This document shows, piece by piece, positions 1 to 64,000 of a DNA stretch of 64,000 bases. The notes under the pieces were generated by a model. The model worked only from the letters and a program-made list of their open reading frames with translations. It was not told the DNA's origin and did not search any database. The stretch lies in NCBI GenBank assembly GCA_913053875.1, contig CAJXGN010000005.1, forward strand, positions 62,001 through 126,000, given 5' to 3'. The stretch comes from an uncultured Agromyces sp. (lineage in GTDB: Bacteria; Actinomycetota; Actinomycetes; Actinomycetales; Microbacteriaceae). The translations under genes were made by a program, and so were the position numbers. Numbering within the stretch: the stretch's first letter is position 1; each line of letters begins with the position of its first letter.

Positions 1-885
1 GCGGGCCGCATCCACGTGCTCGGGCAGAACCTCGGGCAGATCTCCAGTCGCAAGGTGCCGTACTTCCGGCGCAGCCTCGGCGTCGTGTTCCAGGACTTCC
101 GGCTGCTGCCGAACAAGAACGTCTACGACAACGTGGCGTTCTCGCTGCGGGTCATCGGCAAGTCGCGCGGATTCATCCAGTCCGTCGTACCCGAGACGCT
201 CAAGCTCGTCGGCCTCGACGAGAAGGCGAAGCGGATGCCCCATGAGCTGTCGGGCGGCGAACAGCAACGCGTCGCGATCGCACGCGCCATCGTGAACAAG
301 CCGCAGATCCTGCTCGCCGACGAGCCCACCGGCAACCTCGACCCCGTGACGAGCGCCGGCATCATGACCCTGCTCGAGCGCATCTCGATGGGCGGCACCA
401 CGATCGTGATGGCCACGCACGAGGCCGGCATCGTCGACCAGATGCAGCGACGCGTCATCGAGCTCTCGGCGGGCACCGTCGTGCGCGACGACCGCCAGGG
501 CGGGTACGGGCACGACGAGGCACGGGAGGAGATCGCGGCGGAGCGCGACGTGACGGTCGCGGCACCGAAGGTGCCGGTCGCCGCGATGCAGCAGGCGAAG
601 CCGCTCTACGTCGAACCCGAGGAGAGCGACGAGGTGACGGATGCGGCCGCGCGCGTGACCGCCGCAGCCACGGGAGTCGTCGACCTGGCCGACGACGGGA
701 GCGGTGAGGGCAACGAGGACGGCGACTCCGATGCATCCGGTGCCGATCAGGTGCTCGACGGCGTGAGCCACGCCGAGCCGACGCCCGAGGTCGCGCAGCA
801 GCTGACCCTCGCCGAACGGCTCGGGCTGCGTGCGGGCGAGACCAAGCAGGGCGACGACGAGCAGGAAGTGGGGCCCACCCGATGA
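1..885 (+). CDS. ftsE: Cell division ATP-binding protein FtsE (5' partial)
   Basis: ATPase half of the FtsEX complex, an ABC-type module that couples ATP hydrolysis to activation of peptidoglycan hydrolases at the septum. The start lies upstream of the window, so the P-loop is missing. The visible part has the Q-loop region (VVFQDFRLL), the ABC signature LSGGEQQR near base 247 and Walker [13 protein letters not shown] near base 310. The ATPase core ends near base 500. It is followed by roughly 115 extra residues rich in Asp, Glu, Ala and Val that ordinary FtsE (about 220-230 aa) lacks. The stop codon overlaps the ftsX start (ATGA), so translation is probably coupled. Confidence 0.95.
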
Positions 886-1796
886 GAGCCGGACTCGTGC
901 TCGCCGAGGCGGCGAGCGGGCTGCGGCGAAACGCCTCGATGGTGGTGTCGGTCGTGCTCGTGACGTTCGTGTCGCTCACCTTCGTGGGCACCGCCGCGCT
1001 GCTGCAGCTGCAGATCGCGCAGATGAAGAACTACTGGTACGACCGCGCGCAGGTCGCGGTGTACCTGTGCACGTCCGTGTCGCCCGGCACGACCTGCACC
1101 GACGGCGAGGCGACCGACGAGCAGCGGGCGGCGATCGAGGCGCAGCTCGAGTCGGACACGCTCGCGCCGTTCATCGACGAGTTCTACTTCGAAGACCACG
1201 ACCAGGCGTACGAGAACTTCCAGGCGCAGTTCGAGGGCACCCCCGCGGCCGACTACGTCACGCCCGAGGTGCTGAACGAGACGTACTGGATCAACCTCGT
1301 CGACCCGTCGCAGTCGGCCGTGATCGCCGAGAGCTTCTCGGGCGTCGCGGGCGTCGAGCAGGTCGTCGACCAGCGGCGCTACCTCGACCAGATCTTCTCC
1401 GTGCTGAACGCGGCGAGCTACACGGCGATCGGCATCGCCCTCGTCATGCTCGTCGCGGCGACGCTGCTCATCGCCACGACGATCCGCCTGTCGGCGTACT
1501 CGCGACGGCGCGAGCTCGGCATCATGCGCCTCGTCGGTGCGTCGAACCGGTTCATCCAGACCCCGTTCGTGCTCGAGGGCGTGTTCGCCGCGCTCATCGG
1601 ATCGCTGCTCGCCGGCGCCGCCGTGGTCGGCATCGTGCAGTTCTTCGTGCAGGGCTACCTGTCGACCAGGCTCACCTTCACCGCGCTCGTCGGGCTCGGC
1701 GACGCGCTCGTGGTCGTGCCGCTGCTGATCGTCTCGGGCGTGCTGCTCGCCGCGCTCTCGGCCTACATCGCGATCGCGCGCTACCTCCGGGTGTAG
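882..1796 (+). CDS. ftsX: Cell division protein FtsX
   Basis: Membrane half of FtsEX, 304 aa. There is one N-terminal transmembrane helix near residues 17-42, then an extracytoplasmic domain of about 130 residues. That domain holds two cysteines flanking the VSPGT segment, and it is the region that contacts hydrolase partners in mycobacterial homologues. Three C-terminal helices form the FtsX permease domain, with the conserved cytoplasmic [14 protein letters not shown] motif between the second and third helices. It overlaps ftsE by 4 bases and precedes smpB, the usual actinobacterial order. Confidence 0.96.
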
Positions 1797-1802
1797 CAAC
1801 GG

Positions 1803-1808
1803 CTAGAC
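1803..1808 (+). promoter_or_regulatory. Candidate -10 box (TAGACT) for smpB
   Basis: TAGACT fits the actinobacterial TANNNT -10 pattern and would start transcription about 42 bases before the smpB GTG. No convincing -35 is visible, and the box lies only a few bases after the ftsX stop, so smpB may also be read from the ftsEX transcript. Confidence 0.35.
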
Positions 1809-1856
1809 TGTGAGGCTGCCCCGCACCCGGCGGAGCGATCGAGACGGGAGTACATC

Positions 1857-2333
1857 GTGCCCAAGGAACGCGGCGAGCAGGTCATCGCCACCAACCGGCG
1901 GGCCCGTCACGACTACCTCATCGAGGACACGTACGAGGCCGGCATCGTGCTGAGCGGCACCGAGGTGAAGTCGCTGCGGCAGGGCCGCGCGTCGCTCGTC
2001 GACGGCTACGCGTACATCGACGGCGGGGAGGCGTGGCTCGACGCCGTGCACATCCCCGAGTACATGCAGGGCACCTGGAACAACCACTCGCCGAGGCGCA
2101 AGCGCAAGCTGCTGCTGCACAAGCAGGAGATCGTGAAGATCAGCCACAAGACCAAGGAGGGCGGGTACACGCTCGTCCCCCTGAAGCTGTACTTCTCCGA
2201 CGGCCGCGCGAAGGTCGAGATCGCGGTGGCGAAGGGCAAGCGCGAGTACGACAAGCGCCAGGCGCTGCGCGAGAAGCAGGACAAGCGCGAGGCCGACCGC
2301 GCGATCGCCAGCCGGCGGCACCTGGGGGAGTGA
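1857..2333 (+). CDS. smpB: SsrA-binding protein SmpB
   Basis: 158-aa tmRNA-binding protein that delivers tmRNA to stalled ribosomes for trans-translation. It shows the family core: [29 protein letters not shown] at the N-terminus, the [12 protein letters not shown] segment, the KLLLHKQEI stretch, and a basic C-terminal tail rich in KRE and DKR motifs that enters the ribosome decoding channel. GTG start preceded by GGGAG about 7 bases upstream. Its RNA partner ssrA lies 4.7 kb downstream, separated by a phosphatase gene and two carbohydrate genes. Confidence 0.97.
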
Positions 2334-2340
2334 GCGGGGT

Positions 2341-2346
2341 TAGGCT
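2341..2346 (+). promoter_or_regulatory. -10 box (TAGGCT) for a leaderless transcript
   Basis: TAGGCT ends 7 bases before the ATG at 2354 and no ribosome binding site lies between. This is the spacing expected if transcription starts at or next to the start codon. The same arrangement recurs at other genes in this window. Confidence 0.5.
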
Positions 2347-2353
2347 CGACGCG

Positions 2354-3091
2354 ATGAACGCCTCGACCCGACTCGACGTCCCCGGCACCGTCAACTTCCG
2401 CTCGGTCGGCCCGGTTCCCGCCGCGGCCGGCACGGTGCGCGAGGGCGTGCTGTTCCGCTCCGACGCGCTGCACGAGCTGGGCGATCCGGGGCGCGCCGCC
2501 CTGCGGGAGCTCGGCGTCGGCATCGTGATCGACCTGCGTGACGAGTACGAGGTCGCCAACCGTCCCGACGACCTCGACGGGCTCGACGTGGAACTGCTGC
2601 GCCTGCCGGTGTTCGAGGGCTCCGGGGCATCCGCCGGCCAGCCCGGTATCACCCTCGACGCGCTCTACGCGCGCATCGTCACCCAGCACACCGGCGTGGT
2701 CGTCGAGGCGCTCCGCGAGATCTCGCGCGCCGACGGTCGCGGCGTGGTCGTGCACTGCACGGCCGGCAAGGACCGCACCGGCGTCATCACGGCGCTCGCG
2801 CTGCTGTCGGTGGGCGTCGACCGCGACCTCGTGCTCGACGACTACGCGAGCACCGAGCAGTACCTCGCGGGCCCGTGGCTCGAGGGCATGATCACGCTCG
2901 TCGGCGAGTACGGCGTGCCCGACTCCCCGGGACTGCGCATGCTCATGGGCGGCAGCCCGCGCGAAGCGCTCGCCTCGGCGCTCGACCTCATCGACCGTCG
3001 GCACGGCTCGGCGCGCGACTACCTGCTCGCGGGCGGCCTGTCGCTCGACGAGCTCGCCGCGCTCGAGCAGGTGCTCGTGCGCGCCGACTGA
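2354..3091 (+). CDS. Tyrosine-protein phosphatase family protein
   Basis: 245 aa, resembling the PtpB-like/Y_phosphatase3 group of cysteine-dependent phosphatases. The P-loop HCTAGKDRTG (Cys-X5-Arg) lies near residues 135-144. Upstream are the family's GTVNFRSVG and VLFRSDALHEL segments and the general-acid loop region around IDLRDEYE. No signal peptide, so it is probably cytosolic. Substrate is unknown; the fold also accepts phosphoinositides. The ATG is chosen because the product begins just before the conserved domain and a TAGGCT -10 box sits 7 bases upstream. A longer frame open upstream overlaps smpB and was not used. Confidence 0.88.
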   Translation: MNASTRLDVPGTVNFRSVGPVPAAAGTVREGVLFRSDALHELGDPGRAALRELGVGIVIDLRDEYEVANRPDDLDGLDVELLRLPVFEGSGASAGQPGITLDALYARIVTQHTGVVVEALREISRADGRGVVVHCTAGKDRTGVITALALLSVGVDRDLVLDDYASTEQYLAGPWLEGMITLVGEYGVPDSPGLRMLMGGSPREALASALDLIDRRHGSARDYLLAGGLSLDELAALEQVLVRAD

Positions 3092-3102
3092 TCCGCGCGC
3101 GT

Positions 3103-3132
3103 CCGGCCGGCGACCCGAGGATCACCGGCCGG
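3103..3132. terminator. Possible bidirectional terminator hairpin between convergent genes
   Basis: Two copies of the self-complementary octamer CCGGCCGG (3103-3110 and 3125-3132) flank a 14-base loop in the 55-bp space between the phosphatase gene and the convergent glycosyltransferase gene. There is no T-tract, so the call rests on position and stem strength. Confidence 0.35.
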
Positions 3133-3146
3133 TTCGCGAGGTCGGG

Positions 3147-4439
3147 TCAGACGGGCAGCACCTCCGGCAGCGCCCCGGCGCCGGTGAAGAGGCGGTCGAA
3201 CACGTTGCGCCGGTCGAACTGCAGTGCGTACTCGCGCGCCGCGTGCGACCGGGCGAGGCGGTCGTCGGGGCTGAGGCCCACCACGGCGTCGTCGATCGCG
3301 CGGGCGATCGCGTCGGCGTCCTCCACCGGGATGATCGTCGCGTGCTCGCCGACCGCCTCGAGGATGCCCCCGGTGTCGGCAGTGATGACCGGCCCGCCGC
3401 CCGCGAGCATCTTCTCCGCGAGTGCGATGCCGAAGGTCTCGACGAACTCGGGCCGCGGCTTGCTCGGCAGCACGTACGTCGAGCACCCAGCCATGAGGAA
3501 CGGCTTCTCCGCGTCGTCGACGTCGTCGAGGAAGCGGATGCGGTCGGCCAGCGGTGAGGCGGCCGCGAGCGCGCGCAGCGCCTCGGCCTCCGGGCCACGG
3601 CCGGCGATGACGAGCTGCTGGCTCGTGCTCGCCGCGCTCTTCTCGAATCCGGCGATGAGGTCGTCGACGCCCTTCGCCTTGGTCAGCCGCGAGAGGAACA
3701 GGATGTACCCGTCGCGCGTGAGGCCGCGTGATGCGAGGCGCGCCGCGAGCTCCGACTCGTCGAGGTCGAGGTACTGGTCGGTGTCGATCGCCGGGTAGGA
3801 GATCTCGATGCGTTCGCGGCACTGGTCGGCGAACCTCGTGCCGTGGAACGCGTCGATCTCGGCCGCCGACGACACGATCAGCTCGCGCGTGTACTCCGAG
3901 ACCGCGACGCAGTGGTCCTGGCTCAGGTAGCTCGAGAGGATGTGCGCCGCCGCCCCGAACTGGCCGCTGTCGACGCACGAGCGCACGACGTTCGTGACAT
4001 CCGACCCGACCGCCTCGGCGATGGTCGTCACGTTGACCGGCAGGCCGGTGCTCCACGCGGCACGCACCGCGTCGGCGACGGCGACGGTGTGCGGGCTCAG
4101 GTAGAGCGAGAGGCACACGGTCGGCACGCCGTCGGTGAAGAGCTCGATGAGCCGCCCCGTGATGCCGGCGAGGTAGCGGCCGTCGGGCACCTTGTAGTCG
4201 CCGACCGGCTCGGGGCGCTCGACGAAGATGCCGTCGCTGTACGGCAGCACGCCCTCGAGCGGCTTGAGGGGCAGGCCCGTCGCTTCGAGCCGTTCGATCG
4301 GCCAGGTGACGATGCGCACCTCGTCGAAGCCGCGTTCTCGCGCCGTCTCGGCGAGATTGCGCCCCTCGACCGAGTGCCCGCAGATCACGGGGTCGGCGCG
4401 GTTGACGATGACGAGACGGTTCCGGGGCTTGGTCTCCAT
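3147..4439 (-). CDS. Glycosyltransferase, GT-B fold (group 1/GT4-like)
   Basis: 430 aa. The N-terminal half is a Rossmann-like acceptor domain. The C-terminal half carries ILFLSRLTKAKGVDDLI, typical of GT4 enzymes, and the nucleotide-sugar-binding E-X7-E type motif EFVETFGIALAE near residues 325-340. The ATG at 4439 follows a GGAGGA ribosome binding site 6 bases upstream. It lies 106 bases downstream of the GH92 mannosidase gene on the same strand, and the two are probably co-transcribed. Donor and acceptor cannot be read from sequence; the GH92 partner suggests work on a mannose-containing glycan, which is inference. No signal peptide, so cytosolic. Confidence 0.85.
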   Translation of the reverse strand: METKPRNRLVIVNRADPVICGHSVEGRNLAETARERGFDEVRIVTWPIERLEATGLPLKPLEGVLPYSDGIFVERPEPVGDYKVPDGRYLAGITGRLIELFTDGVPTVCLSLYLSPHTVAVADAVRAAWSTGLPVNVTTIAEAVGSDVTNVVRSCVDSGQFGAAAHILSSYLSQDHCVAVSEYTRELIVSSAAEIDAFHGTRFADQCRERIEISYPAIDTDQYLDLDESELAARLASRGLTRDGYILFLSRLTKAKGVDDLIAGFEKSAASTSQQLVIAGRGPEAEALRALAAASPLADRIRFLDDVDDAEKPFLMAGCSTYVLPSKPRPEFVETFGIALAEKMLAGGGPVITADTGGILEAVGEHATIIPVEDADAIARAIDDAVVGLSPDDRLARSHAAREYALQFDRRNVFDRLFTGAGALPEVLPV

Positions 4440-4458
4440 GGCTTCCTCCGGTGTTCGT

Positions 4459-4540
4459 TGGTGCGGTGGTGCGTGCCGTGCGTTGCGATGGACGGTGGAT
4501 CGGTGGTGCAGGTGATGCGGTGGTGCGGTGGTGCAGGTCG
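4459..4540. repeat. GGTGCGGTGGTGC-type short repeats between two carbohydrate genes
   Basis: The spacer between the GH92 gene and the glycosyltransferase gene contains two copies of GGTGCGGTGGTGC (about 4460-4472 and 4522-4534) and several shorter GGTGC units. It encodes nothing convincing. It may be simple-sequence expansion or a structured intercistronic segment. Confidence 0.5.
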
Positions 4541-4545
4541 TGCGT

Positions 4546-6744
4546 TCAGCGGACGGGGGTCGAGGGTGGTCTCCGTGCGGTGCCCCACGCGGATGGCGCG
4601 TCGCCGAGCTCGAGCACGAGCTCGCCGCCGCGGTGCAGCTCGTCGCCGCGCAGCCAGGTGCGGTCGAGCGGTGCACCGTTGAGCGTCGCCGACTGCACGT
4701 ACTGCGCGGGGCCGTCGTGCTCGGGCTCGCGGAACCCGCGGGTGCGCACGAAGAACGTCTCCTCGCCGCCGACGCGGATCTCCGACTCGGCGAACGACGG
4801 GGCGTTCACGAGGAAGCGGTTCTGCCCGGCGATCGGGAAGATGCCGAGGGACGCCCAGACGTACCAGGAGCTCAGCCCGCCGGAGTCGTCGTTGCCGGGC
4901 AGTCCGCCACGGCCGGTGCCGAACTGCTGCTGCACGATCGCGTGCACCACCTCGGCCGTGCGGTCGGGGCGGCCGGCGTAGTGGTACGTCCAGGGCGCCT
5001 CCATGTCGGGCTCGTTGTTGAGCCCCTCGAACCGCCCCAGCGCGTATCCGGCCGCGAGCTCGTCGGGCCCCGGGTCGATGCCCGGCTGCGTGACGGGGTC
5101 GGCGCCGTAGCCGAAGAAGTCGTCGAGCAGCTGCACGAACGCGTCGTCGCCACCTGCCAGGTCGATGCGCCCGGCCATGTCGTGCAGCAGCCGGAACGAG
5201 TAGTTGTGCTTGCTGCCCTCGTAGAAGGTCGAGTCGCGGAGCAGGCCGGATGCGGCGTCGAAGGCGTTGACCCACTGGGCCGCGAGCGGCTCGAACTCCT
5301 TCACGAGCGCCCGGTCGCTGATGCGCAGGGCGACCTTCGCCGTGCACCAGTAGCCGAACGCCAGGTCGAGGGTGTGGCTGATCGGGTGCGCGTGTCCGCG
5401 GAGCAGGAAGTCCTCGCCGTAGGTGCGTCGCAGGTCGTTGTGCATGTGCACGAGCGCCCAGTCCCAGTCGATGCCGGGCAGGCCCAGCTGGCACAGGTCG
5501 GCGAGGAACGTCTGTGCGAGGGCACTGCCCTGCCGGGAGAAGCGGTCGCTGCCGCGCGCCATGCGGTATCCGATCGGGAAGTTGCCCTCCTCCTCGCAGA
5601 TCGTGAGCAGCGCATTGCCGAGTTCCACCGCCCGCTCGGGCATGAGCGTGGTGAGCAGCGGCAACTGCGTGCGGTAGATGTCCCACATCGTCGAGAGGTC
5701 GAACACGAACGGCCCGTCGGTGGGCCAGAACGGGCTCTCCTGCGGCGCGAGGCACGGCTTGATCAGCGAGTGGTACAGCGCGGTGCCGAAGATCGTCTCG
5801 CGGTCGGCCGACGGGGTGTCGACGGCGATCGAGCGCAGCTGCTTGCGCCACGCCTTCTGCGTGCGCTCGCGGCGGTACCCGAACCGGTTCGCGCCCGACC
5901 CGCAGTCGCGCCGCAGGTTCTCGCGCGCCTGCTCGACGCCGCGCAGCGAGAACCCGATGCGGATCTCGATGGTGTGCCCGGGCTCGCTCGGCCCCGCCCA
6001 CATGAGCCCGAACGGGCGCAGGGTCGTGGGGCGGATGTGGTCGAAGTCGAGCCGCGTGCCGCCGGGCATGAGCCGCCGGTCGTACCAGAGCATCTGCCGC
6101 CAGTGGTGCTCGTCGCACTCGATGTAGACCGACAGCGGCGTGCCCTCGACCACGATCTCGCCCTGTGCGATGCCCGGCGCGACCTGCTCGAGGTGGGCGC
6201 GCAGCGGAATCGTCGAGCCGTATGGGATCGACAGGCCGCCGAGCGAGAAGTCGATGACGATGCGCGCGTTCTCGTGCCGCGGGAAGGTGTACCGGTGCAC
6301 GGCGCTCTTCGGCCCGACGGTGATCTCCGAACGCACGCCCGAGTCGAGCGTCGCGGCGTAGTAGCCGGGCGTCGCCTCCTCGTCCTCGATGCCCCAGGTG
6401 CGCCCGAGCACGTCGAGCGGCTCGAGCATGGGCGTGACGCGGAAGTAGTTGTAGTACTTGCGGATCGCCCCGGTGCCCGACTGCTGGAAGTGCGTGAAGC
6501 CGGATGCCACGGGCTCGTCGTGGATGGTGCGCGGCACGCCCTCGGTGTTGAGGTCGTACCGCCCGTACCCCGTCGGGTAGGCCCCCGAGTAGGCGCATGC
6601 CGACACCATGCCGAGCGGGTAGGTCGCGCCGGGGTGCGTGTTGCCCACCTGGGGCTTGGCCCACCACCACGTCGCCGCGAGCCCGGTCTGCTCCGGCAGG
6701 GAGGTGACCTCGGTGCCGATGAACGGGTCGACGCGGTCGATCAT
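4546..6744 (-). CDS. GH92 family alpha-mannosidase
   Basis: 732 aa from the ATG at 6744. Glycoside hydrolase family 92 enzymes are Ca2+-dependent inverting exo-alpha-mannosidases. The product begins almost at the family's conserved start (VDPFIGTE), has the TYPLGMVSACAYSG segment, and carries the diagnostic C-terminal block GLPGNDDSGGLSSWYVWASLG near residue 610. No secretion signal is seen, so intracellular action on imported oligosaccharides is likely. An in-frame ATG at 6804 would add 20 His/Asp/Ala-rich residues. Neither start has a good ribosome binding site; 6744 is preferred because it matches the domain boundary. It precedes the glycosyltransferase gene on the same strand. Confidence 0.92.
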   Translation of the reverse strand: MIDRVDPFIGTEVTSLPEQTGLAATWWWAKPQVGNTHPGATYPLGMVSACAYSGAYPTGYGRYDLNTEGVPRTIHDEPVASGFTHFQQSGTGAIRKYYNYFRVTPMLEPLDVLGRTWGIEDEEATPGYYAATLDSGVRSEITVGPKSAVHRYTFPRHENARIVIDFSLGGLSIPYGSTIPLRAHLEQVAPGIAQGEIVVEGTPLSVYIECDEHHWRQMLWYDRRLMPGGTRLDFDHIRPTTLRPFGLMWAGPSEPGHTIEIRIGFSLRGVEQARENLRRDCGSGANRFGYRRERTQKAWRKQLRSIAVDTPSADRETIFGTALYHSLIKPCLAPQESPFWPTDGPFVFDLSTMWDIYRTQLPLLTTLMPERAVELGNALLTICEEEGNFPIGYRMARGSDRFSRQGSALAQTFLADLCQLGLPGIDWDWALVHMHNDLRRTYGEDFLLRGHAHPISHTLDLAFGYWCTAKVALRISDRALVKEFEPLAAQWVNAFDAASGLLRDSTFYEGSKHNYSFRLLHDMAGRIDLAGGDDAFVQLLDDFFGYGADPVTQPGIDPGPDELAAGYALGRFEGLNNEPDMEAPWTYHYAGRPDRTAEVVHAIVQQQFGTGRGGLPGNDDSGGLSSWYVWASLGIFPIAGQNRFLVNAPSFAESEIRVGGEETFFVRTRGFREPEHDGPAQYVQSATLNGAPLDRTWLRGDELHRGGELVLELGDAPSAWGTARRPPSTPVR

Positions 6745-6904
6745 GCCGCCTGTCCCGTCGTCGTCGGCGGCTGCGGCCGGGTGGTTCCGGTGGTGCCCAT
6801 GCATGGACGGTATGGGCGCAATGTGTTGATCGCATTACGTGCGTGTGTCGGGCTGGCGACGAGGCATCCGCTGCGCTCGGGCCGCTGCGACACGTGCGCA
6901 TCGG

Positions 6905-6934
6905 GTGACGGATGCCACCGAGAAGGTGTATCCT
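6905..6934 (+). promoter_or_regulatory. Candidate ssrA promoter (-35 GTGACG, -10 TATCCT)
   Basis: GTGACG (6905-6910) and TATCCT (6929-6934) are 18 bases apart and would start a transcript about 70 bases before mature tmRNA. A perfect TTGACA lies further in at 6966-6971 but has only a poor -10 (GACGAC) at the right distance. ssrA may therefore have two promoters with 5' processing. The 270-base gap before ssrA holds no gene. Confidence 0.4.
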
Positions 6935-7013
6935 GAAAGGCCGCGCACCCCTGAGGGTCGCGGGCTTGACAACTCCACAGCGTGCGACGACGACCCGCCA
7001 TTCGGCGGCTCAT

Positions 7014-7383
7014 GGGGATGATCGGTTTCGACATTGCCTGTGTGCCCACGAGAAGCGGGCCGAGGATGCAGAGTTATCTCGCAAACGCCCTCTGCACACC
7101 AATAACTGCCAATAAGAAGCAGTCCGACTTCGCCCTCGCTGCTTAAGCGAGCCCGATAGTCCGTCAGCCCGGGTCTGTTCCCGCCCCGGGTCCTGGCGTC
7201 ATCTAGGGAACTCGCTGCGCGACGTCGCCTGAGCGTCGTGCGGGACTTTCCTCAGGCTGGGCCTGTCGACTTGGATGCCTGTGGCAAAGGTCGGGGCCGA
7301 GCAGAACGCCTTCACAGGCTGCGCCCGGAGAATGCGTGGAATCTCAGCGATGGACGGGGGTTCAATTCCCCCCATCTCCACCA
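7014..7383 (+). ncRNA. ssrA: Transfer-messenger RNA (tmRNA)
   Basis: One-piece tmRNA of about 370 nt. The 5' end GGGGATG pairs with CATCTCC at 7373-7379 to form the tRNA-like acceptor stem, with ACCA encoded after it. The 5' part has the conserved GATCGGTTTCGAC, and the 3' part has the T-arm GGGGGTTCAATTCCCCCC. The tag reading frame runs from GCC at 7108 to TAA at 7144-7146 and encodes ANKKQSDFALAA, ending in the ALAA degron recognised by ClpXP-type proteases. GC-rich pseudoknot segments follow the tag. It works with SmpB encoded at 1857-2333. Confidence 0.97.
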
Positions 7384-7408
7384 CCGGTCGTCGTCGCACG
7401 CTGTGGGT

Positions 7409-7428
7409 TGGTACCATTTCACGTACCA
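7409..7428 (+). promoter_or_regulatory. Palindromic operator of the toxin-antitoxin operon
   Basis: A perfect inverted repeat, TGGTAC (7409-7414) and GTACCA (7423-7428), separated by 8 bases, ends 20 bases before the antitoxin ATG. YefM-type antitoxins autoregulate through short palindromes overlapping their promoter, and the known YefM site also centres on a GTAC core. Autoregulation here is inferred. Confidence 0.6.
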
Positions 7429-7448
7429 CTCTTCAGGGGAGCGTGATC

Positions 7449-7700
7449 ATGTCCGCAATCACTGCGAGCGAAGCGAGGAAGAGCCTGTTCGGGCTCATCC
7501 AGCAGGTGAACGACGATCACACTGCGGTCGAAGTGGTCTCGCGGCGCGGCAACGCGGTCATCATGTCGAAGGACGACTACGACGCGCTGACCGAGACCGC
7601 GTACCTCTTGCGCAACGCCGCCAACGCCGACCGTCTCTTGGAGGCGATGGAGCGCGCCCGCCGAGGCGAATTCGAGCAGCACGACCTGCTCGAAGCGTGA
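7449..7700 (+). CDS. yefM: Antitoxin, Phd/YefM family
   Basis: 83 aa. Begins MSAITASEARKSLFGLIQQVNDDH, the typical Phd/YefM DNA-binding N-terminal fold, followed by VEVVSRRGNAVIMSKDDYDALTET. The C-terminal helical segment should wrap the toxin active site. It neutralises the toxin encoded immediately downstream and represses its own promoter. The ATG at 7449 follows AGGGGAG at 7434-7440; an in-frame GTG at 7443 is the alternative. The last four bases overlap the toxin start. It sits only 65 bases after the ssrA 3' end and uses a less GC-biased codon set than its neighbours, consistent with acquisition. Confidence 0.93.
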   Translation: MSAITASEARKSLFGLIQQVNDDHTAVEVVSRRGNAVIMSKDDYDALTETAYLLRNAANADRLLEAMERARRGEFEQHDLLEA

Positions 7701-7957
7701 CCCGCGGGCTCGTCTTCGACCCGAACGGGTGGGAGGACTACCTCTACTGGCAGACGCAGGATCGCAAGACGCTCAAGCGCATCAACGCGCTGGTCGCCGA
7801 CGTGCTTCGAGACCCCTTCGCCGGCATCGGAAAGCCCGAGCCGCTCCGACACGTGCTGTCTGGTGCATGGTCGCGGCGCATCGACGACAAGAACCGACTC
7901 GTCTACTACGTGACGGATGAGCATGTCGTGATCCTGCAAGCGCGCGACCACTACTGA
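7697..7957 (+). CDS. yoeB: Toxin, Txe/YoeB family mRNA endoribonuclease
   Basis: 86 aa, matching the YoeB length (84 aa). YoeB binds the ribosomal A site and cleaves mRNA there. The family pattern is complete: WEDYLYWQTQDRKTLKRIN near the N-terminus, GKPEPLRH with the catalytic Glu, SGAWSRRI with the catalytic Arg, RLVYYVTD, and the C-terminal ARDHY with the catalytic His. GTG start overlaps the antitoxin stop (GTGA). A much longer frame open upstream through tmRNA is not coding. All catalytic residues are present, so the toxin looks intact. Confidence 0.94.
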   Translation: MTRGLVFDPNGWEDYLYWQTQDRKTLKRINALVADVLRDPFAGIGKPEPLRHVLSGAWSRRIDDKNRLVYYVTDEHVVILQARDHY

Positions 7958-7969
7958 GTCACGTACCCG

Positions 7970-8494
7970 CTAGATGCCGGCGTCCGCGAGTGAGCCGGTG
8001 ACCTGGCCGGCGGGGTCGAAGACGAAGCACTGCACGACGCGGTCGCCGACCTCGTTCCACGAGGTCTCGGTCGGCGCGACGGAGTACCAGTCGAGCACCG
8101 AGTCCTCCCATGCGATGCCGACGAACTCCGCGAACGCGGCGTCGCACTCCTCGATCGTGATCTCGTCCATCGCTTCGACCTCCGGGTACGCGTCGCCGGT
8201 GAGGTCGAACTCGTGCATCACCTCGAACTCGTGCGGCTCGTCGCACGGCACGACGTCGATCTGGTCGATGACGTCGTCGTTCGTGATGCCGCCGAGGCAG
8301 TCGCCGATGCGCACGTTCAGCACATGGGTCTGGCCGCCCTCCACGATCTCCTGCGAATCCGCGTCGCGCACGGGCGGCAGCTCGTAGCCCGTGATGGCGG
8401 CTTCGATCAGGCCGCATCCGCTCAGCAGCACCACGGCGGCTGCGGCCAGCGCGGCGGACGCGATCGCACGGGGACGGGAACGACGTGTGCGCAC
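7970..8494 (-). CDS. Putative lipoprotein, septum-formation-like domain
   Basis: 174 aa from the GTG at 8494. It has a basic N-terminus, a hydrophobic stretch and the lipobox LLSGC, so it is probably lipid-anchored on the outer face of the membrane. The mature part has paired cysteine segments (RIGDCLGG, VVPCDEPHEFEV, IEECDAAF and a late CFVFDPAG) and the PHEFEV pattern of the actinobacterial Septum_form/DUF4190-associated domain. A GGAG ribosome binding site lies about 6 bases before the GTG, and a TACCAT -10-like box sits at 8524-8529 on the minus strand. It converges with the toxin gene, 12 bases apart. Function is not established. Confidence 0.82.
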   Translation of the reverse strand: MRTRRSRPRAIASAALAAAAVVLLSGCGLIEAAITGYELPPVRDADSQEIVEGGQTHVLNVRIGDCLGGITNDDVIDQIDVVPCDEPHEFEVMHEFDLTGDAYPEVEAMDEITIEECDAAFAEFVGIAWEDSVLDWYSVAPTETSWNEVGDRVVQCFVFDPAGQVTGSLADAGI

Positions 8495-8608
8495 GCGGGA
8501 CTCCGATCTCGGGGTGGGGCTGCATGGTATCGAGCGCCGGTGACGGGCTCGCGCTTGTCCACAGCGGCGGTCGCACCCGCGCGACGGCGACGCGTCACCC
8601 GGCAGTCG

Positions 8609-8614
8609 TACACT
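8609..8614 (+). promoter_or_regulatory. Candidate -10 box (TACACT) for the pyruvate-kinase-like gene
   Basis: TACACT would give a start near 8621 and a leader of about 50 bases ending in a GGAGG ribosome binding site at 8661-8665. No clear -35. Confidence 0.35.
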
Positions 8615-8670
8615 CTGAGACTGGCGAGCACGCCGCATCCGCCGCGCACCCACGAGCACGGGAGGAACCG

Positions 8671-10467
8671 ATGGAGCAGCTCATCGCACGTGCCGAGCGC
8701 CTTCGCGCGCTGCGCGCCGACGTTCGCGAGCTCAGGGACGCGGCGCTCGCCGCCGAGGAGCGCGACCGGCAGCGGATCGACGCGGTCGACCCGGTGCATC
8801 GCGCGGGCGCGGCGAACCTGGTGCACTACCTCGCCCTGCGGTCGCGCGACCTGCGCCCGCTGCAGGAGCGGCTCACGGCCGAGGGACTGTCGTCGCTCGG
8901 CCGAATGGAGGCGGGCGTGCTGCGCAACCTGGAGGCGGTCCTGCGGACGATCGGCGACGCGCTCGGCGAGCCCGAGGAGGACATCGCCGACGGGGGCGGT
9001 CTCGAGCTGCAGCTGGCCGCCAACGCGGCCGCGCTGCTCGGCGGCCTCCCCGACGACCGCACGACCCGCATCATGGTGACGCTGCCGTCGACGGCGGCCG
9101 ACGACCCGCGACAGGTGGCGTCGTTCGTCACGGCGGGCATGGACCTCGCGCGGGTCAACTGCGCGCACGACGGCCCCGCGGCGTGGGTACGCATGGCCGC
9201 GAACGTGCGGCTCGCCGATGCGAGCATCCCGGTCGCCATGGATCTCGCGGGGCCGAAGCTCCGCACGGGCCCGATCGCTGCAGGCCCGCGCGTGGTCCGA
9301 GTCAAGCCGGAGCGCGACCAGCTCGGCCGCGTTGAGGCGCCCGCCCGGGTGCGACTCCTCGGGCCGGGCGCGACTCCACCACCGGGCGCCGCCCTGCCGG
9401 TCGTGCCCGTCACTGACGGTGGGTGGCTGCGACGTCGCGCGCCGGGCGACATCGTGCGGTTCAGCGACACTCGGGGTCGCTCGCGTCGCCTGCGGGTCGA
9501 GGAGTGCGACGACGACTCCGTCGTATTGCGCGGTGACCGCACGTCGTACCTCGCGACGGGGATGGTGCTCGCGGTCGAGGATGCGCGCACATCCGTCGGC
9601 GTGCTGCCGGCCGTCGTGCAGGCGCACCGGGTGCACCCCGGCGACACGATCACGCTCACCGCCGACCTCACGCCGGCCGAGCCCACCTCGGGCGGCCACC
9701 ATCGGGTCGGCTGCACGCTGCCCGAGGCGTTCGCGACCCTCGAGCCCGGGCACCGGGTGGCGTTCGACGACGGCGCGATCGCGGGCGTCGTGCGCGAGGT
9801 GGGGGAGCGCAGCGCCGAGGTCGAGGTGGTCCGCGCACCGCCCGGCGGCACGAAGCTGCGCGCCGAGAAGGGCATCAACCTGCCCGACACCGACCTGCCG
9901 GTGTCGGCGCTGACCGTCGACGACCGGGAGGCGCTCGACTCCGTGGTCGAGATCGCCGACATCGTGCAGCTCTCCTTCGTGCGCAGCGAGACCGAGGTGC
10001 GCGAACTGACCGACGAACTCGACGCCCGCGGCGCCGACGACCTCGGCGTGGTCGTGAAGATCGAGACGACGCAGGGCTTCGCCGACCTGCCCGACATCTT
10101 CCTCGAGCTCATGCGCCGTCCGAAGGTCGGCGTCATGATCGCCCGCGGCGACCTCGGCGTCGAGGCGGGCTTCGAGCGTCTCGCCGAGCTGCAGGAGGAG
10201 GTGCTGTGGCTGTGCCAAGCGGCCGCGGTGCCGGTCATCTGGGCGACCGAGGTGCTCGACACGCTCGCCGACACGGGCGTGCCCACGCGAGCCGAGGTGA
10301 CGGATGCGGCGGCAGGAGATCGCGCCGAGTGCGTCATGCTCAACAAGGGGCCGTACATCCCCGAGGCGATCCGCACGCTCGACGACATCTTCAGCCGGAT
10401 GGGCGGCCACCTCGACAAGAAGCGGCCGCTGCTGCGTCGGCTGCGTTCGTTCCAGCGCGAGGGTTGA
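8671..10467 (+). CDS. Atypical pyruvate-kinase-like protein
   Basis: 598 aa. The central and C-terminal parts follow the pyruvate kinase barrel: VAMDLAGPKLRTGPI (substrate strand), KGINLPDTDLPVSALTVDD, VVVKIETTQGF near residue 462, IARGDLGVE near residue 491 and PTRAEVTDAA near residue 540. The product departs from ordinary PK (about 470-480 aa). It has about 125 extra N-terminal helical residues and a long interrupted B-domain region. The usual SGETA segment after PTRAEV is replaced by ECVMLNKGPY, and the C-terminal allosteric domain is missing. GGAGG precedes the ATG by 5 bases. Phosphoenolpyruvate chemistry is plausible but unproven. Confidence 0.8.
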   Translation: MEQLIARAERLRALRADVRELRDAALAAEERDRQRIDAVDPVHRAGAANLVHYLALRSRDLRPLQERLTAEGLSSLGRMEAGVLRNLEAVLRTIGDALGEPEEDIADGGGLELQLAANAAALLGGLPDDRTTRIMVTLPSTAADDPRQVASFVTAGMDLARVNCAHDGPAAWVRMAANVRLADASIPVAMDLAGPKLRTGPIAAGPRVVRVKPERDQLGRVEAPARVRLLGPGATPPPGAALPVVPVTDGGWLRRRAPGDIVRFSDTRGRSRRLRVEECDDDSVVLRGDRTSYLATGMVLAVEDARTSVGVLPAVVQAHRVHPGDTITLTADLTPAEPTSGGHHRVGCTLPEAFATLEPGHRVAFDDGAIAGVVREVGERSAEVEVVRAPPGGTKLRAEKGINLPDTDLPVSALTVDDREALDSVVEIADIVQLSFVRSETEVRELTDELDARGADDLGVVVKIETTQGFADLPDIFLELMRRPKVGVMIARGDLGVEAGFERLAELQEEVLWLCQAAAVPVIWATEVLDTLADTGVPTRAEVTDAAAGDRAECVMLNKGPYIPEAIRTLDDIFSRMGGHLDKKRPLLRRLRSFQREG

Positions 10468-10500
10468 CTCGGGGCAACTGCAGGCTCACGGGCAGCCGCT

Positions 10501-10528
10501 CGCCCGCCCACAGCGGTCGGGGCGGGCG
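10501..10528 (+). terminator. GC-rich hairpin after the pyruvate-kinase-like gene
   Basis: CGCCCGCCC (10501-10509) pairs with GGGCGGGCG (10520-10528) across a 10-base loop, 33 bases after the stop. There is no T-tract. Confidence 0.4.
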
Positions 10529-10533
10529 TACAG

Positions 10534-10549
10534 GTAAGGGTAGCCTTAC
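10534..10549 (+). promoter_or_regulatory. Palindromic operator overlapping a leaderless -10 box before the ykoE-like gene
   Basis: GTAAGGGTAGCCTTAC has perfect 6-base arms and ends 3 bases before the ATG at 10553. It contains TAGCCT (10541-10546), a -10 box six bases from the ATG, so a bound repressor would block initiation directly. The sequence resembles the DtxR/IdeR iron-box style (AGGTWAGSCT) but does not match it exactly, so the regulator is uncertain. Confidence 0.55.
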
Positions 10550-10552
10550 TGC

Positions 10553-11125
10553 ATGCGCCGCGTGTCGACCTCGTACCTGCTCACCTGCGCCGTGATCGGC
10601 GTCGCGGGAGGCCTGCTGCTCGCCCCCGCGAACTGGCTCTCGACCGTGCTCTTCGCGGCCGTGCCGTTCGCCTCGGTCGCGGTCGCGGGGCTCTGGCTGC
10701 TGCCCGCGGTGGTCGCGCTGCGCCTGCTCCAGCGGCCGGGCGCGGGCCTGCTGGTGGGGCTCATCTCGGGCATCGTGCTCGTGCCGTTCTCAGGCTACGG
10801 GTTCACGAGCGTGCTCACGAACCTGTGGTGGGCGTTCTTCGCCGAGGTCGCGTTCCTCGTCGTGCTGTACCGGTTCTGGACCCTCGCACAGCACTATGCG
10901 GGCGCGGTGCTCGTCGGCATCGTCTACCCCGTGCTGTCGGCGCAGTCGTTCGACCTGGCGTCGATGACGACGGGCGCGCAGGTCGGCTTCTTCGCACTCA
11001 CCATGGCGAGCGCGATCGCCGGCACCGCGCTCGGCATCGCGGTGGTCGCCGGGATGCGACGGGCGGGCGTGAACCCGGCCGCGCGACGCACCCCACGGCC
11101 GGTGCCCGCCGCCGCGACCGAGTAG
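10553..11125 (+). CDS. ECF transporter S component, YkoE family
   Basis: 190-aa membrane protein with about five to six hydrophobic helices (for example residues 7-24, 30-62, 65-82 and 95-110). The pattern GLWLLPAVVALRLLQRPGAGLLVGLISGIVLVPFSGYG is typical of YkoE, the substrate-binding subunit of ECF systems linked to thiamine or hydroxymethylpyrimidine uptake. Unlike the bioY cluster at 16-18 kb, no cognate ATPase or EcfT gene lies beside it. It must use modules encoded elsewhere or borrow shared ones. The start follows a TAGCCT -10 box by 6 bases with no ribosome binding site. Confidence 0.82.
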   Translation: MRRVSTSYLLTCAVIGVAGGLLLAPANWLSTVLFAAVPFASVAVAGLWLLPAVVALRLLQRPGAGLLVGLISGIVLVPFSGYGFTSVLTNLWWAFFAEVAFLVVLYRFWTLAQHYAGAVLVGIVYPVLSAQSFDLASMTTGAQVGFFALTMASAIAGTALGIAVVAGMRRAGVNPAARRTPRPVPAAATE

Positions 11126-11137
11126 CCGGGTCGCGCC

Positions 11138-12061
11138 TCAGCGCACGTGCGGCAGCACCTCGGCGGCGATGAGCTCGAGGTGCTCGAGGTCGGTCATGTC
11201 GATCGTCTGCAGGTAGACCCGGCCCGCACCGAGTTCGCGCAGGCGGCCGAGCTTGTCGACGGCCTGCTGGGGGCTGCCCGCGATGTTCACCTCGGCGAAC
11301 GTCTCCGGGTTCCCGCCCGCGGCGAGCACGCGGCGGCGGTACTCGTCGTCGTTCGACGCCACGACGGTCGGCAGCGCGGCCGAGTACTTCAGGTCGCCGG
11401 GGTCGCGGCCCTCGGCCTCGCACGCGGCGCGCACTCGCGCGAAGTTCTCGGCGAGCTCGTCCTCGCTCACGAACCCGCGGTTGAACTCGGTGGCGTAGCG
11501 CGCGGCGAGCTGGGGCGTGCGTCGCGGCCCGCCGCCGCCGACGATGACCGGCACGCGGTGCTGCTCCGGCTTCGGCAGGGCGGGGGAGTCGCTCAGGGTG
11601 TGGTGCTCGCCGTCGAAGTGGAATCGGTCGCCCACTGGGGTGCCCCAGAGCCCGGTGACGATCTGGAGCTGCTCCTCGAGCAGCTGGAAGCGCCGCTCGG
11701 GGAACGGCATGCCGTAGGCGGCGTGCTCGGCCTCGAACCATCCGGTGCCGAGGCCCAGCTCGACGCGACCGCCCGACATCTGGTCGACCTGCGCCACCTG
11801 GATCGCGAGCACGCCCGGGTGCCGGTACGTCACCGACGAGACGAGCGTGCCGAGCCGCACCCGCTCGGTCTCGCGCGCGAGCCCGGCGAGCGTCGTCCAC
11901 GCGTCGGTCGGGCCGGGCAGCCCCTCGCCGGGACCCATCGCGAGGTAGTGGTCTGAGCGGAACCAGCCGTCGAAGCCGAGCCGCTCGGCCGCCTGCGCGT
12001 GCGCGAGGATCGTGTCGTAGCTCGCGCCCTGCTGGGGCTCGGTGAAGACGCAGAATTCCAT
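11138..12061 (-). CDS. LLM-class flavin-dependent oxidoreductase
   Basis: 307 aa, luciferase-like monooxygenase fold (TIM barrel using FMN or F420). It shows EFCVFTEPQQG at strand 1, AERLGFDGWFRSDHYL, LVSSVTYRHPGVLAIQVAQVDQMSGGRVELGLGTGWFEAEHAAYGMPFP, and the VPVIVGGGGPRRTPQLAARYA segment common in F420-dependent actinobacterial members. The substrate cannot be deduced. The ATG at 12061 follows a weak AGAGGAA ribosome binding site. It converges with the ykoE-like gene and follows hisN on the minus strand. Confidence 0.9.
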   Translation of the reverse strand: MEFCVFTEPQQGASYDTILAHAQAAERLGFDGWFRSDHYLAMGPGEGLPGPTDAWTTLAGLARETERVRLGTLVSSVTYRHPGVLAIQVAQVDQMSGGRVELGLGTGWFEAEHAAYGMPFPERRFQLLEEQLQIVTGLWGTPVGDRFHFDGEHHTLSDSPALPKPEQHRVPVIVGGGGPRRTPQLAARYATEFNRGFVSEDELAENFARVRAACEAEGRDPGDLKYSAALPTVVASNDDEYRRRVLAAGGNPETFAEVNIAGSPQQAVDKLGRLRELGAGRVYLQTIDMTDLEHLELIAAEVLPHVR

Positions 12062-12106
12062 GGGTTCCTCTCGATCGGATGCCCCGTCGGGGCCGTTCTG
12101 GTCGGC

Positions 12107-12949
12107 TCAGCGCGGGCCGTGCCCGAGCACGCCGAGCACCGCGTCGTGCAGCGCGCCGTTGGTCGCGAGCGCCGATCCGCTCCACGGGCCGGGCGTGCCG
12201 TCGATGCTCGTGAACCGGCCGCCGGCCTCCTCGACGATGGGGATCAGCGCGGCCAGGTCGTAGACCTTCACGTCGAACTCGCCCGTGATGTCGATGAGCC
12301 CGTCGGCGAGCAGCATGTACGACCACATGTCGCCGTACGCGCGATCGCGCCAGACGCGCCCCTGCAGGTCGAGCAGCCGCTCGAGGTAGCCGGCGTCGCG
12401 CCATTGCCCGAGGCTCTGGAAGCTGAGCGACGCGTCGGCCAGGTCGGCGACCTGCGACACGTGCATGCGCCGGGGGGCTCCCGAAGCGGATGCCTCGGGG
12501 TCGCCGTCGACCGCATGGCCGCGCTCGGCGTCCGACGAGAACGTCCACGCGCCCGACCCGGTGGCCGCCCACCAGCGGCGGCCCATCGCGGGCGACGAGA
12601 CGACGCCCACGACCGGCACGTCGTCGACCGCGAGCGCGATGAGCGTCGCCCACACGGGCACGCCGCGCAGGAAGTTCGCGGTGCCGTCGATCGGGTCGAT
12701 GATCCAGCGGCGCGTGCTCGAGCCCTCGGTGCCGTACTCCTCGCCGATCACGCCGTCGTCGGGGCGCTCCGCCGCGAGGTGCTCGCGGATGGCGCGCTCG
12801 ACCGCGAGATCGGCCTCGGTGACGGGGGAGCGGTCGGGCTTCGTCTGCACGTCGAGGTCGACGGCGCGGAACCGCTGGAGCGAGACGCGGTCGGCGATCT
12901 CGGCGAGCTCGAGGGCCAGTGCGAGGTCGTCGGCGTGCGGTGCGGTCAC
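12107..12949 (-). CDS. hisN: Histidinol-phosphatase, inositol monophosphatase family
   Basis: 280 aa. The metal-binding motifs of the IMPase superfamily are present: GEEYG near residues 69-73, WIIDPIDGTANF at 82-93, and VYDLAALIPIVEEAGG around residue 232. Sequence style (DRSPVTEADLAVERAIRE at the N-terminus) matches actinobacterial HisN, which dephosphorylates histidinol phosphate in histidine synthesis; inositol phosphate is the alternative substrate. The GTG start follows a minus-strand TAGCCT box by 6 bases with no ribosome binding site. Confidence 0.88.
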   Translation of the reverse strand: MTAPHADDLALALELAEIADRVSLQRFRAVDLDVQTKPDRSPVTEADLAVERAIREHLAAERPDDGVIGEEYGTEGSSTRRWIIDPIDGTANFLRGVPVWATLIALAVDDVPVVGVVSSPAMGRRWWAATGSGAWTFSSDAERGHAVDGDPEASASGAPRRMHVSQVADLADASLSFQSLGQWRDAGYLERLLDLQGRVWRDRAYGDMWSYMLLADGLIDITGEFDVKVYDLAALIPIVEEAGGRFTSIDGTPGPWSGSALATNGALHDAVLGVLGHGPR

Positions 12950-12955
12950 CCGTTC

Positions 12956-12961
12956 AGGCTA
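12956..12961 (-). promoter_or_regulatory. -10 box (TAGCCT) for leaderless hisN
   Basis: On the minus strand, TAGCCT is followed by six bases and then the hisN GTG, the same geometry as the other leaderless starts here. Confidence 0.5.
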
Positions 12962-13080
12962 TCGAGCGGGTGCCCGCCGTGCACGCCCACACCGGTGGCG
13001 TGCGCGCGACGGCCGTGGGAGCATGGGCCGCGAGTCGCGGCCCGGCGGCCATGGTGCCGACGGGGGACGAGGACGTCACC

Positions 13081-14070
13081 ATGAAGAGCCAGACGAAGTA
13101 CGCACCGTCCGCCGAGACGCTGCGGTCGTTGCTCGAGCGCGCGTACGGCTCCGATGCCGTCCCGGCCGGCGACGTGGTCGCGCACGCGTTGGACGAGGGC
13201 CACTGCAACGCGGTCTACTCGGCCGGGCTCCGCGACGGTCGGCGGGTGGTGCTGAAGATCGGGGCCTCGCCGCACGCCGGTCTCATGTCCCACGAACACG
13301 CGCTCATTCGCACCGAGGTCGCCGCGATCCGGCTCCTGCGCGAGCGGACCGCGCTGCCGGTGCCCGTCGTGGACCACTTCGACGGCAGCAGGGGACTGGT
13401 CGATGCCGAGTGGTTCGCCATGCCCTACATCGACGGTGACAACTTCGGACACCTCCTCCGCGACGACGTGCTCCCGGCGGACGACGCGGCCCGCCTCCAT
13501 GCGCAACTGGGCGCGATGACACGGGAGGTGAACTCGATCGTCGGGCCGGCCTTCGGCGGCGTCCTCGATCCGCGTTTCGACACGTGGCGGGAGGCGTTCA
13601 CGGACCTGGTCGGGAATGCACTGGCGGACGCCGAACAGGCGGGCGTCGACCTGGGCGTCCACCCGGACGTGATCCGGCGTGCCGTGACCGATCACGCGGC
13701 TGACCTCGACGAGGTGCGAGTGCCCAGGCTGATCGAGTGGGACCTGTGGCCGACGAACGCGATCGTCGCCGACGGCACGATCATCGGGATCATCGACCAC
13801 GAGCGCGCCCTCTACGGCGACCCGATCATGGAAGCGGGCTTCGCGCCGGTCGACCTCCCCGGGGTCGGTGGCTTCGACGACTTCGTCCGCGGGTACGGGC
13901 GGGGCGAACTGACCCGATCGGAACGCCGGCGCCGGCTGCTCTACACGGTCAACCTGTTCCTCATACTCGTCGCGGAGGTGCCGTATCGACAGTACGAGGA
14001 CACGTCACTGGCCGAGCACGCCAGGGACTCGCTGCCGATGCTCCTCGACCGCTTGGCGGACCTCGCCTGA
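13081..14070 (+). CDS. APH/choline-kinase-fold phosphotransferase
   Basis: 329 aa. Kinase-like fold of the aminoglycoside phosphotransferase family: VVLKIG with the ATP-contacting Lys near residue 58, a hinge FAMPYIDGDN, a catalytic loop EWDLWPTNAIV near residue 218, and the metal-binding IIDHERALYGDP near residue 237. The usual His of the HGD catalytic loop is replaced (EWD), while the catalytic Asp and the downstream Asn remain. Substrate unknown; such genes may act on sugars, choline, macrolides or nothing to do with antibiotics. ATG at 13081 chosen for GAGGA about 10 bases upstream; an in-frame ATG at 13051 is possible. Codon use is looser than in the flanking housekeeping genes. Confidence 0.82.
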   Translation: MKSQTKYAPSAETLRSLLERAYGSDAVPAGDVVAHALDEGHCNAVYSAGLRDGRRVVLKIGASPHAGLMSHEHALIRTEVAAIRLLRERTALPVPVVDHFDGSRGLVDAEWFAMPYIDGDNFGHLLRDDVLPADDAARLHAQLGAMTREVNSIVGPAFGGVLDPRFDTWREAFTDLVGNALADAEQAGVDLGVHPDVIRRAVTDHAADLDEVRVPRLIEWDLWPTNAIVADGTIIGIIDHERALYGDPIMEAGFAPVDLPGVGGFDDFVRGYGRGELTRSERRRRLLYTVNLFLILVAEVPYRQYEDTSLAEHARDSLPMLLDRLADLA

Positions 14071-14138
14071 GCGCCGGTGGCCGGCTCGCGACGCGCCGCC
14101 TGCCTCGATTGGCGCGAACGGGGTTCGTGATGCTACCG

Positions 14139-14167
14139 TTGACCCTCGGTTCGACATGCGACAGCAT
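14139..14167 (+). promoter_or_regulatory. tRNA-Lys promoter (TTGACC / CAGCAT)
   Basis: TTGACC (14139-14144) and CAGCAT (14162-14167) are 17 bases apart, placing the start about 5 bases before the tRNA. Confidence 0.45.
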
Positions 14168-14178
14168 CGAATCGGAAC

Positions 14179-14251
14179 GCACCTCTAGCTCAATCGGCAG
14201 AGCAACTGACTCTTAATCAGTGGGTTCAGGGTTCAAGTCCCTGGGGGTGCA
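14179..14251 (+). tRNA. tRNA-Lys (anticodon CTT)
   Basis: 73 nt. Acceptor GCACCTC pairs with GGGGTGC (one G-U), the D-arm contains AGCTCAATCGGCAGAGC, the anticodon arm is CTGA-CTCTTAA-TCAG giving CTT, and the T-arm contains GGTTCAAGTCC. CCA is not encoded. A strong hairpin terminator follows 5 bases later. Confidence 0.97.
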
Positions 14252-14256
14252 CCGCA

Positions 14257-14286
14257 GAAGCCCGGTCACGTGAGTGACCGGGCTTC
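14257..14286 (+). terminator. Terminator hairpin after tRNA-Lys
   Basis: A perfect 13-bp stem (GAAGCCCGGTCAC with GTGACCGGGCTTC) around the loop GTGA starts 5 bases after the tRNA. The T-run is weak, as is usual at this GC content. Confidence 0.8.
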
Positions 14287-14336
14287 CGTCGTCTCCGGAG
14301 CGCGCGGGCTACCGGCGTCGTCACAGGCGCGGGGTC

Positions 14337-14342
14337 TACCCT
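14337..14342 (+). promoter_or_regulatory. -10 box (TACCCT) before the helicase gene
   Basis: TACCCT ends 5 bases before the GTG start, with no ribosome binding site between, suggesting a leaderless or nearly leaderless message. Confidence 0.4.
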
Positions 14343-14347
14343 GAACT

Positions 14348-16150
14348 GTGACTTCCACCGACTCCCACGTCGAGGCAGCGGCTCCCGATGAGCCGGCCGC
14401 GACCACCTTCTCCGACCTCGGACTCGACGGCGAGGTGCTGAAGGCACTCGACGACGTCGGCTACGAGACCCCGTCCGCGATCCAGGCGGCGACCATCCCG
14501 ACCCTGCTGAGCGGGCGCGACGTCGTCGGCCTCGCACAGACCGGCACGGGCAAGACCGCGGCATTCGCGCTGCCGATCCTCGCGCGCCTCGACGTCTCGC
14601 AGAAGCAGCCGCAGGCGCTCGTGCTCGCGCCGACGCGCGAGCTGGCCCTCCAGGTCTGCGAGGCGTTCGAGAAGTACGCCGCCCGCCTGCGGGGCGTGCA
14701 CATCCTTCCCGTCTACGGCGGCCAGGGGTACGGCGTGCAGCTGTCCGCGCTGCGCCGTGGCGTGCACATCGTCGTCGGCACCCCGGGCCGCATCATGGAC
14801 CACCTCGACAAGGGCACGCTCGACCTGTCGGAGCTCAAGTACCTCGTGCTCGACGAGGCCGACGAGATGCTGAAGATGGGCTTCGCCGAGGACGTCGAGA
14901 CCATCCTCGCCGAGACGCCCGACGACAAGCAGGTCGCGCTGTTCTCGGCGACCATGCCTGCCGCGATCCGCCGCATCTCGCAGCAGTACCTGAACCTCCC
15001 CGAGGAGATCACGGTCAAGGCGAAGACCCAGACCTCGGCGAACATCACGCAGCGCTACCTGGTCGTCTCGTATGCCCAGAAGGTCGATGCGCTCACCCGC
15101 ATCCTCGAGGTCGAGAACTTCGAGGGCATGATCATCTTCGTCCGCACCAAGAACGTCACCGAGGAGCTCGCCGAGAAGCTCCGTGCGCGCGGTTACTCGG
15201 CGCAGGCGATCAACGGCGACGTGCCGCAGGCGCAGCGCGAGCGCACCGTCAACCAGCTGAAGTCGGGCAAGCTCGACATCCTGGTGGCGACGGATGTCGC
15301 GGCGCGAGGCCTCGACGTCGAGCGCATCAGTCACGTGGTGAACTTCGACATCCCGACCGACAGCGAGCCGTACGTGCACCGCATCGGCCGCACCGGCCGC
15401 GCCGGCCGCACCGGTGATGCGATCAGCTTCGTGACCCCGCGCGAGCGCGGGCTGCTGAACCGCATCGAGAAGGCCACGCGCCAGCCGATCGAGCAGATGC
15501 AGCTGCCGAGCGTGGACGACGTGAACGTCACACGTCTCGCCCGGTTCGACGATCGCATCAGCGCGGCGCTCGCGCAGGACGAGCGCATCGACGGCTTCCG
15601 CGACATCATCGCCCACTACGTGCGCCACCACGACGTGCCCGAGGCCGACGTGGCCGCGGCGCTCGCCGTGGTCGCGCAGGGCGACTCGCCGCTGCTCATG
15701 GAGCCCGAGCCCGAGCGGCCCCGCCGCGAGCGCGACGACCGGCCGGCGCGCGACCGCGACGGCGGCGAGCGGGGTGCTCGCCCGCGTCGCGGCAGTGGCA
15801 AGCCCATGGAGACCTACCGCATCGCGGTCGGCAAGCGCCACCGCGTCGAGCCCCGCCAGATCGTCGGCGCGCTCGCCAACGAGGGCGGCCTGCAGCGCGA
15901 CGACTTCGGCGCGATCCAGATCCGCCCGGCGTTCTCGCTCGTCGAGCTGCCCGCCGACCTGCCCGGCGACGTGCTCGACCGGCTCTCGGGCACGCGCATC
16001 TCGGGCAAGCTCATCGAGCTGCGCCCCGACACCGGCGCCCCGAAGCGCCGCGATCGCGACGACCGCGGCCCGCGGAAGCCGCGAGACGACCGTGATGGTG
16101 GTCGCCGGTACGACGACCGGCCGCCGCGCAAGCCCCGCCACAAGGGGTAG
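14348..16150 (+). CDS. deaD: DEAD-box ATP-dependent RNA helicase (DeaD/CsdA type)
   Basis: 600 aa. All helicase motifs are present: Q-motif FSDLGLDGEVLKAL...TPSAIQ, motif I AQTGTGKT near residues 62-69, motif II DEAD near 170, motif III SAT near 198, and motif VI HRIGRTGRAG near 344. A DbpA/CsdA-type RNA-binding domain lies at about 480-560 (YRIAVGKRHRVEPRQIVGALANEGGL). The linker before it and the tail after it are rich in Arg, Asp and Gly (RERDDRPARDRD-like), as expected for RNA contacts. Likely roles are ribosome assembly and cold adaptation, from family knowledge. Confidence 0.94.
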   Translation: MTSTDSHVEAAAPDEPAATTFSDLGLDGEVLKALDDVGYETPSAIQAATIPTLLSGRDVVGLAQTGTGKTAAFALPILARLDVSQKQPQALVLAPTRELALQVCEAFEKYAARLRGVHILPVYGGQGYGVQLSALRRGVHIVVGTPGRIMDHLDKGTLDLSELKYLVLDEADEMLKMGFAEDVETILAETPDDKQVALFSATMPAAIRRISQQYLNLPEEITVKAKTQTSANITQRYLVVSYAQKVDALTRILEVENFEGMIIFVRTKNVTEELAEKLRARGYSAQAINGDVPQAQRERTVNQLKSGKLDILVATDVAARGLDVERISHVVNFDIPTDSEPYVHRIGRTGRAGRTGDAISFVTPRERGLLNRIEKATRQPIEQMQLPSVDDVNVTRLARFDDRISAALAQDERIDGFRDIIAHYVRHHDVPEADVAAALAVVAQGDSPLLMEPEPERPRRERDDRPARDRDGGERGARPRRGSGKPMETYRIAVGKRHRVEPRQIVGALANEGGLQRDDFGAIQIRPAFSLVELPADLPGDVLDRLSGTRISGKLIELRPDTGAPKRRDRDDRGPRKPRDDRDGGRRYDDRPPRKPRHKG

Positions 16151-16189
16151 GGCCAGGGCGACGGATGCGGCCGGGCCGCCCGCATCCGC

Positions 16190-16780
16190 TCAGTCGTCGT
16201 AGCCGCGGGCGACGAGTGCCTCGCCGAACGCGTCGGCCGTCCGCAGCGAGCGCACGATCACGGGCACGGCGATCGCCCGCAGGGACCCGCCGACCCCGCG
16301 CGCACGGCGCGCGTCGATCACCTCGCGCACGATCGCGGCGAGGAGCGGCACGCAGCGGATCGTGAGGGCGAGCACCAGTCCGACGCGCTCCGCATCGATC
16401 CACGGCACGCGGCGCAGCGCCGCCTGCACGGTGTCGAGCAGGGCCTCGACCTTCGTGGTCATGGTGAAGACGGCGGCGAGGGTCACGGCCGTGAGGATGC
16501 GCAGGCCCATCGCCGCTGCATCCGGCCAGGTGCCGAACCAGGCGTGCACCGGCACGGCCACCGCGAGCAGCCACAGCACGGGCGTGACCTGCCGTGCGGT
16601 CTGCCGCAGCGGCAGGTGCGCGAGCGGCACGAGGGCGCACGACAGCGCGAGGGCGACGGCCAGCTGGACCGGGTCGCGCAGCACCGCGAGCACGGTGACG
16701 GCCGCGGCGAGCAGCGCGAGCTTCACGCCCGGCCGCATCCGATGCAGCACCGAGGTGCCCGGCACCGCGAAGCCGATCAC
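16190..16780 (-). CDS. bioN: Biotin ECF transporter transmembrane component (EcfT/BioN)
   Basis: 196 aa from the GTG at 16780. EcfT proteins are the membrane scaffold linking the S component to the ATPases. Hydrophobic helices fill the first 120 residues, followed by the two Ala-Arg-Gly type coupling motifs (DARRARG near residue 155 and LVARGYD at the C-terminus). The start overlaps the ATPase stop by 4 bases. It is the last gene of bioY-ecfA-ecfT. Confidence 0.9.
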   Translation of the reverse strand: MIGFAVPGTSVLHRMRPGVKLALLAAAVTVLAVLRDPVQLAVALALSCALVPLAHLPLRQTARQVTPVLWLLAVAVPVHAWFGTWPDAAAMGLRILTAVTLAAVFTMTTKVEALLDTVQAALRRVPWIDAERVGLVLALTIRCVPLLAAIVREVIDARRARGVGGSLRAIAVPVIVRSLRTADAFGEALVARGYDD

Positions 16781-17457
16781 GCCACGACCTCGCGGTAGGC
16801 CTCGAGCGCGGCGGCCGGCGCGTCGTCGGCGACGATGCGGCCGGCGTCGACCACGAGCACGCGATCGAAGTCGGCCAGGGCGTCGAGGTGGTGCGTGACC
16901 ATCACGAGCTGCTGGGGGAGCGCGGCGAGGTGCTCGCCCACGATGCGCGCGTTGCGGGCGTCGAGCAGGGTGGTCGGCTCGTCGGCGACGAGCACCGCGG
17001 GGCGCGCGACGAGCACCGCCGCGAGTGCGAGCAGCTGCTTCTGGCCGCCGGAGAGCTTGTGCGCGGGCCGGTCGGCGAGGTCGGAGAGACCGAACGTCTC
17101 GAGCGCGTCGTCGACACGTGCGGCCGCCTGGTCGGCCGGCAGCCTGTGCCGGCGCAGGGTGAACGCGACGTCCTCGCGCACGGTCGGCATGACGATCTGG
17201 TTGTCGGGGTCGGTGAAGACGAATCCGACCCGGCGGCGCACCTCGCGGCCCCGGCGGGCGACGTCGAGACCGTCGACGAGCACGCGCCCGGAGGTCGGCT
17301 GCACGAGCCCGTTGACCATGCGCGCGAGCGTGGACTTGCCCGACCCGTTCGCGCCGACGATGCCGATGCGGCGCTCGGCGAGGCGCAGCGAGACGTCCTC
17401 GAGCACGGGCACGTCGCCGTAGCGGTGCGCAACGTGCTCGAAGACGATCTCGGTCAT
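16777..17457 (-). CDS. bioM: Biotin ECF transporter ATP-binding protein (EcfA/BioM)
   Basis: 226 aa. Walker A GANGSGKST at residues 35-43, Q-loop region VGFVFTDPDNQIVMPTV, ABC signature LSGGQKQ near residue 135, Walker B VLVADEPTTLLD and the switch His in MVTHHLD. The VFTDPDNQ segment is characteristic of ECF ATPases. A single ATPase with one EcfT and BioY matches the BioMNY arrangement, in which the ATPase forms a homodimer. ATG at 17457 lies 2 bases after the bioY stop. Confidence 0.93.
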   Translation of the reverse strand: MTEIVFEHVAHRYGDVPVLEDVSLRLAERRIGIVGANGSGKSTLARMVNGLVQPTSGRVLVDGLDVARRGREVRRRVGFVFTDPDNQIVMPTVREDVAFTLRRHRLPADQAAARVDDALETFGLSDLADRPAHKLSGGQKQLLALAAVLVARPAVLVADEPTTLLDARNARIVGEHLAALPQQLVMVTHHLDALADFDRVLVVDAGRIVADDAPAAALEAYREVVA

Positions 17458-17459
17458 GC

Positions 17460-18137
17460 TCAGGAGCGGTCGTCCTGCTGCACCGACGGGTCGGCGACGG
17501 CGGGGCGGCCGGATGCCTCGGGGTCGACGGGTGCGCCCGAGGCATCCGTCTCGGCCTTCGCAGCGGCCCACGGCCACGGCTTCGGCTCGATGATGCCCGG
17601 CCAGGCGCGGTGCACCGCGGATGCGACGAGCACGGTCACGACCACCTTGATGAGGTCGCCCGGGATGAACGCGAGTGCGCCGATCGCGGCGGCGTCGAGC
17701 GGGATGCCGACCGTGACGGCCGTCCACGGGACGCCGATGAGGTAGATCGCGAGGATGCCGCCGATCGCCGTGACGAGCAGGGCCGGCAGGATGCGGTAGC
17801 GGGGGAGGAGGCGCGCGGTGCACCAGCCGATCACGAACGCGCCGAGGATGAACCCGAGCAGGTAGCCGCCGGTCGGGCCGACGAAGACGCCGAGGCCGCC
17901 GCGGCCGCCCGGCAGGATCGGCAGGCCGATGAGCGCGAGCACCACGTAGGTCGTCACGGCGAGCGTGCCCTTGCGCGGCCCGAGGATGGCGCCGGCGAGC
18001 ATGACGCCGAGCGTCTGCAGCGTGATCGGCACACCGAGCGACCCGATCGGGATGGCGCCGGGCAGGCTGAGGCCAGCGATGAGGGCGGCGAAGACCGCGA
18101 TCTGGGCGAGATCGCGGACGGTGGAACGTGAGGACAT
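17460..18137 (-). CDS. bioY: Biotin transporter S component BioY
   Basis: 225 aa. Six hydrophobic helices with the BioY hallmarks: GAIPIGSLGVPITLQTLGVMLAGAILGPRKGT near residues 27-58, and GRGGLGVFVGPTGGYLLGFILGAFVIGW near 77-105, the biotin-binding region. The 50-residue tail is hydrophilic. It is the first gene of a three-gene unit with the ATPase and EcfT, so biotin uptake is a confident assignment. A minus-strand TAGCGT box at 18176-18181 is a plausible -10. Confidence 0.94.
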   Translation of the reverse strand: MSSRSTVRDLAQIAVFAALIAGLSLPGAIPIGSLGVPITLQTLGVMLAGAILGPRKGTLAVTTYVVLALIGLPILPGGRGGLGVFVGPTGGYLLGFILGAFVIGWCTARLLPRYRILPALLVTAIGGILAIYLIGVPWTAVTVGIPLDAAAIGALAFIPGDLIKVVVTVLVASAVHRAWPGIIEPKPWPWAAAKAETDASGAPVDPEASGRPAVADPSVQQDDRS

Positions 18138-18175
18138 GGGCGGGTTCCCGTCGGTCGAGTGGATCGTCGGTTCTC

Positions 18176-18181
18176 ACGCTA
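18176..18181 (-). promoter_or_regulatory. Candidate -10 box (TAGCGT) of the biotin transporter operon
   Basis: It lies 38 bases upstream of the bioY ATG on the minus strand, preceded by GCTGCA, leaving a short leader. No biotin-regulator palindrome was recognised. Confidence 0.4.
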
Positions 18182-18218
18182 TGCAGCGGCGACAGCGCGG
18201 CGCACGGATGCCCGTACA

Positions 18219-18254
18219 AAAACGGGGCCCGGAATTTTCACCCGCGGCCGGGCC
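18219..18254 (-). terminator. Terminator for the 139-aa gene (minus strand)
   Basis: Reading the minus strand, GGCCCGG and CCGGGCC form a 7-bp stem followed by CCGTTTTTG, a rare T5 run for this genome, directly downstream of the stop at 18263. Confidence 0.5.
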
Positions 18255-18262
18255 GCCGTTCG

Positions 18263-18682
18263 CTACGCGGCGTCGGCGGTCTCGAGCTCGTCGGCTGCGA
18301 CGGGCGAGATGTCGGCGACGACGTCGGACTTCGGGGCATCCGTCGGGTCCGCCCAGACGACGAGGGGCTCGGGCGTCCAGCTGAGGGCCATCTCGCTCGT
18401 GCGCGCGGCGTGCTCGGCATCGCCCGTCGCGTGCGCGTCGGCCTGCGTCGCGAGGATCTCGCGGGTCAGCTCCGCCGCGATCTGGTGCGTGACCATTGCG
18501 CGGAAGATGCCGTCGGTGTCGTCGTCGGTGCGGCGGACGAGGGTCCAGTCGCCGGATGCGCCGATGAACTCGGCGAGACGTGCGTTCAGGAGGTCGAAGA
18601 CCTGCTCACCGGTGAGGGTGATCTGCTTCGGCGCCTCGGCGGCTGCGGCTTGCGCCTTGCGGCGCCGACGGCGGCGGAACAT
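18263..18682 (-). CDS. Hypothetical protein, 139 aa
   Basis: No family recognised. It starts MFRRRRRRK, a strongly basic stretch, and has a helical middle (LTGEQVFDLLNARLAEFIG and MVTHQIAAELTREILATQADAHATGD) and an acidic C-terminus. It is soluble with no membrane segment. Coding is supported by a clear GGAAGGGGA ribosome binding site 5 bases before the ATG, high third-position GC and a terminator just downstream. It could be a nucleic-acid-associated protein judging only from the basic tip, which is weak evidence. Confidence 0.7.
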   Translation of the reverse strand: MFRRRRRRKAQAAAAEAPKQITLTGEQVFDLLNARLAEFIGASGDWTLVRRTDDDTDGIFRAMVTHQIAAELTREILATQADAHATGDAEHAARTSEMALSWTPEPLVVWADPTDAPKSDVVADISPVAADELETADAA

Positions 18683-18781
18683 CAGGGTCCCCTTCCGGGA
18701 GTGGAACGACGAGCTGCCACCAGTCTCGTACGCCGGACCGGCGCCACCCCGCCGACACGCCGCCCCTGTGGACGGGCGGCG

Positions 18782-18970
18782 TCAGTCCTCGAGTTCCTCG
18801 AGCGCGCGTTCGTCGGCGACCGTGCCGATCGCGATCGCGAGGCTCGCGCCCCAGGCGACCCACATCAGCAGCAGCCTCCAGTCACGTGGCCCGCTGGCCG
18901 TCGCGCGGACCACGCCGACGCCGCTGATGAGCGAACTGATCACTGCACCGCTGAAGAGGTACTTGCGCAT
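18782..18970 (-). CDS. Small membrane protein, 62 aa
   Basis: Two hydrophobic stretches (residues 5-21 and 33-50: LLLMWVAWGASLAIAIGTV) separated by a charged loop, and an acidic tail. No family recognised. That it is real is supported by a minus-strand TAGCGT box (18977-18982) exactly six bases before the ATG, the geometry of a leaderless gene in this genome. Confidence 0.6.
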   Translation of the reverse strand: MRKYLFSGAVISSLISGVGVVRATASGPRDWRLLLMWVAWGASLAIAIGTVADERALEELED

Positions 18971-18976
18971 GGGCCC

Positions 18977-18982
18977 ACGCTA
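18977..18982 (-). promoter_or_regulatory. -10 box (TAGCGT) for the 62-aa membrane protein
   Basis: Six bases separate it from the ATG at 18970 on the minus strand, with no ribosome binding site between. Confidence 0.45.
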
Positions 18983-19039
18983 CCGCGATGTGTCGCGAGC
19001 CTGAGAGCAACCTTGGAATCCCGTCGCCCGATTCCACCC

Positions 19040-19053
19040 TGACCGATCGGTCA
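19040..19053 (+). promoter_or_regulatory. TetR-type operator TGACCGATCGGTCA
   Basis: A perfect 14-bp palindrome 15 bases before the TetR gene start and directly upstream of its TACGCT -10 box (19057-19062), which ends six bases before the GTG. The position suits autorepression of the TetR-MMPL-YhgE operon. Confidence 0.75.
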
Positions 19054-19068
19054 GCCTACGCTGCTGGG

Positions 19069-19659
19069 GTGACCACGACGACGCCCGAGGCGCGCACCGC
19101 GCCGAGCGACGCGCTGCGCGACACGGCCCTGCGGCACTTCGCCGCGAGCGGATTCGCGGGCGCATCGCTGCAGCAGATCGCCGACGACGCCGGCTACGCC
19201 AAGTCGAGCGTGCTGTACCACTTCGGCTCCAAGGAGGCGTTGCTCGAGGCGGCGATCTCGCCCGCGCTGGAGGCGCTCGAGCACGTGATCGACGAGCTCG
19301 TGGCATCCGACCTCGCCGCCGACGACTGGGTGCGATTCCGCGAGCGGTTCATCGAGATGCTCCTCGCGCACCGACTCGAGGTGTTCACCTTCATCAACCA
19401 CCGGTCGTCATTCGCCGGCGTGCCCGTCTGCACGCGCACCGACGACGTGATCCGCCGCCTCACCGACCTCATCTTCGCCCAGCAGCCGAGCACCGAGGAG
19501 CGCCTGCGCTTCGGCATCGCGCTCGGCGGGGCCGCCTACGCCCTCGTCGCCGGCATGACCTACCGCGACGAGGCCGACTTCGCCGAGGACGACGTGGTCC
19601 GCCGGGCGCTCAACCGCATCGTCGGCGAACTGCTCGAACCCGTCACCGAACAGCGATAA
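19069..19659 (+). CDS. TetR family transcriptional regulator
   Basis: 196 aa from the GTG at 19069. N-terminal helix-turn-helix: ALRHFAASGFAGASLQQIADDAGYAKSSVLYHFGSKEALLEA, residues 18-60, the canonical TetR pattern. The C-terminal ligand domain is helical. The start is chosen because a TACGCT box and a 14-bp palindrome lie immediately before it; a frame opening at 18988 would read through the operator. The MMPL transporter gene begins 10 bases after the stop, so the regulator probably controls its own operon and responds to an exported compound. Confidence 0.9.
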   Translation: MTTTTPEARTAPSDALRDTALRHFAASGFAGASLQQIADDAGYAKSSVLYHFGSKEALLEAAISPALEALEHVIDELVASDLAADDWVRFRERFIEMLLAHRLEVFTFINHRSSFAGVPVCTRTDDVIRRLTDLIFAQQPSTEERLRFGIALGGAAYALVAGMTYRDEADFAEDDVVRRALNRIVGELLEPVTEQR

Positions 19660-19669
19660 GGACAACTCC

Positions 19670-22567
19670 GTGGCACTGCTCCTCCACCGTCTCGGCCGGT
19701 TCTCGTACCGGCGCGCCTGGCTCGTGCTGGTCGGCTGGGTCGTCGTGCTCGGCGCGCTCGTCGGCGGGGGCGTCGCCCTCGGCGGCCAACTGCAGGAGTC
19801 GTACGCGATTCCCGGCACCGAGTCGCAGGACGCGCTCGACACCCTCGAGGCGGTGTTCCCGCAGACCGCGGGCGCGTCGGCGAACGCGATCGTGCAGGCG
19901 CCCGACGGCGGCATCGTCGAATCCGAGCCGTACCGCACGGCGATCGAGGACATGGCCGACGAGCTCGGGGCGCTCGGCGGGGTCGCCTCGGCGACCAGCC
20001 CGTTCGACGAGTACGCCGGCAACGCGGTCTCGGACGACGGGCGCACCGCGTACATCCAGGTGCAGTTCGACGGCCAGGTCACCGACGTGACCGACGCGCA
20101 GATCGAGGCGGTCACCGACACCGCCGAGATCGGCGAGGATGCCGGCCTGCTGGTGGCGTTCGGCGGCGACGTGTTCCAGGAGACCGAGTTCGGCCTCACC
20201 ATCACCGAGGCGTTCGGCGTGCTGTTCGCCGCGGTCGTGCTCGTGGTCACGTTCGGCTCGCTGCTCGCCGCCGGGATGCCGCTGCTCAGTGCGCTCATCG
20301 GCGTGGGCGTGTCGTTCGGCGGCATCTCGATCGCCGCCGCGTTCACCACGGTCTCGAGCACCGCGCCGATGCTCGCCGTCATGATCGGGCTCGCGGTCGG
20401 CATCGACTACGCGCTGTTCATCCTGTCGCGGCATCGCACCCAGCTCGCGCGAGGCGCCGACCCCGAGGACTCTGCGGCCGAAGCGGTCGCCACCGCCGGC
20501 GGGGCCGTCGTGTTCGCCGGGCTCACCGTGATCATCGCGCTGCTCGGCCTGCTCGTCGTGGGCATCCCGTTCCTGTCGGTCATGGGACTCTCTGCCGCCC
20601 TCGCCGTGCTCGTCGCTGTGCTCTGCGCGGTCACGCTGCTGCCGGCCGTCATGGGCCTCGCAGGTCGTCGCCTGGCACCGAAGCCCGGCGGACGCACCGC
20701 GCGCCGGGCGATCGCCGCCGACGAGGGCGGCTCGCGCCCGATGGGCCGCCGCTGGGTCGATGCGGTGCTGAAGGCTCCCGTCGTCGCGGCGCTCGCCGTC
20801 GTGGGCGTGCTCGGCGTCGCCGCCGTCCCGGCGCTGAGCCTCGACCTGAACCTCCCGACGAGCGGTTCGGAGCCCGAGGGCACGCCCGTGCGCGAGGCGT
20901 ACGACCTCATGGCCGACGGCTTCGGGCCGGGCTACAACGGCCCGCTCGTCGTCACCGTCGACATCACGCAGACCACCGACGTCTTCGACGACCTCGACGC
21001 GATCGGCACGCGCCTCGGTCAGCTCGACGGCGTCGAGTACGTCGCCGACGGCATCCCGAACGAGACCGTGGACACCGCGATCATCCGCGTCATCCCCGAG
21101 ACCGCGCCCGACGATCCGGCGACCAAGGAGCTCGTCGGGTCGATCCGCGACCTGGCCCCCGAGATCGAGGCCGAGTACGGCACGCCCATCGCCGTGACCG
21201 GGTACACGGCGGTGTCGATCGACATCTCGAACCGGCTCTCCGACGCGCTCATCCCGTTCGCGCTCATCGTCGTCGGGCTGTCGGTGCTGCTGCTCATGGT
21301 GGTGTTCCGCTCGCTCTACGTGCCGCTCACCGCCGCGCTCGGCTTCCTGCTCTCGGCGTTCGCCGCGATCGGCGCGACCGTCGCGATCTTCCAGTGGGGC
21401 TGGTTCGCCGACCTGCTGCACATCGAGCCCGGCCCGATCCTCAGCTTCCTGCCGATCATCCTCATGGCCGTGCTGTTCGGCCTCGCGATGGACTACCAGG
21501 TGTTCCTGGTCTCGGGCATGCGCGAGGAGTACGTGCGCACCGGCCGGCCGCGCGAGTCGGTCGTGCACGGCTTCCAGCACGCCGCGCGCGTCGTCACGGC
21601 GGCCGCGCTCATCATGTTCTTCGTCTTCTTCGCGTTCGTGCCCGAGGGTTCGGGCGTCATCAAGGGCATCGCCTTCGCGCTCGCCGTGGGCGTCGCGTTC
21701 GACGCGTTCCTCGTGCGCATGACGCTCGTGCCGGCGGCGATGGCGCTCGCCGGGCGAGCCGCCTGGTGGCTGCCCGCGTGGCTCGCGAAGCTGCTGCCCG
21801 ACGTCGACATCGAGGGCGAGGGACTGCGAACGCATCTCGACGACGCGAGCTGGGCGGCGCGCGACGGCGACGCGATCGGGGCGTCGGAGGCCGTGTTCGG
21901 CCTCGACGACGAGCCGATCGGCCCGGTCGACCTGCGCGTGCCCACCGGCGGCGTGCTGCACGTGACGGGTGCGGCCGCATCGCGACGCATCGTCGGCGCG
22001 ACCCTCGCCGGGCGCCTCGAACCGGTCTCCGGCCGAGTGCACGTGCTCGGTGCTCCGCTGCCGTCGGACGCGTCGCGCGCGATGCGCCGCGTGGCCCTCG
22101 TCGACCTGCCCGGAGCATCCGCCGACGGCGATCGGACCGTGCGCGAGATCGTCGCCGAGCGCGCCGACGCGGCGGCCCCGTGGTGGCGCCTGACCGGGTC
22201 GGCCAGGGCGACCGACCGTGCGCTCGACCGCCTGCGAGGTGCCGGCGTCGAGGTGCACCCGGATGCCCCGCTGGCGACCCTCGACCCGGTCGCCCGCGCC
22301 GCCGCGCTCGTCGTCGCCGCGCTCGCCGAGCGCCCCGCGGTGCTCGTCGTAGAACTCGACGACGCGGTGCCCGCAGCACGCCACGCCGAGTGGGCCGAAC
22401 TGCTCGACCGGATGCTGCCGGCGGACGTCACCCTCGTGCTCACCGGCCCGGCTGGCACCGCCGACACGGTGCCCCCGCGACGCGAGCGCCGCGACCTCGA
22501 CCTCACCTCCCAGGCGAACGACGCGCCCGACGCGTTCGCGCACGACCGGAAGGCCAGCCTCCGATGA
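19670..22567 (+). CDS. MMPL (RND-type) transporter with C-terminal degenerate ABC-ATPase-like domain
   Basis: 965 aa. Residues 1-715 form a typical MMPL transporter: two repeats, each with one helix, a large extracytoplasmic loop and five helices. They carry the family signatures GLAVGIDYALFIL near residue 243 and GLAMDYQVFLVSGMREEY near 603. The remaining 240 residues read like an ABC nucleotide-binding domain (GVLHVTG..., LAGRLEPVSGRVHVLGAPL, RRVALVDL, then LVVAALAERPAVLVVELDD). However, the P-loop Gly-Lys-Ser/Thr is gone (TGAAASRRIV) and the ABC signature is missing, so ATP hydrolysis is unlikely. Transport would be proton-driven by family knowledge. GTG start; the stop overlaps the YhgE start (ATGA). 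Confidence 0.9.
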   Translation: MALLLHRLGRFSYRRAWLVLVGWVVVLGALVGGGVALGGQLQESYAIPGTESQDALDTLEAVFPQTAGASANAIVQAPDGGIVESEPYRTAIEDMADELGALGGVASATSPFDEYAGNAVSDDGRTAYIQVQFDGQVTDVTDAQIEAVTDTAEIGEDAGLLVAFGGDVFQETEFGLTITEAFGVLFAAVVLVVTFGSLLAAGMPLLSALIGVGVSFGGISIAAAFTTVSSTAPMLAVMIGLAVGIDYALFILSRHRTQLARGADPEDSAAEAVATAGGAVVFAGLTVIIALLGLLVVGIPFLSVMGLSAALAVLVAVLCAVTLLPAVMGLAGRRLAPKPGGRTARRAIAADEGGSRPMGRRWVDAVLKAPVVAALAVVGVLGVAAVPALSLDLNLPTSGSEPEGTPVREAYDLMADGFGPGYNGPLVVTVDITQTTDVFDDLDAIGTRLGQLDGVEYVADGIPNETVDTAIIRVIPETAPDDPATKELVGSIRDLAPEIEAEYGTPIAVTGYTAVSIDISNRLSDALIPFALIVVGLSVLLLMVVFRSLYVPLTAALGFLLSAFAAIGATVAIFQWGWFADLLHIEPGPILSFLPIILMAVLFGLAMDYQVFLVSGMREEYVRTGRPRESVVHGFQHAARVVTAAALIMFFVFFAFVPEGSGVIKGIAFALAVGVAFDAFLVRMTLVPAAMALAGRAAWWLPAWLAKLLPDVDIEGEGLRTHLDDASWAARDGDAIGASEAVFGLDDEPIGPVDLRVPTGGVLHVTGAAASRRIVGATLAGRLEPVSGRVHVLGAPLPSDASRAMRRVALVDLPGASADGDRTVREIVAERADAAAPWWRLTGSARATDRALDRLRGAGVEVHPDAPLATLDPVARAAALVVAALAERPAVLVVELDDAVPAARHAEWAELLDRMLPADVTLVLTGPAGTADTVPPRRERRDLDLTSQANDAPDAFAHDRKASLR

Positions 22568-24792
22568 CCACCCGACTCGAAGCCGCCCTGGGCCGTACGC
22601 CCGGCCAGCGCCGCACCCGCCTCGCCATCGCCCTCGCGACCGTCGTCGCCGTGCCGCTCGCGGTGGCGGGGCTCGTCACCGCCGCGATCTCCGGGGGCGA
22701 CGACCAGCTCGAGGCGATTCCCGCCGTCGTCGTCAACAACGACGAGTTCGTCACCACGACCGACGCCGACGGCGAGGAGCAGGTGCTGCTCGCCGGGCGC
22801 CTGCTCGTGACCGAGCTGACCGGGCCCGACATGGTCGGATTCGACTGGACCATCTCCAACGACGAGGAGGCGGCCGAGGCGCTCGCCGACGGCGACGCAT
22901 ACGCGGTGCTCACGATCCCCGAGGACTTCTCGGCGTCGGTCGCGACGATCTCGGGGGATGCGCCCGAGCAGGCCGAGCTCACGATCGTGACCGACGACGC
23001 GCACGCCTACCTCACCGGTTCGGTCGCGCAGTCGGTCGGCGACGCGATGTCGAGCGCGTTCGGGCGGGAGATCACCGAGCAGTACCTCGCCGGGCTCTAC
23101 GGCGGGCTCGAGACCACGGCCGATGCACTGGGCGACGCGGCCGACGGTGCGACGCAGCTCGCCGACGGCGTGGACGAGCTCGCCGGCGGCCTCGACGGGC
23201 TCGCGGGCGGGGCGGATGCCACGGCCGACGGCGTGTCCGCCACGGCCGACGGCGCTGCGGCGACCGCGTCGGGCGCGGGGGAGATCGCGGGCGGGGTCGG
23301 CGGCCTCGCGAAGGGACTCGACCAGCTCGCCGGTGGCGTCGGTTCGGCGGCGACGGGCGCAGCGGAGGCGGCATCCGGTGCCCATGCCTACGCCGACGGC
23401 GTCGCGCTGTATGCGTCGGGCGTCGACGGTGTCGCCGACGGCGCTGCGGCGTTCTCGGCCGGCATCTCCGACCCGGCGCACGGGCTCGACGCGCTGACCG
23501 CGGGCGTCACCTCGTACGTGGGCGGCGTGAGCGACGCCGCCGACGGGTTCGGCATGCTCGCGCCGCAGCTCGAGGCCGTGCTCGCCGCGGCCGACGCCGC
23601 CGGCGTGCCCGGGGCGGCGCAGCTGATGGGCGCGCCCACCGCGACTGCGCAGGGGCTCGACGCCCTCGTCGTGGCCGGGGAGACGGGCACGCCCGCGCAG
23701 CCCGGCCTGATCCCGAGCACCGCGGCCGCCGTCGGCGCGACCCAGGCGGGCGCCGCCGACCTCGCCGACGGCGCCGCGCAGGTCTCGGCCGGCTCGGCCG
23801 AGATCACCGGCGGCGCGGACGACCTCGCCGCGGGCGTCGACGGCCTCGCGGCCGGGCTCGGCCAGCTCTCGAGCGCATCGACCGACGCCGCGGGCGGCGC
23901 CAACCAGCTCGCCGGGGGAGCGTTCGCGCTCGCCGACGGCGCCGGTCAGCTCGCGGGCGGCGCGTCGCAGCTCGCCGACGGCGCACGCCAACTCGCGGAC
24001 GGCACGAGCGGCGCGGCATCCGGTGCCTCGGAGCTCTCCACCGGCGCCGGTGCGCTCGCCGACGGCCTCACGGAGGGCGCGGACGAGGCGGCCGCCGTCG
24101 CCGGCATCGACGCCGAGCAGGCCGCCGCCGTGGTCGCCGCGCCGGTCGTCACGACCGCCGAGCGCGCGAACCCCATCGCGTCGGTGGGCGAGGCCGTCGG
24201 CATGTTCTTCGTGCCCGTCGGCCTCTGGGTCGGTGCGCTCGCCATGTTCCTGATCTTCCGGCCCGTGACGGCGGCCGAGCTGCGCAGCACCGCGCCGACC
24301 GGGCGCATCGTCTTCCGCGGCCTCGCGCGGGCGGGCCTCGTCGGCCTCGCCCAGGCCGTGGTCGCGACCGTGCTGCTGCACGTCTCGCTCGGCGTCGGCT
24401 GGGCGATGCTGCCGCAGACCCTCGCGTACGCGGGGCTCATCGCGCTCGTCTTCACGGCGCTGCACGCATTCCTCTCGACGTGGCTCGGCCGGCTCGGCAT
24501 GGTGGTCTCGCTCGTGCTGCTCGCGGTGCAGCTGCTCGCATCGGGCGGGTTGTTCCCCGTCGAGATCCTGAGCGCGCCGTTCCAGGCGATCAGCCCGTTC
24601 CTCCCGCTCACCTGGGCCGTCGCGGGCATGCAGGCGATCGTGTCGGGCGTCGGCGGGTCGGCGGTCGCGATGCCGGCGCTGATCCTCGCCGCGTTCGGCC
24701 TGTTCGCGGTGCTCGGTTCGCTCGCGCTCGTGGCGCGTCGCCGCGGAGCCCGCTCGTTCGGGTTCGCCTCGGCGAGGCTCGCCGACCGCTGA
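22564..24792 (+). CDS. YhgE/Pip family membrane protein
   Basis: 742 aa. One N-terminal helix (LAIALATVVAVPLAVAGLVTAAI), an extracytoplasmic region to about residue 525, then about five helices forming an ABC-2-like membrane domain. The middle is built of imperfect repeats of the type LADGAxQLAxGA (dozens of ADG/AGG units from residue 185 to 510), the hallmark of YhgE/Pip proteins. Such proteins were described as phage-infection receptors in Lactococcus, and many are encoded beside ABC or MMPL exporters. Overlaps the MMPL gene by 4 bases, so the two are translationally coupled. Role in export is inferred. Confidence 0.88.
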   Translation: MTTRLEAALGRTPGQRRTRLAIALATVVAVPLAVAGLVTAAISGGDDQLEAIPAVVVNNDEFVTTTDADGEEQVLLAGRLLVTELTGPDMVGFDWTISNDEEAAEALADGDAYAVLTIPEDFSASVATISGDAPEQAELTIVTDDAHAYLTGSVAQSVGDAMSSAFGREITEQYLAGLYGGLETTADALGDAADGATQLADGVDELAGGLDGLAGGADATADGVSATADGAAATASGAGEIAGGVGGLAKGLDQLAGGVGSAATGAAEAASGAHAYADGVALYASGVDGVADGAAAFSAGISDPAHGLDALTAGVTSYVGGVSDAADGFGMLAPQLEAVLAAADAAGVPGAAQLMGAPTATAQGLDALVVAGETGTPAQPGLIPSTAAAVGATQAGAADLADGAAQVSAGSAEITGGADDLAAGVDGLAAGLGQLSSASTDAAGGANQLAGGAFALADGAGQLAGGASQLADGARQLADGTSGAASGASELSTGAGALADGLTEGADEAAAVAGIDAEQAAAVVAAPVVTTAERANPIASVGEAVGMFFVPVGLWVGALAMFLIFRPVTAAELRSTAPTGRIVFRGLARAGLVGLAQAVVATVLLHVSLGVGWAMLPQTLAYAGLIALVFTALHAFLSTWLGRLGMVVSLVLLAVQLLASGGLFPVEILSAPFQAISPFLPLTWAVAGMQAIVSGVGGSAVAMPALILAAFGLFAVLGSLALVARRRGARSFGFASARLADR

Positions 24793-24801
24793 CGCCTGAA
24801 G

Positions 24802-24943
24802 TGCGGCGCTTTTCAGGAAGCCGGGGAGGCAGCAATCACAGGTGGTGCGTAGCCGGCCCCAACCCGGCCGGAATTCTGCGTGCACGACCTGATGGTGGCG
24901 ATGTGTTGCGTCGGGGCGCCACGGCTTCCTGAATAGTGCCGCA
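24802..24943. mobile_element. MITE-like element or insertion-sequence remnant (142 bp)
   Basis: Terminal inverted repeats of 22 bp with two mismatches lie at 24802-24823 and 24922-24943. They share the blocks TGCGGC and TTCAGGAAGCCG, differing only at two central positions. The 98-bp interior has no convincing gene. No target-site duplication is visible at the edges (GCCTGAAG versus TGTCGGCG). The element lies in the 219-bp gap between two convergent genes and could also act as a transcription terminator. Size, paired ends and lack of coding fit a miniature inverted-repeat element or an internally deleted IS. Confidence 0.6.
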
Positions 24944-25011
24944 TGTCGGCGGGTGCCGAGGCGCGACGCACGTCGTCGGGGCGCGGGCGGCTCGTTCCGG
25001 CGTGGCGCGCG

Positions 25012-25866
25012 TCAGGCGGGGTCGGGCGCGGCGACGGATGCCACCGGATCGCGCTCGCCCTCGACGGGAGCCGTCGCCGGCGCCGTGTGCTCGCGCGCGA
25101 ACTCGAGGGTCTCGCGCAGCAGTTGCATCCGCTCGTCCTCGCTGCGCGCCTTTCGGGTGTTGACCTCGGCGGCGATCTGCCCGTGCCACCCCGCGTCGGC
25201 CAGGTCGCGCAGCGTCTCGGCGACGGGCTGCGTGCCGCGGCCAGGCAGCAGGTGCTCGTCGAAGATGCGCCCGTCGTCGCTGCTGCCCGAACCGTCGCAC
25301 AGGTGGATGTGGCGCAGGCGTCCGCCGACCTCGCGCGCGAACTCGCGCGAGTCGATGCCGGCGAGCGCCGCGTGCGAGAAGTCGAGCGTGATGTCGTCGC
25401 AGTCCATCTCGCGCGGGTCCGGGCCGGGCGCGTAGGCCTTCAGGTTCCGCTTCGCCACCCGCCACGGGAACATGTTCTCGACCGCGATGTGCACGCCGTA
25501 CTCCTCGGCGGTCTCGCGCACGATCGGCAGGAACTGCTCGGCGTAGCCGGCCTGCCAGCGGAACGGCGGATGCACCACCACGGTGTCGGCCCCGGTGTCG
25601 CGCGCGAGCGCTGCCGTGCGCTCGAGCTTCACGCGCGGGTCGCGACCCCACACGAAGTGCGTGAGCAGCAGCACGGGCGCGTGGATCGACAGCACGGGCA
25701 GCCCGTGCGCGTCGGCGAGCGCGAGGAGCGCGGAGGCGTCCTGCGTCGTCTCCTCCTGGGTGACCATGACCTCGACGCCGTCGAATCCGACCTCCGCGGC
25801 CTCGCGGAACGCGTCCGCGGGCGGGAGGGGGTAGACGCACGTCGTGCTCATGCCGATCGGGATCAT
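25012..25866 (-). CDS. Sugar phosphate isomerase/epimerase family protein (AP endonuclease 2 superfamily)
   Basis: 284 aa. TIM-barrel of the xylose-isomerase-like family: FREAAEVGFDGVEVMV near residue 20, TVVVHPPFRWQ near 95, HIAVENMFPW near 125, ITLDFSHAALAG near 160, LRHIHLCDGSG near 187 and IAAEVNTRK near 240. The His, Glu and Asp positions of the metal centre are conserved. The substrate is unknown. Start at 25866 (ATG); the ATG three codons in is an alternative. Transcribed divergently from otsAB. Confidence 0.85.
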   Translation of the reverse strand: MIPIGMSTTCVYPLPPADAFREAAEVGFDGVEVMVTQEETTQDASALLALADAHGLPVLSIHAPVLLLTHFVWGRDPRVKLERTAALARDTGADTVVVHPPFRWQAGYAEQFLPIVRETAEEYGVHIAVENMFPWRVAKRNLKAYAPGPDPREMDCDDITLDFSHAALAGIDSREFAREVGGRLRHIHLCDGSGSSDDGRIFDEHLLPGRGTQPVAETLRDLADAGWHGQIAAEVNTRKARSEDERMQLLRETLEFAREHTAPATAPVEGERDPVASVAAPDPA

Positions 25867-25950
25867 CAGCCGCAGTGTATGCACGTCCGTGTGAACGGCG
25901 TGTGACGCCGCGGCGCACGCCCGGAGAAGCCCTGCGAACGACGCGGCTGT

Positions 25951-25956
25951 TAGCCT
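25951..25956 (+). promoter_or_regulatory. Candidate -10 box (TAGCCT) for otsAB
   Basis: It would start a transcript near 25963 with a 45-base leader carrying the GGAAGGA ribosome binding site for the GTG at 26008. Confidence 0.45.
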
Positions 25957-26007
25957 GTGGGCGATGTCACGATGCGGTTCCACGAGCCGCGCGGAAGGAA
26001 CACCTGC

Positions 26008-28218
<2,211 letters not shown>

Positions 28219-28257
28219 CGCCCGTGCGGGCGCGAATCCGAGGCATCCGCTGGGCAA

Positions 28258-28263
28258 TAGACT
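28258..28263 (+). promoter_or_regulatory. -10 box (TAGACT) for leaderless ilvD
   Basis: TAGACT ends six bases before the ilvD ATG, so the message would have no 5' leader and no room for a leader-peptide attenuator. Confidence 0.55.
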
Positions 28264-28269
28264 GCCTGC

Positions 28270-29961
28270 ATGCCTCACGATCCGAAGCCGCGTAGTCGCG
28301 TCGTCACCGACGGCATCGAAGCCACCACCTCCCGGGGCATGCTCCGGGCGGTCGGCATGGGGGATGCGGACTGGGACAAGCCGCAGGTCGGCATCGCCAG
28401 CTCGTGGAACGAGATCACGCCCTGCAACCTCTCGCTCGGCCGCCTCGCGCAGGCCGCGAAGGAGGGCGTGCACGCCGGCGGCGGGTACCCGCTGCAGTTC
28501 GGCACCGTCTCGGTCTCCGACGGCATCTCGATGGGCCACGAGGGCATGCACTTCTCGCTCGTCTCGCGCGAGGTCATCGCCGACTCCGTCGAGGTCGTCA
28601 TGCAGGCCGAGCGCCTCGACGGATCGGTGCTGCTCGCCGGCTGCGACAAGTCGATCCCCGGCATGCTCATGGCCGCCGCACGTCTCGACCTCGCCTCCGT
28701 GTTCCTCTACGCCGGCTCGATCGCGCCCGGCTGGGTGCGCCTGTCGGACGGCACCGAGAAGGACATCACGATCATCGACTCGTTCGAAGCCGTCGGCGCG
28801 GTGAAGGCGGGCAAGATGAGCGAGGCCGACGCCAAGCGCATCGAGTGCGCGTTCGCGCCCGGCGAGGGCGCCTGCGGCGGCATGTACACCGCCAACACCA
28901 TGGCCTCGGTGGCCGAGGCGCTCGGCCTCAGCCTGCCCGGCTCGGCGTCGCCGCCCTCGGCAGACCGTCGCCGCGACTACTTCGCCCACCGATCGGGCGA
29001 GGCGGTCGTCGAGATGCTGAAGCAGGGCATCACCGCCCGGCAGATCCTCACCAAGGAGGCGTTCGAGAACGCCATCGCGGTGGGCATGGCGCTCGGCGGC
29101 TCGACCAACATCGTGCTGCACCTGCTCGCGATCGCCCGCGAGGCCGACGTCGAGCTCACGCTCGCCGACTTCAACCGCATCGGCTCGAGGGTGCCGCACA
29201 TCGGCGACCTCAAGCCGTTCGGACGGTACGTGATGAACGACGTCGACCGTCGCGGCGGCCTGCCGGTGCTCATGAAGGCGCTGCTCGACGCCGGGCTCAT
29301 GCACGGCGACGCGCTCACCGTCACCGGCAAGACGCTCGCCGAGAACCTCGCCGAGATGGACATCGAACCGCTCGACGGCGAGGTGCTGCGCTCGCTCGAC
29401 GACCCGATCCACGAGACCGGCGGCCTCACCATCCTGCACGGCTCGCTCGCGCCCGACGGCGCGGTCGTGAAGACGGCCGGTTTCGACGCGGCCACGTTCG
29501 AGGGCCCCGCGCGGGTGTTCGAGCGCGAACGCGCCGCGATGGACGCCCTCACGAACGGGGAGATCTCGGCCGGCGATGTCGTGGTCATCCGCTACGAGGG
29601 CCCGAAGGGCGGGCCCGGCATGCGCGAGATGCTCGCCATCACGGCGGCCATCAAGGGCGCTGGGCTCGGAAAAGATGTACTACTCTTGACGGACGGCAGA
29701 TTCTCAGGCGGCACAACCGGCCTGTGCATCGGCCACGTAGCACCCGAAGCGGTCGACGCAGGTCCGATCGCCTTCGTGCGCGATGGTGATCTGATACGGG
29801 TCGATATCGCAGCTCGCAGCATCGACCTACTTGTCGACGACGCAGAGCTGGCAGCCCGCCGCGACGGCTGGGCACCGCTTCCCCCGCGCTATACCCGTGG
29901 CGTACTCGCGAAGTACTCCAAGCTCGTGCGGTCGGCCTCCGAAGGCGCGACCACGGGCTGA
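28270..29961 (+). CDS. ilvD: Dihydroxy-acid dehydratase
   Basis: 563 aa iron-sulphur enzyme that forms the 2-keto acids of valine and isoleucine synthesis. Cysteines in EITPCNL (residue 51), GCDKSIPG (near 124) and [13 protein letters not shown] (near 198) are the expected cluster ligands. The C-terminal TDGRFSGGT and HVAPEA motifs are intact. Odd feature: from about base 29660 to the stop, codon use changes sharply to codons such as GGA, AAA, GTA, CTA, TTG, AGA, TCA, ACA, GCA and ATA, rare in the rest of the gene. The protein motifs are kept. First gene of ilvD-ilvB-ilvN-ilvC. Confidence 0.95.
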
Positions 29962-30006
29962 GTCTCGCTCGCATCCGCACGCTTTCGCATCAGAACAGGA
30001 ACTCGC

Positions 30007-31803
30007 ATGTCCACGGACTCGACCACCGTGCCCACGCCAGCCGCCGCCCGACCAGCGGCCCCGGAGACGATGACCGGCGCCCAGGCGGTCGTCCGCTCGC
30101 TCGAGATGCTCGGCATCCGCGACGTCTTCGGCCTGCCCGGCGGCGCGATCCTCCCCGTCTACGACCCGCTGCTCGACGCGCCCGACATCAACCACATCCT
30201 CGTGCGCCACGAGCAGGGCGCGGGCCACGCGGCCGAGGGCTACGCATCGGCCACCGGCAAGGTCGGCGTCGCCATCGCCACCTCGGGCCCCGGCGCGACG
30301 AACCTCGTCACCGCCATCGCCGACGCGCACATGGACTCCGTGCCGCTGCTGGCGATCACCGGCCAGGTGTTCTCGAACCTGATGGGCACGGATGCCTTCC
30401 AGGAGGCCGACATCGTCGGCATCACCATGCCCGTGACGAAGCACTCGTTCCTGGTCAAGCGCGCCGAGGAGATCCCCGGCACCATCGCCGCCGCGTACCA
30501 CATCGCCTCGACCGGTCGCCCCGGCCCGGTGCTCGTGGACATCACGAAGGACGCCCAGCAGGACACGCTCGAGTTCAGCTGGCCGCCCAAGGTCGACCTG
30601 CCCGGCTACCGCCCGATCACGCGCGCCCACGGCAAGCAGGTGCAGGCCGCCGCACAGCTGCTCGCCGAGGCGAAGAAGCCCGTCCTGTACGTCGGCGGCG
30701 GCGTCATCCGCGGCCGCGCCTCCGAGGAGCTGCTCGAGCTCGCCGAGACCACGAACGCCGCCGTCGTGACCACGCTCATGGCCCGCGGCGCGTTCCCCGA
30801 CTCGCACCGGCAGCAGCTCGGCATGCCCGGCATGCACGGCACCGTGCCCGCGGTGCTCGCGCTGCAGGAGGCCGACCTGCTGGTCGCGCTCGGTGCGCGG
30901 TTCGACGACCGCGTCACCGGCAAGGCGGCGCTGTTCGCGCAGAACGCGAAGGTCGTGCACGTCGACATCGACCCGGCCGAGATCTCCAAGATCCGCACCG
31001 CAGACGTGCCGATCGTGGGCGACGTCAAGGACGTCATCACCGAGCTCTCCGCGGCGTACAAGTCCGTGGCATCCGATGTCGACCTGACCGAGTGGTGGAC
31101 CTACCTCGACGGCCTCCGCGACGAGTTCCCACTGGGCTACACGCCCACGAGCGACGGGCTGCTCGCACCGCAGTACGTGATCGAGCGCATCGGCGCGCTG
31201 AGCGGCCCCGAGGCCGTGTACGCCGCCGGCGTCGGCCAGCACCAGATGTGGGCGGCGCAGTTCATCAAGTACGAGCGTCCGAACTCGTGGCTGAACTCCG
31301 GCGGCGCCGGCACGATGGGCTACTCGGTGCCGGCCGCCATGGGCGCCAAGGTGGCCGAGCCGGAGCGCATCGTGTGGGCGATCGACGGCGACGGATGCTT
31401 CCAGATGACGAACCAGGAGCTCGCGACGTGCGCGCTCAACGACATCCCGATCAAGGTCGCGGTGATCAACAACTCGTCGCTGGGCATGGTGCGGCAGTGG
31501 CAGACGCTGTTCTACGACGGCCGCTACTCGAACACCGACCTGAACACGGGGCACGACACCCGCCGCGTGCCCGACTTCGTGAAGCTCGCCGAGGCGTACG
31601 GTGCCCTCGGCATCCGCGTCGAGAAGGAAGAGGAGGTCGACGCCGCGATCGCGCTCGCCCTCGAGACGAACGACCGCCCGGTCGTGATCGACTTCGTCGT
31701 GAGCGCCGACGCGATGGTGTGGCCGATGGTGCCGCAGGGCGTCTCGAACTCCTTCGTGCAGTACGCACGCGACCACAGCCCGGCGTTCGACCAGGAGATC
31801 TAG
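30007..31803 (+). CDS. ilvB: Acetolactate synthase large subunit
   Basis: 598 aa thiamine-diphosphate enzyme for the first common step of branched-chain amino acid synthesis. The catalytic Glu lies in [15 protein letters not shown] near residue 66, and the ThDP/Mg2+ motif is [29 protein letters not shown] near 460. The C-terminal HEL-like WPMVPQG segment is present. AGGAA lies 6 bases before the ATG, 45 bases after ilvD. The first 20 residues are a Thr/Pro/Ala-rich extension. Works with the small subunit encoded 3 bases downstream. Confidence 0.97.
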
Positions 31804-31806
31804 GAA

Positions 31807-32313
31807 ATGTCACACGTGCTCTCCCTCCTCGTCGAGGACAAGCCCGGCCTGCTCACCCGCGTCGCGGGCCTCTTCGCCCGTCGCGGCTTCAATATCGAGT
31901 CGCTCGCCGTCGGCCACTCCGAGATCGAGGGCCTCAGCCGCATCACCGTCGTGGTCGACGTCGAGGACCTGCCGCTCGAGCAGGTGACGAAGCAGCTCAA
32001 CAAGCTCGTCAACGTCATCAAGATCGTCGAGCTCGACCCCGCGCAGTCGGTGCACCGCGAGCACCTGCTGATCAAGGTGCGGGTCGACAACACGACGCGC
32101 TCCCAGGTGCTCGAGGCCGTGAACCTGTTCCGTGCGCGGGTCGTCGACGTGGCGACCGACGCGCTCGTCATCGAGGTGACCGGCGACTCGGGCAAGACCA
32201 CCGCGTTCCTCAAGGTGCTCGAGCCCTACGGCATCAAGGAGATCGCACAGTCGGGCCTGCTCGCCATCGGGCGCGGCCCGAAGGCGATCACCGACCGCGT
32301 GTTCAAGAACTGA
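31807..32313 (+). CDS. ilvN: Acetolactate synthase small subunit
   Basis: 168 aa regulatory subunit. N-terminal ACT domain: HVLSLLVEDKPGLLTRVAGLFARRGFNIESLAVG, where valine binds for feedback control, followed by the second ACT-like domain (HREHLLIKVRV, VIEVTGDSGKTTAFLKVLEPYGIKEIAQSG). Length is typical of the IlvN/IlvH short form. The gap to ilvB is 3 bases, so the two subunits are co-translated. Confidence 0.97.
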   Translation: MSHVLSLLVEDKPGLLTRVAGLFARRGFNIESLAVGHSEIEGLSRITVVVDVEDLPLEQVTKQLNKLVNVIKIVELDPAQSVHREHLLIKVRVDNTTRSQVLEAVNLFRARVVDVATDALVIEVTGDSGKTTAFLKVLEPYGIKEIAQSGLLAIGRGPKAITDRVFKN

Positions 32314-33396
<1,083 letters not shown>

Positions 33397-33422
33397 CGCT
33401 CGCGTCTCAGTAGCATCCGCTC

Positions 33423-33459
33423 CGAGGGCGCCCCGCACATCGCGTGCGGGGCGCCCTCG
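33423..33459 (+). terminator. Terminator after ilvC
   Basis: A perfect 16-bp stem (33423-33438 with 33444-33459) around the loop ATCGC, 26 bases after the ilvC stop. Confidence 0.85.
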
Positions 33460-33549
33460 TCGCTTTCCGGCGCATGCCGGTCGCATACCGACCGGACGAC
33501 GGGCGCATGCCGGCCCGCGCCACGCTCGAACCACGAGCGGGGAGGGGTC

Positions 33550-33924
33550 ATGGAGCGCGACGAAGGCGAACACCGCGGGCTCGAGCGCCTGCGGCGGTGG
33601 GTGACCGGCGATGCGCGCGGCGACGCCGATCGGCGCGTCGGCTGGGCGGTGCTCGGTGGAGCGGCCCTGCTGTGCGGCGGTGCCCTGGTGCTGGGGCCGA
33701 CGCTGGCCGGTGCCGGGTCGGGCGCACCTGCTCCGCCGGTCGAGGAGCCGCACCCCGAGGTGCGGACCTCGGTGACGCTGCGCGAGTCGGACTCGACCCG
33801 CGTCGACGGATCCAGGGTCGTCGTCGACGAGTACCTCATGCGCTGCAGCGAGTACTACGAGGTCACGTCGGCGACCCGCACCCTCGAGTGCGTGCCGGTC
33901 GAGGGGGATCCGGCGACGGACTGA
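33550..33924 (+). CDS. Hypothetical single-pass membrane protein, 124 aa
   Basis: A charged N-terminus (about 28 residues), one transmembrane helix (VGWAVLGGAALLCGGALVLGPTLAG) and an extracytoplasmic tail with two cysteines (MRCSEYYE, LECVPVEG). No family recognised. GGGGAGGGG lies 4 bases before the ATG. It converges with the large regulator gene; whether they are related is unknown. Confidence 0.7.
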   Translation: MERDEGEHRGLERLRRWVTGDARGDADRRVGWAVLGGAALLCGGALVLGPTLAGAGSGAPAPPVEEPHPEVRTSVTLRESDSTRVDGSRVVVDEYLMRCSEYYEVTSATRTLECVPVEGDPATD

Positions 33925-33961
33925 CGCCCCGTGCCGCGGCTGTCCCGGAGCCCCGGTGGGC

Positions 33962-36900
33962 TCAGCCGGACGCCTCGACCGACCCCCGCACGTCGGCGCA
34001 CGTCGCGACGTACGGTTCGTCGCCGAAGTAGGTCGACCACTCGAGCTCGGTGAGGTCGCGGCCGACCATGCGGCAGGCGGCGTCGCGCATGTGCTCGGTG
34101 CCGATGTCCCAGAGGAGCACGCCCTCCGCGGCATTGGTGGCGAGCATCGTGCCGTCCCGGCTGAGGAAGCCCGACGGCCACCACACGTTCGGACCGCCCG
34201 GCATCTGGATCTCGTCGCCGAGCCGGCGTGCGTCTTCGAGGTCGTAGAGCGTGATCGACTGATCCCATCCCGACGTGAGCAGCGTGCGGCCGTCGGCGCT
34301 GACCTCCATGTGGAGCGGGGCGACGCCGGACTTCGGCAGCGAGTGCAGCGGCTCGAGGTCGCCCGTGCTGCGGTTCAGTCGGGATGCGCTGGCGCTCAGC
34401 GCGTCGCCGTTCGGCAGCCCGACCACGTCGACGTCGTCCTCGAGGCCTTGCGCGAGTTCCTCACCGGTCTCGATGTCGTAGACCGAGGTGAAGGAGCGGC
34501 CGAGTGACTCGTCCCACCAGGTGAACGCCATGCGTCCGCTGTCGCCGAGTACTGCGTGGTCCATGCCGTCCATCCACGCGTTGACGGGCGTCTCGATGAG
34601 GGGCCCGGTCTCGCCGGTGTCCGGATCGATCACCATCATTCCAGCCTGCGTGACCGCGAAGACGTGCGGGCCGCCGCGCTCGAACGGGATCCACCAGTCG
34701 CGACCGGCTGAGCCGGGCATGTCGATCTCGCGAGTCTCATCTGAGCCGACGTCTTGCAGGTAGCGGTCGCCGATTCCGGTCTCGAAGACCGCCACCGTCT
34801 CGTCGGTGACCCAGACCAGCTCGTACACCGGTGCCCCGATCCCCTCGTCGGCGGCGATGTCCCAGAGCTGCATGTCGTCCACGGTCTCGACCAGCGGCGG
34901 GGGAGCCGGCGCGGTGATCAGCATCGTGTCGTCCATGCCGAACCCGCCGATGGCGATCTGGTCCTCCGCGATCGCGCGGGTGATCGACGGGCGCCCGTCG
35001 ACCCGCCAGACGAGGGCGGCGGCCGGGGACCGGGAGGTGAACGTCACGATCTCGCCCCCGTCGCCCACGACGTCGACGCCGCGGTTCCAGTCGGAGAGCG
35101 TGTCGAGCCCGGCGCCGGTCGGCAGGCCGGTCGCGAGGTCGAAGGCGCGGACGAGTCCCACGCCGTTGATGCAGACGAGCACGTCCGGCGGAACGGTCGC
35201 GGCGTTCACGCAGCGCATCTCGCTCGCCTGTCGCCGCCAGAGTTCCTCGCCGGTCTCGAGGTCGACCTTCACGGCGCCCTCGTCTCCGCTCGCGATGAGC
35301 CCGCCGTCGCCATCGGGAGTGAGGGTGAGATGCGCGTACCCGAAGGGCACGTCGCCGAGCATGCCGACCGGCTCGAGCGTCTCCGCGTCGTAGATGGCGA
35401 TGCCGGCGTCGCCCGTCGTGTAGATCCGGTCGTCCACCAGCGCGATGCCATTGGTGCGGAGTCCGCGACCCTCGAACTCGTCGGGGTCGTGCTCGACCAA
35501 CTGGGTGATCTCGCCGGTGCGCAGGTCGATCCACCCCGGGTCGCCGGTGATCGGGTGGTTGAAGTACGCTCGCGAGCCGTCCTCGGTGAGCTCGGGGATC
35601 TGCCCGGTGCGGTCGTCGTAGGTGAGGGTGGGGAACGGCTGCGTCCCGGTCGCGAGGTCGATGACGACGAAGTGGTTCTTGCAGCAGCTCTCCTCGTTCG
35701 GCCGCCGCATCTCGCCGGTCTGGATGAGCGCCGTCGACCCGTCGCCGCTCACGAACACGTCCCGTTCGAAGTTGAAGTTCACCGGGGGCAGTTCCACGTC
35801 GAACTCGCGCAGCGTCTCGCCGGTGTCGAGGTCGATCACGCGGATCGACGCGGGCTCCGTCGGGCCCTCCGCCGTCTCCGCGTCGGTGAGCTCGTCCTCC
35901 ACGATCAGGGCGGTGCGCGTGCCCGGCACGCCGGCGCCGAACGCGCGTGTCCCCTCGCCGAACCAGTGCCGCGCGACCAGGCCGTCGCCGCCGGTCAGGT
36001 TGCCGAGCAGCGCGGAGCGCGCCCGGGCGTCCTCGGGCCAGCGCCGCTGCAGCTCGGCGGCGAGCAGTGCGGCGACGTCGCGATCGCTGTCGCGGATCGC
36101 GAGCGAGGTGGCGGCGAGCGCCTCGATGGTCGCGTCCTCGGCGGCAGCGGATGCCTCGGAGCCGCGCACGACCGCGATGCCGCCGGAGACCACGGCGACG
36201 AGCAGCAGCACCGCGGCGGCGATGAGCGCGCTGCGCAGCCACCGGTTGCGCGTGCGGTCGCGCACCGACCGGGCCTCGAGCTCGCGGACCTCCGCCTCGT
36301 TCCGCTCGATCGATGCGTCGAGGTAGGCGGACTCGATGGGAGTGAGGTCGGGCTGGGCGCTCTCGCGCCACTCGCTGGCACCGTGCAGGCGGGCACCGCG
36401 CAGCAGGTCGTCGTCGGGGCGGCCCGCGGCGTCCCACGCGGCGGCGGCGACCTCGACCTGGCGGAGGACGCGGGCGTTCGCGGCGTCCTCCGTCAGCCAG
36501 CCGTCCAGCCGCGGCCAGGTCGTGCCGACCGCCTCGTGCGCGATGATCGCGGCGTCGCCGTCGATCGTCACCAGTCGCGCGTGCACGAGCCCCTCGACGA
36601 CCGCGCGGCGCTGCGGGTTCGTGCTGAGCGTGGCGAGCGGCACCCGTCGTCGTACGGTCATTCCCTCGGGCGTGCGCTCGACCAGGCGCATCATGAGCGA
36701 CCGGCAGACCTCCTGCCGAGCAGGGGAGAGCCCCTGGAACACCTGCTCCGCCGACTGCGCGATCGCGCCGGCGATGCCGCCGGAGGTCTCGTAGCCGTCG
36801 ACCGTGAGCGTCGCGCCCTCCCGTCTCGACCACGTGGCGACCAGTGCGTGCGAGAGCGGCGGGAGGATGCCGGGGCGGTCACCGGCGTCGCGCAGGATCA

Positions 36901-38209
36901 CCTCGACGAGCCCGGACTCGAGCTCCAGCCCCGCGGCCTCCGCGGGCCGGGCGATCGCTTCGCGCAGCCCGTCGGGGCCGAGCGGTGGCAGCGCGTACAG
37001 TCCGCGCCCGACCAGCGTGCCGAGCGACGGAATCGCGGTCGCGCCGTCGAGGAAGTCGGAGCGGAGCGCCAGCACGAGGCATCCGCCGTGCTCGACCCAT
37101 GCCGCGGACCGCGTGCCGATGTCGCGGAGCTCGTCCTCCGGCAGCATCCGGAACTCCTCGGCCTGGTCGATGCAGACCACCGCCGCACCGCCCGCGAACG
37201 CCGCCCGCAGCTGCTCGGCGCCGCTGGCGCCCGGCGTCACGATCACGACCTCGCGCCCCTGGTCGCGGAGGCGGGGCACGACGCCCGCGCGCACGAGCGA
37301 CGACTTGCCCGAACCGCTCGGTCCGATCACGGTGACCACCGACTGCCGCCCGCAGCGCGAGAGCACCTCCTCGATGTCGCCGTCGCGGCCGAAGAACCAC
37401 GCACGATCGTCGTCGCCGTAGGCGGCGAGGCCGCGGTACGGGCACGCCTCGGAGACCTCCCGCTCGGCGAGCGCGACCGCGGGCGCCTCGAGGTCGGGGT
37501 CCTGGCGCAGCATCGCGGTCTCGAGGTCGACGAGGCTGCGGCTCGGGTCGATGCCGAGGTCGTTCGACAGCCGTTCGCGCGCGCCGCGGATCACGGCCAT
37601 GGCCTCGGCCTGCCGGTCGGCGCGGTAGTTCGCGAGCGCGAGGATCGCCCAGCGGTGCTCGCGCAGCGGCTCCTCGCGCACCAGCCGCTCCGCGTCGGCG
37701 ATCACCGCGCCGCGCTCGCCGGCCGCCAGCCGCGCATCGAGCAGCTCCTCCTCGGCGCTCCGGCGCACCTCGACCAGGCGGGCGGCCTCGATCGCGGCGG
37801 GCGGCCAGTCCGCGGCATCCGGCAGCGGAGCCCCGCGCCAGAGCGCGAGGGCCTTCTCGAAGCCGGCCGCGGCGCGATCGTGCGCGCCCTGGAGCGCGTG
37901 TCGGCGGGACTGTGCGACCGCCTGCTCGAACTGCACCGCGTCGATCGCGTCCGCGTCGAGGCCGAGCCGGTAGTCGACGCCCACGGTGCGCACCGCCTCG
38001 GCGCCGAGCTTCGACCGGATCTTCGCCACGGCGTTCCGCACCTGCTGCGCCCACGTGGCAGGCGGCTCGTCGCCCCAGCACGCTCCTGCGAGCTCGTCGG
38101 GGGAGACGGCGGCCTCGCGCCGTACGATGAGCGCGGTCAGGATGGTGCGTTCCCTCGGGCTCAGCGAGGGGCCGCCCGTGTCCATCGGTCCCAGGATGCG
38201 CATGCTCAT
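33962..38209 (-). CDS. BTAD-domain regulator with STAND ATPase, membrane helix and beta-propeller
   Basis: 1415 aa. Residues 1-95 are an OmpR-like winged helix, as in SARP/AfsR regulators (LSPRERTILTALIVRREAAVSPDELAGACWG). Residues 96-240 are the bacterial transcriptional activation domain (ALALWRGAPLPD, EPLREHRWAILALANYRADRQAEA). Residues about 255-630 are a STAND-type NTPase with Walker A GPSGSGKSS at 295-303 and Walker B VVCIDQAEEF near 345-354. One transmembrane helix lies at 658-681. The remaining 700 residues are WD40/PQQ-like propeller repeats (IRVIDLDTGETLREF, VKVDLETGEELWRR, VMVIDPDTGETG-like units). This layout puts the DNA-binding end inside and the propeller outside the cell. Divergent from a lipoprotein gene across a repeat-rich promoter. 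Codon use is looser than in housekeeping neighbours. Confidence 0.88.
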   Translation of the reverse strand: MSMRILGPMDTGGPSLSPRERTILTALIVRREAAVSPDELAGACWGDEPPATWAQQVRNAVAKIRSKLGAEAVRTVGVDYRLGLDADAIDAVQFEQAVAQSRRHALQGAHDRAAAGFEKALALWRGAPLPDAADWPPAAIEAARLVEVRRSAEEELLDARLAAGERGAVIADAERLVREEPLREHRWAILALANYRADRQAEAMAVIRGARERLSNDLGIDPSRSLVDLETAMLRQDPDLEAPAVALAEREVSEACPYRGLAAYGDDDRAWFFGRDGDIEEVLSRCGRQSVVTVIGPSGSGKSSLVRAGVVPRLRDQGREVVIVTPGASGAEQLRAAFAGGAAVVCIDQAEEFRMLPEDELRDIGTRSAAWVEHGGCLVLALRSDFLDGATAIPSLGTLVGRGLYALPPLGPDGLREAIARPAEAAGLELESGLVEVILRDAGDRPGILPPLSHALVATWSRREGATLTVDGYETSGGIAGAIAQSAEQVFQGLSPARQEVCRSLMMRLVERTPEGMTVRRRVPLATLSTNPQRRAVVEGLVHARLVTIDGDAAIIAHEAVGTTWPRLDGWLTEDAANARVLRQVEVAAAAWDAAGRPDDDLLRGARLHGASEWRESAQPDLTPIESAYLDASIERNEAEVRELEARSVRDRTRNRWLRSALIAAAVLLLVAVVSGGIAVVRGSEASAAAEDATIEALAATSLAIRDSDRDVAALLAAELQRRWPEDARARSALLGNLTGGDGLVARHWFGEGTRAFGAGVPGTRTALIVEDELTDAETAEGPTEPASIRVIDLDTGETLREFDVELPPVNFNFERDVFVSGDGSTALIQTGEMRRPNEESCCKNHFVVIDLATGTQPFPTLTYDDRTGQIPELTEDGSRAYFNHPITGDPGWIDLRTGEITQLVEHDPDEFEGRGLRTNGIALVDDRIYTTGDAGIAIYDAETLEPVGMLGDVPFGYAHLTLTPDGDGGLIASGDEGAVKVDLETGEELWRRQASEMRCVNAATVPPDVLVCINGVGLVRAFDLATGLPTGAGLDTLSDWNRGVDVVGDGGEIVTFTSRSPAAALVWRVDGRPSITRAIAEDQIAIGGFGMDDTMLITAPAPPPLVETVDDMQLWDIAADEGIGAPVYELVWVTDETVAVFETGIGDRYLQDVGSDETREIDMPGSAGRDWWIPFERGGPHVFAVTQAGMMVIDPDTGETGPLIETPVNAWMDGMDHAVLGDSGRMAFTWWDESLGRSFTSVYDIETGEELAQGLEDDVDVVGLPNGDALSASASRLNRSTGDLEPLHSLPKSGVAPLHMEVSADGRTLLTSGWDQSITLYDLEDARRLGDEIQMPGGPNVWWPSGFLSRDGTMLATNAAEGVLLWDIGTEHMRDAACRMVGRDLTELEWSTYFGDEPYVATCADVRGSVEASG

Positions 38210-38259
38210 GCCAGCAGTGTCGAGAAATCGTCAGGTAGTCGTCAATGCTGCCCGGCTCG

Positions 38260-38303
38260 CACGGATATCGCACGGATATCGGCCGATCGTCCACCGATAT
38301 CCG
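38260..38303. promoter_or_regulatory. CGGATATCG direct and inverted repeats in the divergent promoter
   Basis: Two direct copies of CGGATATCG begin at 38262 and 38273, exactly 11 bases apart. The second extends to CGGATATCGG and is matched by its reverse complement CCGATATCCG at 38294-38303. Direct repeats with 11-bp pitch are the known recognition style of SARP-type winged-helix regulators, and this site lies between the BTAD regulator and the lipoprotein gene. Confidence 0.65.
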
Positions 38304-38356
38304 CGATTGCGAGCGTGAAACCAGACGCCGGAACGGTTCCGGCCGAAGGGAGCATC

Positions 38357-38758
38357 ATGAACACTCGCATCCGAATCCGCCGGGCTCGCACCGTTCGCGC
38401 CTCGGCTGGGATCGCACTGGCAGCGGGGGTCGCACTCGCGATCACCGCCTGCGGCGCCGGCGCGACGGCCGGTCCGCAGGCGCCCGGTTCGGGCGGCGCG
38501 AACGCGGCTCGCCCCGCCTACGTCTCTCACCTCGCCCCCGCCGACCGCCTCGAGCAGGCGATCCTCCAGGAGGTGGAGCACCGCCGGGCACTCGCCGACG
38601 AGTACTCGGGGCTGCCGGCCGACCGCATCGAGCAGCGCCTCGTCGCCGAGACCGGTCGCACGGCCCGCAGCCTGAAGGAATGTGCGGCGCTCGCGCTCGC
38701 GCAGCGTCCGCTGGTGACTGCCGACACGGCCGAGCGCCTCATCGGGGGCTTGTGCTGA
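38357..38758 (+). CDS. Small lipoprotein, 133 aa, divergent from the BTAD regulator
   Basis: An Arg-rich N-terminus, a hydrophobic helix and the lipobox LAITAC at residues about 28-33 predict lipid anchoring. The mature part is about 100 residues, mostly helical (LEQAILQEVEHRRALADEYSGLPADRIEQRLVAETGRTARSLKECAALALAQR), with two further cysteines. No family recognised. GAAGGGAG lies 6 bases before the ATG. Its promoter shares the CGGATATCG repeats with the regulator gene, so it is the likeliest target, which is inference. Confidence 0.72.
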   Translation: MNTRIRIRRARTVRASAGIALAAGVALAITACGAGATAGPQAPGSGGANAARPAYVSHLAPADRLEQAILQEVEHRRALADEYSGLPADRIEQRLVAETGRTARSLKECAALALAQRPLVTADTAERLIGGLC

Positions 38759-38778
38759 TTGGCCGTGCACGCGACCGC

Positions 38779-38784
38779 TATCGT
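38779..38784 (+). promoter_or_regulatory. -10 box (TATCGT) of a leaderless gene
   Basis: TATCGT ends 7 bases before the ATG at 38792 with no ribosome binding site between. Confidence 0.45.
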
Positions 38785-38791
38785 CGTGGGC

Positions 38792-39202
38792 ATGACCCGA
38801 TCCGACGACGACGCCCTGCACTGGGCGGGCGACGAGGATGCCGAGCTCGCACCCGGGTGGAAGCCCGTCGGCGAGCCGGCCCTCGTGCAGCCGGCGCCCG
38901 ATGAGCCCGACGAGCCTGCCATGAGCGCCACGACGCTCGTGCTGTTCGGCGTGTTCGCGGGCGTCTTCCTGCTGTACTCGGCCGGCTGGGCGTTATCCGC
39001 CCTGCAGCCGGGGCCGGCCTTCGCCGACCCGGTCGCGCAGGTCATGTACGACGTCGGCCGGTGGCTGGCCGTGATCTCGGCGCCCCTGTGGTTCGCCTGC
39101 GTGCTGCTGGTGGCGCACGGCCGAACGCGGCTGTGGTGGCTCCTGGCGGGCGTGCTGGTGCTGGCGCCGTTGCCGTTCGTGTTCGACGGGGGGCTCGCAT
39201 GA
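38792..39202 (+). CDS. Hypothetical membrane protein, 136 aa
   Basis: An acidic N-terminus of about 45 residues, then three hydrophobic helices (TTLVLFGVFAGVFLLYSAGWAL, WLAVISAPLWFACVLLVA and LWWLLAGVLVLAPLPFVF). No family recognised. The ATG at 38792 is preferred because of the TATCGT box 7 bases upstream. The stop overlaps the next start (ATGA), so the two small membrane proteins are probably made together. Confidence 0.7.
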   Translation: MTRSDDDALHWAGDEDAELAPGWKPVGEPALVQPAPDEPDEPAMSATTLVLFGVFAGVFLLYSAGWALSALQPGPAFADPVAQVMYDVGRWLAVISAPLWFACVLLVAHGRTRLWWLLAGVLVLAPLPFVFDGGLA

Positions 39203-39669
39203 GCGCCGCGAACGGCAACGAGGTGGGGTCGGATGCCACGAGGGCGACGGATGCCCCCGAGCCGACGGGTGCGGAGCGCACGACGGATGCCCCGGAAGCG
39301 TCGGCCGCCCCGGAGCACGACGCGCCCGCACCTGCCTCGCGCGCCGCGTCCCGCTGGGTGTTCGCCGTCGTCGCCGGCGTGTTCGGACTCCTCTACGCGT
39401 ACGACCTCTGGGAGGGCGTCGGCAACTTCGTGGGGGTCGGGCAGCTGGCCGCCGCGCTCGGCGTCTCGATCAGCACGTGGGGCCTCACCGTGCTCGTGAT
39501 CGGGCTGCTGGTGCCGCTCGCGGCCTACGCCGGCGCATTCTGGCTGGCGCGCCGGCGCGGTCCGCTCGGCGTGCTGCTGCTGTTCCTGACCGGGTGGGCC
39601 CTCGTACAGGTCGTGCAGCTCGACCTCGAGGTGCTCCTCGGATTCGGCGGCCTCGACCTCGGCGAGTAG
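39199..39669 (+). CDS. Hypothetical membrane protein, 156 aa
   Basis: The first 50 residues are hydrophilic and rich in Ala, Pro, Thr and Glu. They are followed by three hydrophobic helices (WVFAVVAGVFGLLYAYDLWEG, TVLVIGLLVPLAAYAGAFWLA and LGVLLLFLTGWALVQVVQLDLE). No family recognised. ATG overlaps the previous stop by 4 bases. Partnership with the preceding membrane protein is inferred from coupling only. Confidence 0.7.
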   Translation: MSAANGNEVGSDATRATDAPEPTGAERTTDAPEASAAPEHDAPAPASRAASRWVFAVVAGVFGLLYAYDLWEGVGNFVGVGQLAAALGVSISTWGLTVLVIGLLVPLAAYAGAFWLARRRGPLGVLLLFLTGWALVQVVQLDLEVLLGFGGLDLGE

Positions 39670-39729
39670 CGCATTCGGCGTCCGGCGAAGCCCGGCGTCA
39701 TGCGTTTCGGGCGCTTCCGCACGCTCCGC

Positions 39730-39735
39730 TAGAGT
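39730..39735 (+). promoter_or_regulatory. Candidate -10 box (TAGAGT) for serA
   Basis: It would give a leader of about 70 bases before the serA GTG. No -35 or regulatory motif recognised. Confidence 0.35.
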
Positions 39736-39810
39736 GATGCTGGCCGGCCGCCGCCGCGCGACGCCGAGCCGTCTCCTCGCGTCTCGCTCATCACCACGAA
39801 GGATCCATCC

Positions 39811-41400
39811 GTGTCACGACCGGTCGTCCTGATCGCCGAAGAACTCTCGCCCGCCACCGTCGACGCCCTCGGGCCCGACTTCGAGATCCGCTCGGTCGAC
39901 GGCACCGACCGCCCGGCGCTGCTGTCGGCCCTCGCCGACGCGAACGCCATCCTGGTGCGATCCGCGACGAAGGTCGACGCCGAGGCGATCGCCGCCGCGC
40001 CGAACCTGAAGGTCATCGCCCGCGCCGGCGTGGGGCTCGACAACGTCGACATCAAGGCGGCGACGCAGGCCGGCGTCATGGTCGTGAACGCCCCGACGTC
40101 GAACATCATCTCGGCGGCCGAGCTTACGGTCGGCCACATCCTGAGCCTCGCCCGGCACATCCCCGCGGCGCACGCTGCGCTCGCGGTCGGCGAGTGGAAG
40201 CGCTCGGCGTACAGCGGCACCGAGCTCTACGAGAAGACGGTCGGCATCATCGGCCTCGGCCGCATCGGCGCGCTCATCACGGCCCGCCTGCAGGCGTTCG
40301 GCGTCGAGGTGATCGCGTACGACCCGTACATCACGTCGGCGCGCGCCCAGCAGCTCGGCGTGCAGACGGTCTCGCTCGAGGAACTGCTCGAGCGCAGCGA
40401 CTTCATCACGATCCACATGCCGAAGACCCCCGAGACCACGGGCATGATCGGCACCGAGCAACTGGCCCTCATGAAGCCGACCTCGTACATCGTGAACGTC
40501 GCGCGCGGCGGGCTCATCGACGAGCAGGCGCTGCACGACGCACTCGTCGCCGGCACCATCGCCGGGGCGGGCCTCGACGTGTTCGTCAGCGAGCCGCCGC
40601 GCGAGTCGCCGCTGCTCGCCCTGCCGAACGTGGTCGTCACGCCGCACCTCGGCGCGTCGACCGGCGAGGCGCAGGAGAAGGCGGGCGTCTCGGTCGCGAA
40701 GTCGGTGCGCCTGGCGCTCGCCGGCGAGCTCGTGCCCGACGCGGTGAACGTCGCGGGCGGCGTCATCGACCCGTACGTGCGACCCGGCATCCCGCTGGTC
40801 GAGAAGCTGGGCCAGATCTTCTCGGGTCTCGCGACCGGTTCGCTCACCGCGGTCGACATCGAGGTGCGCGGGGAGCTCGTCGACTACGACGTCAGCGTGC
40901 TGAAGCTCGCGGCGCTCAAGGGCATCTTCACGAACGTGGTCAGCGAGACCGTCTCGTACGTGAACGCTCCCGTGCTCGCCGAGCAGCGCGGCATCGCCGT
41001 GCGCCTCATCACCGAGGCCGAGAGCCCCGAGTACCGCAACGTCATCTCGATCCGCGGCGCGCTCGCCGACGGCACGCAGGTGTCCGTGGCCGGCACGCTC
41101 ACCGGCACGAAGCAGACCGAGAAGCTCGTCGGCATCAACGGCTACGAGATCGAGGTGCCGCTCGCCGAGAACCTCATCGTCATGCTGTACACCGACCGAC
41201 CGGGCATCGTCGCGGTCTACGGCCGCGAGTTCGGCGAGGCGGGCATCAACATCGCCGGCATGCAGATCGCGCGCCACGAGGCGGGTGGCCAGGCGCTCAG
41301 CGTGCTGACGGTCGACTCGCCCGTGCCGGCCGAGGTCATCGAGCACGTCGGCACCGCGATCGACGCCGACACGATCGTCGCGATCGAGATCACCGAGTAG
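39811..41400 (+). CDS. serA: D-3-phosphoglycerate dehydrogenase
   Basis: 529 aa, the long actinobacterial form. It commits 3-phosphoglycerate to serine synthesis. NAD-binding GLGRIGALI near residue 150, catalytic Arg in NVARGGLIDE near 232, Glu in VFVSEPP near 260 and His in VVTPHLGAS near 280. After residue 310 come the intervening (ASB) domain and a C-terminal ACT domain (MLYTDRPGIVAVYGREFGEAGINIAGMQIAR) that senses serine. GTG start; the first codons match the family start (RPVVLIAEELS). Confidence 0.96.
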   Translation: MSRPVVLIAEELSPATVDALGPDFEIRSVDGTDRPALLSALADANAILVRSATKVDAEAIAAAPNLKVIARAGVGLDNVDIKAATQAGVMVVNAPTSNIISAAELTVGHILSLARHIPAAHAALAVGEWKRSAYSGTELYEKTVGIIGLGRIGALITARLQAFGVEVIAYDPYITSARAQQLGVQTVSLEELLERSDFITIHMPKTPETTGMIGTEQLALMKPTSYIVNVARGGLIDEQALHDALVAGTIAGAGLDVFVSEPPRESPLLALPNVVVTPHLGASTGEAQEKAGVSVAKSVRLALAGELVPDAVNVAGGVIDPYVRPGIPLVEKLGQIFSGLATGSLTAVDIEVRGELVDYDVSVLKLAALKGIFTNVVSETVSYVNAPVLAEQRGIAVRLITEAESPEYRNVISIRGALADGTQVSVAGTLTGTKQTEKLVGINGYEIEVPLAENLIVMLYTDRPGIVAVYGREFGEAGINIAGMQIARHEAGGQALSVLTVDSPVPAEVIEHVGTAIDADTIVAIEITE

Positions 41401-41423
41401 GCGAGCTCACCGCGTAGCAGGAC

Positions 41424-41966
41424 TCACCGTCGAGCGGCGAGCCGCTCCACGAGCGACACGATCGCGTCGACCTCGTCGCGCCCGATGGAGTCGTCGGTCT
41501 CGCCGCCGAGTGCGGAGTTGAAGTACAGCCCGTCGCCGATGAGCGAGATCGCGAGCGCGAGCGTCGGGTCGGTCACGTGCGGCTCCAGGGTCGCGACCCA
41601 GCGCAGGCGCACGGTGCGCAGCGCGGCCTGCGCCGTGGGGTGCCCGCCCTGCGCGAGGCGCGCCGTGGCGACGATCGCGCGGTCGAGCGGTGAGCCGGTC
41701 GCGACCGACGTGCGCAGGTAGTGCGCGATCGCGCCCTCCGGTGCGTCGGCGATCGCGGCGACGTCGTCGTCGACGAGCGCGTCGAGGCGTGCGACGAGCC
41801 CGTCGACGAGCGCCTCCTTGGTGCCGAAGTGATAGAGCAGGCCGCCCTTCGAGACGCCGGCCTCGCGCGCGGTGGCCTCGAGCGTGGCCGCCCGCTCGCC
41901 GTCGTCGATGAGGATGCGCTCGAACGCGTCGAGCACGGCTTCGCGGGCGCTGGGCGGTCGTGCCAT
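41424..41966 (-). CDS. TetR family transcriptional regulator
   Basis: 180 aa. Helix-turn-helix: AVLDAFERILIDDGERAATLEATAREAGVSKGGLLYHFGTKEALVDGL, residues 8-55. The C-terminal domain has the TetR_C SLIGDGLYFNSALGG segment. Divergent from the MFS exporter gene, with an operator-like palindrome between, so it most likely represses that exporter and is released by a transported drug or metabolite. The ATG at 41966 follows a minus-strand TACGAT box by 7 bases, suggesting a leaderless message. Confidence 0.9.
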   Translation of the reverse strand: MARPPSAREAVLDAFERILIDDGERAATLEATAREAGVSKGGLLYHFGTKEALVDGLVARLDALVDDDVAAIADAPEGAIAHYLRTSVATGSPLDRAIVATARLAQGGHPTAQAALRTVRLRWVATLEPHVTDPTLALAISLIGDGLYFNSALGGETDDSIGRDEVDAIVSLVERLAARR

Positions 41967-42012
41967 GTGGTCGATCGTAGCGGGGGAGCATCCGGCACCC
42001 GACCTGTTACTA

Positions 42013-42028
42013 TACCGGCTGGACGGTA
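42013..42028 (+). promoter_or_regulatory. Operator-like palindrome between TetR and MFS genes
   Basis: TACCG (42013-42017) and CGGTA (42024-42028) flank a 6-base spacer within an AT-richer stretch, 18 bases before the MFS start. Placement in the divergent promoter fits a TetR-type operator. Confidence 0.6.
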
Positions 42029-42046
42029 AACGAATGGAGACAGGAA

Positions 42047-43645
42047 ATGACCGGGGTGACGACCGGAGCGGTCGCCGTGGTGCGCACGGGACGCGGTGAG
42101 CAGGACGCGACGGCACTGGGCCGGGGCGGGGCGGATGCCGCGCAGCCGACGCGCGGCCGGGCGCGACGCTGGGCCGCGCTGGTCGTGCTCATGCTGCCCG
42201 TGCTGCTCGTCTCGGTCGACAACACCGTGCTCGGCTTCGCGCTGCCGCAGATCTCCGCGGCGCTCGCGCCCACCGCGGCCGGCCAGCTCTGGATCATCGA
42301 CGCCTATCCGCTCGTACTCGCCGGGCTGCTCGTCGCGATGGGCGGCATCGGCGACCGGTTCGGCCGCCGTCGGCTGCTGCTGATCGGCTCGACCGGGTTC
42401 GCGCTCGTCTCGATCGCGGCGGCGTTCGCGCCGACCGCCGAGGCGCTCATCGCCGCACGGGCGACACTCGGGTTCTTCGGCGCCATGCTCATGCCGTCGA
42501 CGCTCAGCCTGCTGCGCTCGACGTTCACCGTGCGCGAGGAGCGTCGCCTCGCGATCGCGATCTGGGCGTCGGGCTTCGCCGCGGGCGCCGCACTCGGCCC
42601 CATCGTCGGCGGGCTGCTCGTCGAGCACTTCTGGTGGGGGTCGGTCTTCCTCCTCGCCGTGCCCGTGCTCGTGCCGCTGCTCGTGCTCGCGCCGATCCTG
42701 ATCGACGAGAGCCGCGACCCGGCACCGGGCCCGGTCGACGTGCTCGCCATCGTGCTCTCGCTCGCGGCTATGCTGCCGGTCGTCGCCGGCATCAAGCTGC
42801 TCGCGACCGACGGGCTCGCCCCGTTGCCGTTCGCGCTCATCGCGCTCGGCGTCGCCGCCGGTGCCTGGTTCGTGCGTCGCCAGCTGCGGGCCCGCACTCC
42901 GATGCTCGACGTGCGGCTGTTCCGCCGCGGCGCGTTCGGCGGCGCCGTGCTCGTCAACCTGCTGAGCGTCATCGCGCTGGTCGGGTTCCTCTACTTCGTG
43001 TCGCAGCAGCTGCAGCTCGTCATGGGCCTCGACCCGGTCTCCGCCGCGTTCGTGCTCGTGCCGGGGCTCGCCGCGATGATCGCGAGCGGCCTCCTGGTGG
43101 TGCCGGTCGCGCGGCGCGTGCACCCGCGCATCGTCGTGCCCGCGGGGCTCGCGCTCTCGGCGACCGGGTACCTGATCGTGGCGCTCACCGCCGACGCGCG
43201 CTCGGTGCCCGCGGTCACGCTCGCGTTCGTGCTGCTCGGTATCGGCATCGGCGCGGCCGAGACCGTCTCGAACGAGCTCATCCTGAGCACTGCGCCGGCA
43301 GACCGCGCGGGCGCCGCGTCGGCGGTCTCCGAGACCGCGTACGAGCTCGGCGCTGTGCTCGGCACCGCCGTGCTCGGCAGCATCCTCACGGCGCACTACC
43401 GCCAGGTGCTCGTGGCCCTGCCCGGGCCCGACCCGTCGGCGGCGGGCGCGGCGCGCGAGACGCTCGCCGGAGCGATGGGCGAGGCCGAGCGGGCGGGCGG
43501 CGAGGTCGGCGCGGCCCTCGCGGCATCCGCAGCCCATGCCTTCGAGTCGGGCATCGCGGTCACGGCGTCCATCGGGGTCGCGCTCATGCTGGCCGCGCTG
43601 ATTGTCGCCGCGACGACGCTGCGGGAGACCGACGGCGCGGACTGA
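42047..43645 (+). CDS. MFS transporter, DHA2 family (14-TMS drug:H+ antiporter)
   Basis: 532 aa with about 14 hydrophobic helices. It has the DHA2 signatures LDNTVLGFALPQI-like VSVDNTVLGFALPQISAAL (motif D1), GDRFGRRRLLLIG (motif A) and GFAAGAALGPIVGGLL (motif C). SmvA/QacA-type multidrug efflux is the likely role. GGAGACAGGA lies just before the ATG. Divergent from a TetR regulator across a palindrome; a strong terminator follows. Confidence 0.92.
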   Translation: MTGVTTGAVAVVRTGRGEQDATALGRGGADAAQPTRGRARRWAALVVLMLPVLLVSVDNTVLGFALPQISAALAPTAAGQLWIIDAYPLVLAGLLVAMGGIGDRFGRRRLLLIGSTGFALVSIAAAFAPTAEALIAARATLGFFGAMLMPSTLSLLRSTFTVREERRLAIAIWASGFAAGAALGPIVGGLLVEHFWWGSVFLLAVPVLVPLLVLAPILIDESRDPAPGPVDVLAIVLSLAAMLPVVAGIKLLATDGLAPLPFALIALGVAAGAWFVRRQLRARTPMLDVRLFRRGAFGGAVLVNLLSVIALVGFLYFVSQQLQLVMGLDPVSAAFVLVPGLAAMIASGLLVVPVARRVHPRIVVPAGLALSATGYLIVALTADARSVPAVTLAFVLLGIGIGAAETVSNELILSTAPADRAGAASAVSETAYELGAVLGTAVLGSILTAHYRQVLVALPGPDPSAAGAARETLAGAMGEAERAGGEVGAALAASAAHAFESGIAVTASIGVALMLAALIVAATTLRETDGAD

Positions 43646-43656
43646 CGTCCGGGGAA

Positions 43657-43694
43657 CGACGACGGGCCGGGCGCGAACGCCCGGCCCGTCGTCG
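43657..43694. terminator. Bidirectional terminator between convergent genes
   Basis: A perfect 17-bp stem (43657-43673 with 43678-43694) with loop CGAA, between the MFS gene and the convergent DUF6458-type gene. Confidence 0.85.
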
Positions 43695-43703
43695 AGAAGT
43701 GGG

Positions 43704-43964
43704 TCAGACCTCGTCGGGTCCGGGAGCCGTGTGCTCCGTCCGCGTCACCTTGTTGCCCGTGGCGGGGTCGACCGAGGTGCTCGAGGTCGACGACGCGGTG
43801 CGCCGGCGCGCCATCAGCACGATGCCGATGATGATCACGACCGCACCGGCGGCCATGAGGATGTAGCCGACCATCGCGAGGTTGATCCAGTCGACGGCGA
43901 CGTTCAGCGCGAAGGCCAGGATGGCCCCGATCGCGAACAGGACGATTCCGAGTCCGATGCTCAT
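43704..43964 (-). CDS. Small membrane protein, DUF6458-like
   Basis: 86 aa. Two hydrophobic helices ([19 protein letters not shown] and [23 protein letters not shown]) with the connector NVAVDWINL and a Ser/Thr-rich cytoplasmic tail. The [20 protein letters not shown] start and the short tail match the DUF6458 family common in actinobacteria, whose function is unknown. Confidence 0.85.
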
Positions 43965-44062
43965 GTGCAGCGTGCTCCTCTCTTCGTGGTCGCGGCCGCC
44001 TTTCGGCCGTGACCGGCTCGCGATCCGGGGTGGGAATCGCGGCGAGAGGTCACTCTAGCGAG

Positions 44063-44086
44063 CCGAACCGATTCGGACAGTACGCT
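44063..44086 (+). promoter_or_regulatory. leuB promoter region: CCGAA/TTCGG palindrome and TACGCT -10 box
   Basis: CCGAA (44063-44067) and TTCGG (44072-44076) form a small palindrome just upstream of TACGCT (44081-44086). The start would lie near 44093, leaving a 20-base leader with the GAAGGAG ribosome binding site. The regulator is unknown. Confidence 0.4.
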
Positions 44087-44113
44087 GGAAATCACCGATC
44101 GAGAAGGAGTACC

Positions 44114-45172
44114 ATGCCCCGCACCGTCAGGCTCGCCGTCATCCCGGGCGATGGAATCGGACCCGAAGTCGTCGAGCAGGCGCTGCGCGCGCTGGACTCC
44201 GCGATCGCGGGCGAGGACGTCGCGATCGAGCGCACCGAGTTCTCGCTCGGCGCCGCCCGCTACCTCGATACGGGCGACGTGCTGACCGATGCCGACCTCA
44301 CCTCGATCGCCGGGCACGACGCGATCCTCCTCGGTGCGGTCGGCGGCACGCCGGGCGACCCGCGCCTGGCCGGCGCGAACATCGAGCGCGGCCTGCTGCT
44401 CCGCCTGCGCTTCTCGCTCGACCACTACGTGAACCTGCGCCCGTCGGTGCTGTACCCGGGCGTCGCGAGCCCGCTCGCCGACCCGGGCGAGGTCGACTTC
44501 GTGGTCGTGCGCGAGGGCACCGAGGGGCCCTACGTCGGCAACGGCGGTGCGATCCGCGTCGGCACTCCCGCCGAGGTCGCGAACGAGGTGTCGGTGAACA
44601 CCGCGTACGGTGTCGAGCGGGTCGTGCGGCACGCGTTCCGCGTGGCATCCGCCCGTGACCGCAAGCGGCTCACGTTCGTGCACAAGACCAACGTGCTCGT
44701 CTTCGCCGGCTCGCTCTGGAAGCGCACGGTCGACCGTATCGCCGAGGAGTTCCCCGAGGTCTCGGTCGACTACCTGCACGTCGACGCGGCGACCATCTTC
44801 CTCGTCACCGATCCTGCTAGATTCGACGTCATCGTCACGGACAACCTCTTCGGCGACATCCTCACGGATCTCGCCGCCGCGATCAGCGGCGGCATCGGCC
44901 TCGCCGCCTCGGGCAACATCAACCCCGACGGTCGGTACCCCAGCATGTTCGAGCCGGTGCACGGTTCGGCTCCGGACATCGCCGGGAAGGGCATCGCCGA
45001 CCCGACCGCCGCCATCCTCTCCGTGGCGCTCCTGCTCGACCACCTCGGTCTGCCGGATGCCGCGGGGCGCGTGCAGCGCGCGGTCGCCGCCGACATCGCC
45101 GAACGCGCCGGGGCGCAGCGCTCCACCTCCGAGGTGGGGGATGCCATCCTCGGTCGAATCGGCGCACACTAG
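44114..45172 (+). CDS. leuB: 3-isopropylmalate dehydrogenase
   Basis: 352 aa, NAD-dependent oxidative decarboxylation in leucine synthesis. [11 protein letters not shown] opens the protein. Substrate-binding arginines lie in [17 protein letters not shown] near residue 95, the catalytic Lys in VHKTNVL near 193, and metal-binding Asp residues in [15 protein letters not shown] near 243. The NAD-site motif [20 protein letters not shown] is complete. It belongs to the short actinobacterial type. GAAGGAG lies before the ATG. ilvE follows 28 bases later. Confidence 0.96.
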
Positions 45173-45200
45173 ACACGCACCCCTCGACGAAGGAACCGCG

Positions 45201-46307
45201 ATGACGATCCACCTCCCCATGGCCGACCAGGGACTCCAGTTCCAGGTGACGCCGAACGAGCACGCCAAGACCGACGCCGAGCGCGAGGCGATCCTCGCCG
45301 CGCCCGGCTTCGGCCAGCAGTTCACCGACCACATGGTCGACATCTGCTGGTCGGTGAAGGGCGGCTGGCACCGTCCCCGCGTCCAGCCGTACGGGCCCAT
45401 CCAGCTCGACCCGGCCGCCGCGGTGCTGCACTACGGGCAGGAGATCTTCGAGGGGCTGAAGGCGTACCGTCACGCGGACGGTTCGATCCACAGCTTCCGC
45501 CCCGAGGCGAACGGCGAGCGCATGCAGCGCTCGGCCCGCCGCCTGGCGCTGCCCGAGCTGCCGGTGGAGTACTTCATCGACTCGCTCAAGCAGATGATCG
45601 CGATCGACGGCGCGTGGGTGCCGAGCGCCCCCGAGACGAGCCTCTACCTGCGGCCGTTCATGTTCGCCAAGGAGGCGTTCCTCGGCGTGCGACCCGCGCA
45701 CAAGGTGGCGTACTACCTCATCGCGAGCCCCGCGGGCGCCTACTTCCACGGCGGCATCGCGCCGGTGTCGATCTGGCTGTCGACGAACTACGCTCGCGCG
45801 GGCAAGGGCGGCACGGGTGCGGCGAAGACGGGCGGCAACTACGCGTCGAGCCTGCTGCCGCAGTCGGAGGCGGCCGAGCAGGGCTGCCAGCAGGTGCTGT
45901 TCCTGCGCGACGGCGAGTTCGTCGAGGAGCTCGGCGGCATGAACGTCGTGCTGGTCTACAAGGACGGCACGCTCGTGACCCCGGAGTCGGATTCGATCCT
46001 CGAGGGCATCACGCGCGACTCCGTGCTGCAGCTCGCCGAGGACCGCGGGCACACCGTCGAGCGTCGCGCCGTCACCATCGACGAGTGGCGCGAGGGTGCC
46101 GCATCCGGCGACATCGTCGAGTCGTTCGCGTGCGGCACCGCAGCCGTGATCACGCCCATCGGGCAGATCGTGGCCGAGGACTTCACGATCGGCTCGCCCG
46201 ACGCCGAGGCGGGGGAGCTCACCATGTCGCTGCGGCAGGAGCTCACCGACATCCAGTACGGGCGCCGCGAGGACCGCCACGGCTGGATGCTGCGCCTCGA
46301 CGCCTGA
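45201..46307 (+). CDS. ilvE: Branched-chain amino acid aminotransferase
   Basis: 368 aa, fold-type IV PLP enzyme, class II BCAT length. Transfers amino groups in the last step of valine, leucine and isoleucine synthesis. The PLP Lys lies in [18 protein letters not shown] near residue 210; other motifs are [34 protein letters not shown] and [19 protein letters not shown] lies 5 bases before the ATG. Downstream of leuB in the same orientation and closed by a perfect-stem terminator. Confidence 0.96.
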
Positions 46308-46318
46308 GTGTTCGATGC

Positions 46319-46354
46319 AGGGCGAGCGGATGCCCCGGGGCATCCGCTCGCCCT
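46319..46354 (+). terminator. Terminator after ilvE
   Basis: A perfect inverted repeat centred on CCCCGGGG with arms of about 17 bases, starting 12 bases after the ilvE stop. The arms contain the GGATGC/GCATCC word common in this genome. Confidence 0.75.
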
Positions 46355-46369
46355 CGTCATGGCCGCTTG

Positions 46370-46375
46370 TAGGCT
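46370..46375 (+). promoter_or_regulatory. -10 box (TAGGCT) for the leaderless FAH-family gene
   Basis: TAGGCT ends six bases before the GTG at 46382, with no ribosome binding site between. Confidence 0.5.
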
Positions 46376-46381
46376 GAACGC

Positions 46382-47155
46382 GTGAAGATCGCGCGTTTCA
46401 GCCACGGTGGAGCCATCACGTTCGGGATCATCGACGAGGAGGAGCGCGAGCTCGTGGTCCTCAAGGGCGATCCGATGTTCGCGGGGTACGACCCGACCGG
46501 CGAGCGCGTGCCGCTGGGCGAGGTGGCGCTGCTGGCGCCCGTCATCCCGCGGTCGAAGGTCGTGGCCGTCGGTCGCAACTACCACGAGCACGCGGCCGAG
46601 TTCGGCAACGAGGCCCCCGGGGAGCCGCTGCTGTTCTTCAAGCCGAACACGTCGGTCATCGGCCCGGGCGACGCGATCGTGCTGCCGCCGCAGAGCGAGC
46701 GCGTCGACTTCGAGGGCGAGCTCGCGGTCGTCATCGGCCGGGTGGCGAAGCACGTCGCGGCCGAGGACGCCGACGACGTGATCTTCGGGTACACGGTCGC
46801 GAACGACGTGACCGCCCGCGACCTGCAGAAGACCGACGGGCAGTGGGCCCGGGCGAAGGGCTTCGACACGTTCTGCCCGGTCGGGCCGGTCATCGAGACC
46901 GAGTTCGACGTGTCGGCGGGCGAGATCGAGACGCTCGTGAACGGCGAGCGGAAGCAGCACGGCACGTTCGACCTGATGGTGCACTCGATCGCCGACGTGA
47001 TCGCGTACGCGTCGGCCGCGTTCACGCTGCTGCCGGGCGACCTGGTGCTCACGGGCACGCCAGCCGGCGTCGGCCCGATCGTCGACGGCGACCGCGTCGA
47101 GGTGAAGGTGCCGGGCATCGGCACGCTCGGCAACCCGGTCCGAAGCGCGGGCTGA
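46382..47155 (+). CDS. Fumarylacetoacetate hydrolase family protein
   Basis: 257 aa. FAH-fold C-C hydrolase, isomerase or decarboxylase. Metal ligands are visible in [13 protein letters not shown] (two Glu near residues 103-107) and the Asp in [13 protein letters not shown] near 140. It also has [10 protein letters not shown] near the N-terminus, [11 protein letters not shown] and [13 protein letters not shown]. Members act on 2-hydroxyhepta-2,4-diene-type acids, acylpyruvates or oxaloacetate; the substrate here is unknown. GTG start with a TAGGCT box six bases upstream. Immediately upstream of gltX. Confidence 0.9.
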
Positions 47156-47219
47156 TCCGCCCAGGGGGCATCCGCCCACCGTTCTCGGCGTGGTCTCGCG
47201 CGCCCTAACATGGAGGGCG

Positions 47220-48737
47220 ATGAGCGACACCTCCCACCCCTTCTCGACCGCAACCGGCTCCGACGTGCGCGTGCGGTTCTGCCCCTCGCCGACCGGCACG
47301 CCCCACGTGGGCCTCGTGCGCACCGCCCTGTTCAACTGGGCGTATGCGCGCCACACCGGCGGCACGTTCGTGTTCCGCATCGAGGACACCGATGCGGCAC
47401 GCGACAGCGAGGAGAGCTACGGCCAGCTCATCGACGCGCTGACCTGGCTCGGCCTCGACTGGGACGAGGGCGTCGAGACCGAGGGCCCGCACGGCCCGTA
47501 CCGCCAGTCGCAGCGCGGCGAGATCTATCGCGAGATCGTCGAGCGCCTGCTCGCCGCCGGCCACCTCTACGAGAGCTACTCGAACGCCGAGGAGATCGAC
47601 GCGCGCAACGAGGCGAACGGCCGCCCGAAGCAGCTCGGCTACGACAACTTCGACCGCGACCTCACCGATGAGCAGCGCGCCGCGTTCCGCGCCGAGGGTC
47701 GCTCGCCCGCGCTGCGCCTGCGCGTGCCTGACGCCGACCTCTCGTTCACCGACCTCGTGCGCGGCGACATCGCGTTCCCCGCCGGTTCGACCATCGACTT
47801 CGTCGTGGTGCGTCCCAACGGCGCTCCGCTCTACACGCTCGTGAACCCCATCGACGACGCGCTCATGGGCATCACGCACGTGCTGCGCGGCGAGGACCTG
47901 CTCTCGTCGACGCCCCGCCAGATCGCGCTCTACCACGCGCTCATCGACATCGGCGTGACCGATTTCGTGCCGCAGTTCGGCCACCTGCCGTACGTCATGG
48001 GCGAGGGCAACAAGAAGCTCTCGAAGCGCGATCCCGAGTCGAACCTGTTCCACCACCGCGACCGGGGGTTCATCCCCGAGGGCCTCGTGAACTACCTCGC
48101 GCTGCTCGGCTGGGGCTTCTCGGCCGACCGCGACGTGTTCAGTCGTGACGAGCTCGTCGAGGCGTTCGACGTGCACGACGTGAACCCGAGCCCCGCCCGC
48201 TTCGACCTGAAGAAGGCCGAGGCGATCAACGGCGACCACCTGCGCGCCCTCGACGTCGTCGACTTCGCTGCCCGTACCGTGCCCTACCTGCAGGCCGCCG
48301 GGCTCGTCGAGACGCCGATCGCGCCCGCGCAGGAGGCGGTGCTCGCCGAGGCCGCCCCGCTGGTGCAGGAGCGCATCGGGCTGCTGGGGGAGGCGCCCGG
48401 CATGCTGGGCTTCCTGTTCACGGATGCCGCTGGGCTGGCGTACGACGCCGACGCGCTCGGCGGGCTGAAGGAGGACGCGCCCGCGACCCTCGCGGCGGCG
48501 GGGGAGGCGCTCGTGCGCATCCCCGCACCCGAGTGGACGCACGACCAGATCGAGCAGGCGCTGCGCGGTGCGCTCGTGGAGGGGCTGGGGCTGAAGCCGC
48601 GTCTCGCGTTCGGCGCGGTGCGCACCGCGATCTCGGGCCGGCGGGTGTCGCCGCCGCTGTTCGAGTCGATGCAGATCCTCGGGCGCGACGAGTCGCTCGC
48701 GCGCATCGAGCGGCTGCGCGCGCACCTCGCGGGGTGA
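47220..48737 (+). CDS. gltX: Glutamyl-tRNA synthetase
   Basis: 505 aa class I synthetase. The HIGH-equivalent lies in [20 protein letters not shown] near residues 21-40 and the KMSKS-equivalent in [11 protein letters not shown] near 262. [15 protein letters not shown] and [15 protein letters not shown] are also present. The C-terminal helical anticodon-binding domain is complete. Discriminating type is likely, as in other actinobacteria that form Gln-tRNA by amidation, though a tRNA-Gln gene follows directly. GGAGGG precedes the ATG, and TAACAT at 47206-47211 may serve as a -10. Confidence 0.96.
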
Positions 48738-48772
48738 CCGGGCGCGCGGCGCGCCCGCCCGCGGCGCTCGGT

Positions 48773-48802
48773 TTGGCCGAGAGCGGGGGTCTGGGCTAGA
48801 GT
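48773..48802 (+). promoter_or_regulatory. tRNA-Gln promoter (TTGGCC / TAGAGT)
   Basis: TTGGCC (48773-48778) and TAGAGT (48797-48802) with an 18-base spacer, about 57 bases before the tRNA. The leader contains two copies of GGTTCGGGCT. Confidence 0.5.
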
Positions 48803-48858
48803 TGCATGTCGGTTCGGGCTTCGGTTCGAACCAGGGTTCGGGCTGCGGCCAGAGCCAT

Positions 48859-48930
48859 TGGGGTATGGTGTAATTGGCAACACGGCTGATTCTGGTTCAG
48901 TTGTTCTTGGTTCGAGTCCAGGTACCCCAG
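48859..48930 (+). tRNA. tRNA-Gln (anticodon CTG)
   Basis: 72 nt. TGGGGTA pairs with TACCCCA in the acceptor stem, the anticodon arm reads CTGA-TTCTGGT-TCAG giving CTG, and the T-arm contains GGTTCGAGTCC. Discriminator G; CCA is not encoded as such. Confidence 0.97.
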
Positions 48931-48936
48931 CAGTGA

Positions 48937-48962
48937 AAAACCCCCGCTCAGGCGGGGGTTTT
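48937..48962 (+). terminator. Intrinsic terminator after tRNA-Gln
   Basis: AAAACCCCCGC pairs perfectly with GCGGGGGTTTT around TCAG. The A-run and T-run on the two arms let it work on both strands, useful because the next gene converges. Confidence 0.9.
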
Positions 48963-48979
48963 CGTGTTCTGTCCCATGG

Positions 48980-50053
48980 TCAGATGCCCGACCACGACAT
49001 CGCGTACGACGTGCCCCACTCGTTCGTCGCGTACGCGTCGATGGTGAGGAGGGTCGGCACCGCCTCGTCCTCGGAGCAGGGCCGGGGGACCATGACCGTT
49101 CCCCGCTCGGGACCGTTCGACACGAGCTGGACGAACCCGGAGGTCGCACGCACGTCGGCGTCGGTGACCGCGTAGTAGATGTCGACCGTGTTGCCCGGGC
49201 GTGCCACCCACCGCATCTCGAGGTATCGCGTCGTCCCGCCGTCGCCGGGGCCGCAGTGGTTGAGGCCGTCGAGCCCGTGGACCGGCTCGAGCTCCATCAC
49301 GGCGGGGTCCGACCCGCCCCACCCCATAGGGACGTAGCTGGGCGGGACCCCGTCGCCGGCGATGGGCACGTCCCCGCTGGGCGCCCCGGCGGCGAGTCGC
49401 CGCTCGGCTTCCGCTGCGGCCTCTGCTGCCGCCTGCACGGCGGCGTCCTGCGACGCGAGAACGGCGTCCGCAGCGGCATCCACCGGCTCGAGCGCGGCCC
49501 AGGCATCGACGGCCTCGCCGAGACCCTGCACCGAGGCCATCAGCGCCGCCGTGGTGTCGTCACCTGCGAGCGGATTCGCTTCGACGATCGCCGCCACCCG
49601 GTGCTCCACGCTCGCCAGAAGGGCGTCGTACGCCTCGGTGAGTGCCCCGACCGCAGCCGACACCTCCGCTTCGCCGCCGTCGGCGATCGCCTCGGCCAGC
49701 GCGGCGCGGGCCGCTTCGAACGCCGCGGCCTCATCCTCGCCCAGCACCGCGGAGTATTCGTCGCTGAGGCCCACGAACCCCGCATCGAACGCGCGAGCCT
49801 CCTGCTTCACCGCGGCGACCGCAACGGCGACCTCGGCAGCGGCGCGTCGTTCGGCGGCCGCCTCGCGCTGCTCGAGCTCGAGCGCGACCTGTCGCTCGTG
49901 CCGGTCGATCGCGACCGCGGTGATCGGGAGCGCCACGGCCGTGAGGACGATCGCCGTCGCTCCGGCGATGGTCGCGATGCGCGCCCGCTTCGGCAGTCGG
50001 CCGAGTCGTCCGGTGAGACGTGCGAGGGGCGACGAACTCGGCTTCGTGGGCAT
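48980..50053 (-). CDS. Hypothetical membrane-anchored coiled-coil protein, 357 aa
   Basis: A basic N-terminus, one transmembrane helix (IATIAGATAIVLTAVALPITAVAI, about residues 25-48), and then a long Ala/Glu-rich helical segment (LELEQREAAAERRAAAEVAVAVAAVKQEAR and onward to about residue 230) likely to form a coiled coil. The C-terminal domain of about 125 residues has two cysteines and aromatic motifs (LEMRWVARPGNTVDIYYAVTDADVR, WGTSYAMSWSG). No family recognised. Start at 50053 is chosen for GAGG about 9 bases upstream; an in-frame ATG at 50062 is possible. Probably an extracytoplasmic protein of accessory character. Confidence 0.72.
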   Translation of the reverse strand: MPTKPSSSPLARLTGRLGRLPKRARIATIAGATAIVLTAVALPITAVAIDRHERQVALELEQREAAAERRAAAEVAVAVAAVKQEARAFDAGFVGLSDEYSAVLGEDEAAAFEAARAALAEAIADGGEAEVSAAVGALTEAYDALLASVEHRVAAIVEANPLAGDDTTAALMASVQGLGEAVDAWAALEPVDAAADAVLASQDAAVQAAAEAAAEAERRLAAGAPSGDVPIAGDGVPPSYVPMGWGGSDPAVMELEPVHGLDGLNHCGPGDGGTTRYLEMRWVARPGNTVDIYYAVTDADVRATSGFVQLVSNGPERGTVMVPRPCSEDEAVPTLLTIDAYATNEWGTSYAMSWSGI

Positions 50054-50232
50054 GCCATGCATCCTCGCGCCGACGACAGGCCGGAATCGGGTTGTCCACA
50101 CCCGGGTTCGTGCTCATGCCCGACTCCCGCCGATGCCGCTACCTGCGCATGAAGGACGTCAGGGCGACCAGCGCCGAGATGCGCTGACCCTCGGCCGGGC
50201 GCCGGCTCAGGGGCATCCGCTCGCCCTCGCCC

Positions 50233-50871
50233 TCAGAAGTCGAGCGTGTCGCCCGGCTCCAGTGCGTGGAAGGTGCCGCCGCCCTGCTCGGTCGCCCAGG
50301 CGATACGGCCGTTCGAGAGCTCCTTGCCGGCGCGCGAGAGGCCCATCTCGTGGGTCGGGAACGTGTGGGCGGCGCCGACGGCCATGACGAAGTCCATGAC
50401 CTCGCCGATCTTCAGCCACGGCGCCCCCGCCGGCACGGCCTGCACGTCGACCTCGACGCCCTCGGGCACGGTGAACGAATCGCCGCCGTAGTAGAGCGCG
50501 TCGTTCACGAGCACGCCCACGTTGTCGATCACCGGGATCGACTCGTGGATCACGGCGTGCGTGCCGCCGAAGAACCGCAACCGGAACGGGCCGACCTCGA
50601 CCTCATCGCCCGGCGCGACGACCTCGACGTCGAAGTCGGATGCCGCCGCCGCGACGCCCGCCGGTCCGAAGACGCGGGCATCGGGCTCGGCGTCGAGGAT
50701 CCGCCGCAGCTGCTCGGGGGTCCAATGATCCGGATGCTCGTGGGTGAGCACGATCGCGACCGCACCGTTCGCGTCGGTGATGGGCGTCGTGAAGTTGCCC
50801 GGGTCGACGAAGAGCACGTCCCCGGAGTCCTCGATCACGAGCGCGGCGTGTTCCAGCTTCGTCAGTCGCAT
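50233..50871 (-). CDS. MBL-fold metal-dependent hydrolase
   Basis: 212 aa. Metallo-beta-lactamase fold of the UlaG-like group. The zinc-binding HEHPDH motif lies near residues 43-49 (VLTHEHPDHWT), with further metal ligands GGTHAVIH near 100 and GGDSFT near 128, and a late His in FPTHEMGLS. No signal peptide, so cytosolic. Substrate unknown. The ATG at 50871 starts right at the fold (MRLTKLEHAALVI). Divergent from the PBP gene. Confidence 0.88.
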   Translation of the reverse strand: MRLTKLEHAALVIEDSGDVLFVDPGNFTTPITDANGAVAIVLTHEHPDHWTPEQLRRILDAEPDARVFGPAGVAAAASDFDVEVVAPGDEVEVGPFRLRFFGGTHAVIHESIPVIDNVGVLVNDALYYGGDSFTVPEGVEVDVQAVPAGAPWLKIGEVMDFVMAVGAAHTFPTHEMGLSRAGKELSNGRIAWATEQGGGTFHALEPGDTLDF

Positions 50872-50948
50872 GGTCCGAGCCAACACCCATCGCCGCGACC
50901 GCGCAACGTGGAGCGGGCCGCTCGCCGAGACCCGAACGATACCCGCGA

Positions 50949-50963
50949 CGTCTTTACAAGACG
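50949..50963. promoter_or_regulatory. Palindrome CGTCTT-TAC-AAGACG upstream of the PBP gene
   Basis: A perfect 6+6 inverted repeat in the divergent region between the MBL-fold hydrolase and the penicillin-binding protein, 69 bases before the latter's ATG. Likely a regulator binding site; the factor is unknown. Confidence 0.45.
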
Positions 50964-51031
50964 GGCCTCGACGGGGTTGCATGGAGCAGGGGGAATACGC
51001 GAGGCCCGGGGGTCCGCGAGCAGGAGGCGTC

Positions 51032-53377
51032 ATGGAGCAGGACGAGGCGCGCGGCGGCGGCGTGAAGCGCGTCGTCGGCGGCATCGGGGGGTTCGTCGGC
51101 TTCATCGCCGCGAGCGCCGCGGTCGGCGCGCTCGTCACCGTCTCCGTCACGCCCGCGCTCGGCGCCGTCGGCGTGGCCGCGACGAGCACCATCTCGATGT
51201 TCGAGAACCTGCCCGGGTACCTCGAGATCGGCGAGCTGTCGGAGAAGAGCGACATCTACGCCACCCGCGACGACGGCACGCACGTGCTGCTCGCGTCGTT
51301 CTACGACCAGAACCGCGTCGAGGTCGGCTGGGAGCAGATCAACCAGTACGTGAAGGATGCCGCGGTGGCCGGCGAGGACCCGCGGTTCTACGAGCACGGC
51401 GGCATCGACCTCCAGGGCACGATCCGCGCGGCCGCGACGACCGCGACGGGGCGCGACACCCAGGGCGGTTCGTCGATCGCGCAGCAGTACGTCAAGAACA
51501 TCCGCGTGCAGGTGTGCGAGGGCGAGGCGGCCACGACCGAGGAGCGGGACGCCTGCTACGGGGCGGTCACCGAGACCACCATCGATCGCAAGCTCAAGGA
51601 GATGCGGCTCGCGATCGGCGTCGAGAAGCGGTACACGAAGAGCGAGATCCTCCTCGGGTACCTGAACATCGCCGGATTCGGGGGCCGGGTCTACGGCATC
51701 GAGGCCGCCGCGAACTACTACTACGGCACGACCGCCGCGAAGCTGACGCTGGCGCAGGCCGCGTCGCTCGTCGCGATCGTCAACAACCCGGGCAAGTTCC
51801 GGCTCGACCAGCCAGACAGCTTCACCAATGGCAAGGACAACGGGTACGCCGAGAACTTCGGGCGACGCAACTACATCCTGAACAGCATGCTCACCGAGGG
51901 CAAGATCACCCAGGCCGAGTACGACGCCGCCATCGAGGAGCCGGTCGCGCCCGACATCCACGAGCCCAGCACCGGCTGCCAGACCGCCAAGGGCAGCGCG
52001 TACTTCTGCGACTACGTCACCCACATCCTGCGCAACGACCCGACCTTCGGCGAGGACGCCGAGACCCGGCTGCAGAACTTCCGCCGCGGCGGCTACGACG
52101 TCTACACGACCCTCGACCTCGACCTCCAGCGCGCGGCGAACGAGGCGATCGCCGCGCACGTGCCCGCGACCTTCCCCGGGTGGGACGTCGGCGGCGTGAT
52201 CTCGTCGGTTGAGGTCGGCACCGGCCGCGTGCTCGCCATGGCGCAGAACCGCACCTACAGCCAGGACCCGGCGGTGCTGAAGAAGGGCCCGCAGTACACG
52301 AGCATCAACTACAACACCGACTTCGACTACGGCGGCTCGCGCGGGTTCCAACCCGGATCGTCATACAAGATCTTCACGCTCGCCGAGTGGCTGAGCACCG
52401 GCCACGGCCTCGGTCAACGCGTCGACAGCCGGGTGAAGAACAACTGGGGCATCTTCCAGGACCACTGCAACGGAGCGGTCTCCGCGGGCGACTGGAACCC
52501 CAAGAACGACGCGGGGGAGTCGGGCGCGAACTACTCCGCACTCGAGTCGACCATCGGGTCGATCAACTCGGGATTCATCGGGATGGCGAAGGAACTCGAC
52601 CTCTGCGACATCCGGCTGCGCGCCGAGTCGTTCGGCGTGCACCGTGCCGACGGCGACCCGCTCGCGCAGGGCCCGTCGTCGGTGATCGGCACCAACGAGG
52701 TGGCGCCACTCAGCATGGCGGTCGCGTTCGCCGGGGTCGCGAACGACGGCGTGACGTGCACCCCGATCGCGATCGAGCGCATCGTGGGCCGTGACGGCGA
52801 GGAGATCGACCCGCCGAAGGCGGAGTGCACGAGGTCGGTGTCGCCGGAGGTCGCCGCCGCGATGCACACCGCGATGAGCGCCGTGATGGCGGGCGGCACG
52901 GGCGTCGCCTCGCGCGCAGCGACCGTGCCGGCCGTGCCGCTCATCGGCAAGACGGGAACGACCGACGGCGCGAAGGACACCTGGATGGTGGGCGCGAGCT
53001 CGGAGGTCGCCACGGCCGCCGCGGTCGTGAGCGTCAACGGCGACGCCAACCAGCGCGGCCTCTACTTCGCCACCGGGCGCGCGGCCGAGGCCCGCCACCG
53101 CATGTGGCCCATGGTGATGTCGGTCGCCGCGGCGAAGTACGGCGGCGACGCGTTCACGATGGCCGGCCTCGGGCCGGTGACCGGGCCGGGATCCGCTCCC
53201 GACGGCAGCATCGTGCCCGACTACGACGGCGGGGGCGGCTCCGACGACGACGAGGGCGACGAGGGCGACGGCGGCGACGACGGTGATGACGCGCAGCCGA
53301 CCGGCGGCGCGACCGGTGGCGCCGGGCCCGGCAACGGCCGCGGCGGCGGAGGCCGCGGGGGCGGCGGGGGCGGCTGA
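51032..53377 (+). CDS. Bifunctional penicillin-binding protein (GT51 transglycosylase/transpeptidase)
   Basis: 781 aa class A PBP that polymerises and cross-links peptidoglycan. N-terminal membrane helix at about residues 20-42. The GT51 domain carries the catalytic Glu in VAGEDPRFYEHGGID near residue 112, then GGSSIAQQYVKN and RKLKEMRLAIGVEKRYTKSEIL. The transpeptidase has SxxK in QPGSSYKIF near 440, SxN in GSINSGF near 511 and KTG in IGKTGTTDGAKDTWM near 644. The C-terminal 60 residues are Gly/Asp-rich and low complexity. AGGAGG lies 5 bases before this ATG. An in-frame ATG at 50981 starts with nearly the same words (ATGGAGCAGG) but lacks that site. Confidence 0.93.
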   Translation: MEQDEARGGGVKRVVGGIGGFVGFIAASAAVGALVTVSVTPALGAVGVAATSTISMFENLPGYLEIGELSEKSDIYATRDDGTHVLLASFYDQNRVEVGWEQINQYVKDAAVAGEDPRFYEHGGIDLQGTIRAAATTATGRDTQGGSSIAQQYVKNIRVQVCEGEAATTEERDACYGAVTETTIDRKLKEMRLAIGVEKRYTKSEILLGYLNIAGFGGRVYGIEAAANYYYGTTAAKLTLAQAASLVAIVNNPGKFRLDQPDSFTNGKDNGYAENFGRRNYILNSMLTEGKITQAEYDAAIEEPVAPDIHEPSTGCQTAKGSAYFCDYVTHILRNDPTFGEDAETRLQNFRRGGYDVYTTLDLDLQRAANEAIAAHVPATFPGWDVGGVISSVEVGTGRVLAMAQNRTYSQDPAVLKKGPQYTSINYNTDFDYGGSRGFQPGSSYKIFTLAEWLSTGHGLGQRVDSRVKNNWGIFQDHCNGAVSAGDWNPKNDAGESGANYSALESTIGSINSGFIGMAKELDLCDIRLRAESFGVHRADGDPLAQGPSSVIGTNEVAPLSMAVAFAGVANDGVTCTPIAIERIVGRDGEEIDPPKAECTRSVSPEVAAAMHTAMSAVMAGGTGVASRAATVPAVPLIGKTGTTDGAKDTWMVGASSEVATAAAVVSVNGDANQRGLYFATGRAAEARHRMWPMVMSVAAAKYGGDAFTMAGLGPVTGPGSAPDGSIVPDYDGGGGSDDDEGDEGDGGDDGDDAQPTGGATGGAGPGNGRGGGGRGGGGGG

Positions 53378-53428
53378 CCCCGCTCCACACCCCGACGCGT
53401 CCTCCGCGCACGGGTCGCCGTCACCCGC

Positions 53429-53434
53429 CATAAT
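53429..53434 (+). promoter_or_regulatory. -10 box (CATAAT) for the leaderless lipid kinase gene
   Basis: CATAAT, close to the TATAAT consensus, ends six bases before the ATG at 53441 with no ribosome binding site. Confidence 0.5.
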
Positions 53435-53440
53435 CGCCAC

Positions 53441-54343
53441 ATGACACCGGCGCGCGGGCGAATCGTCGTGGCGACCAACCCGAACGCCTCCTTCGGGCGC
53501 AACCGCGCCGTCGGTCCGCGCACGGCGGAACGACTCGAGGCGGCCGGCTACGACGTCGCCATGCTCCGGGAGCCGAACTTCGAACTGCTGCGACGCGAGA
53601 CCGAAGCGGCGGTGCGCGGCGGCGCCGACGCGCTGGTCGTCGTCGGCGGCGACGGCATGGTCTCGCTCGGCGTGAACCTCGTCGCCGAGACCGAGTTGCC
53701 GCTCGGCGTGGTGGGCGCCGGCACCGGCAACGACCTCGCACGCGCGCTCGGCCTGCCCTACGACGACCCGGATGCCGCGATCGACGCGCTCCTCGACGCG
53801 ATGGGTCGACCGCCGCGCACCATCGACGCGGCGACCGTGCGGCACGGCGATCTCACCACCTGGTACGCGTGCGTGCTCTCGGCCGGGTTCGACGCCATCG
53901 TGAACGATCGCGCGAATCGCATGACGCGGCCACGGGGGCCGAGCCGCTACACCCTCGCCCTCGCCCGCGAACTGGCGACGTTCACCCCACGCGAGTACGT
54001 GCTGACCATCGACGGGGAGGTCCGCACGCAGCGCGCGATGCTCGTCTCGGTGGCGAACACGCCGTCGCTCGGCGGCGGCATGCGCATCGCGCCCGCGGCC
54101 GAGGTCGAGGACGGGCTGCTCGACGTCTTCATCGTGCATCCGATCAGCCGCGTCGGGCTCGTGCGCGTCTTCCCGCGCGTGTACTCGGGCACCCACGTCG
54201 ACCACCCCGCGGTCGAGCTGCTGCGGGCCCGCTCGGTGCGCATCGAGGCGGCCGACGTGGTCACCTACGCCGACGGCGAGCGCCTCGGCCCGCTGCCCGT
54301 CGAGGTGACGGCGAGGCCAGGTGCGCTGCGGGTGTTCACGTGA
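53441..54343 (+). CDS. Diacylglycerol kinase family lipid kinase
   Basis: 300 aa. DAGK catalytic domain: VVVGGDGMVSLGVNLV near residue 66, then LGVVGAGTGNDLARALGLP near 88, the characteristic nucleotide and metal motifs. The C-terminal domain has SVANTPSLGGGMRIAPAAEVEDGLLDVF, typical of the YegS/DgkB/LCB5 group, and VTYADGERLGPLPVEV at the end. It should phosphorylate diacylglycerol or a related lipid at the membrane face. Confidence 0.92.
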   Translation: MTPARGRIVVATNPNASFGRNRAVGPRTAERLEAAGYDVAMLREPNFELLRRETEAAVRGGADALVVVGGDGMVSLGVNLVAETELPLGVVGAGTGNDLARALGLPYDDPDAAIDALLDAMGRPPRTIDAATVRHGDLTTWYACVLSAGFDAIVNDRANRMTRPRGPSRYTLALARELATFTPREYVLTIDGEVRTQRAMLVSVANTPSLGGGMRIAPAAEVEDGLLDVFIVHPISRVGLVRVFPRVYSGTHVDHPAVELLRARSVRIEAADVVTYADGERLGPLPVEVTARPGALRVFT

Positions 54344-54367
54344 CCCGAGCGGCGGCCCCGGCTCGAT

Positions 54368-54396
54368 TTGTCGAGCGCCGCGGGATGTGCCATACT
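54368..54396 (+). promoter_or_regulatory. tRNA-Glu promoter (TTGTCG / CATACT)
   Basis: TTGTCG (54368-54373) and CATACT (54391-54396) are 17 bases apart, starting transcription about 12 bases before the tRNA. Confidence 0.6.
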
Positions 54397-54414
54397 CTTC
54401 GAGTTGTCGATTTT

Positions 54415-54487
54415 GGCCCCATCGTTTAGCGGCCTAGGACGCCGCCCTCTCACGGCGGTAGCGCGGGTTCAAATCCCGCTGGGGTCA
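54415..54487 (+). tRNA. tRNA-Glu (anticodon CTC)
   Basis: 73 nt. GGCCCCA pairs with TGGGGTC (one G-U), the D-arm contains GTTTAGCGGCCTAGGAC, the anticodon arm CCGCC-CTCTCAC-GGCGG gives CTC, and the T-arm contains GGTTCAAATCC. CCA is not encoded. Confidence 0.97.
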
Positions 54488-54496
54488 CAACACGAG

Positions 54497-54533
54497 GAAC
54501 GCCCTCGGTTCGCCATGCGAGCCGGGGGCGTTC
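54497..54533 (+). terminator. Terminator hairpin after tRNA-Glu
   Basis: GAACGCCCTCGGTTCGC and GCGAGCCGGGGGCGTTC form an imperfect stem of about 17 bp with two wobble positions around a short loop, 10 bases after the tRNA. Confidence 0.6.
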
Positions 54534-54568
54534 GTCGTTCCGACGCCGAGAACGGCGATGCCGTGGTC

Positions 54569-54574
54569 TAGACT
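54569..54574 (+). promoter_or_regulatory. Candidate -10 box (TAGACT) for the riboswitch-terC transcript
   Basis: TAGACT lies 11 bases before the first conserved riboswitch bases, giving a start near 54581. No strong -35 is visible. Confidence 0.5.
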
Positions 54575-54584
54575 CGCCAGCACG

Positions 54585-54718
54585 AAGGGGAGTATCCCGC
54601 GGGGCGCATCCGCTCCGAGTCGCGCATCGTCAGTACGAACGCCGCCGCAGGCGTTCCGGGCGCGGACCACCACGGGTGGGGGAGAGACGTTCGACGCTCA
54701 GTCGTCCCCACTCCCCGA
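54585..54718 (+). promoter_or_regulatory. yybP-ykoY-type (manganese) riboswitch upstream of terC
   Basis: The leader carries the diagnostic blocks of this class in order: AAGGGGAGTA at 54585-54594, CGTCAGTACG around 54628-54637, and a GGGGGAGAGAC block around 54678-54688. GGGGAGT (54587-54593) can pair with ACTCCCC (54710-54716) to close the element. The terC GTG follows 12 bases after. This class binds Mn2+ and commonly precedes TerC/YkoY-type membrane proteins. Gene control by occlusion of translation or termination cannot be told apart here. Confidence 0.78.
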
Positions 54719-54729
54719 AAGGCCACTAC

Positions 54730-55767
54730 GTGGAACTCGCCCTCCCTGTCTGGTTCGAGGTCGGATCGCTCGTCGTCCTGACGCTCATCCTCGTCGCCGA
54801 CCTCCTGCTCGTGTTGAAGCGCCCCCACGTGCCGTCGTTCCGCGAGGCCACCGCCTGGGTCGTCTTCTACGTCGTGCTCGCGCTGATCTTCGCCGGTCTC
54901 ATGTTCCTGCTCGGCGACGCCGAGCACGGCGGGCAGTTCCTCGCCGGCTGGCTGACCGAGTACAGCCTGTCGATCGACAACCTCTTCGTGTTCGTGATCA
55001 TCATGAGCCGCTTCGCGGTGCCCCGGAAGTACCAGCAGGAGGTGCTCATGGTGGGCATCATCCTGGCGCTCATCCTGCGCGGCATCTTCATCCTGCTCGG
55101 CGCGCAGCTCATCGAGAACTTCAGCTGGATCTTCTACATCTTCGGCGCGTTCCTGCTCTACACGGCGTGGGGGCAGGCGTTCGGCGACCACGAGGGCGAG
55201 GGCGAGGACAACCGCCTCATCAAGATGCTCCGCCGCCGGCTGGCGATCACGAGCGAGTACGACGGCGTCAAGCTGCGCACGCGCATCGACGGCACGAAGG
55301 TCTTCACGCCCATGCTCATCGTGTTCATCGCGATCGGCACCACCGACCTGATCTTCGCGCTCGACTCGATCCCGGCGATCTTCGGCATCACCCAGAGCCC
55401 CTTCATCGTGTTCACGGCCAACGTCTTCGCGCTCATGGGCCTGCGCCAGCTGTACTTCCTGCTCGGCGGCCTGCTCGAGCGCCTCGAGTACCTCAAGTAC
55501 GGCATCGCGTTCATCCTCGCGTTCATCGGCGTGAAGCTGTTCCTGCACGCCGCCCACGTCAACGAGCTGCCGTTCATCAACGGCGGCGAGCCGATCGAGT
55601 GGGCGCCGGAGATCTCGACCTGGACGTCGCTCGCGGTGATCGTGGTCGCGATGGTCGTCGCGACCGTCGCGAGCCTGGTCAAGGCGCGGGTGGATGCCCG
55701 CAAGCGCGGCCACTCGCTCATGGAAGAGGTGCCGCACTTCACCGATGGTCGTCCCGGGGACGAGTAG
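54730..55767 (+). CDS. terC: TerC family integral membrane protein
   Basis: 345 aa with about nine hydrophobic helices. Family signatures: WLTEYSLSIDNLFVFVIIMSRFAVP near residues 74-96 with its conserved Asp in a membrane helix, and the second repeat IGTTDLIFALDSIPAIFGIT near 202-221. The TerC/Alx group is linked to tellurite resistance and, more recently, to Mn2+ export. The manganese-type riboswitch directly upstream supports the metal-export role. GTG at 54730 follows GAAAGG by about 7 bases; an in-frame GTG at 54676 lies inside the riboswitch and is unlikely. Confidence 0.93.
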   Translation: MELALPVWFEVGSLVVLTLILVADLLLVLKRPHVPSFREATAWVVFYVVLALIFAGLMFLLGDAEHGGQFLAGWLTEYSLSIDNLFVFVIIMSRFAVPRKYQQEVLMVGIILALILRGIFILLGAQLIENFSWIFYIFGAFLLYTAWGQAFGDHEGEGEDNRLIKMLRRRLAITSEYDGVKLRTRIDGTKVFTPMLIVFIAIGTTDLIFALDSIPAIFGITQSPFIVFTANVFALMGLRQLYFLLGGLLERLEYLKYGIAFILAFIGVKLFLHAAHVNELPFINGGEPIEWAPEISTWTSLAVIVVAMVVATVASLVKARVDARKRGHSLMEEVPHFTDGRPGDE

Positions 55768-55841
55768 GCCCCCGCGAATTGATAGCGTGGTGACCCGCGC
55801 CACGGCCTGGGCGCTGGAGGAACGACGGACCCGGAGTCGAC

Positions 55842-56723
55842 GTGGCGGTGAACGGCGAGCGCGAGCTGGCGACGGCTCGCGGTCCGGTGCGCGTGCGCTT
55901 CGGGTCCGCGACCGACGTCGGCGCGGTCCGCACGGTCAACGAGGACGACCTGTTCGCGCGCCCGCCGGTGTTCCTCGTGGCCGACGGCATGGGCGGCCAC
56001 GCGCGCGGCGACGCCGCGAGCCGGTCCGTCGTCACGACCTTCGCCGCGCACATCGCGGGCGGCGACCCCTCGACGCCCGAGCGCATCCTCGACGCGATCC
56101 ACTCCGCGAACCGCGCCGTGCGCGAGCTCACGCCGGGCGACGACGGCACCGCGATGGCGGGGACGACCGTCTCGGGCGTGGCGCTGGTCGACGCGGGTGA
56201 GGGCTCCGGAGTCAACTGGATGGCGTTCAACGTCGGCGACTCGCGGGTCTACAGCTGGAACGGGCGCACGCTCGAGCAGGTCACGGTCGACCACTCCGCC
56301 GTGCAGGAGCTCGTCGACTCCGGGCTGATCCTGCCCGACGAGGCCGAGGCGCACCCCGACCGCAACGTCATCACGCGCGCGATCGGCGCGCACGACACGG
56401 TCGACATCGACGCGTGGCTCATCCCGCTCGCGGCCGCCCAGTCGTACCTGATCTGCAGCGACGGCCTCAGCAAGGAGGTGCCGCACGACGCCATCGCAGA
56501 CGTGCTCGCGACGGCGCCCGATGCGGCCGAGGCGGCGCGCCGCCTGGTCGAGGCGGCCCTCGAGCACGGCGGTCGCGACAACGTCACCGCCCTGATCGTC
56601 GAGTCGGTCGCGGCCGACGTCGACGACGACGACCCCGAGGCCACCCGCGACCGGGTGGACACCTCCGTCGACGAGGACACCACCACGCGTGAGAGGGGGC
56701 GAGATGCATCGCTACCTGCCTGA
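55842..56723 (+). CDS. PP2C-family serine/threonine phosphatase
   Basis: 293 aa. Metal-dependent phosphatase with all PP2C motifs: VNEDDLFARPPVFLVADGMGGHARGDAAS near residues 29-58, AMAGTTVSGVALV near 105, FNVGDSRVYSW near 130, LICSDGLSKEV near 204 and GGRDNVTALIVESV near 245. The acidic C-terminal tail has no membrane helix, so it is cytosolic. It should reverse the kinase encoded two genes on. GTG start; the 3' end overlaps the next gene by 20 bases. Likely first gene of the signalling operon. Confidence 0.94.
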   Translation: MAVNGERELATARGPVRVRFGSATDVGAVRTVNEDDLFARPPVFLVADGMGGHARGDAASRSVVTTFAAHIAGGDPSTPERILDAIHSANRAVRELTPGDDGTAMAGTTVSGVALVDAGEGSGVNWMAFNVGDSRVYSWNGRTLEQVTVDHSAVQELVDSGLILPDEAEAHPDRNVITRAIGAHDTVDIDAWLIPLAAAQSYLICSDGLSKEVPHDAIADVLATAPDAAEAARRLVEAALEHGGRDNVTALIVESVAADVDDDDPEATRDRVDTSVDEDTTTRERGRDASLPA

Positions 56724-58104
56724 TGCGGGCGACTGGCTCGTGGATGTCGGCGAACGGCGCGTGCTCGCGGTGCGCGGCGAGCGCGCGCGAGCGCTGCTGC
56801 TCGGCGGGGCCGATCGCCGGGACGACGCGGGCGACACGCTCGAGGCGCTCACCGCGCAGGGCCTCGGCGCGACGCCGTCGTTCCTGCTCGTCTCCGCGGA
56901 GCGGGGGGCGGATGCCTCGGCCATCCGCGTGATCGCACGCGGCGTGCGCGCCGTGGTCGACGGGCCCGACGGCGAGGTCGCCTGCGACGGCACGGGTGTC
57001 TCGACCTGGGCGGAGGCCGTGGTGCCGCGGGGCACGCGCGTGCGCGCCGCGTTCGCCGGTACGCAGGACGACGTGGGGGAGGCGGGACTCCCGGTGGTCG
57101 CGGGGGTCGTGCCCGCCGCGGCGATCGAGTGGGCTGCGCCCTGGGTTCCGGATGCCGCTGAGACCGACGTCGCGCCCGCCGACGTCTCCGCGGTCGACGC
57201 CCCGGCCGCGTCCGAGCAGACGGCGATCCCGGAGCGCACGGCCATCCCCGAGCGCACGGCGATCCCCGAGCGCACGGCGATCCCCGAGCCCGACCCCGTC
57301 TCCGAGCCGGAGCCGGACCCCGAGTCCGGGCACGGCGAGCCCGCAGCCGACGACGTCGACGCCGCGACCGCGATGCGCCCGGGCGGTGCACGTGCCGCCG
57401 CCCCGGACGCACCGGCCCCGGACGCACCGGCGCCGGACTCACCGGCCCCGGCGGAGCCGGCCCCGCGGCCGTTCCCCGCGCCCGCCGCGATCGGCCTGCC
57501 GTCTGCGGTCGTCCCGTCCAGGGCGCCGGCTCCGACGCCCGACGAGCGCCCGGCGCCCGCCGCGGGCACCATCGAGGTGCCCGCGTTCGTGAGCGGCGAT
57601 CGGCCGCCGCGTCCGGCCCCCGCGCCGCAGCCTGCGGACGCCCCCGACACCGACCACGACGGCCTGACCGTGCTCGGCGACGACCTCCGGGCCGCGCGCC
57701 GTGCCGCGGGAGAACGCGCGCCGGGCGAGGCGGCGGCTCCCGCGGCCGACGCGCCGCGCGGGCCCGCGTTCGCGCTGCGTCTGGCCGACGGCACCACCGA
57801 GGAGATCGACGTCGACCTGCTGGTCGGTCGCGCTCCGGCGGTCGATCGCTTCGCCGGGCCGCGCGTGCCCCGACCGGTGCAGGTCGGCCGCGGCGACCCC
57901 GACATCTCGCGCAGCCACTTCCGCGTCGCGGTCGAGGGCGGCACGGTCGTCGTCACCGACCTCGACTCGCGCAACGGCACCGTCGTCACGCTGCCCGGGC
58001 GCGCCCCGCAGCGCCTCCGCGGCGGCGACCCCACCCCCGTGATCCCCGGCACGCTGATCGACCTCGGCGGCGGCCACGAGCTGACCCTGGTCGAGCGGCC
58101 GTGA
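56704..58104 (+). CDS. FHA domain-containing protein with Pro/Ala-rich repeat linker
   Basis: 466 aa. Residues 1-135 are an unassigned domain (WLVDVGERRVLAVRGERARALLLGG...). Residues 140-360 are a disordered Pro/Ala/Asp-rich linker holding four tandem AIPERT-type hexads. The C-terminal 110 residues include a canonical FHA fold: VQVGRGDPDISRSHFRV and TDLDSRNGTVV carry the phosphothreonine-contacting Arg, Ser-Arg-His and Asn. It should dock a phosphorylated partner, most simply the kinase encoded next. GAGAGGGGG precedes the ATG. The stop overlaps the kinase GTG by 4 bases. Confidence 0.88.
   Translation: MHRYLPDAGDWLVDVGERRVLAVRGERARALLLGGADRRDDAGDTLEALTAQGLGATPSFLLVSAERGADASAIRVIARGVRAVVDGPDGEVACDGTGVSTWAEAVVPRGTRVRAAFAGTQDDVGEAGLPVVAGVVPAAAIEWAAPWVPDAAETDVAPADVSAVDAPAASEQTAIPERTAIPERTAIPERTAIPEPDPVSEPEPDPESGHGEPAADDVDAATAMRPGGARAAAPDAPAPDAPAPDSPAPAEPAPRPFPAPAAIGLPSAVVPSRAPAPTPDERPAPAAGTIEVPAFVSGDRPPRPAPAPQPADAPDTDHDGLTVLGDDLRAARRAAGERAPGEAAAPAADAPRGPAFALRLADGTTEEIDVDLLVGRAPAVDRFAGPRVPRPVQVGRGDPDISRSHFRVAVEGGTVVVTDLDSRNGTVVTLPGRAPQRLRGGDPTPVIPGTLIDLGGGHELTLVERP
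57222..57293 (+). repeat. Four tandem 18-bp repeats (AIPERT) inside the FHA gene
   Basis: Near-identical 18-bp units encode AIPERT/AIPEP in a row within the disordered linker. In-frame repeats like this can gain or lose units by slippage and change linker length. Confidence 0.75.
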
Positions 58105-59777
58105 GGCGCGCGCCCGCCGCCGCGCCGGAGCTGCCCGGCCTCACCTTCACTCGCGTGCTCGGGTCGGGGGGCTTCGCCGACGTGTACCTCTACGAGCAGC
58201 AGCTGCCGCGCCGCCAGGTCGCGGTGAAGGTGCTGCACACCGAGACGCTCGACGACGAGGTGCGCGCGAGCTTCGTGGCCGAGGCGAACGTGATGGCGCA
58301 GCTGTCGTCGCACCCGTACATCGTCGCGATCCACCACGCCGACGTCGCCCCCGACGGGCGGCCGTACTTCGTCATGGAGTACTGCGCCGGCCCGAGCCTC
58401 GCGGAGCGGTACAAGCGCGAGCGGTTCGCGGTTGACGACGCGCTGCGCACGGGCATCCGCCTCGCCGGCGCCGTCGCGACCGCGCACGCCGCCGGCATCC
58501 TGCACCGCGACATCAAGCCCGCCAACGTGCTCACCAACGACTACGGCTGGCCCGCACTCACCGACTTCGGCATCGCCTCGGCGCTCGACGACGAACTGCC
58601 CGTGCACACGTCGACGAGCGTGCCGGCGACGGGCGACGGCACGTCGGGCAGCCGCTCGGCGGTCGGCATGTCGGTGCCCTGGTCGCCGCCGGAGATGTTC
58701 GAGGACGACCCGCGACCCGACGCCCGCAGCGACGTGTTCTCGCTCGCGGCGACGGTGCACACGCTGCTCGCGGGCCGCACCCCGTTCGAGATCGTCGGGC
58801 GCTCGAACGGCACGCTCGACCTGATCGGGCGCATCGAGCGCGGCGCGATCACCCCCATCGCGCGCGACGACGCGCCGGCCTCGCTCGCGGCGGTGCTCGC
58901 GAAGGGCATGGCCGGTCGACGCTCGCAGCGCTACCAGGGCGTCGTCGAGTTCGCCCGCGCCCTGCAGCGCGTCGAGCTCGAGCTCGGCTACGCGCCGACC
59001 CCGCTCGACGTGCCGAGGCTCGCCGACGCCCCGGCCCCGCCGCAGCCCCGGAGCGACGCCCCGCACGACGATGACGCCACCCGCGCGCGCTCGGTCACTC
59101 CGGTCGTCGCGCAGACGGAGATCGGCGCACCGCCGCGCGCGCCGCAGCCGAGCGATGCCCCTGCTCCGACCCACGTGGACGCGACCCGCATGCGCGAGAT
59201 GCCCGCGGTCGCGGCGCAGACCCGGCGCTTCGCCCCGTCGGCCGACGGTGGCTCCGTCGAGTCCGCGGTCGAGGAGGGCACCGTGCTGCGCGGCGGGGTG
59301 CGCGCGGGCACCGAGGCGCACGATCGCACCACCGACGAGCTCCCGCAGCGCGAGGAGGCGCCGACCCGGCGGCGGTCGGGTGCGGCCGTCTGGATCTCCG
59401 TGGCATCCGTCGCGGTCGTCGGCACCGCCATCGTCGCGGCCGTGCTGCTCGGCGGCGGACTCGGCCCGAATGCCCCCGGCGCGGACGAAACCGGCGGCGA
59501 GTCCGGCAGCGCGGTCGCCGGCATCGCTGTGCCCGCGCCCGAGGTGACCGCCGAGGTCGCGGGCGGCAGCGCGACCTTCACCCTCGTGAACCCCGACGCG
59601 GTCGAGGGCGACCGGTTCCGCTGGGAGCCGGCCGACGGCAGCGGCTCGCCCTCGGTGCTCGACCCCGGCCAGGACGCGGTCGTGGTCGACGCGCCCGCGG
59701 GCACGACGGTCTGCATCGACGTGCAGGTGCAGCGCGGCAGCAAGCTCTCCGACCCGACCCGGGGGTGCACCCCGTGA
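58101..59777 (+). CDS. Membrane-anchored serine/threonine protein kinase
   Basis: 558 aa. Hanks-type kinase domain at residues 12-300: glycine loop LGSGGFADVYL, ATP Lys in VAVKVL, HRDIKPAN catalytic loop near 136 and DFG near 155. The segment from DFG to the substrate loop is long and Ser/Thr-rich (HTSTSVPATGDGTSGS) and ends in PPE rather than APE. A disordered linker follows, then one helix (AAVWISVASVAVVGTAIVAAVLL, about 432-454) and an extracytoplasmic domain of about 100 residues with two cysteines. No PASTA repeats are present. Translation is coupled on both sides (GTGA overlaps). Cell envelope targets are likely by analogy to PknB relatives. Confidence 0.93.
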   Translation: MRRAPAAAPELPGLTFTRVLGSGGFADVYLYEQQLPRRQVAVKVLHTETLDDEVRASFVAEANVMAQLSSHPYIVAIHHADVAPDGRPYFVMEYCAGPSLAERYKRERFAVDDALRTGIRLAGAVATAHAAGILHRDIKPANVLTNDYGWPALTDFGIASALDDELPVHTSTSVPATGDGTSGSRSAVGMSVPWSPPEMFEDDPRPDARSDVFSLAATVHTLLAGRTPFEIVGRSNGTLDLIGRIERGAITPIARDDAPASLAAVLAKGMAGRRSQRYQGVVEFARALQRVELELGYAPTPLDVPRLADAPAPPQPRSDAPHDDDATRARSVTPVVAQTEIGAPPRAPQPSDAPAPTHVDATRMREMPAVAAQTRRFAPSADGGSVESAVEEGTVLRGGVRAGTEAHDRTTDELPQREEAPTRRRSGAAVWISVASVAVVGTAIVAAVLLGGGLGPNAPGADETGGESGSAVAGIAVPAPEVTAEVAGGSATFTLVNPDAVEGDRFRWEPADGSGSPSVLDPGQDAVVVDAPAGTTVCIDVQVQRGSKLSDPTRGCTP

Positions 59778-60490
59778 GGCCGCTGCAGGTGGACTTCTGC
59801 GGCGAGCAGTACGTGGTCGAGCCGGGTACCGAGTTCCGCATCGGCCGCGAGGGCGACCTCGTCGTCGACGAGAACCCGTACCTGCACCGCACCTTCCTCA
59901 CCCTGTCGGACGAGTTCGGGCTGTGGTGGCTCGCGAACGTCGGCCACCTGCTCACGGCGACGGTGACGGATGCCACGGGAGCCGTGCAGGCCTGGCTCGC
60001 GCCCGGCGCCCGCATCCCCGTCGTCTTCGAGACGCTGCACGTGATGTTCAGCGCGGGCTCGACGACCTACGACCTCACGATCGAGGCCGGGGGCGACTTC
60101 TTCCGCACGTCGGTCTCCGCGCAGTCGGAGGTGGGCGGCACGACGGTGCTGCCGGTCACGCTCACGACGAGCCAGCGGCAGCTGATCGTGGCGCTCAGCG
60201 AGGGCGTGCTCACCCAGCAGGTGCCGGGCCGGGGCGAGGTGCCGTCGTCGGCCGACGCGGCGGCACGGCTCGGCTGGAGCATGACGACCTTCAACCGCAA
60301 GCTCGACAACGTCTGCGACAAGCTCGACCGCATCGGCGTCAGCGGGCTGCGCGGGGGGCGGGGCAAGCTGGCGACCAACCGGCGGGCGCGGCTCGTGGAG
60401 TACGCCGTCGCGACCCGGCTGGTGAGCCGCGACGACCTGCCGCTGCTCGACCAGCAGGCCGAGGTCGCCACGCCTGTGGATGGGGACTGA
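59774..60490 (+). CDS. FHA-like plus helix-turn-helix protein in the kinase operon
   Basis: 238 aa. Residues 1-115 look like an FHA beta-sandwich (VEPGTEFRIGREGDLVVDENPYLHRTFLTLSDEFGLWWLANVG), keeping the GR and the His-Arg of the phosphopeptide loop but not the strict Ser-X-X-His. Residues about 130-210 form a predicted winged helix (TTSQRQLIVALSEGVL, then ADAAARLGWSMTTFNRKLDNVCDKLDRIGV). This would link phospho-recognition to DNA binding in one chain. GTG overlaps the kinase stop (GTGA). No membrane segment. Confidence 0.8.
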   Translation: MRPLQVDFCGEQYVVEPGTEFRIGREGDLVVDENPYLHRTFLTLSDEFGLWWLANVGHLLTATVTDATGAVQAWLAPGARIPVVFETLHVMFSAGSTTYDLTIEAGGDFFRTSVSAQSEVGGTTVLPVTLTTSQRQLIVALSEGVLTQQVPGRGEVPSSADAAARLGWSMTTFNRKLDNVCDKLDRIGVSGLRGGRGKLATNRRARLVEYAVATRLVSRDDLPLLDQQAEVATPVDGD

Positions 60491-60520
60491 TGCCCATCGG
60501 AGCGGACTCCGGGGTCGTGT

Positions 60521-60526
60521 TAGGTT
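60521..60526 (+). promoter_or_regulatory. Candidate -10 box (TAGGTT) for the Ig-repeat surface protein
   Basis: TAGGTT within TTAGGTTTCC, about 89 bases before the ATG at 60615. The 124-base gap could host a separate promoter for the surface protein, possibly the target of the preceding FHA-HTH protein. Confidence 0.4.
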
Positions 60527-60614
60527 TCCAGTCGGCACCGGGGCCGAACGCGTTCGGCGCGTGTGAGCGTCGACGCGCGATGGCACGAACGTGGAGAGGA
60601 CCGAGGGCACGCGC

Positions 60615-63600
60615 ATGACGATCACCTCCTGGCTTCGTGCGCGTCGCAGCACGGCCACCACGGTGATCCTGTCGGTGCTCGCGAGCGGCACGGTCGGCGC
60701 CGCCGTGCTGCATCGCGGCTTCCCGGTCGCCGACGTCGACCTGACGGCCCGCGAGGTGTGGGTCACGAACGGCGAGCAGCTCCTCGCGGGACGCCTGAAC
60801 CGGCAGATCGAGGAGCTCGACGGCGCCGTGAACGCGGCCTCGAACGCCTTCGACGTGCTGCAGGACGGCGACGACGTCTTCCTCCACGACGAGTCGGTGG
60901 GCTCGGTCGAGCGCGTCGATCCCGCGTTCACGACGCTCGGTCAGCGCGTGGACGTGCCGCCCGGGTCGCAGGTCGCGTTCGGCGGCCACACCCTTGCGGT
61001 GCTGTCGCTCGCGGGCGAGCTCTGGGTGACGGATGCCGCCGGCGAACTCGCCCTCTCGACGATCGACGCCGAGCCCGTCGCGATGCTCGGCGAGGGGTCG
61101 CGGCTCGTCGTCTCGCGCGAGGGCACGACCTTCGCGACCTCGCCCGAGCAGCGCGTGCTCGCGCGCGTCGCACAGGGTGACGCCGTCGCGTCGATGACCC
61201 AGCTGCCCGGAATCGGCGACCACGAGCTCACGACGGTCGGCGACGAGCCGATCGTGCTCGACCGCGATGCGAACGCGCTCGTCGTCGACGGCGAGGCGCG
61301 CCCGCTCGACGAGGTCGCGCTGCGCCTCCAGCAGCCCGGCGACGCCGACGACGCCGTGCTGCTCGCGACCGGCACGGGCCTCGTCGAGGTGCCGCTCGAC
61401 GGCGGCGACGCGACGAGCGTCGACGCGGGACTCGACGTGCCCGCGACGACGCCCTCCGAGGCATCCGCCCCCGTTCGCCTCGACGGCTGCGCGCACGGCG
61501 CGTGGGCGATCGCCCAGGCCTACCTGTTCGCCTGCGACGACGCCGTCGAGCGCTACCGCATCGACCAGCCGACCGCGGGGGCGGAGCTCGAGTTCCGGCG
61601 CAACCGCGACGTGATCGCGCTGAACAACCTCTCCAACGGCGACACCTGGCTGGTCGACTCCGACATGCGCCTGGTCGACAACTGGGAGGAGGTCACGCCA
61701 CCCGTCGAGTACGACGACGAGGAGGGCGACGAGAAGAGCTCGACCCAGTCGTTCGAGGACACGCTCGCGGAGCGCACCGACGTGAACCGCCCGCCGACCG
61801 CGCGCGACGACGAGCTGGGCGTGCGGCCCGGCCGCGCCACGATCCTCGAGGTGCTCGAGAACGACACCGACCCCGACGGAGACGTGCTGACGATCGCGGG
61901 CACGAGCGAGATCCCCGAGTCGGCCGGGCGGCTCGAGTTCATCGACGGGTCGCGCGCGCTGCAGTTCACGCCGGCGCCCGGGGCATCCGGCACCCTCTCG
62001 TTCCGGTACACCGTCGACGACGGTCGCCTCGGCGTCGCGGAGGCGCAGGTCGACGTGACCGTGCGCCCGCCGGGGGAGAACCTCCCGCCCGTGCCGCACC
62101 GCGAGGCGGCCGTGAGCGTCGAGCAGGGCAGCTCGATCGCCTACAACGTGCTCGCCGACTGGAACGACCCCGACGGCGACGACCTGTACCTCGTCAACGC
62201 CTCGCCCACGAGCGGCGACTCGGTGCGTTTCGGCCCCGACGGCTACGTCACGTTCGAGCACCGCACGGGCGAGATCGGCCTGAAGGAGGTGCAGTTCGTC
62301 GTCTCCGACGGCGCCGCGACGGCGACCGGCACGCTCACGGTCGACGTCAAGCCCACGGGGAGCCTGAACCCGGTCGGCACCCCCGACCACGCGCAGGTGT
62401 TCGCGGGCGAGCAGGTGCTGCTCGAACCGCTCGCGAACGACCTCAGCCCGTCGGGGGCGCCGCTCTCGCTGCTCGGCATCGCCGAGGTCGAGGGGGCGGA
62501 TGCCACGGCCAACACCGAACTCGGCACCGTCGCGTTCTCGGCCAACGAGGTCGGCAGCCACCTGTTCACCTACGACCTCGCGGCGGGCGACGCGGTGAGC
62601 GTCGGGCTCATCCGCGTCGACGTGCTCGAGCCGCCCGAGGATGCGCTGCCGCCGATCGCGGTGACCGACACCGCGTACCTGCGCGCCGGCGAGCCGACCA
62701 GCGTGCCGCTGCTCGCGAACGACACGTCGCCGAACGGACGGGTGCTCGCGGTGCAGTCGGTCGACCTCGACGACGTGGGCGACCTCGTCACGGTGGAGCT
62801 GCTCGGCAACGCGGTCGCCCGCGTGACGGCGTCCGAGGCGCTCACGGAGCCGCTGCAGTTCGGCTACACGGTCTCCGACGGCGCCGCGACCGCCGAGGCA
62901 TCCGTCGCCGTCGTGCCCGTGCCGCCGCTCGTGAAGCACCAGCCGCCCATCGCGGTGCCCGACAGCGCGACCGTGCGTGCGGGCGACATCGCGACCGTCG
63001 CCGTCACCGCCAACGACGTGCACCCCGACTCCGCGCCCTTCCACGTGGAGGCCGAGCTCGCGGAGGGGCCCGAGGAGGGGCTCGCCTTCGTCACCGGCGA
63101 CACGGTGCGCTTCCAGGCGCCCGACGAGCCCGGCACGTACCGCGTGTCGTACACGATCGCCGACGAGTTCGAGGAGACCGCGACCACCTCCGTGACGTTC
63201 CTCGTCACGCCCTCGGGCGACAACGACGCGCCGTTGCCCGCACCGCTCACGGCACGCACCTTCGCCGGTTCGACCGTCGAGGTCGAGGTGCCCCTCGACG
63301 GCATCGACCCCGACGGCGACTCGGTGACGCTGCGCGGCGTCACCTCGCCGCCGTCGCTCGGCCGCGTCGTCGAGTCGACCAGCACCACATTCACGTACGA
63401 GGCGTTCGGCGGGTCGACGGGCACCGACGCGTTCGAGTACGAGGTCGTCGACACGTCGGGTGCGGTCGCGACGGGCACCGTGCGCATCGGCGTGATCCCG
63501 CGCCCCGAGATCACGCCGCCGCCGAACGCGGTCGACGACGTGGTCGAGCTGCGGCCGGGTCGCACCGGCTCGATCGACGTGCTCGCCAACGACTCCGACC

Positions 63601-64000
63601 CGAGCGGCTACGCGATCCGCGTCGACGAGCAGCTCGCGAACGTCGACATGGCGCTCGAGGCGGAGGTGCGCGCGAACCGGGTGGTCGTCACGGCGCCCGA
63701 GCAGGAGGGCGGCTTCTCGCTGCGCTACGAGATCACCAACGGGCACGGCGGCGCCGACGCGGCGTACGTGCAGGTGAAGGTCACCGAGGACGCCCGCATC
63801 GACCCGCCGTCCGCGGAGGACCAGGTGATCGAGCCCGAGGAGGTGCTCGACGTCGACACCGTCACCGTGCACCCGCTCGACGACGCGCAGAATCCCGGCG
63901 GCCTCGTCGACGACCTCGTCGTCACGCTCGAGGGCCCGAACGCGGGCGCCGGCACGGTGCTGCCGAACGGCGCGATCGAGGTCGCGCCGACCGACGAGCG
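60615..64000 (+). CDS. Giant Ig-like/cadherin-like repeat surface protein (3' partial)
   Basis: At least 1128 residues, open at the window end. The N-terminal helix (TATTVILSVLASGTVGAAVL, residues 13-32) acts as anchor or signal. Residues 40-370 form a beta-rich domain with propeller-like VWVTNGEQL, VFLHDESVGSVERVD and ELWVTDAAGELAL units. From about residue 390 come repeated domains of roughly 90-100 residues opened by ANDxDPxG motifs (LENDTDPDGDVL, WNDPDGDDL, LANDLSPSGAPL, LANDTSPNGRVL, ANDVHPDSAP, IDPDGDSV, LANDSDPSGYAI). This is typical of Ca2+-binding cadherin-like or Big_9 repeats of adhesins. Seven or more repeats are visible. No stop codon before 64000. Confidence 0.9.
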   Translation, partial: MTITSWLRARRSTATTVILSVLASGTVGAAVLHRGFPVADVDLTAREVWVTNGEQLLAGRLNRQIEELDGAVNAASNAFDVLQDGDDVFLHDESVGSVERVDPAFTTLGQRVDVPPGSQVAFGGHTLAVLSLAGELWVTDAAGELALSTIDAEPVAMLGEGSRLVVSREGTTFATSPEQRVLARVAQGDAVASMTQLPGIGDHELTTVGDEPIVLDRDANALVVDGEARPLDEVALRLQQPGDADDAVLLATGTGLVEVPLDGGDATSVDAGLDVPATTPSEASAPVRLDGCAHGAWAIAQAYLFACDDAVERYRIDQPTAGAELEFRRNRDVIALNNLSNGDTWLVDSDMRLVDNWEEVTPPVEYDDEEGDEKSSTQSFEDTLAERTDVNRPPTARDDELGVRPGRATILEVLENDTDPDGDVLTIAGTSEIPESAGRLEFIDGSRALQFTPAPGASGTLSFRYTVDDGRLGVAEAQVDVTVRPPGENLPPVPHREAAVSVEQGSSIAYNVLADWNDPDGDDLYLVNASPTSGDSVRFGPDGYVTFEHRTGEIGLKEVQFVVSDGAATATGTLTVDVKPTGSLNPVGTPDHAQVFAGEQVLLEPLANDLSPSGAPLSLLGIAEVEGADATANTELGTVAFSANEVGSHLFTYDLAAGDAVSVGLIRVDVLEPPEDALPPIAVTDTAYLRAGEPTSVPLLANDTSPNGRVLAVQSVDLDDVGDLVTVELLGNAVARVTASEALTEPLQFGYTVSDGAATAEASVAVVPVPPLVKHQPPIAVPDSATVRAGDIATVAVTANDVHPDSAPFHVEAELAEGPEEGLAFVTGDTVRFQAPDEPGTYRVSYTIADEFEETATTSVTFLVTPSGDNDAPLPAPLTARTFAGSTVEVEVPLDGIDPDGDSVTLRGVTSPPSLGRVVESTSTTFTYEAFGGSTGTDAFEYEVVDTSGAVATGTVRIGVIPRPEITPPPNAVDDVVELRPGRTGSIDVLANDSDPSGYAIRVDEQLANVDMALEAEVRANRVVVTAPEQEGGFSLRYEITNGHGGADAAYVQVKVTEDARIDPPSAEDQVIEPEEVLDVDTVTVHPLDDAQNPGGLVDDLVVTLEGPNAGAGTVLPNGAIEVAPTDE

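Follow-up and report, generated by a model that had tools for sequence, protein, structure and literature searches.

A divergent gene pair in the genome of an uncultured Agromyces raises the question of what a large regulator, predicted to span the membrane, might sense and which gene it might control. The pair lies in the window, i.e. the whole stretch of 64,000 nucleotides analyzed here, and comprises a regulator gene and a small lipoprotein gene with 147 nt between them. The host was characterized as a soil bacterium.

Domain architecture and predicted topology of the regulator

33962..38209, minus strand: regulator gene, 1415 aa from ATG (wHTH-BTAD-nSTAND1-TM-linker-two predicted propellers)
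37985..38167, minus strand: OmpR-type winged helix, residues 15-75 (Pfam PF00486, Trans_reg_C)
37511..37945, minus strand: BTAD, residues 89-233 (Pfam PF03704)
36413..37441, minus strand: nSTAND1 NTPase, residues 257-599, Walker A/B intact (Pfam PF20703)
36167..36229, minus strand: single membrane helix, residues 661-681 (hydropathy peak 2.79)
34994..35989, minus strand: propeller 1, predicted outside, residues 741-1072 (AlphaFold2 model residues 58-389)
34106..34993, minus strand: propeller 2, predicted outside, about residues 1073-1368 (model strand pattern and Foldseek double-propeller matches)

The first-pass annotation had read this gene as a SARP-type DNA-binding head joined to a STAND NTPase with intact Walker A and B motifs, and its coordinates and both assignments were borne out by open reading frame calls, Pfam matches and invariant residues. 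The Pfam scan identified an OmpR-type wHTH (Trans_reg_C, 28.8 bits against a cut-off of 26.2) followed by BTAD (102.7 against 22.1), the domain order of the SARP family, and the top matches to this head among solved structures were AfsR and EmbR. The nSTAND1 domain scored 322.4 bits (cut-off 27.1) and carries Walker A (GPSGSGKSS) and Walker B (VVCIDQAEE) motifs, with G296, S298, G299, G301, K302, S303, and D348 invariant across 16 aligned homologues, consistent with a STAND NTPase. No TPR family was detected in the regulator by Pfam scan up to E 0.1.

A single membrane helix had been placed at residues 658-681, and analysis of that segment located one at residues 661-681. The top 19-residue Kyte-Doolittle window reached 2.79 at residue 663, while the next best elsewhere in the chain was 1.48. 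The flank on the N-terminal side of the helix is Arg-rich (RSVRDRTRNRWLR) and that on the C-terminal side is acidic, and the C-terminal half is therefore predicted to lie outside. The helix was found in 43 of 46 homologues read, the remaining three being frame-shifted or cut off. Judged from its sequence, the protein should be a membrane-spanning one-component regulator with wHTH inside, one helix, and a predicted outside sensor, the architecture of the ToxR/CadC-like regulators, a likeness in mode of working and not in lineage.

The 730-residue C-terminal part yielded a confident AlphaFold2 model (mean pLDDT 89.5, pTM 0.88), in agreement with the large outside propeller region described earlier, and resolves into a predicted helical linker and two predicted propellers. 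Residues 741-1072 match WD40-type propellers, including the PkwA WD40 domain (5yzv; Z 26.9, rmsd 2.9 over 278) and Gbeta (Z about 26). The second propeller, which is missing from shorter homologues of 1114-1121 aa, is assigned from low-TM-score matches of the whole outside part to tandem double propellers, e.g. Apaf-1 (Foldseek E about 1e-17); as the TM-score is only about 0.3, the two halves are not placed relative to each other as in these proteins. Two outside cysteine pairs, C1000/C1013 and C1379/C1404, are invariant or nearly so.

Conservation of the divergent lipoprotein gene

38357..38758, plus strand: divergent lipoprotein gene, 133 aa from ATG (signal peptide, lipobox ITAC, Cys32)

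The small divergent lipoprotein reported at first pass was recovered with both a signal peptide and a lipobox cysteine, and A31 and C32 are invariant across nine aligned lipoproteins. No Pfam family reached its cut-off in this protein or in four partner lipoproteins, and two scores below cut-off (NF058595 for the window lipoprotein, 16.5 bits against an NCBIfam cut-off of 37; PF19317 for partner L172, 23.7 bits against a Pfam cut-off of 25.9) were taken as chance. Six of 100 genomes, among them that of the window, have a lipoprotein of the window type at a strong E-value, always divergent to the orthologous regulator. A pairwise search with the window lipoprotein returned 12 of the 100 genomes at E <= 0.001, of which only six have true partners; matches of lower significance (E 1e-5 to 7e-4) fell within residues 3-108, mostly at the signal-peptide end, and were rejected.

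Partners were instead scored by a rule derived from the upstream DNA of each regulator, read individually. A divergent lipoprotein-like gene was found at 42 of 66 related regulators, which are non-independent because many are paralogues or close relatives. The first-pass annotation had proposed a neighbourhood survey and would have abandoned the pairing had the lipoprotein gene never been adjacent in homologues; this count removes that objection. The start codons are 112-115 or 146-152 nt apart in 36 of the 42 pairs. As a control, a looser rule applied to 55 other genes, with regulators removed by BLAST, returned four matches; three of these are an artefact, a single antisense ORF that lies upstream of ilvC at three loci.

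The 66 regulators comprise 46 from a relatives search, 12 of 26 named loci, and eight family-search loci, the last tally being a lower bound because two candidates were scored per genome. Excluded were a detached C-terminal fragment of G013a, G092 (without a match to the SARP head), L094, L097, and L098 (Agromyces genomes already counted), L092 (start cut off), and ten distant loci (L107, L108, L110-L113, L128, L130, L154, and L165). The ten, which have neither a divergent lipoprotein nor a repeat pair (L110 with only 375 nt upstream), were excluded after no close divergent lipoprotein had been seen; their inclusion changes the lipoprotein and repeat-pair counts to 42/76 and 52/76. For G043b, G043e, G078, G087, and G089 the start was set at the aligned position, and their distances are off because a start codon is missing there. 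For G043b the distance would be 113 nt if counted from a start codon lying 12 codons upstream.

Other genes occupy the divergent position at some loci. The G037 regulator faces a glyoxalase-like gene (named by eye), different, secreted-looking proteins are encoded in Demequina L099, Knoellia L101, and Nocardioides L102, and larger lipoproteins with no significant repeats are present at G029b, L177, and L178. A similar large lipoprotein is the divergent partner at G001. The modules occur singly or in tandem arrays at an ilvC-serA site that is empty in other species.

Operator and promoters in the intergenic gap

38241..38245, minus strand: TTGAC, likely -35 of the regulator promoter (conserved position among the regulators compared)
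38263..38270, plus strand: SARP operator copy 1, GGATATCG (repeat comparison)
38274..38281, plus strand: SARP operator copy 2, GGATATCG, 11 bp from copy 1
38295..38302, plus strand: SARP operator copy 3, CGATATCC, core 21 bp from copy 2
38311..38316, plus strand: weak -10 of the lipoprotein promoter, GAGCGT, 8 bp past copy 3

SARP operators are described in the available sections of PMC10936776 as repeats 11 or 22 bp apart with the 3' repeat 8 bp from the -10. The gap contains direct repeats in this layout, oriented toward the lipoprotein gene. An 11-bp repeat pair was detected upstream of 52 of the 66 regulators and a repeat triple in 47 of 66 upstream regions, where first-order Markov sequences gave expectations of 0.05 and 0, respectively. 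The third copy is spaced at 22 bp in 30 triples and at 21 bp in 17, the latter class (the window's own clade) having been added to the count after the window sequence was seen. An xAxxxT -10 stands exactly 8 bp after the third copy in 41 of 46 triple operators; this register was chosen to fit the published layout, and a slide across every other offset from 4 to 12 served as the control, with 0 at each. Operator sequence also covaries with wHTH sequence (Mantel r 0.46, 0/5000 permutations, 48 regulators). On the regulator side, 58 of 66 regulators have GTCAA (plus strand) at 24-40 nt from the start, and in 55 of the 58 the distance is 30-31 nt.

The repeat pair was not found upstream of 14 of the 66, including all five from Nocardioides L100, Kribbella, two Herbidospora, and Lentzea, and array members G009b, G043d, and G057a have repeats with no adjoining lipoprotein. 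In G006, the 147-nt gap includes a 33-bp operator doubling. Because the conserved operator faces the lipoprotein gene, this gene, already a candidate target at first pass, is very probably the direct target of the regulator.

The window's genome was further searched for ATAYC-N6-ATAYC, which occurs in four places (the palindromic gap counted once) compared with one match for the reversed control. The further sites, on C1, C2, and C23, led us to reject the window operator as the sole genomic site. On C1, a second, unlinked lipoprotein gene is preceded by a two-copy version of the operator that is kept in three species, and the gene probably answers to the same regulator. The C23 site precedes a PadR-like gene (named by eye), and no repeat-plus-gene setting was visible at the C2 site. 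Of the earlier proposal of a self-contained unit, the conserved regulator-lipoprotein pair stands, but the self-containment is undercut by this unlinked gene.

Internal repeats and motif classes of the lipoproteins

38537..38572, plus strand: motif copy 1, PADRLEQAILQE, residues 61-72 (self-repeat test z 4.7, p 0.005)
38615..38650, plus strand: motif copy 2, PADRIEQRLVAE, residues 87-98 (self-repeat test z 4.7, p 0.005)
38717..38740, plus strand: related motif TADTAERL, residues 121-128 (seen by reading, outside the statistical test)

The window lipoprotein gave no confident fold (pLDDT 52, pTM 0.27) and is probably mostly unfolded on the outer face of the membrane. It contains a short motif in two copies, and the related TADTAERL is retained in this protein and five orthologues, L051 having S in place of A. 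Internal peptide repeats were significant (p <= 0.05) in 26 of 42 partner lipoproteins; no significant repeat was found in the other 16, including the window-lipoprotein orthologues G015a and G023. Among comparisons of identical residues between hand-picked repeat copies in 18 lipoproteins, 116 of 286 use different codons; the repeats are thus preserved at the protein level, and not all of them arose by recent copying of DNA.

Motif classes (PADR, ADRYV, AERR, DPRG, and DLSP) were assigned by eye to 37 of the 42 lipoproteins, all but G005, G013a, G044, G049b, and G087. Motif class tracks the regulator tree, with eight changes against 20.8 when shuffled. For the 34 of 37 classed regulators long enough for both trees, there were eight changes on the cytosolic tree and nine on the propeller tree. 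A propeller-specific cognate pairing was rejected, since the labels cluster on both trees and do not favor the propeller; given this equal fit, joint inheritance of the linked genes accounts for the match without any contact. In one chimera, picked after looking, a window-type propeller sits on another clade's cytosolic half (G009d); its motif DVAERR resembles TADTAERL of the window lipoprotein.

Comparison with known systems

Streptomyces AfsR, a large SARP, resembles the regulator in its wHTH and BTAD head with a STAND-type NTPase behind, in 11-bp repeats whose 3' copy lies 8 bp from a weak -10, and in its control of a small gene, afsS, as set out in excerpts of PMC10936776. According to the same excerpts, AfsR has NOD and TPR domains; in their place the regulator has nSTAND1, a membrane helix, and two propellers. 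The NCBIfam AfsR model scored 115 against a cut-off of 1430. PimR-type SARP-LAL regulators likewise combine a three-heptamer operator (CGGCAAG, three copies, 4-bp spacers), a large ATP-binding part, and a unique target, pimM, and differ in that neither a membrane helix nor a propeller is mentioned in the sections available of PMC5930380.

Closer in architecture are the nSTAND1-TM-propeller proteins of Actinomycetota, Chloroflexota, and a few others, which have the NTPase, a helix at the same place, and a long C-terminal part mostly after it. Many have no SARP head, as only about 100-130 residues precede the NTPase. Among the best 80 loci of the named scan, a hydropathy peak >= 1.6 between nSTAND1 and the C-terminal domain was present in 79 of 79 readable relatives (>= 2.0 in 75), by a generous test in that the best window was taken from a stretch of up to 180 residues. 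In a few of the 79, little sequence follows the peak. The earlier contrast with AfsR, said to lack this topology, stands insofar as AfsR differs; the topology itself is ordinary by this measure, AfsR is not the closest architecture, and unusual topology was rejected as the main point.

Rgg/SHP and ComR/ComS are self-amplifying systems in which the regulator switches on a divergent or adjacent small exported gene, and they sense re-imported peptides inside the cell via TPR domains. The present regulator differs in its presumed outside sensor and does not have the cytosolic TPR receptor of the RRNPP type. Apaf-1 (3sfz, 3shf) shares the order of STAND NTPase then tandem WD40 propellers, with 13-14% identity and a TM-score of about 0.3 to the outside part; it is cytosolic and is not known to have a membrane helix or a DNA-binding head. 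ToxR has a partner, ToxS, which is not known to be a repeat lipoprotein, and we know of no BTAD, NTPase, or propeller in ToxR or CadC. Both resemble the regulator as single chains with a winged helix inside, one helix, and an outside sensor, as outlined in portions of PMC7888679, PMC8517210, and PMC5430869.

A candidate receptor circuit and its alternatives

The reading favored here, with a probability of roughly 0.45, is that the pair forms a two-gene autoregulatory receptor circuit with positive feedback, in which the lipoprotein is the propeller ligand. The SARP head and nSTAND1 NTPase would lie inside and the two propellers outside, where the lipoprotein, tethered to the same membrane on its outer side, would display its short motif in two or more copies. 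The regulator may thereby sense the lipoprotein outside the cell. Binding of the motif by the propellers would, because the motif is multi-copy, cluster the receptors; from general STAND and SARP behavior, the NTPase would then oligomerize and bring the SARP heads together. Paired heads on the 11-bp repeats would recruit RNA polymerase to the weak lipoprotein -10, activation being suggested by the SARP layout, and the lipoprotein would be both signal and output, with a presumed positive effect on its own gene. Points against this reading are the equal fit of motif class to the cytosolic and propeller trees, the 16 partner lipoproteins in which no significant repeat was found, the array members with repeats and no adjoining lipoprotein, the glyoxalase-like partner of G037, the 14 regulators lacking the repeat pair, and the ten distant relatives with neither feature.

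It is also possible, if somewhat unlikely, that the lipoprotein is a response protein and not a ligand, the propellers sensing a cell-wall part, a sugar, or envelope stress. The operator supports the target relation alone, and both the secreted-looking partners of L099, L101, and L102 and the larger repeat-free lipoproteins of G029b, L177, and L178 fit an output role. A plain response protein, however, needs no repeats kept as protein with changed codons, and the promoter-like operator sites in the window's genome, for the one pattern searched, precede lipoprotein genes. Negative feedback is a distinctly unlikely account, whereby the lipoprotein would silence the regulator and its loss, degradation, or removal would switch the regulator on, as in a homeostatic monitor of the envelope or of lipoprotein export; the anatomy is the same, with both partners facing one side of one membrane, and a tightly spaced divergent pair suits an inhibitor made on demand, but multi-copy motifs favor receptor clustering over one-to-one silencing. 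A conflict system, in which the nSTAND1 receptor detects a surface invader, the lipoprotein blocks it, and arrays diversify at one site, is very improbable: nSTAND1 is named in a conflict-system survey (as excerpted, PMC8195603) and the tandem arrays and empty ilvC-serA sites would suit it, but PADLOC gave weak P-loop matches (best E 0.00092) and none over most of a model's length, the Pfam scan of the regulator chain identified no nuclease, protease, or toxin domain, and transcription of one or two small genes would be a slow defence output.

Implications for membrane STAND receptors

The real find at this locus is the conserved lipoprotein pairing, not the membrane helix. Membrane STAND proteins with outside propellers appear common in Actinomycetota, and in the open-licence papers searched no ligand or target was found for any of them, nor was a paper on SARP/BTAD-nSTAND1-propeller regulators or such lipoproteins. 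From the comparison come a concrete target gene, an operator resolved to single base pairs, and a candidate ligand whose motif repeats are defined, and what these receptors sense therefore becomes testable. Extending the receptor circuit to the arrays is speculative and rather doubtful: the lipoproteins would serve as multi-copy peptide signals for a membrane STAND receptor that reads them outside the cell and doubles as the transcription factor, and arrayed paralogous modules of differing motif class would act as insulated ligand-receptor-operator channels, a diversifying set for self-recognition or cell-cell signalling. If the lipoprotein is the ligand, a STAND receptor serving as transcription factor for its own multi-copy ligand would represent a signalling mode.

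Domain architecture and predicted topology of the regulator

33962-38209, minus strand: regulator gene, 1415 residues, ATG start
Regulator residues 15-75: OmpR-type winged helix (Pfam)
Regulator residues 89-233: BTAD (Pfam)
Regulator residues 257-599: nSTAND1 NTPase (Pfam)

By hydropathy, the sole stretch of the regulator hydrophobic enough for membrane crossing is residues 661-681. Arginines cluster on the N-terminal flank of this helix, which predicts an external position for the C-terminal 730 residues. This outer part was modelled confidently from 43 sequences (mean pLDDT 89.5, pTM 0.88) as helices, a WD40-type propeller, a second propeller and short terminal helices, in that order. Residues 741-1072 form the WD40-type propeller (PkwA WD40, Z 26.9; Gbeta, Z about 26), while the second rests on a Foldseek match to double propellers, e.g. 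Apaf-1 (E about 1e-17, TM-score only about 0.3). The second propeller is missing in homologues of 1114-1121 residues (G034b, G057d, G013c and L093; G denotes surveyed genomes, with a letter for the regulator, and L loci read). Since L093 retains a partner lipoprotein of the PADR type, it may be the first propeller that is important. Homologue alignments show conservation of two cysteine pairs on the outer side of the membrane.

Comparison of homologues showed the same architecture beyond the window. The membrane helix was found in 43 of the 46 homologues read; the exceptions were frame-shifted near codon 137 (G005), ended with the contig (G013a) or were frame-shifted at the helix (G019b). An equivalent hydropathy peak was present in 79/79 readable loci among the best 80 kept from a scan of wider named relatives. 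The first-pass annotation had set this topology against that of classical, cytosolic AfsR-type proteins; by these counts it is a property of nSTAND1-propeller proteins, not of this gene. The frame-shifted G005 orthologue (L049, 6824-11061) has an intact lipoprotein and operator, and its lesion is either a sequencing error or a true loss. Regulators at L058 (9791-13853) and L052 (10170-14428) are split, with cytosolic and outside pieces in different frames, one being broken at the membrane helix.

Each single domain is already known. Likeness to AfsR stops at the SARP head, and the remainder of the chain sets the regulator apart from it. Among open-licence papers, none was found on a membrane receptor of SARP-nSTAND1-propeller type that has a motif-repeat lipoprotein dedicated to it.

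Distribution of the regulator family

The window's genome contains one BTAD gene. The regulator family was detected in 28 of 100 relatives (E <= 1e-60), in 24 of 60 Agromyces genomes (E <= 1e-100) and, as a lower bound, in at least 11 of 398 family-drawn genomes, four of the 11 being Agromyces. Relatives matching from the SARP head onwards, with the membrane helix, occur in Microbacterium, Demequina, Nocardioides, Knoellia, Kribbella, Herbidospora, Lentzea, Planotetraspora and Nonomuraea.

Divergent pairing with a lipoprotein gene

38357-38758, plus strand: partner lipoprotein ORF (P0003), divergent; signal peptide, lipobox ITAC, 102-residue mature part from Cys32

A Pfam scan of the partner lipoprotein up to E 0.1 returned no family. 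Its model was poor (pLDDT 52, pTM 0.27), and the short helices starting close to each motif are too weak to rely on. Six genomes gave a strong match to the lipoprotein, and in each of them P0003 and a window-type regulator co-occur divergently. In the upstream DNA of 66 regulators, a partner was scored as a lipoprotein-like ORF on the opposite strand starting 40-260 nt away, and 42 regulators had one; as a control, 4 of 55 further genes from these loci passed a looser rule, three of them through a single antisense ORF beside ilvC. None of ten distant named relatives outside the 66 had such an ORF. The start codons of 25 of the 42 pairs are separated by 93-115 nt (23 by 112-115) and those of 16 by 132-164 nt (13 by 146-152); in one pair the distance is 232 nt. 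Outside the 42, the lipoprotein gene of G057d, G034b and G013c lies upstream on the same strand, the G037 regulator faces a glyoxalase-like gene (named by eye), and no facing partner was seen in the upstream DNA of G009b, G043d and G057a.

A SARP-type operator in the intergenic gap

38263-38270, plus strand: operator copy 1
38274-38281, plus strand: operator copy 2
38295-38302, plus strand: operator copy 3
38311-38316, plus strand: -10, lipoprotein side of the gap

The gap contains direct repeats with the core RTAYC. A pair at 11 bp spacing was present in 52 of the 66 upstream regions and a third copy in 47, lying 21 bp further in 17 and 22 bp in 30; first-order Markov sequences gave an expectation of 0.05 pairs and 0 triples among 66 regions. 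The hexamer xAxxxT followed the third heptamer by exactly 8 bp in 41/46, with 0 at other offsets from 4 to 12. PMC10936776 describes SARP repeats spaced at 11 or 22 bp, the 3' copy standing 8 bp from the -10, and calls the afsS -10 suboptimal; for PimR, PMC5930380 gives three heptamers with 4-bp spacers. Judged by sequence, the operator here is of this published kind, the window's spacing of 11 then 21 bp being a small departure common to its clade.

All repeat copies are oriented towards the lipoprotein gene. In 58 of 66 regions, TTGAC occurs on the regulator side at a distance of 24-40 nt from the regulator start, which is 30-31 nt in 55 of them. Operator and winged-helix sequences covary in a set of 48 regulators (Mantel r 0.46, 0 of 5000 permutations), as would follow from each regulator recognising a site of its own; linked inheritance contributes too. 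The repeat pair was absent from 14 of the 66 regions and from all ten distant relatives, suggesting that the operator is confined to one branch and is not general to SARP-nSTAND1 proteins; this branch is mostly Micrococcales, by name or survey rank. At L099 (Demequina), L101 (Knoellia) and L102 (Nocardioides) the divergent gene encodes a secreted-looking protein without a lipobox, and the pair is still in the gap. Upstream of the regulator at L027 (G006) the operator is doubled, as though a 33-bp stretch had been duplicated in tandem; the lipoprotein of this locus contains three 25-residue repeats that are nearly identical.

A candidate second target

Elsewhere in the window's genome (L180 / L185, G000:C1:140097-140700), a like repeat pair precedes a further lipoprotein gene (179 aa), forming a two-copy operator with xAxxxT 8 bp past the 3' copy. 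Orthologues in G005 and G023 retain the pair, with changed flanking bases in G023; no gene of this type was found in G015, which has a window-type regulator. In G034, G013 and G057, relatives of the 179-aa lipoprotein gene lie directly upstream of their own one-propeller regulator. Because a second BTAD gene is absent from the window's genome, the window's regulator would be the natural controller of both lipoprotein genes, and the 179-aa gene is likely a second target. The same pair also lies ahead of a gene for a PadR-like regulator (identified by eye; L184, G000:C23:3060-3075), which may be chance.

Motif repeats and the putative role of the lipoprotein

Short multi-copy motifs differ by clade of partner lipoprotein: PADR(L/I) in the window's clade, and ADRYVxEL, DxAERR, DNDPRGxH and DDLSP elsewhere. 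When each lipoprotein was compared with itself against 200 shuffles (floor p 0.005), internal repeats reached p <= 0.05 in 26 of 42, 20 of these at the floor, and the window's scored z 4.7 (p 0.005). The test was non-significant in 16, including two that are closely related to the window's, G015a and G023; two lipoproteins of the 179-aa type, tested as contrast, had no significant repeats. Different codons were used in 116 of 286 identical residue comparisons between hand-picked motif copies from 18 lipoproteins, which argues that the motif is kept as protein.

Among 34 regulators, motif class (by eye) tracks the regulator tree, with 8 changes on the cytosolic tree vs 20.8 shuffled and 9 on the propeller tree vs 20.7. 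As the propeller tree does no better, this agreement does not point to the propeller in particular as what the lipoprotein binds. Terminal branches of the outside part are longer than those of the cytosolic part (median 0.38 vs 0.16).

Genome comparison establishes the architecture, the pairing, the operator and its orientation, the protein-level repeats and the arrays, while topology in the cell, activation, propeller binding, STAND clustering and the sign of the feedback are inferred. In the reading that we favour, at a probability of about 0.45, the propellers would bind the lipoprotein, the STAND part would cluster, and the lipoprotein gene would be activated, closing a positive feedback loop with the lipoprotein as ligand. 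That the lipoprotein, downstream of an operator directed towards it, is a target only, and not the ligand as well, is rather unlikely. An inhibitory lipoprotein that silences the regulator, reversing the sign of the feedback, is improbable, and a role of the module in defence, as a conflict system, very improbable.

Genomic context and module arrays

Modules of regulator and partner lipoprotein are flanked by ilvC and by a small membrane protein gene that precedes serA, or adjoin whichever of these the stretch reaches, in the window and ten genomes (11 of 16 larger loci), with one to four modules per genome; in G057 the small gene sits between modules. The other five loci (L052, L059-L062) lack ilvC, small gene and serA anchors within the stretch read. 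In the window the small gene (38792-39202, plus strand) encodes a protein starting MTRSDDDALHWAGDE; it precedes serA with or without a module in the Agromyces genomes examined, including 10/10 regulator-free ones. In those ten, ilvC was in reach in four, adjoining the small gene in two and about 1 kb off in two.

Also adjoining the module are ilvD, ilvB, ilvN and ilvC (28270-33396, plus strand; branched-chain amino acid genes), with no functional link seen. Between ilvC and the regulator, and convergent with the latter, 33550-33924 (plus strand) encodes a small membrane-anchored protein of 124 aa with no Pfam family over cut-off; G005 has a similar stretch at the corresponding position, and G015 has two.

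Comparison of L053/L054, L055, L056 and L052 (G009) revealed arrays in which three or four regulator genes stand in tandem, with differing partner lipoproteins; the first three arrays are at the ilvC-serA site, and L052 lacks those anchors in the stretch read. From these gene orders, module gain, loss and multiplication seem to have taken place mainly at the ilvC-serA site.
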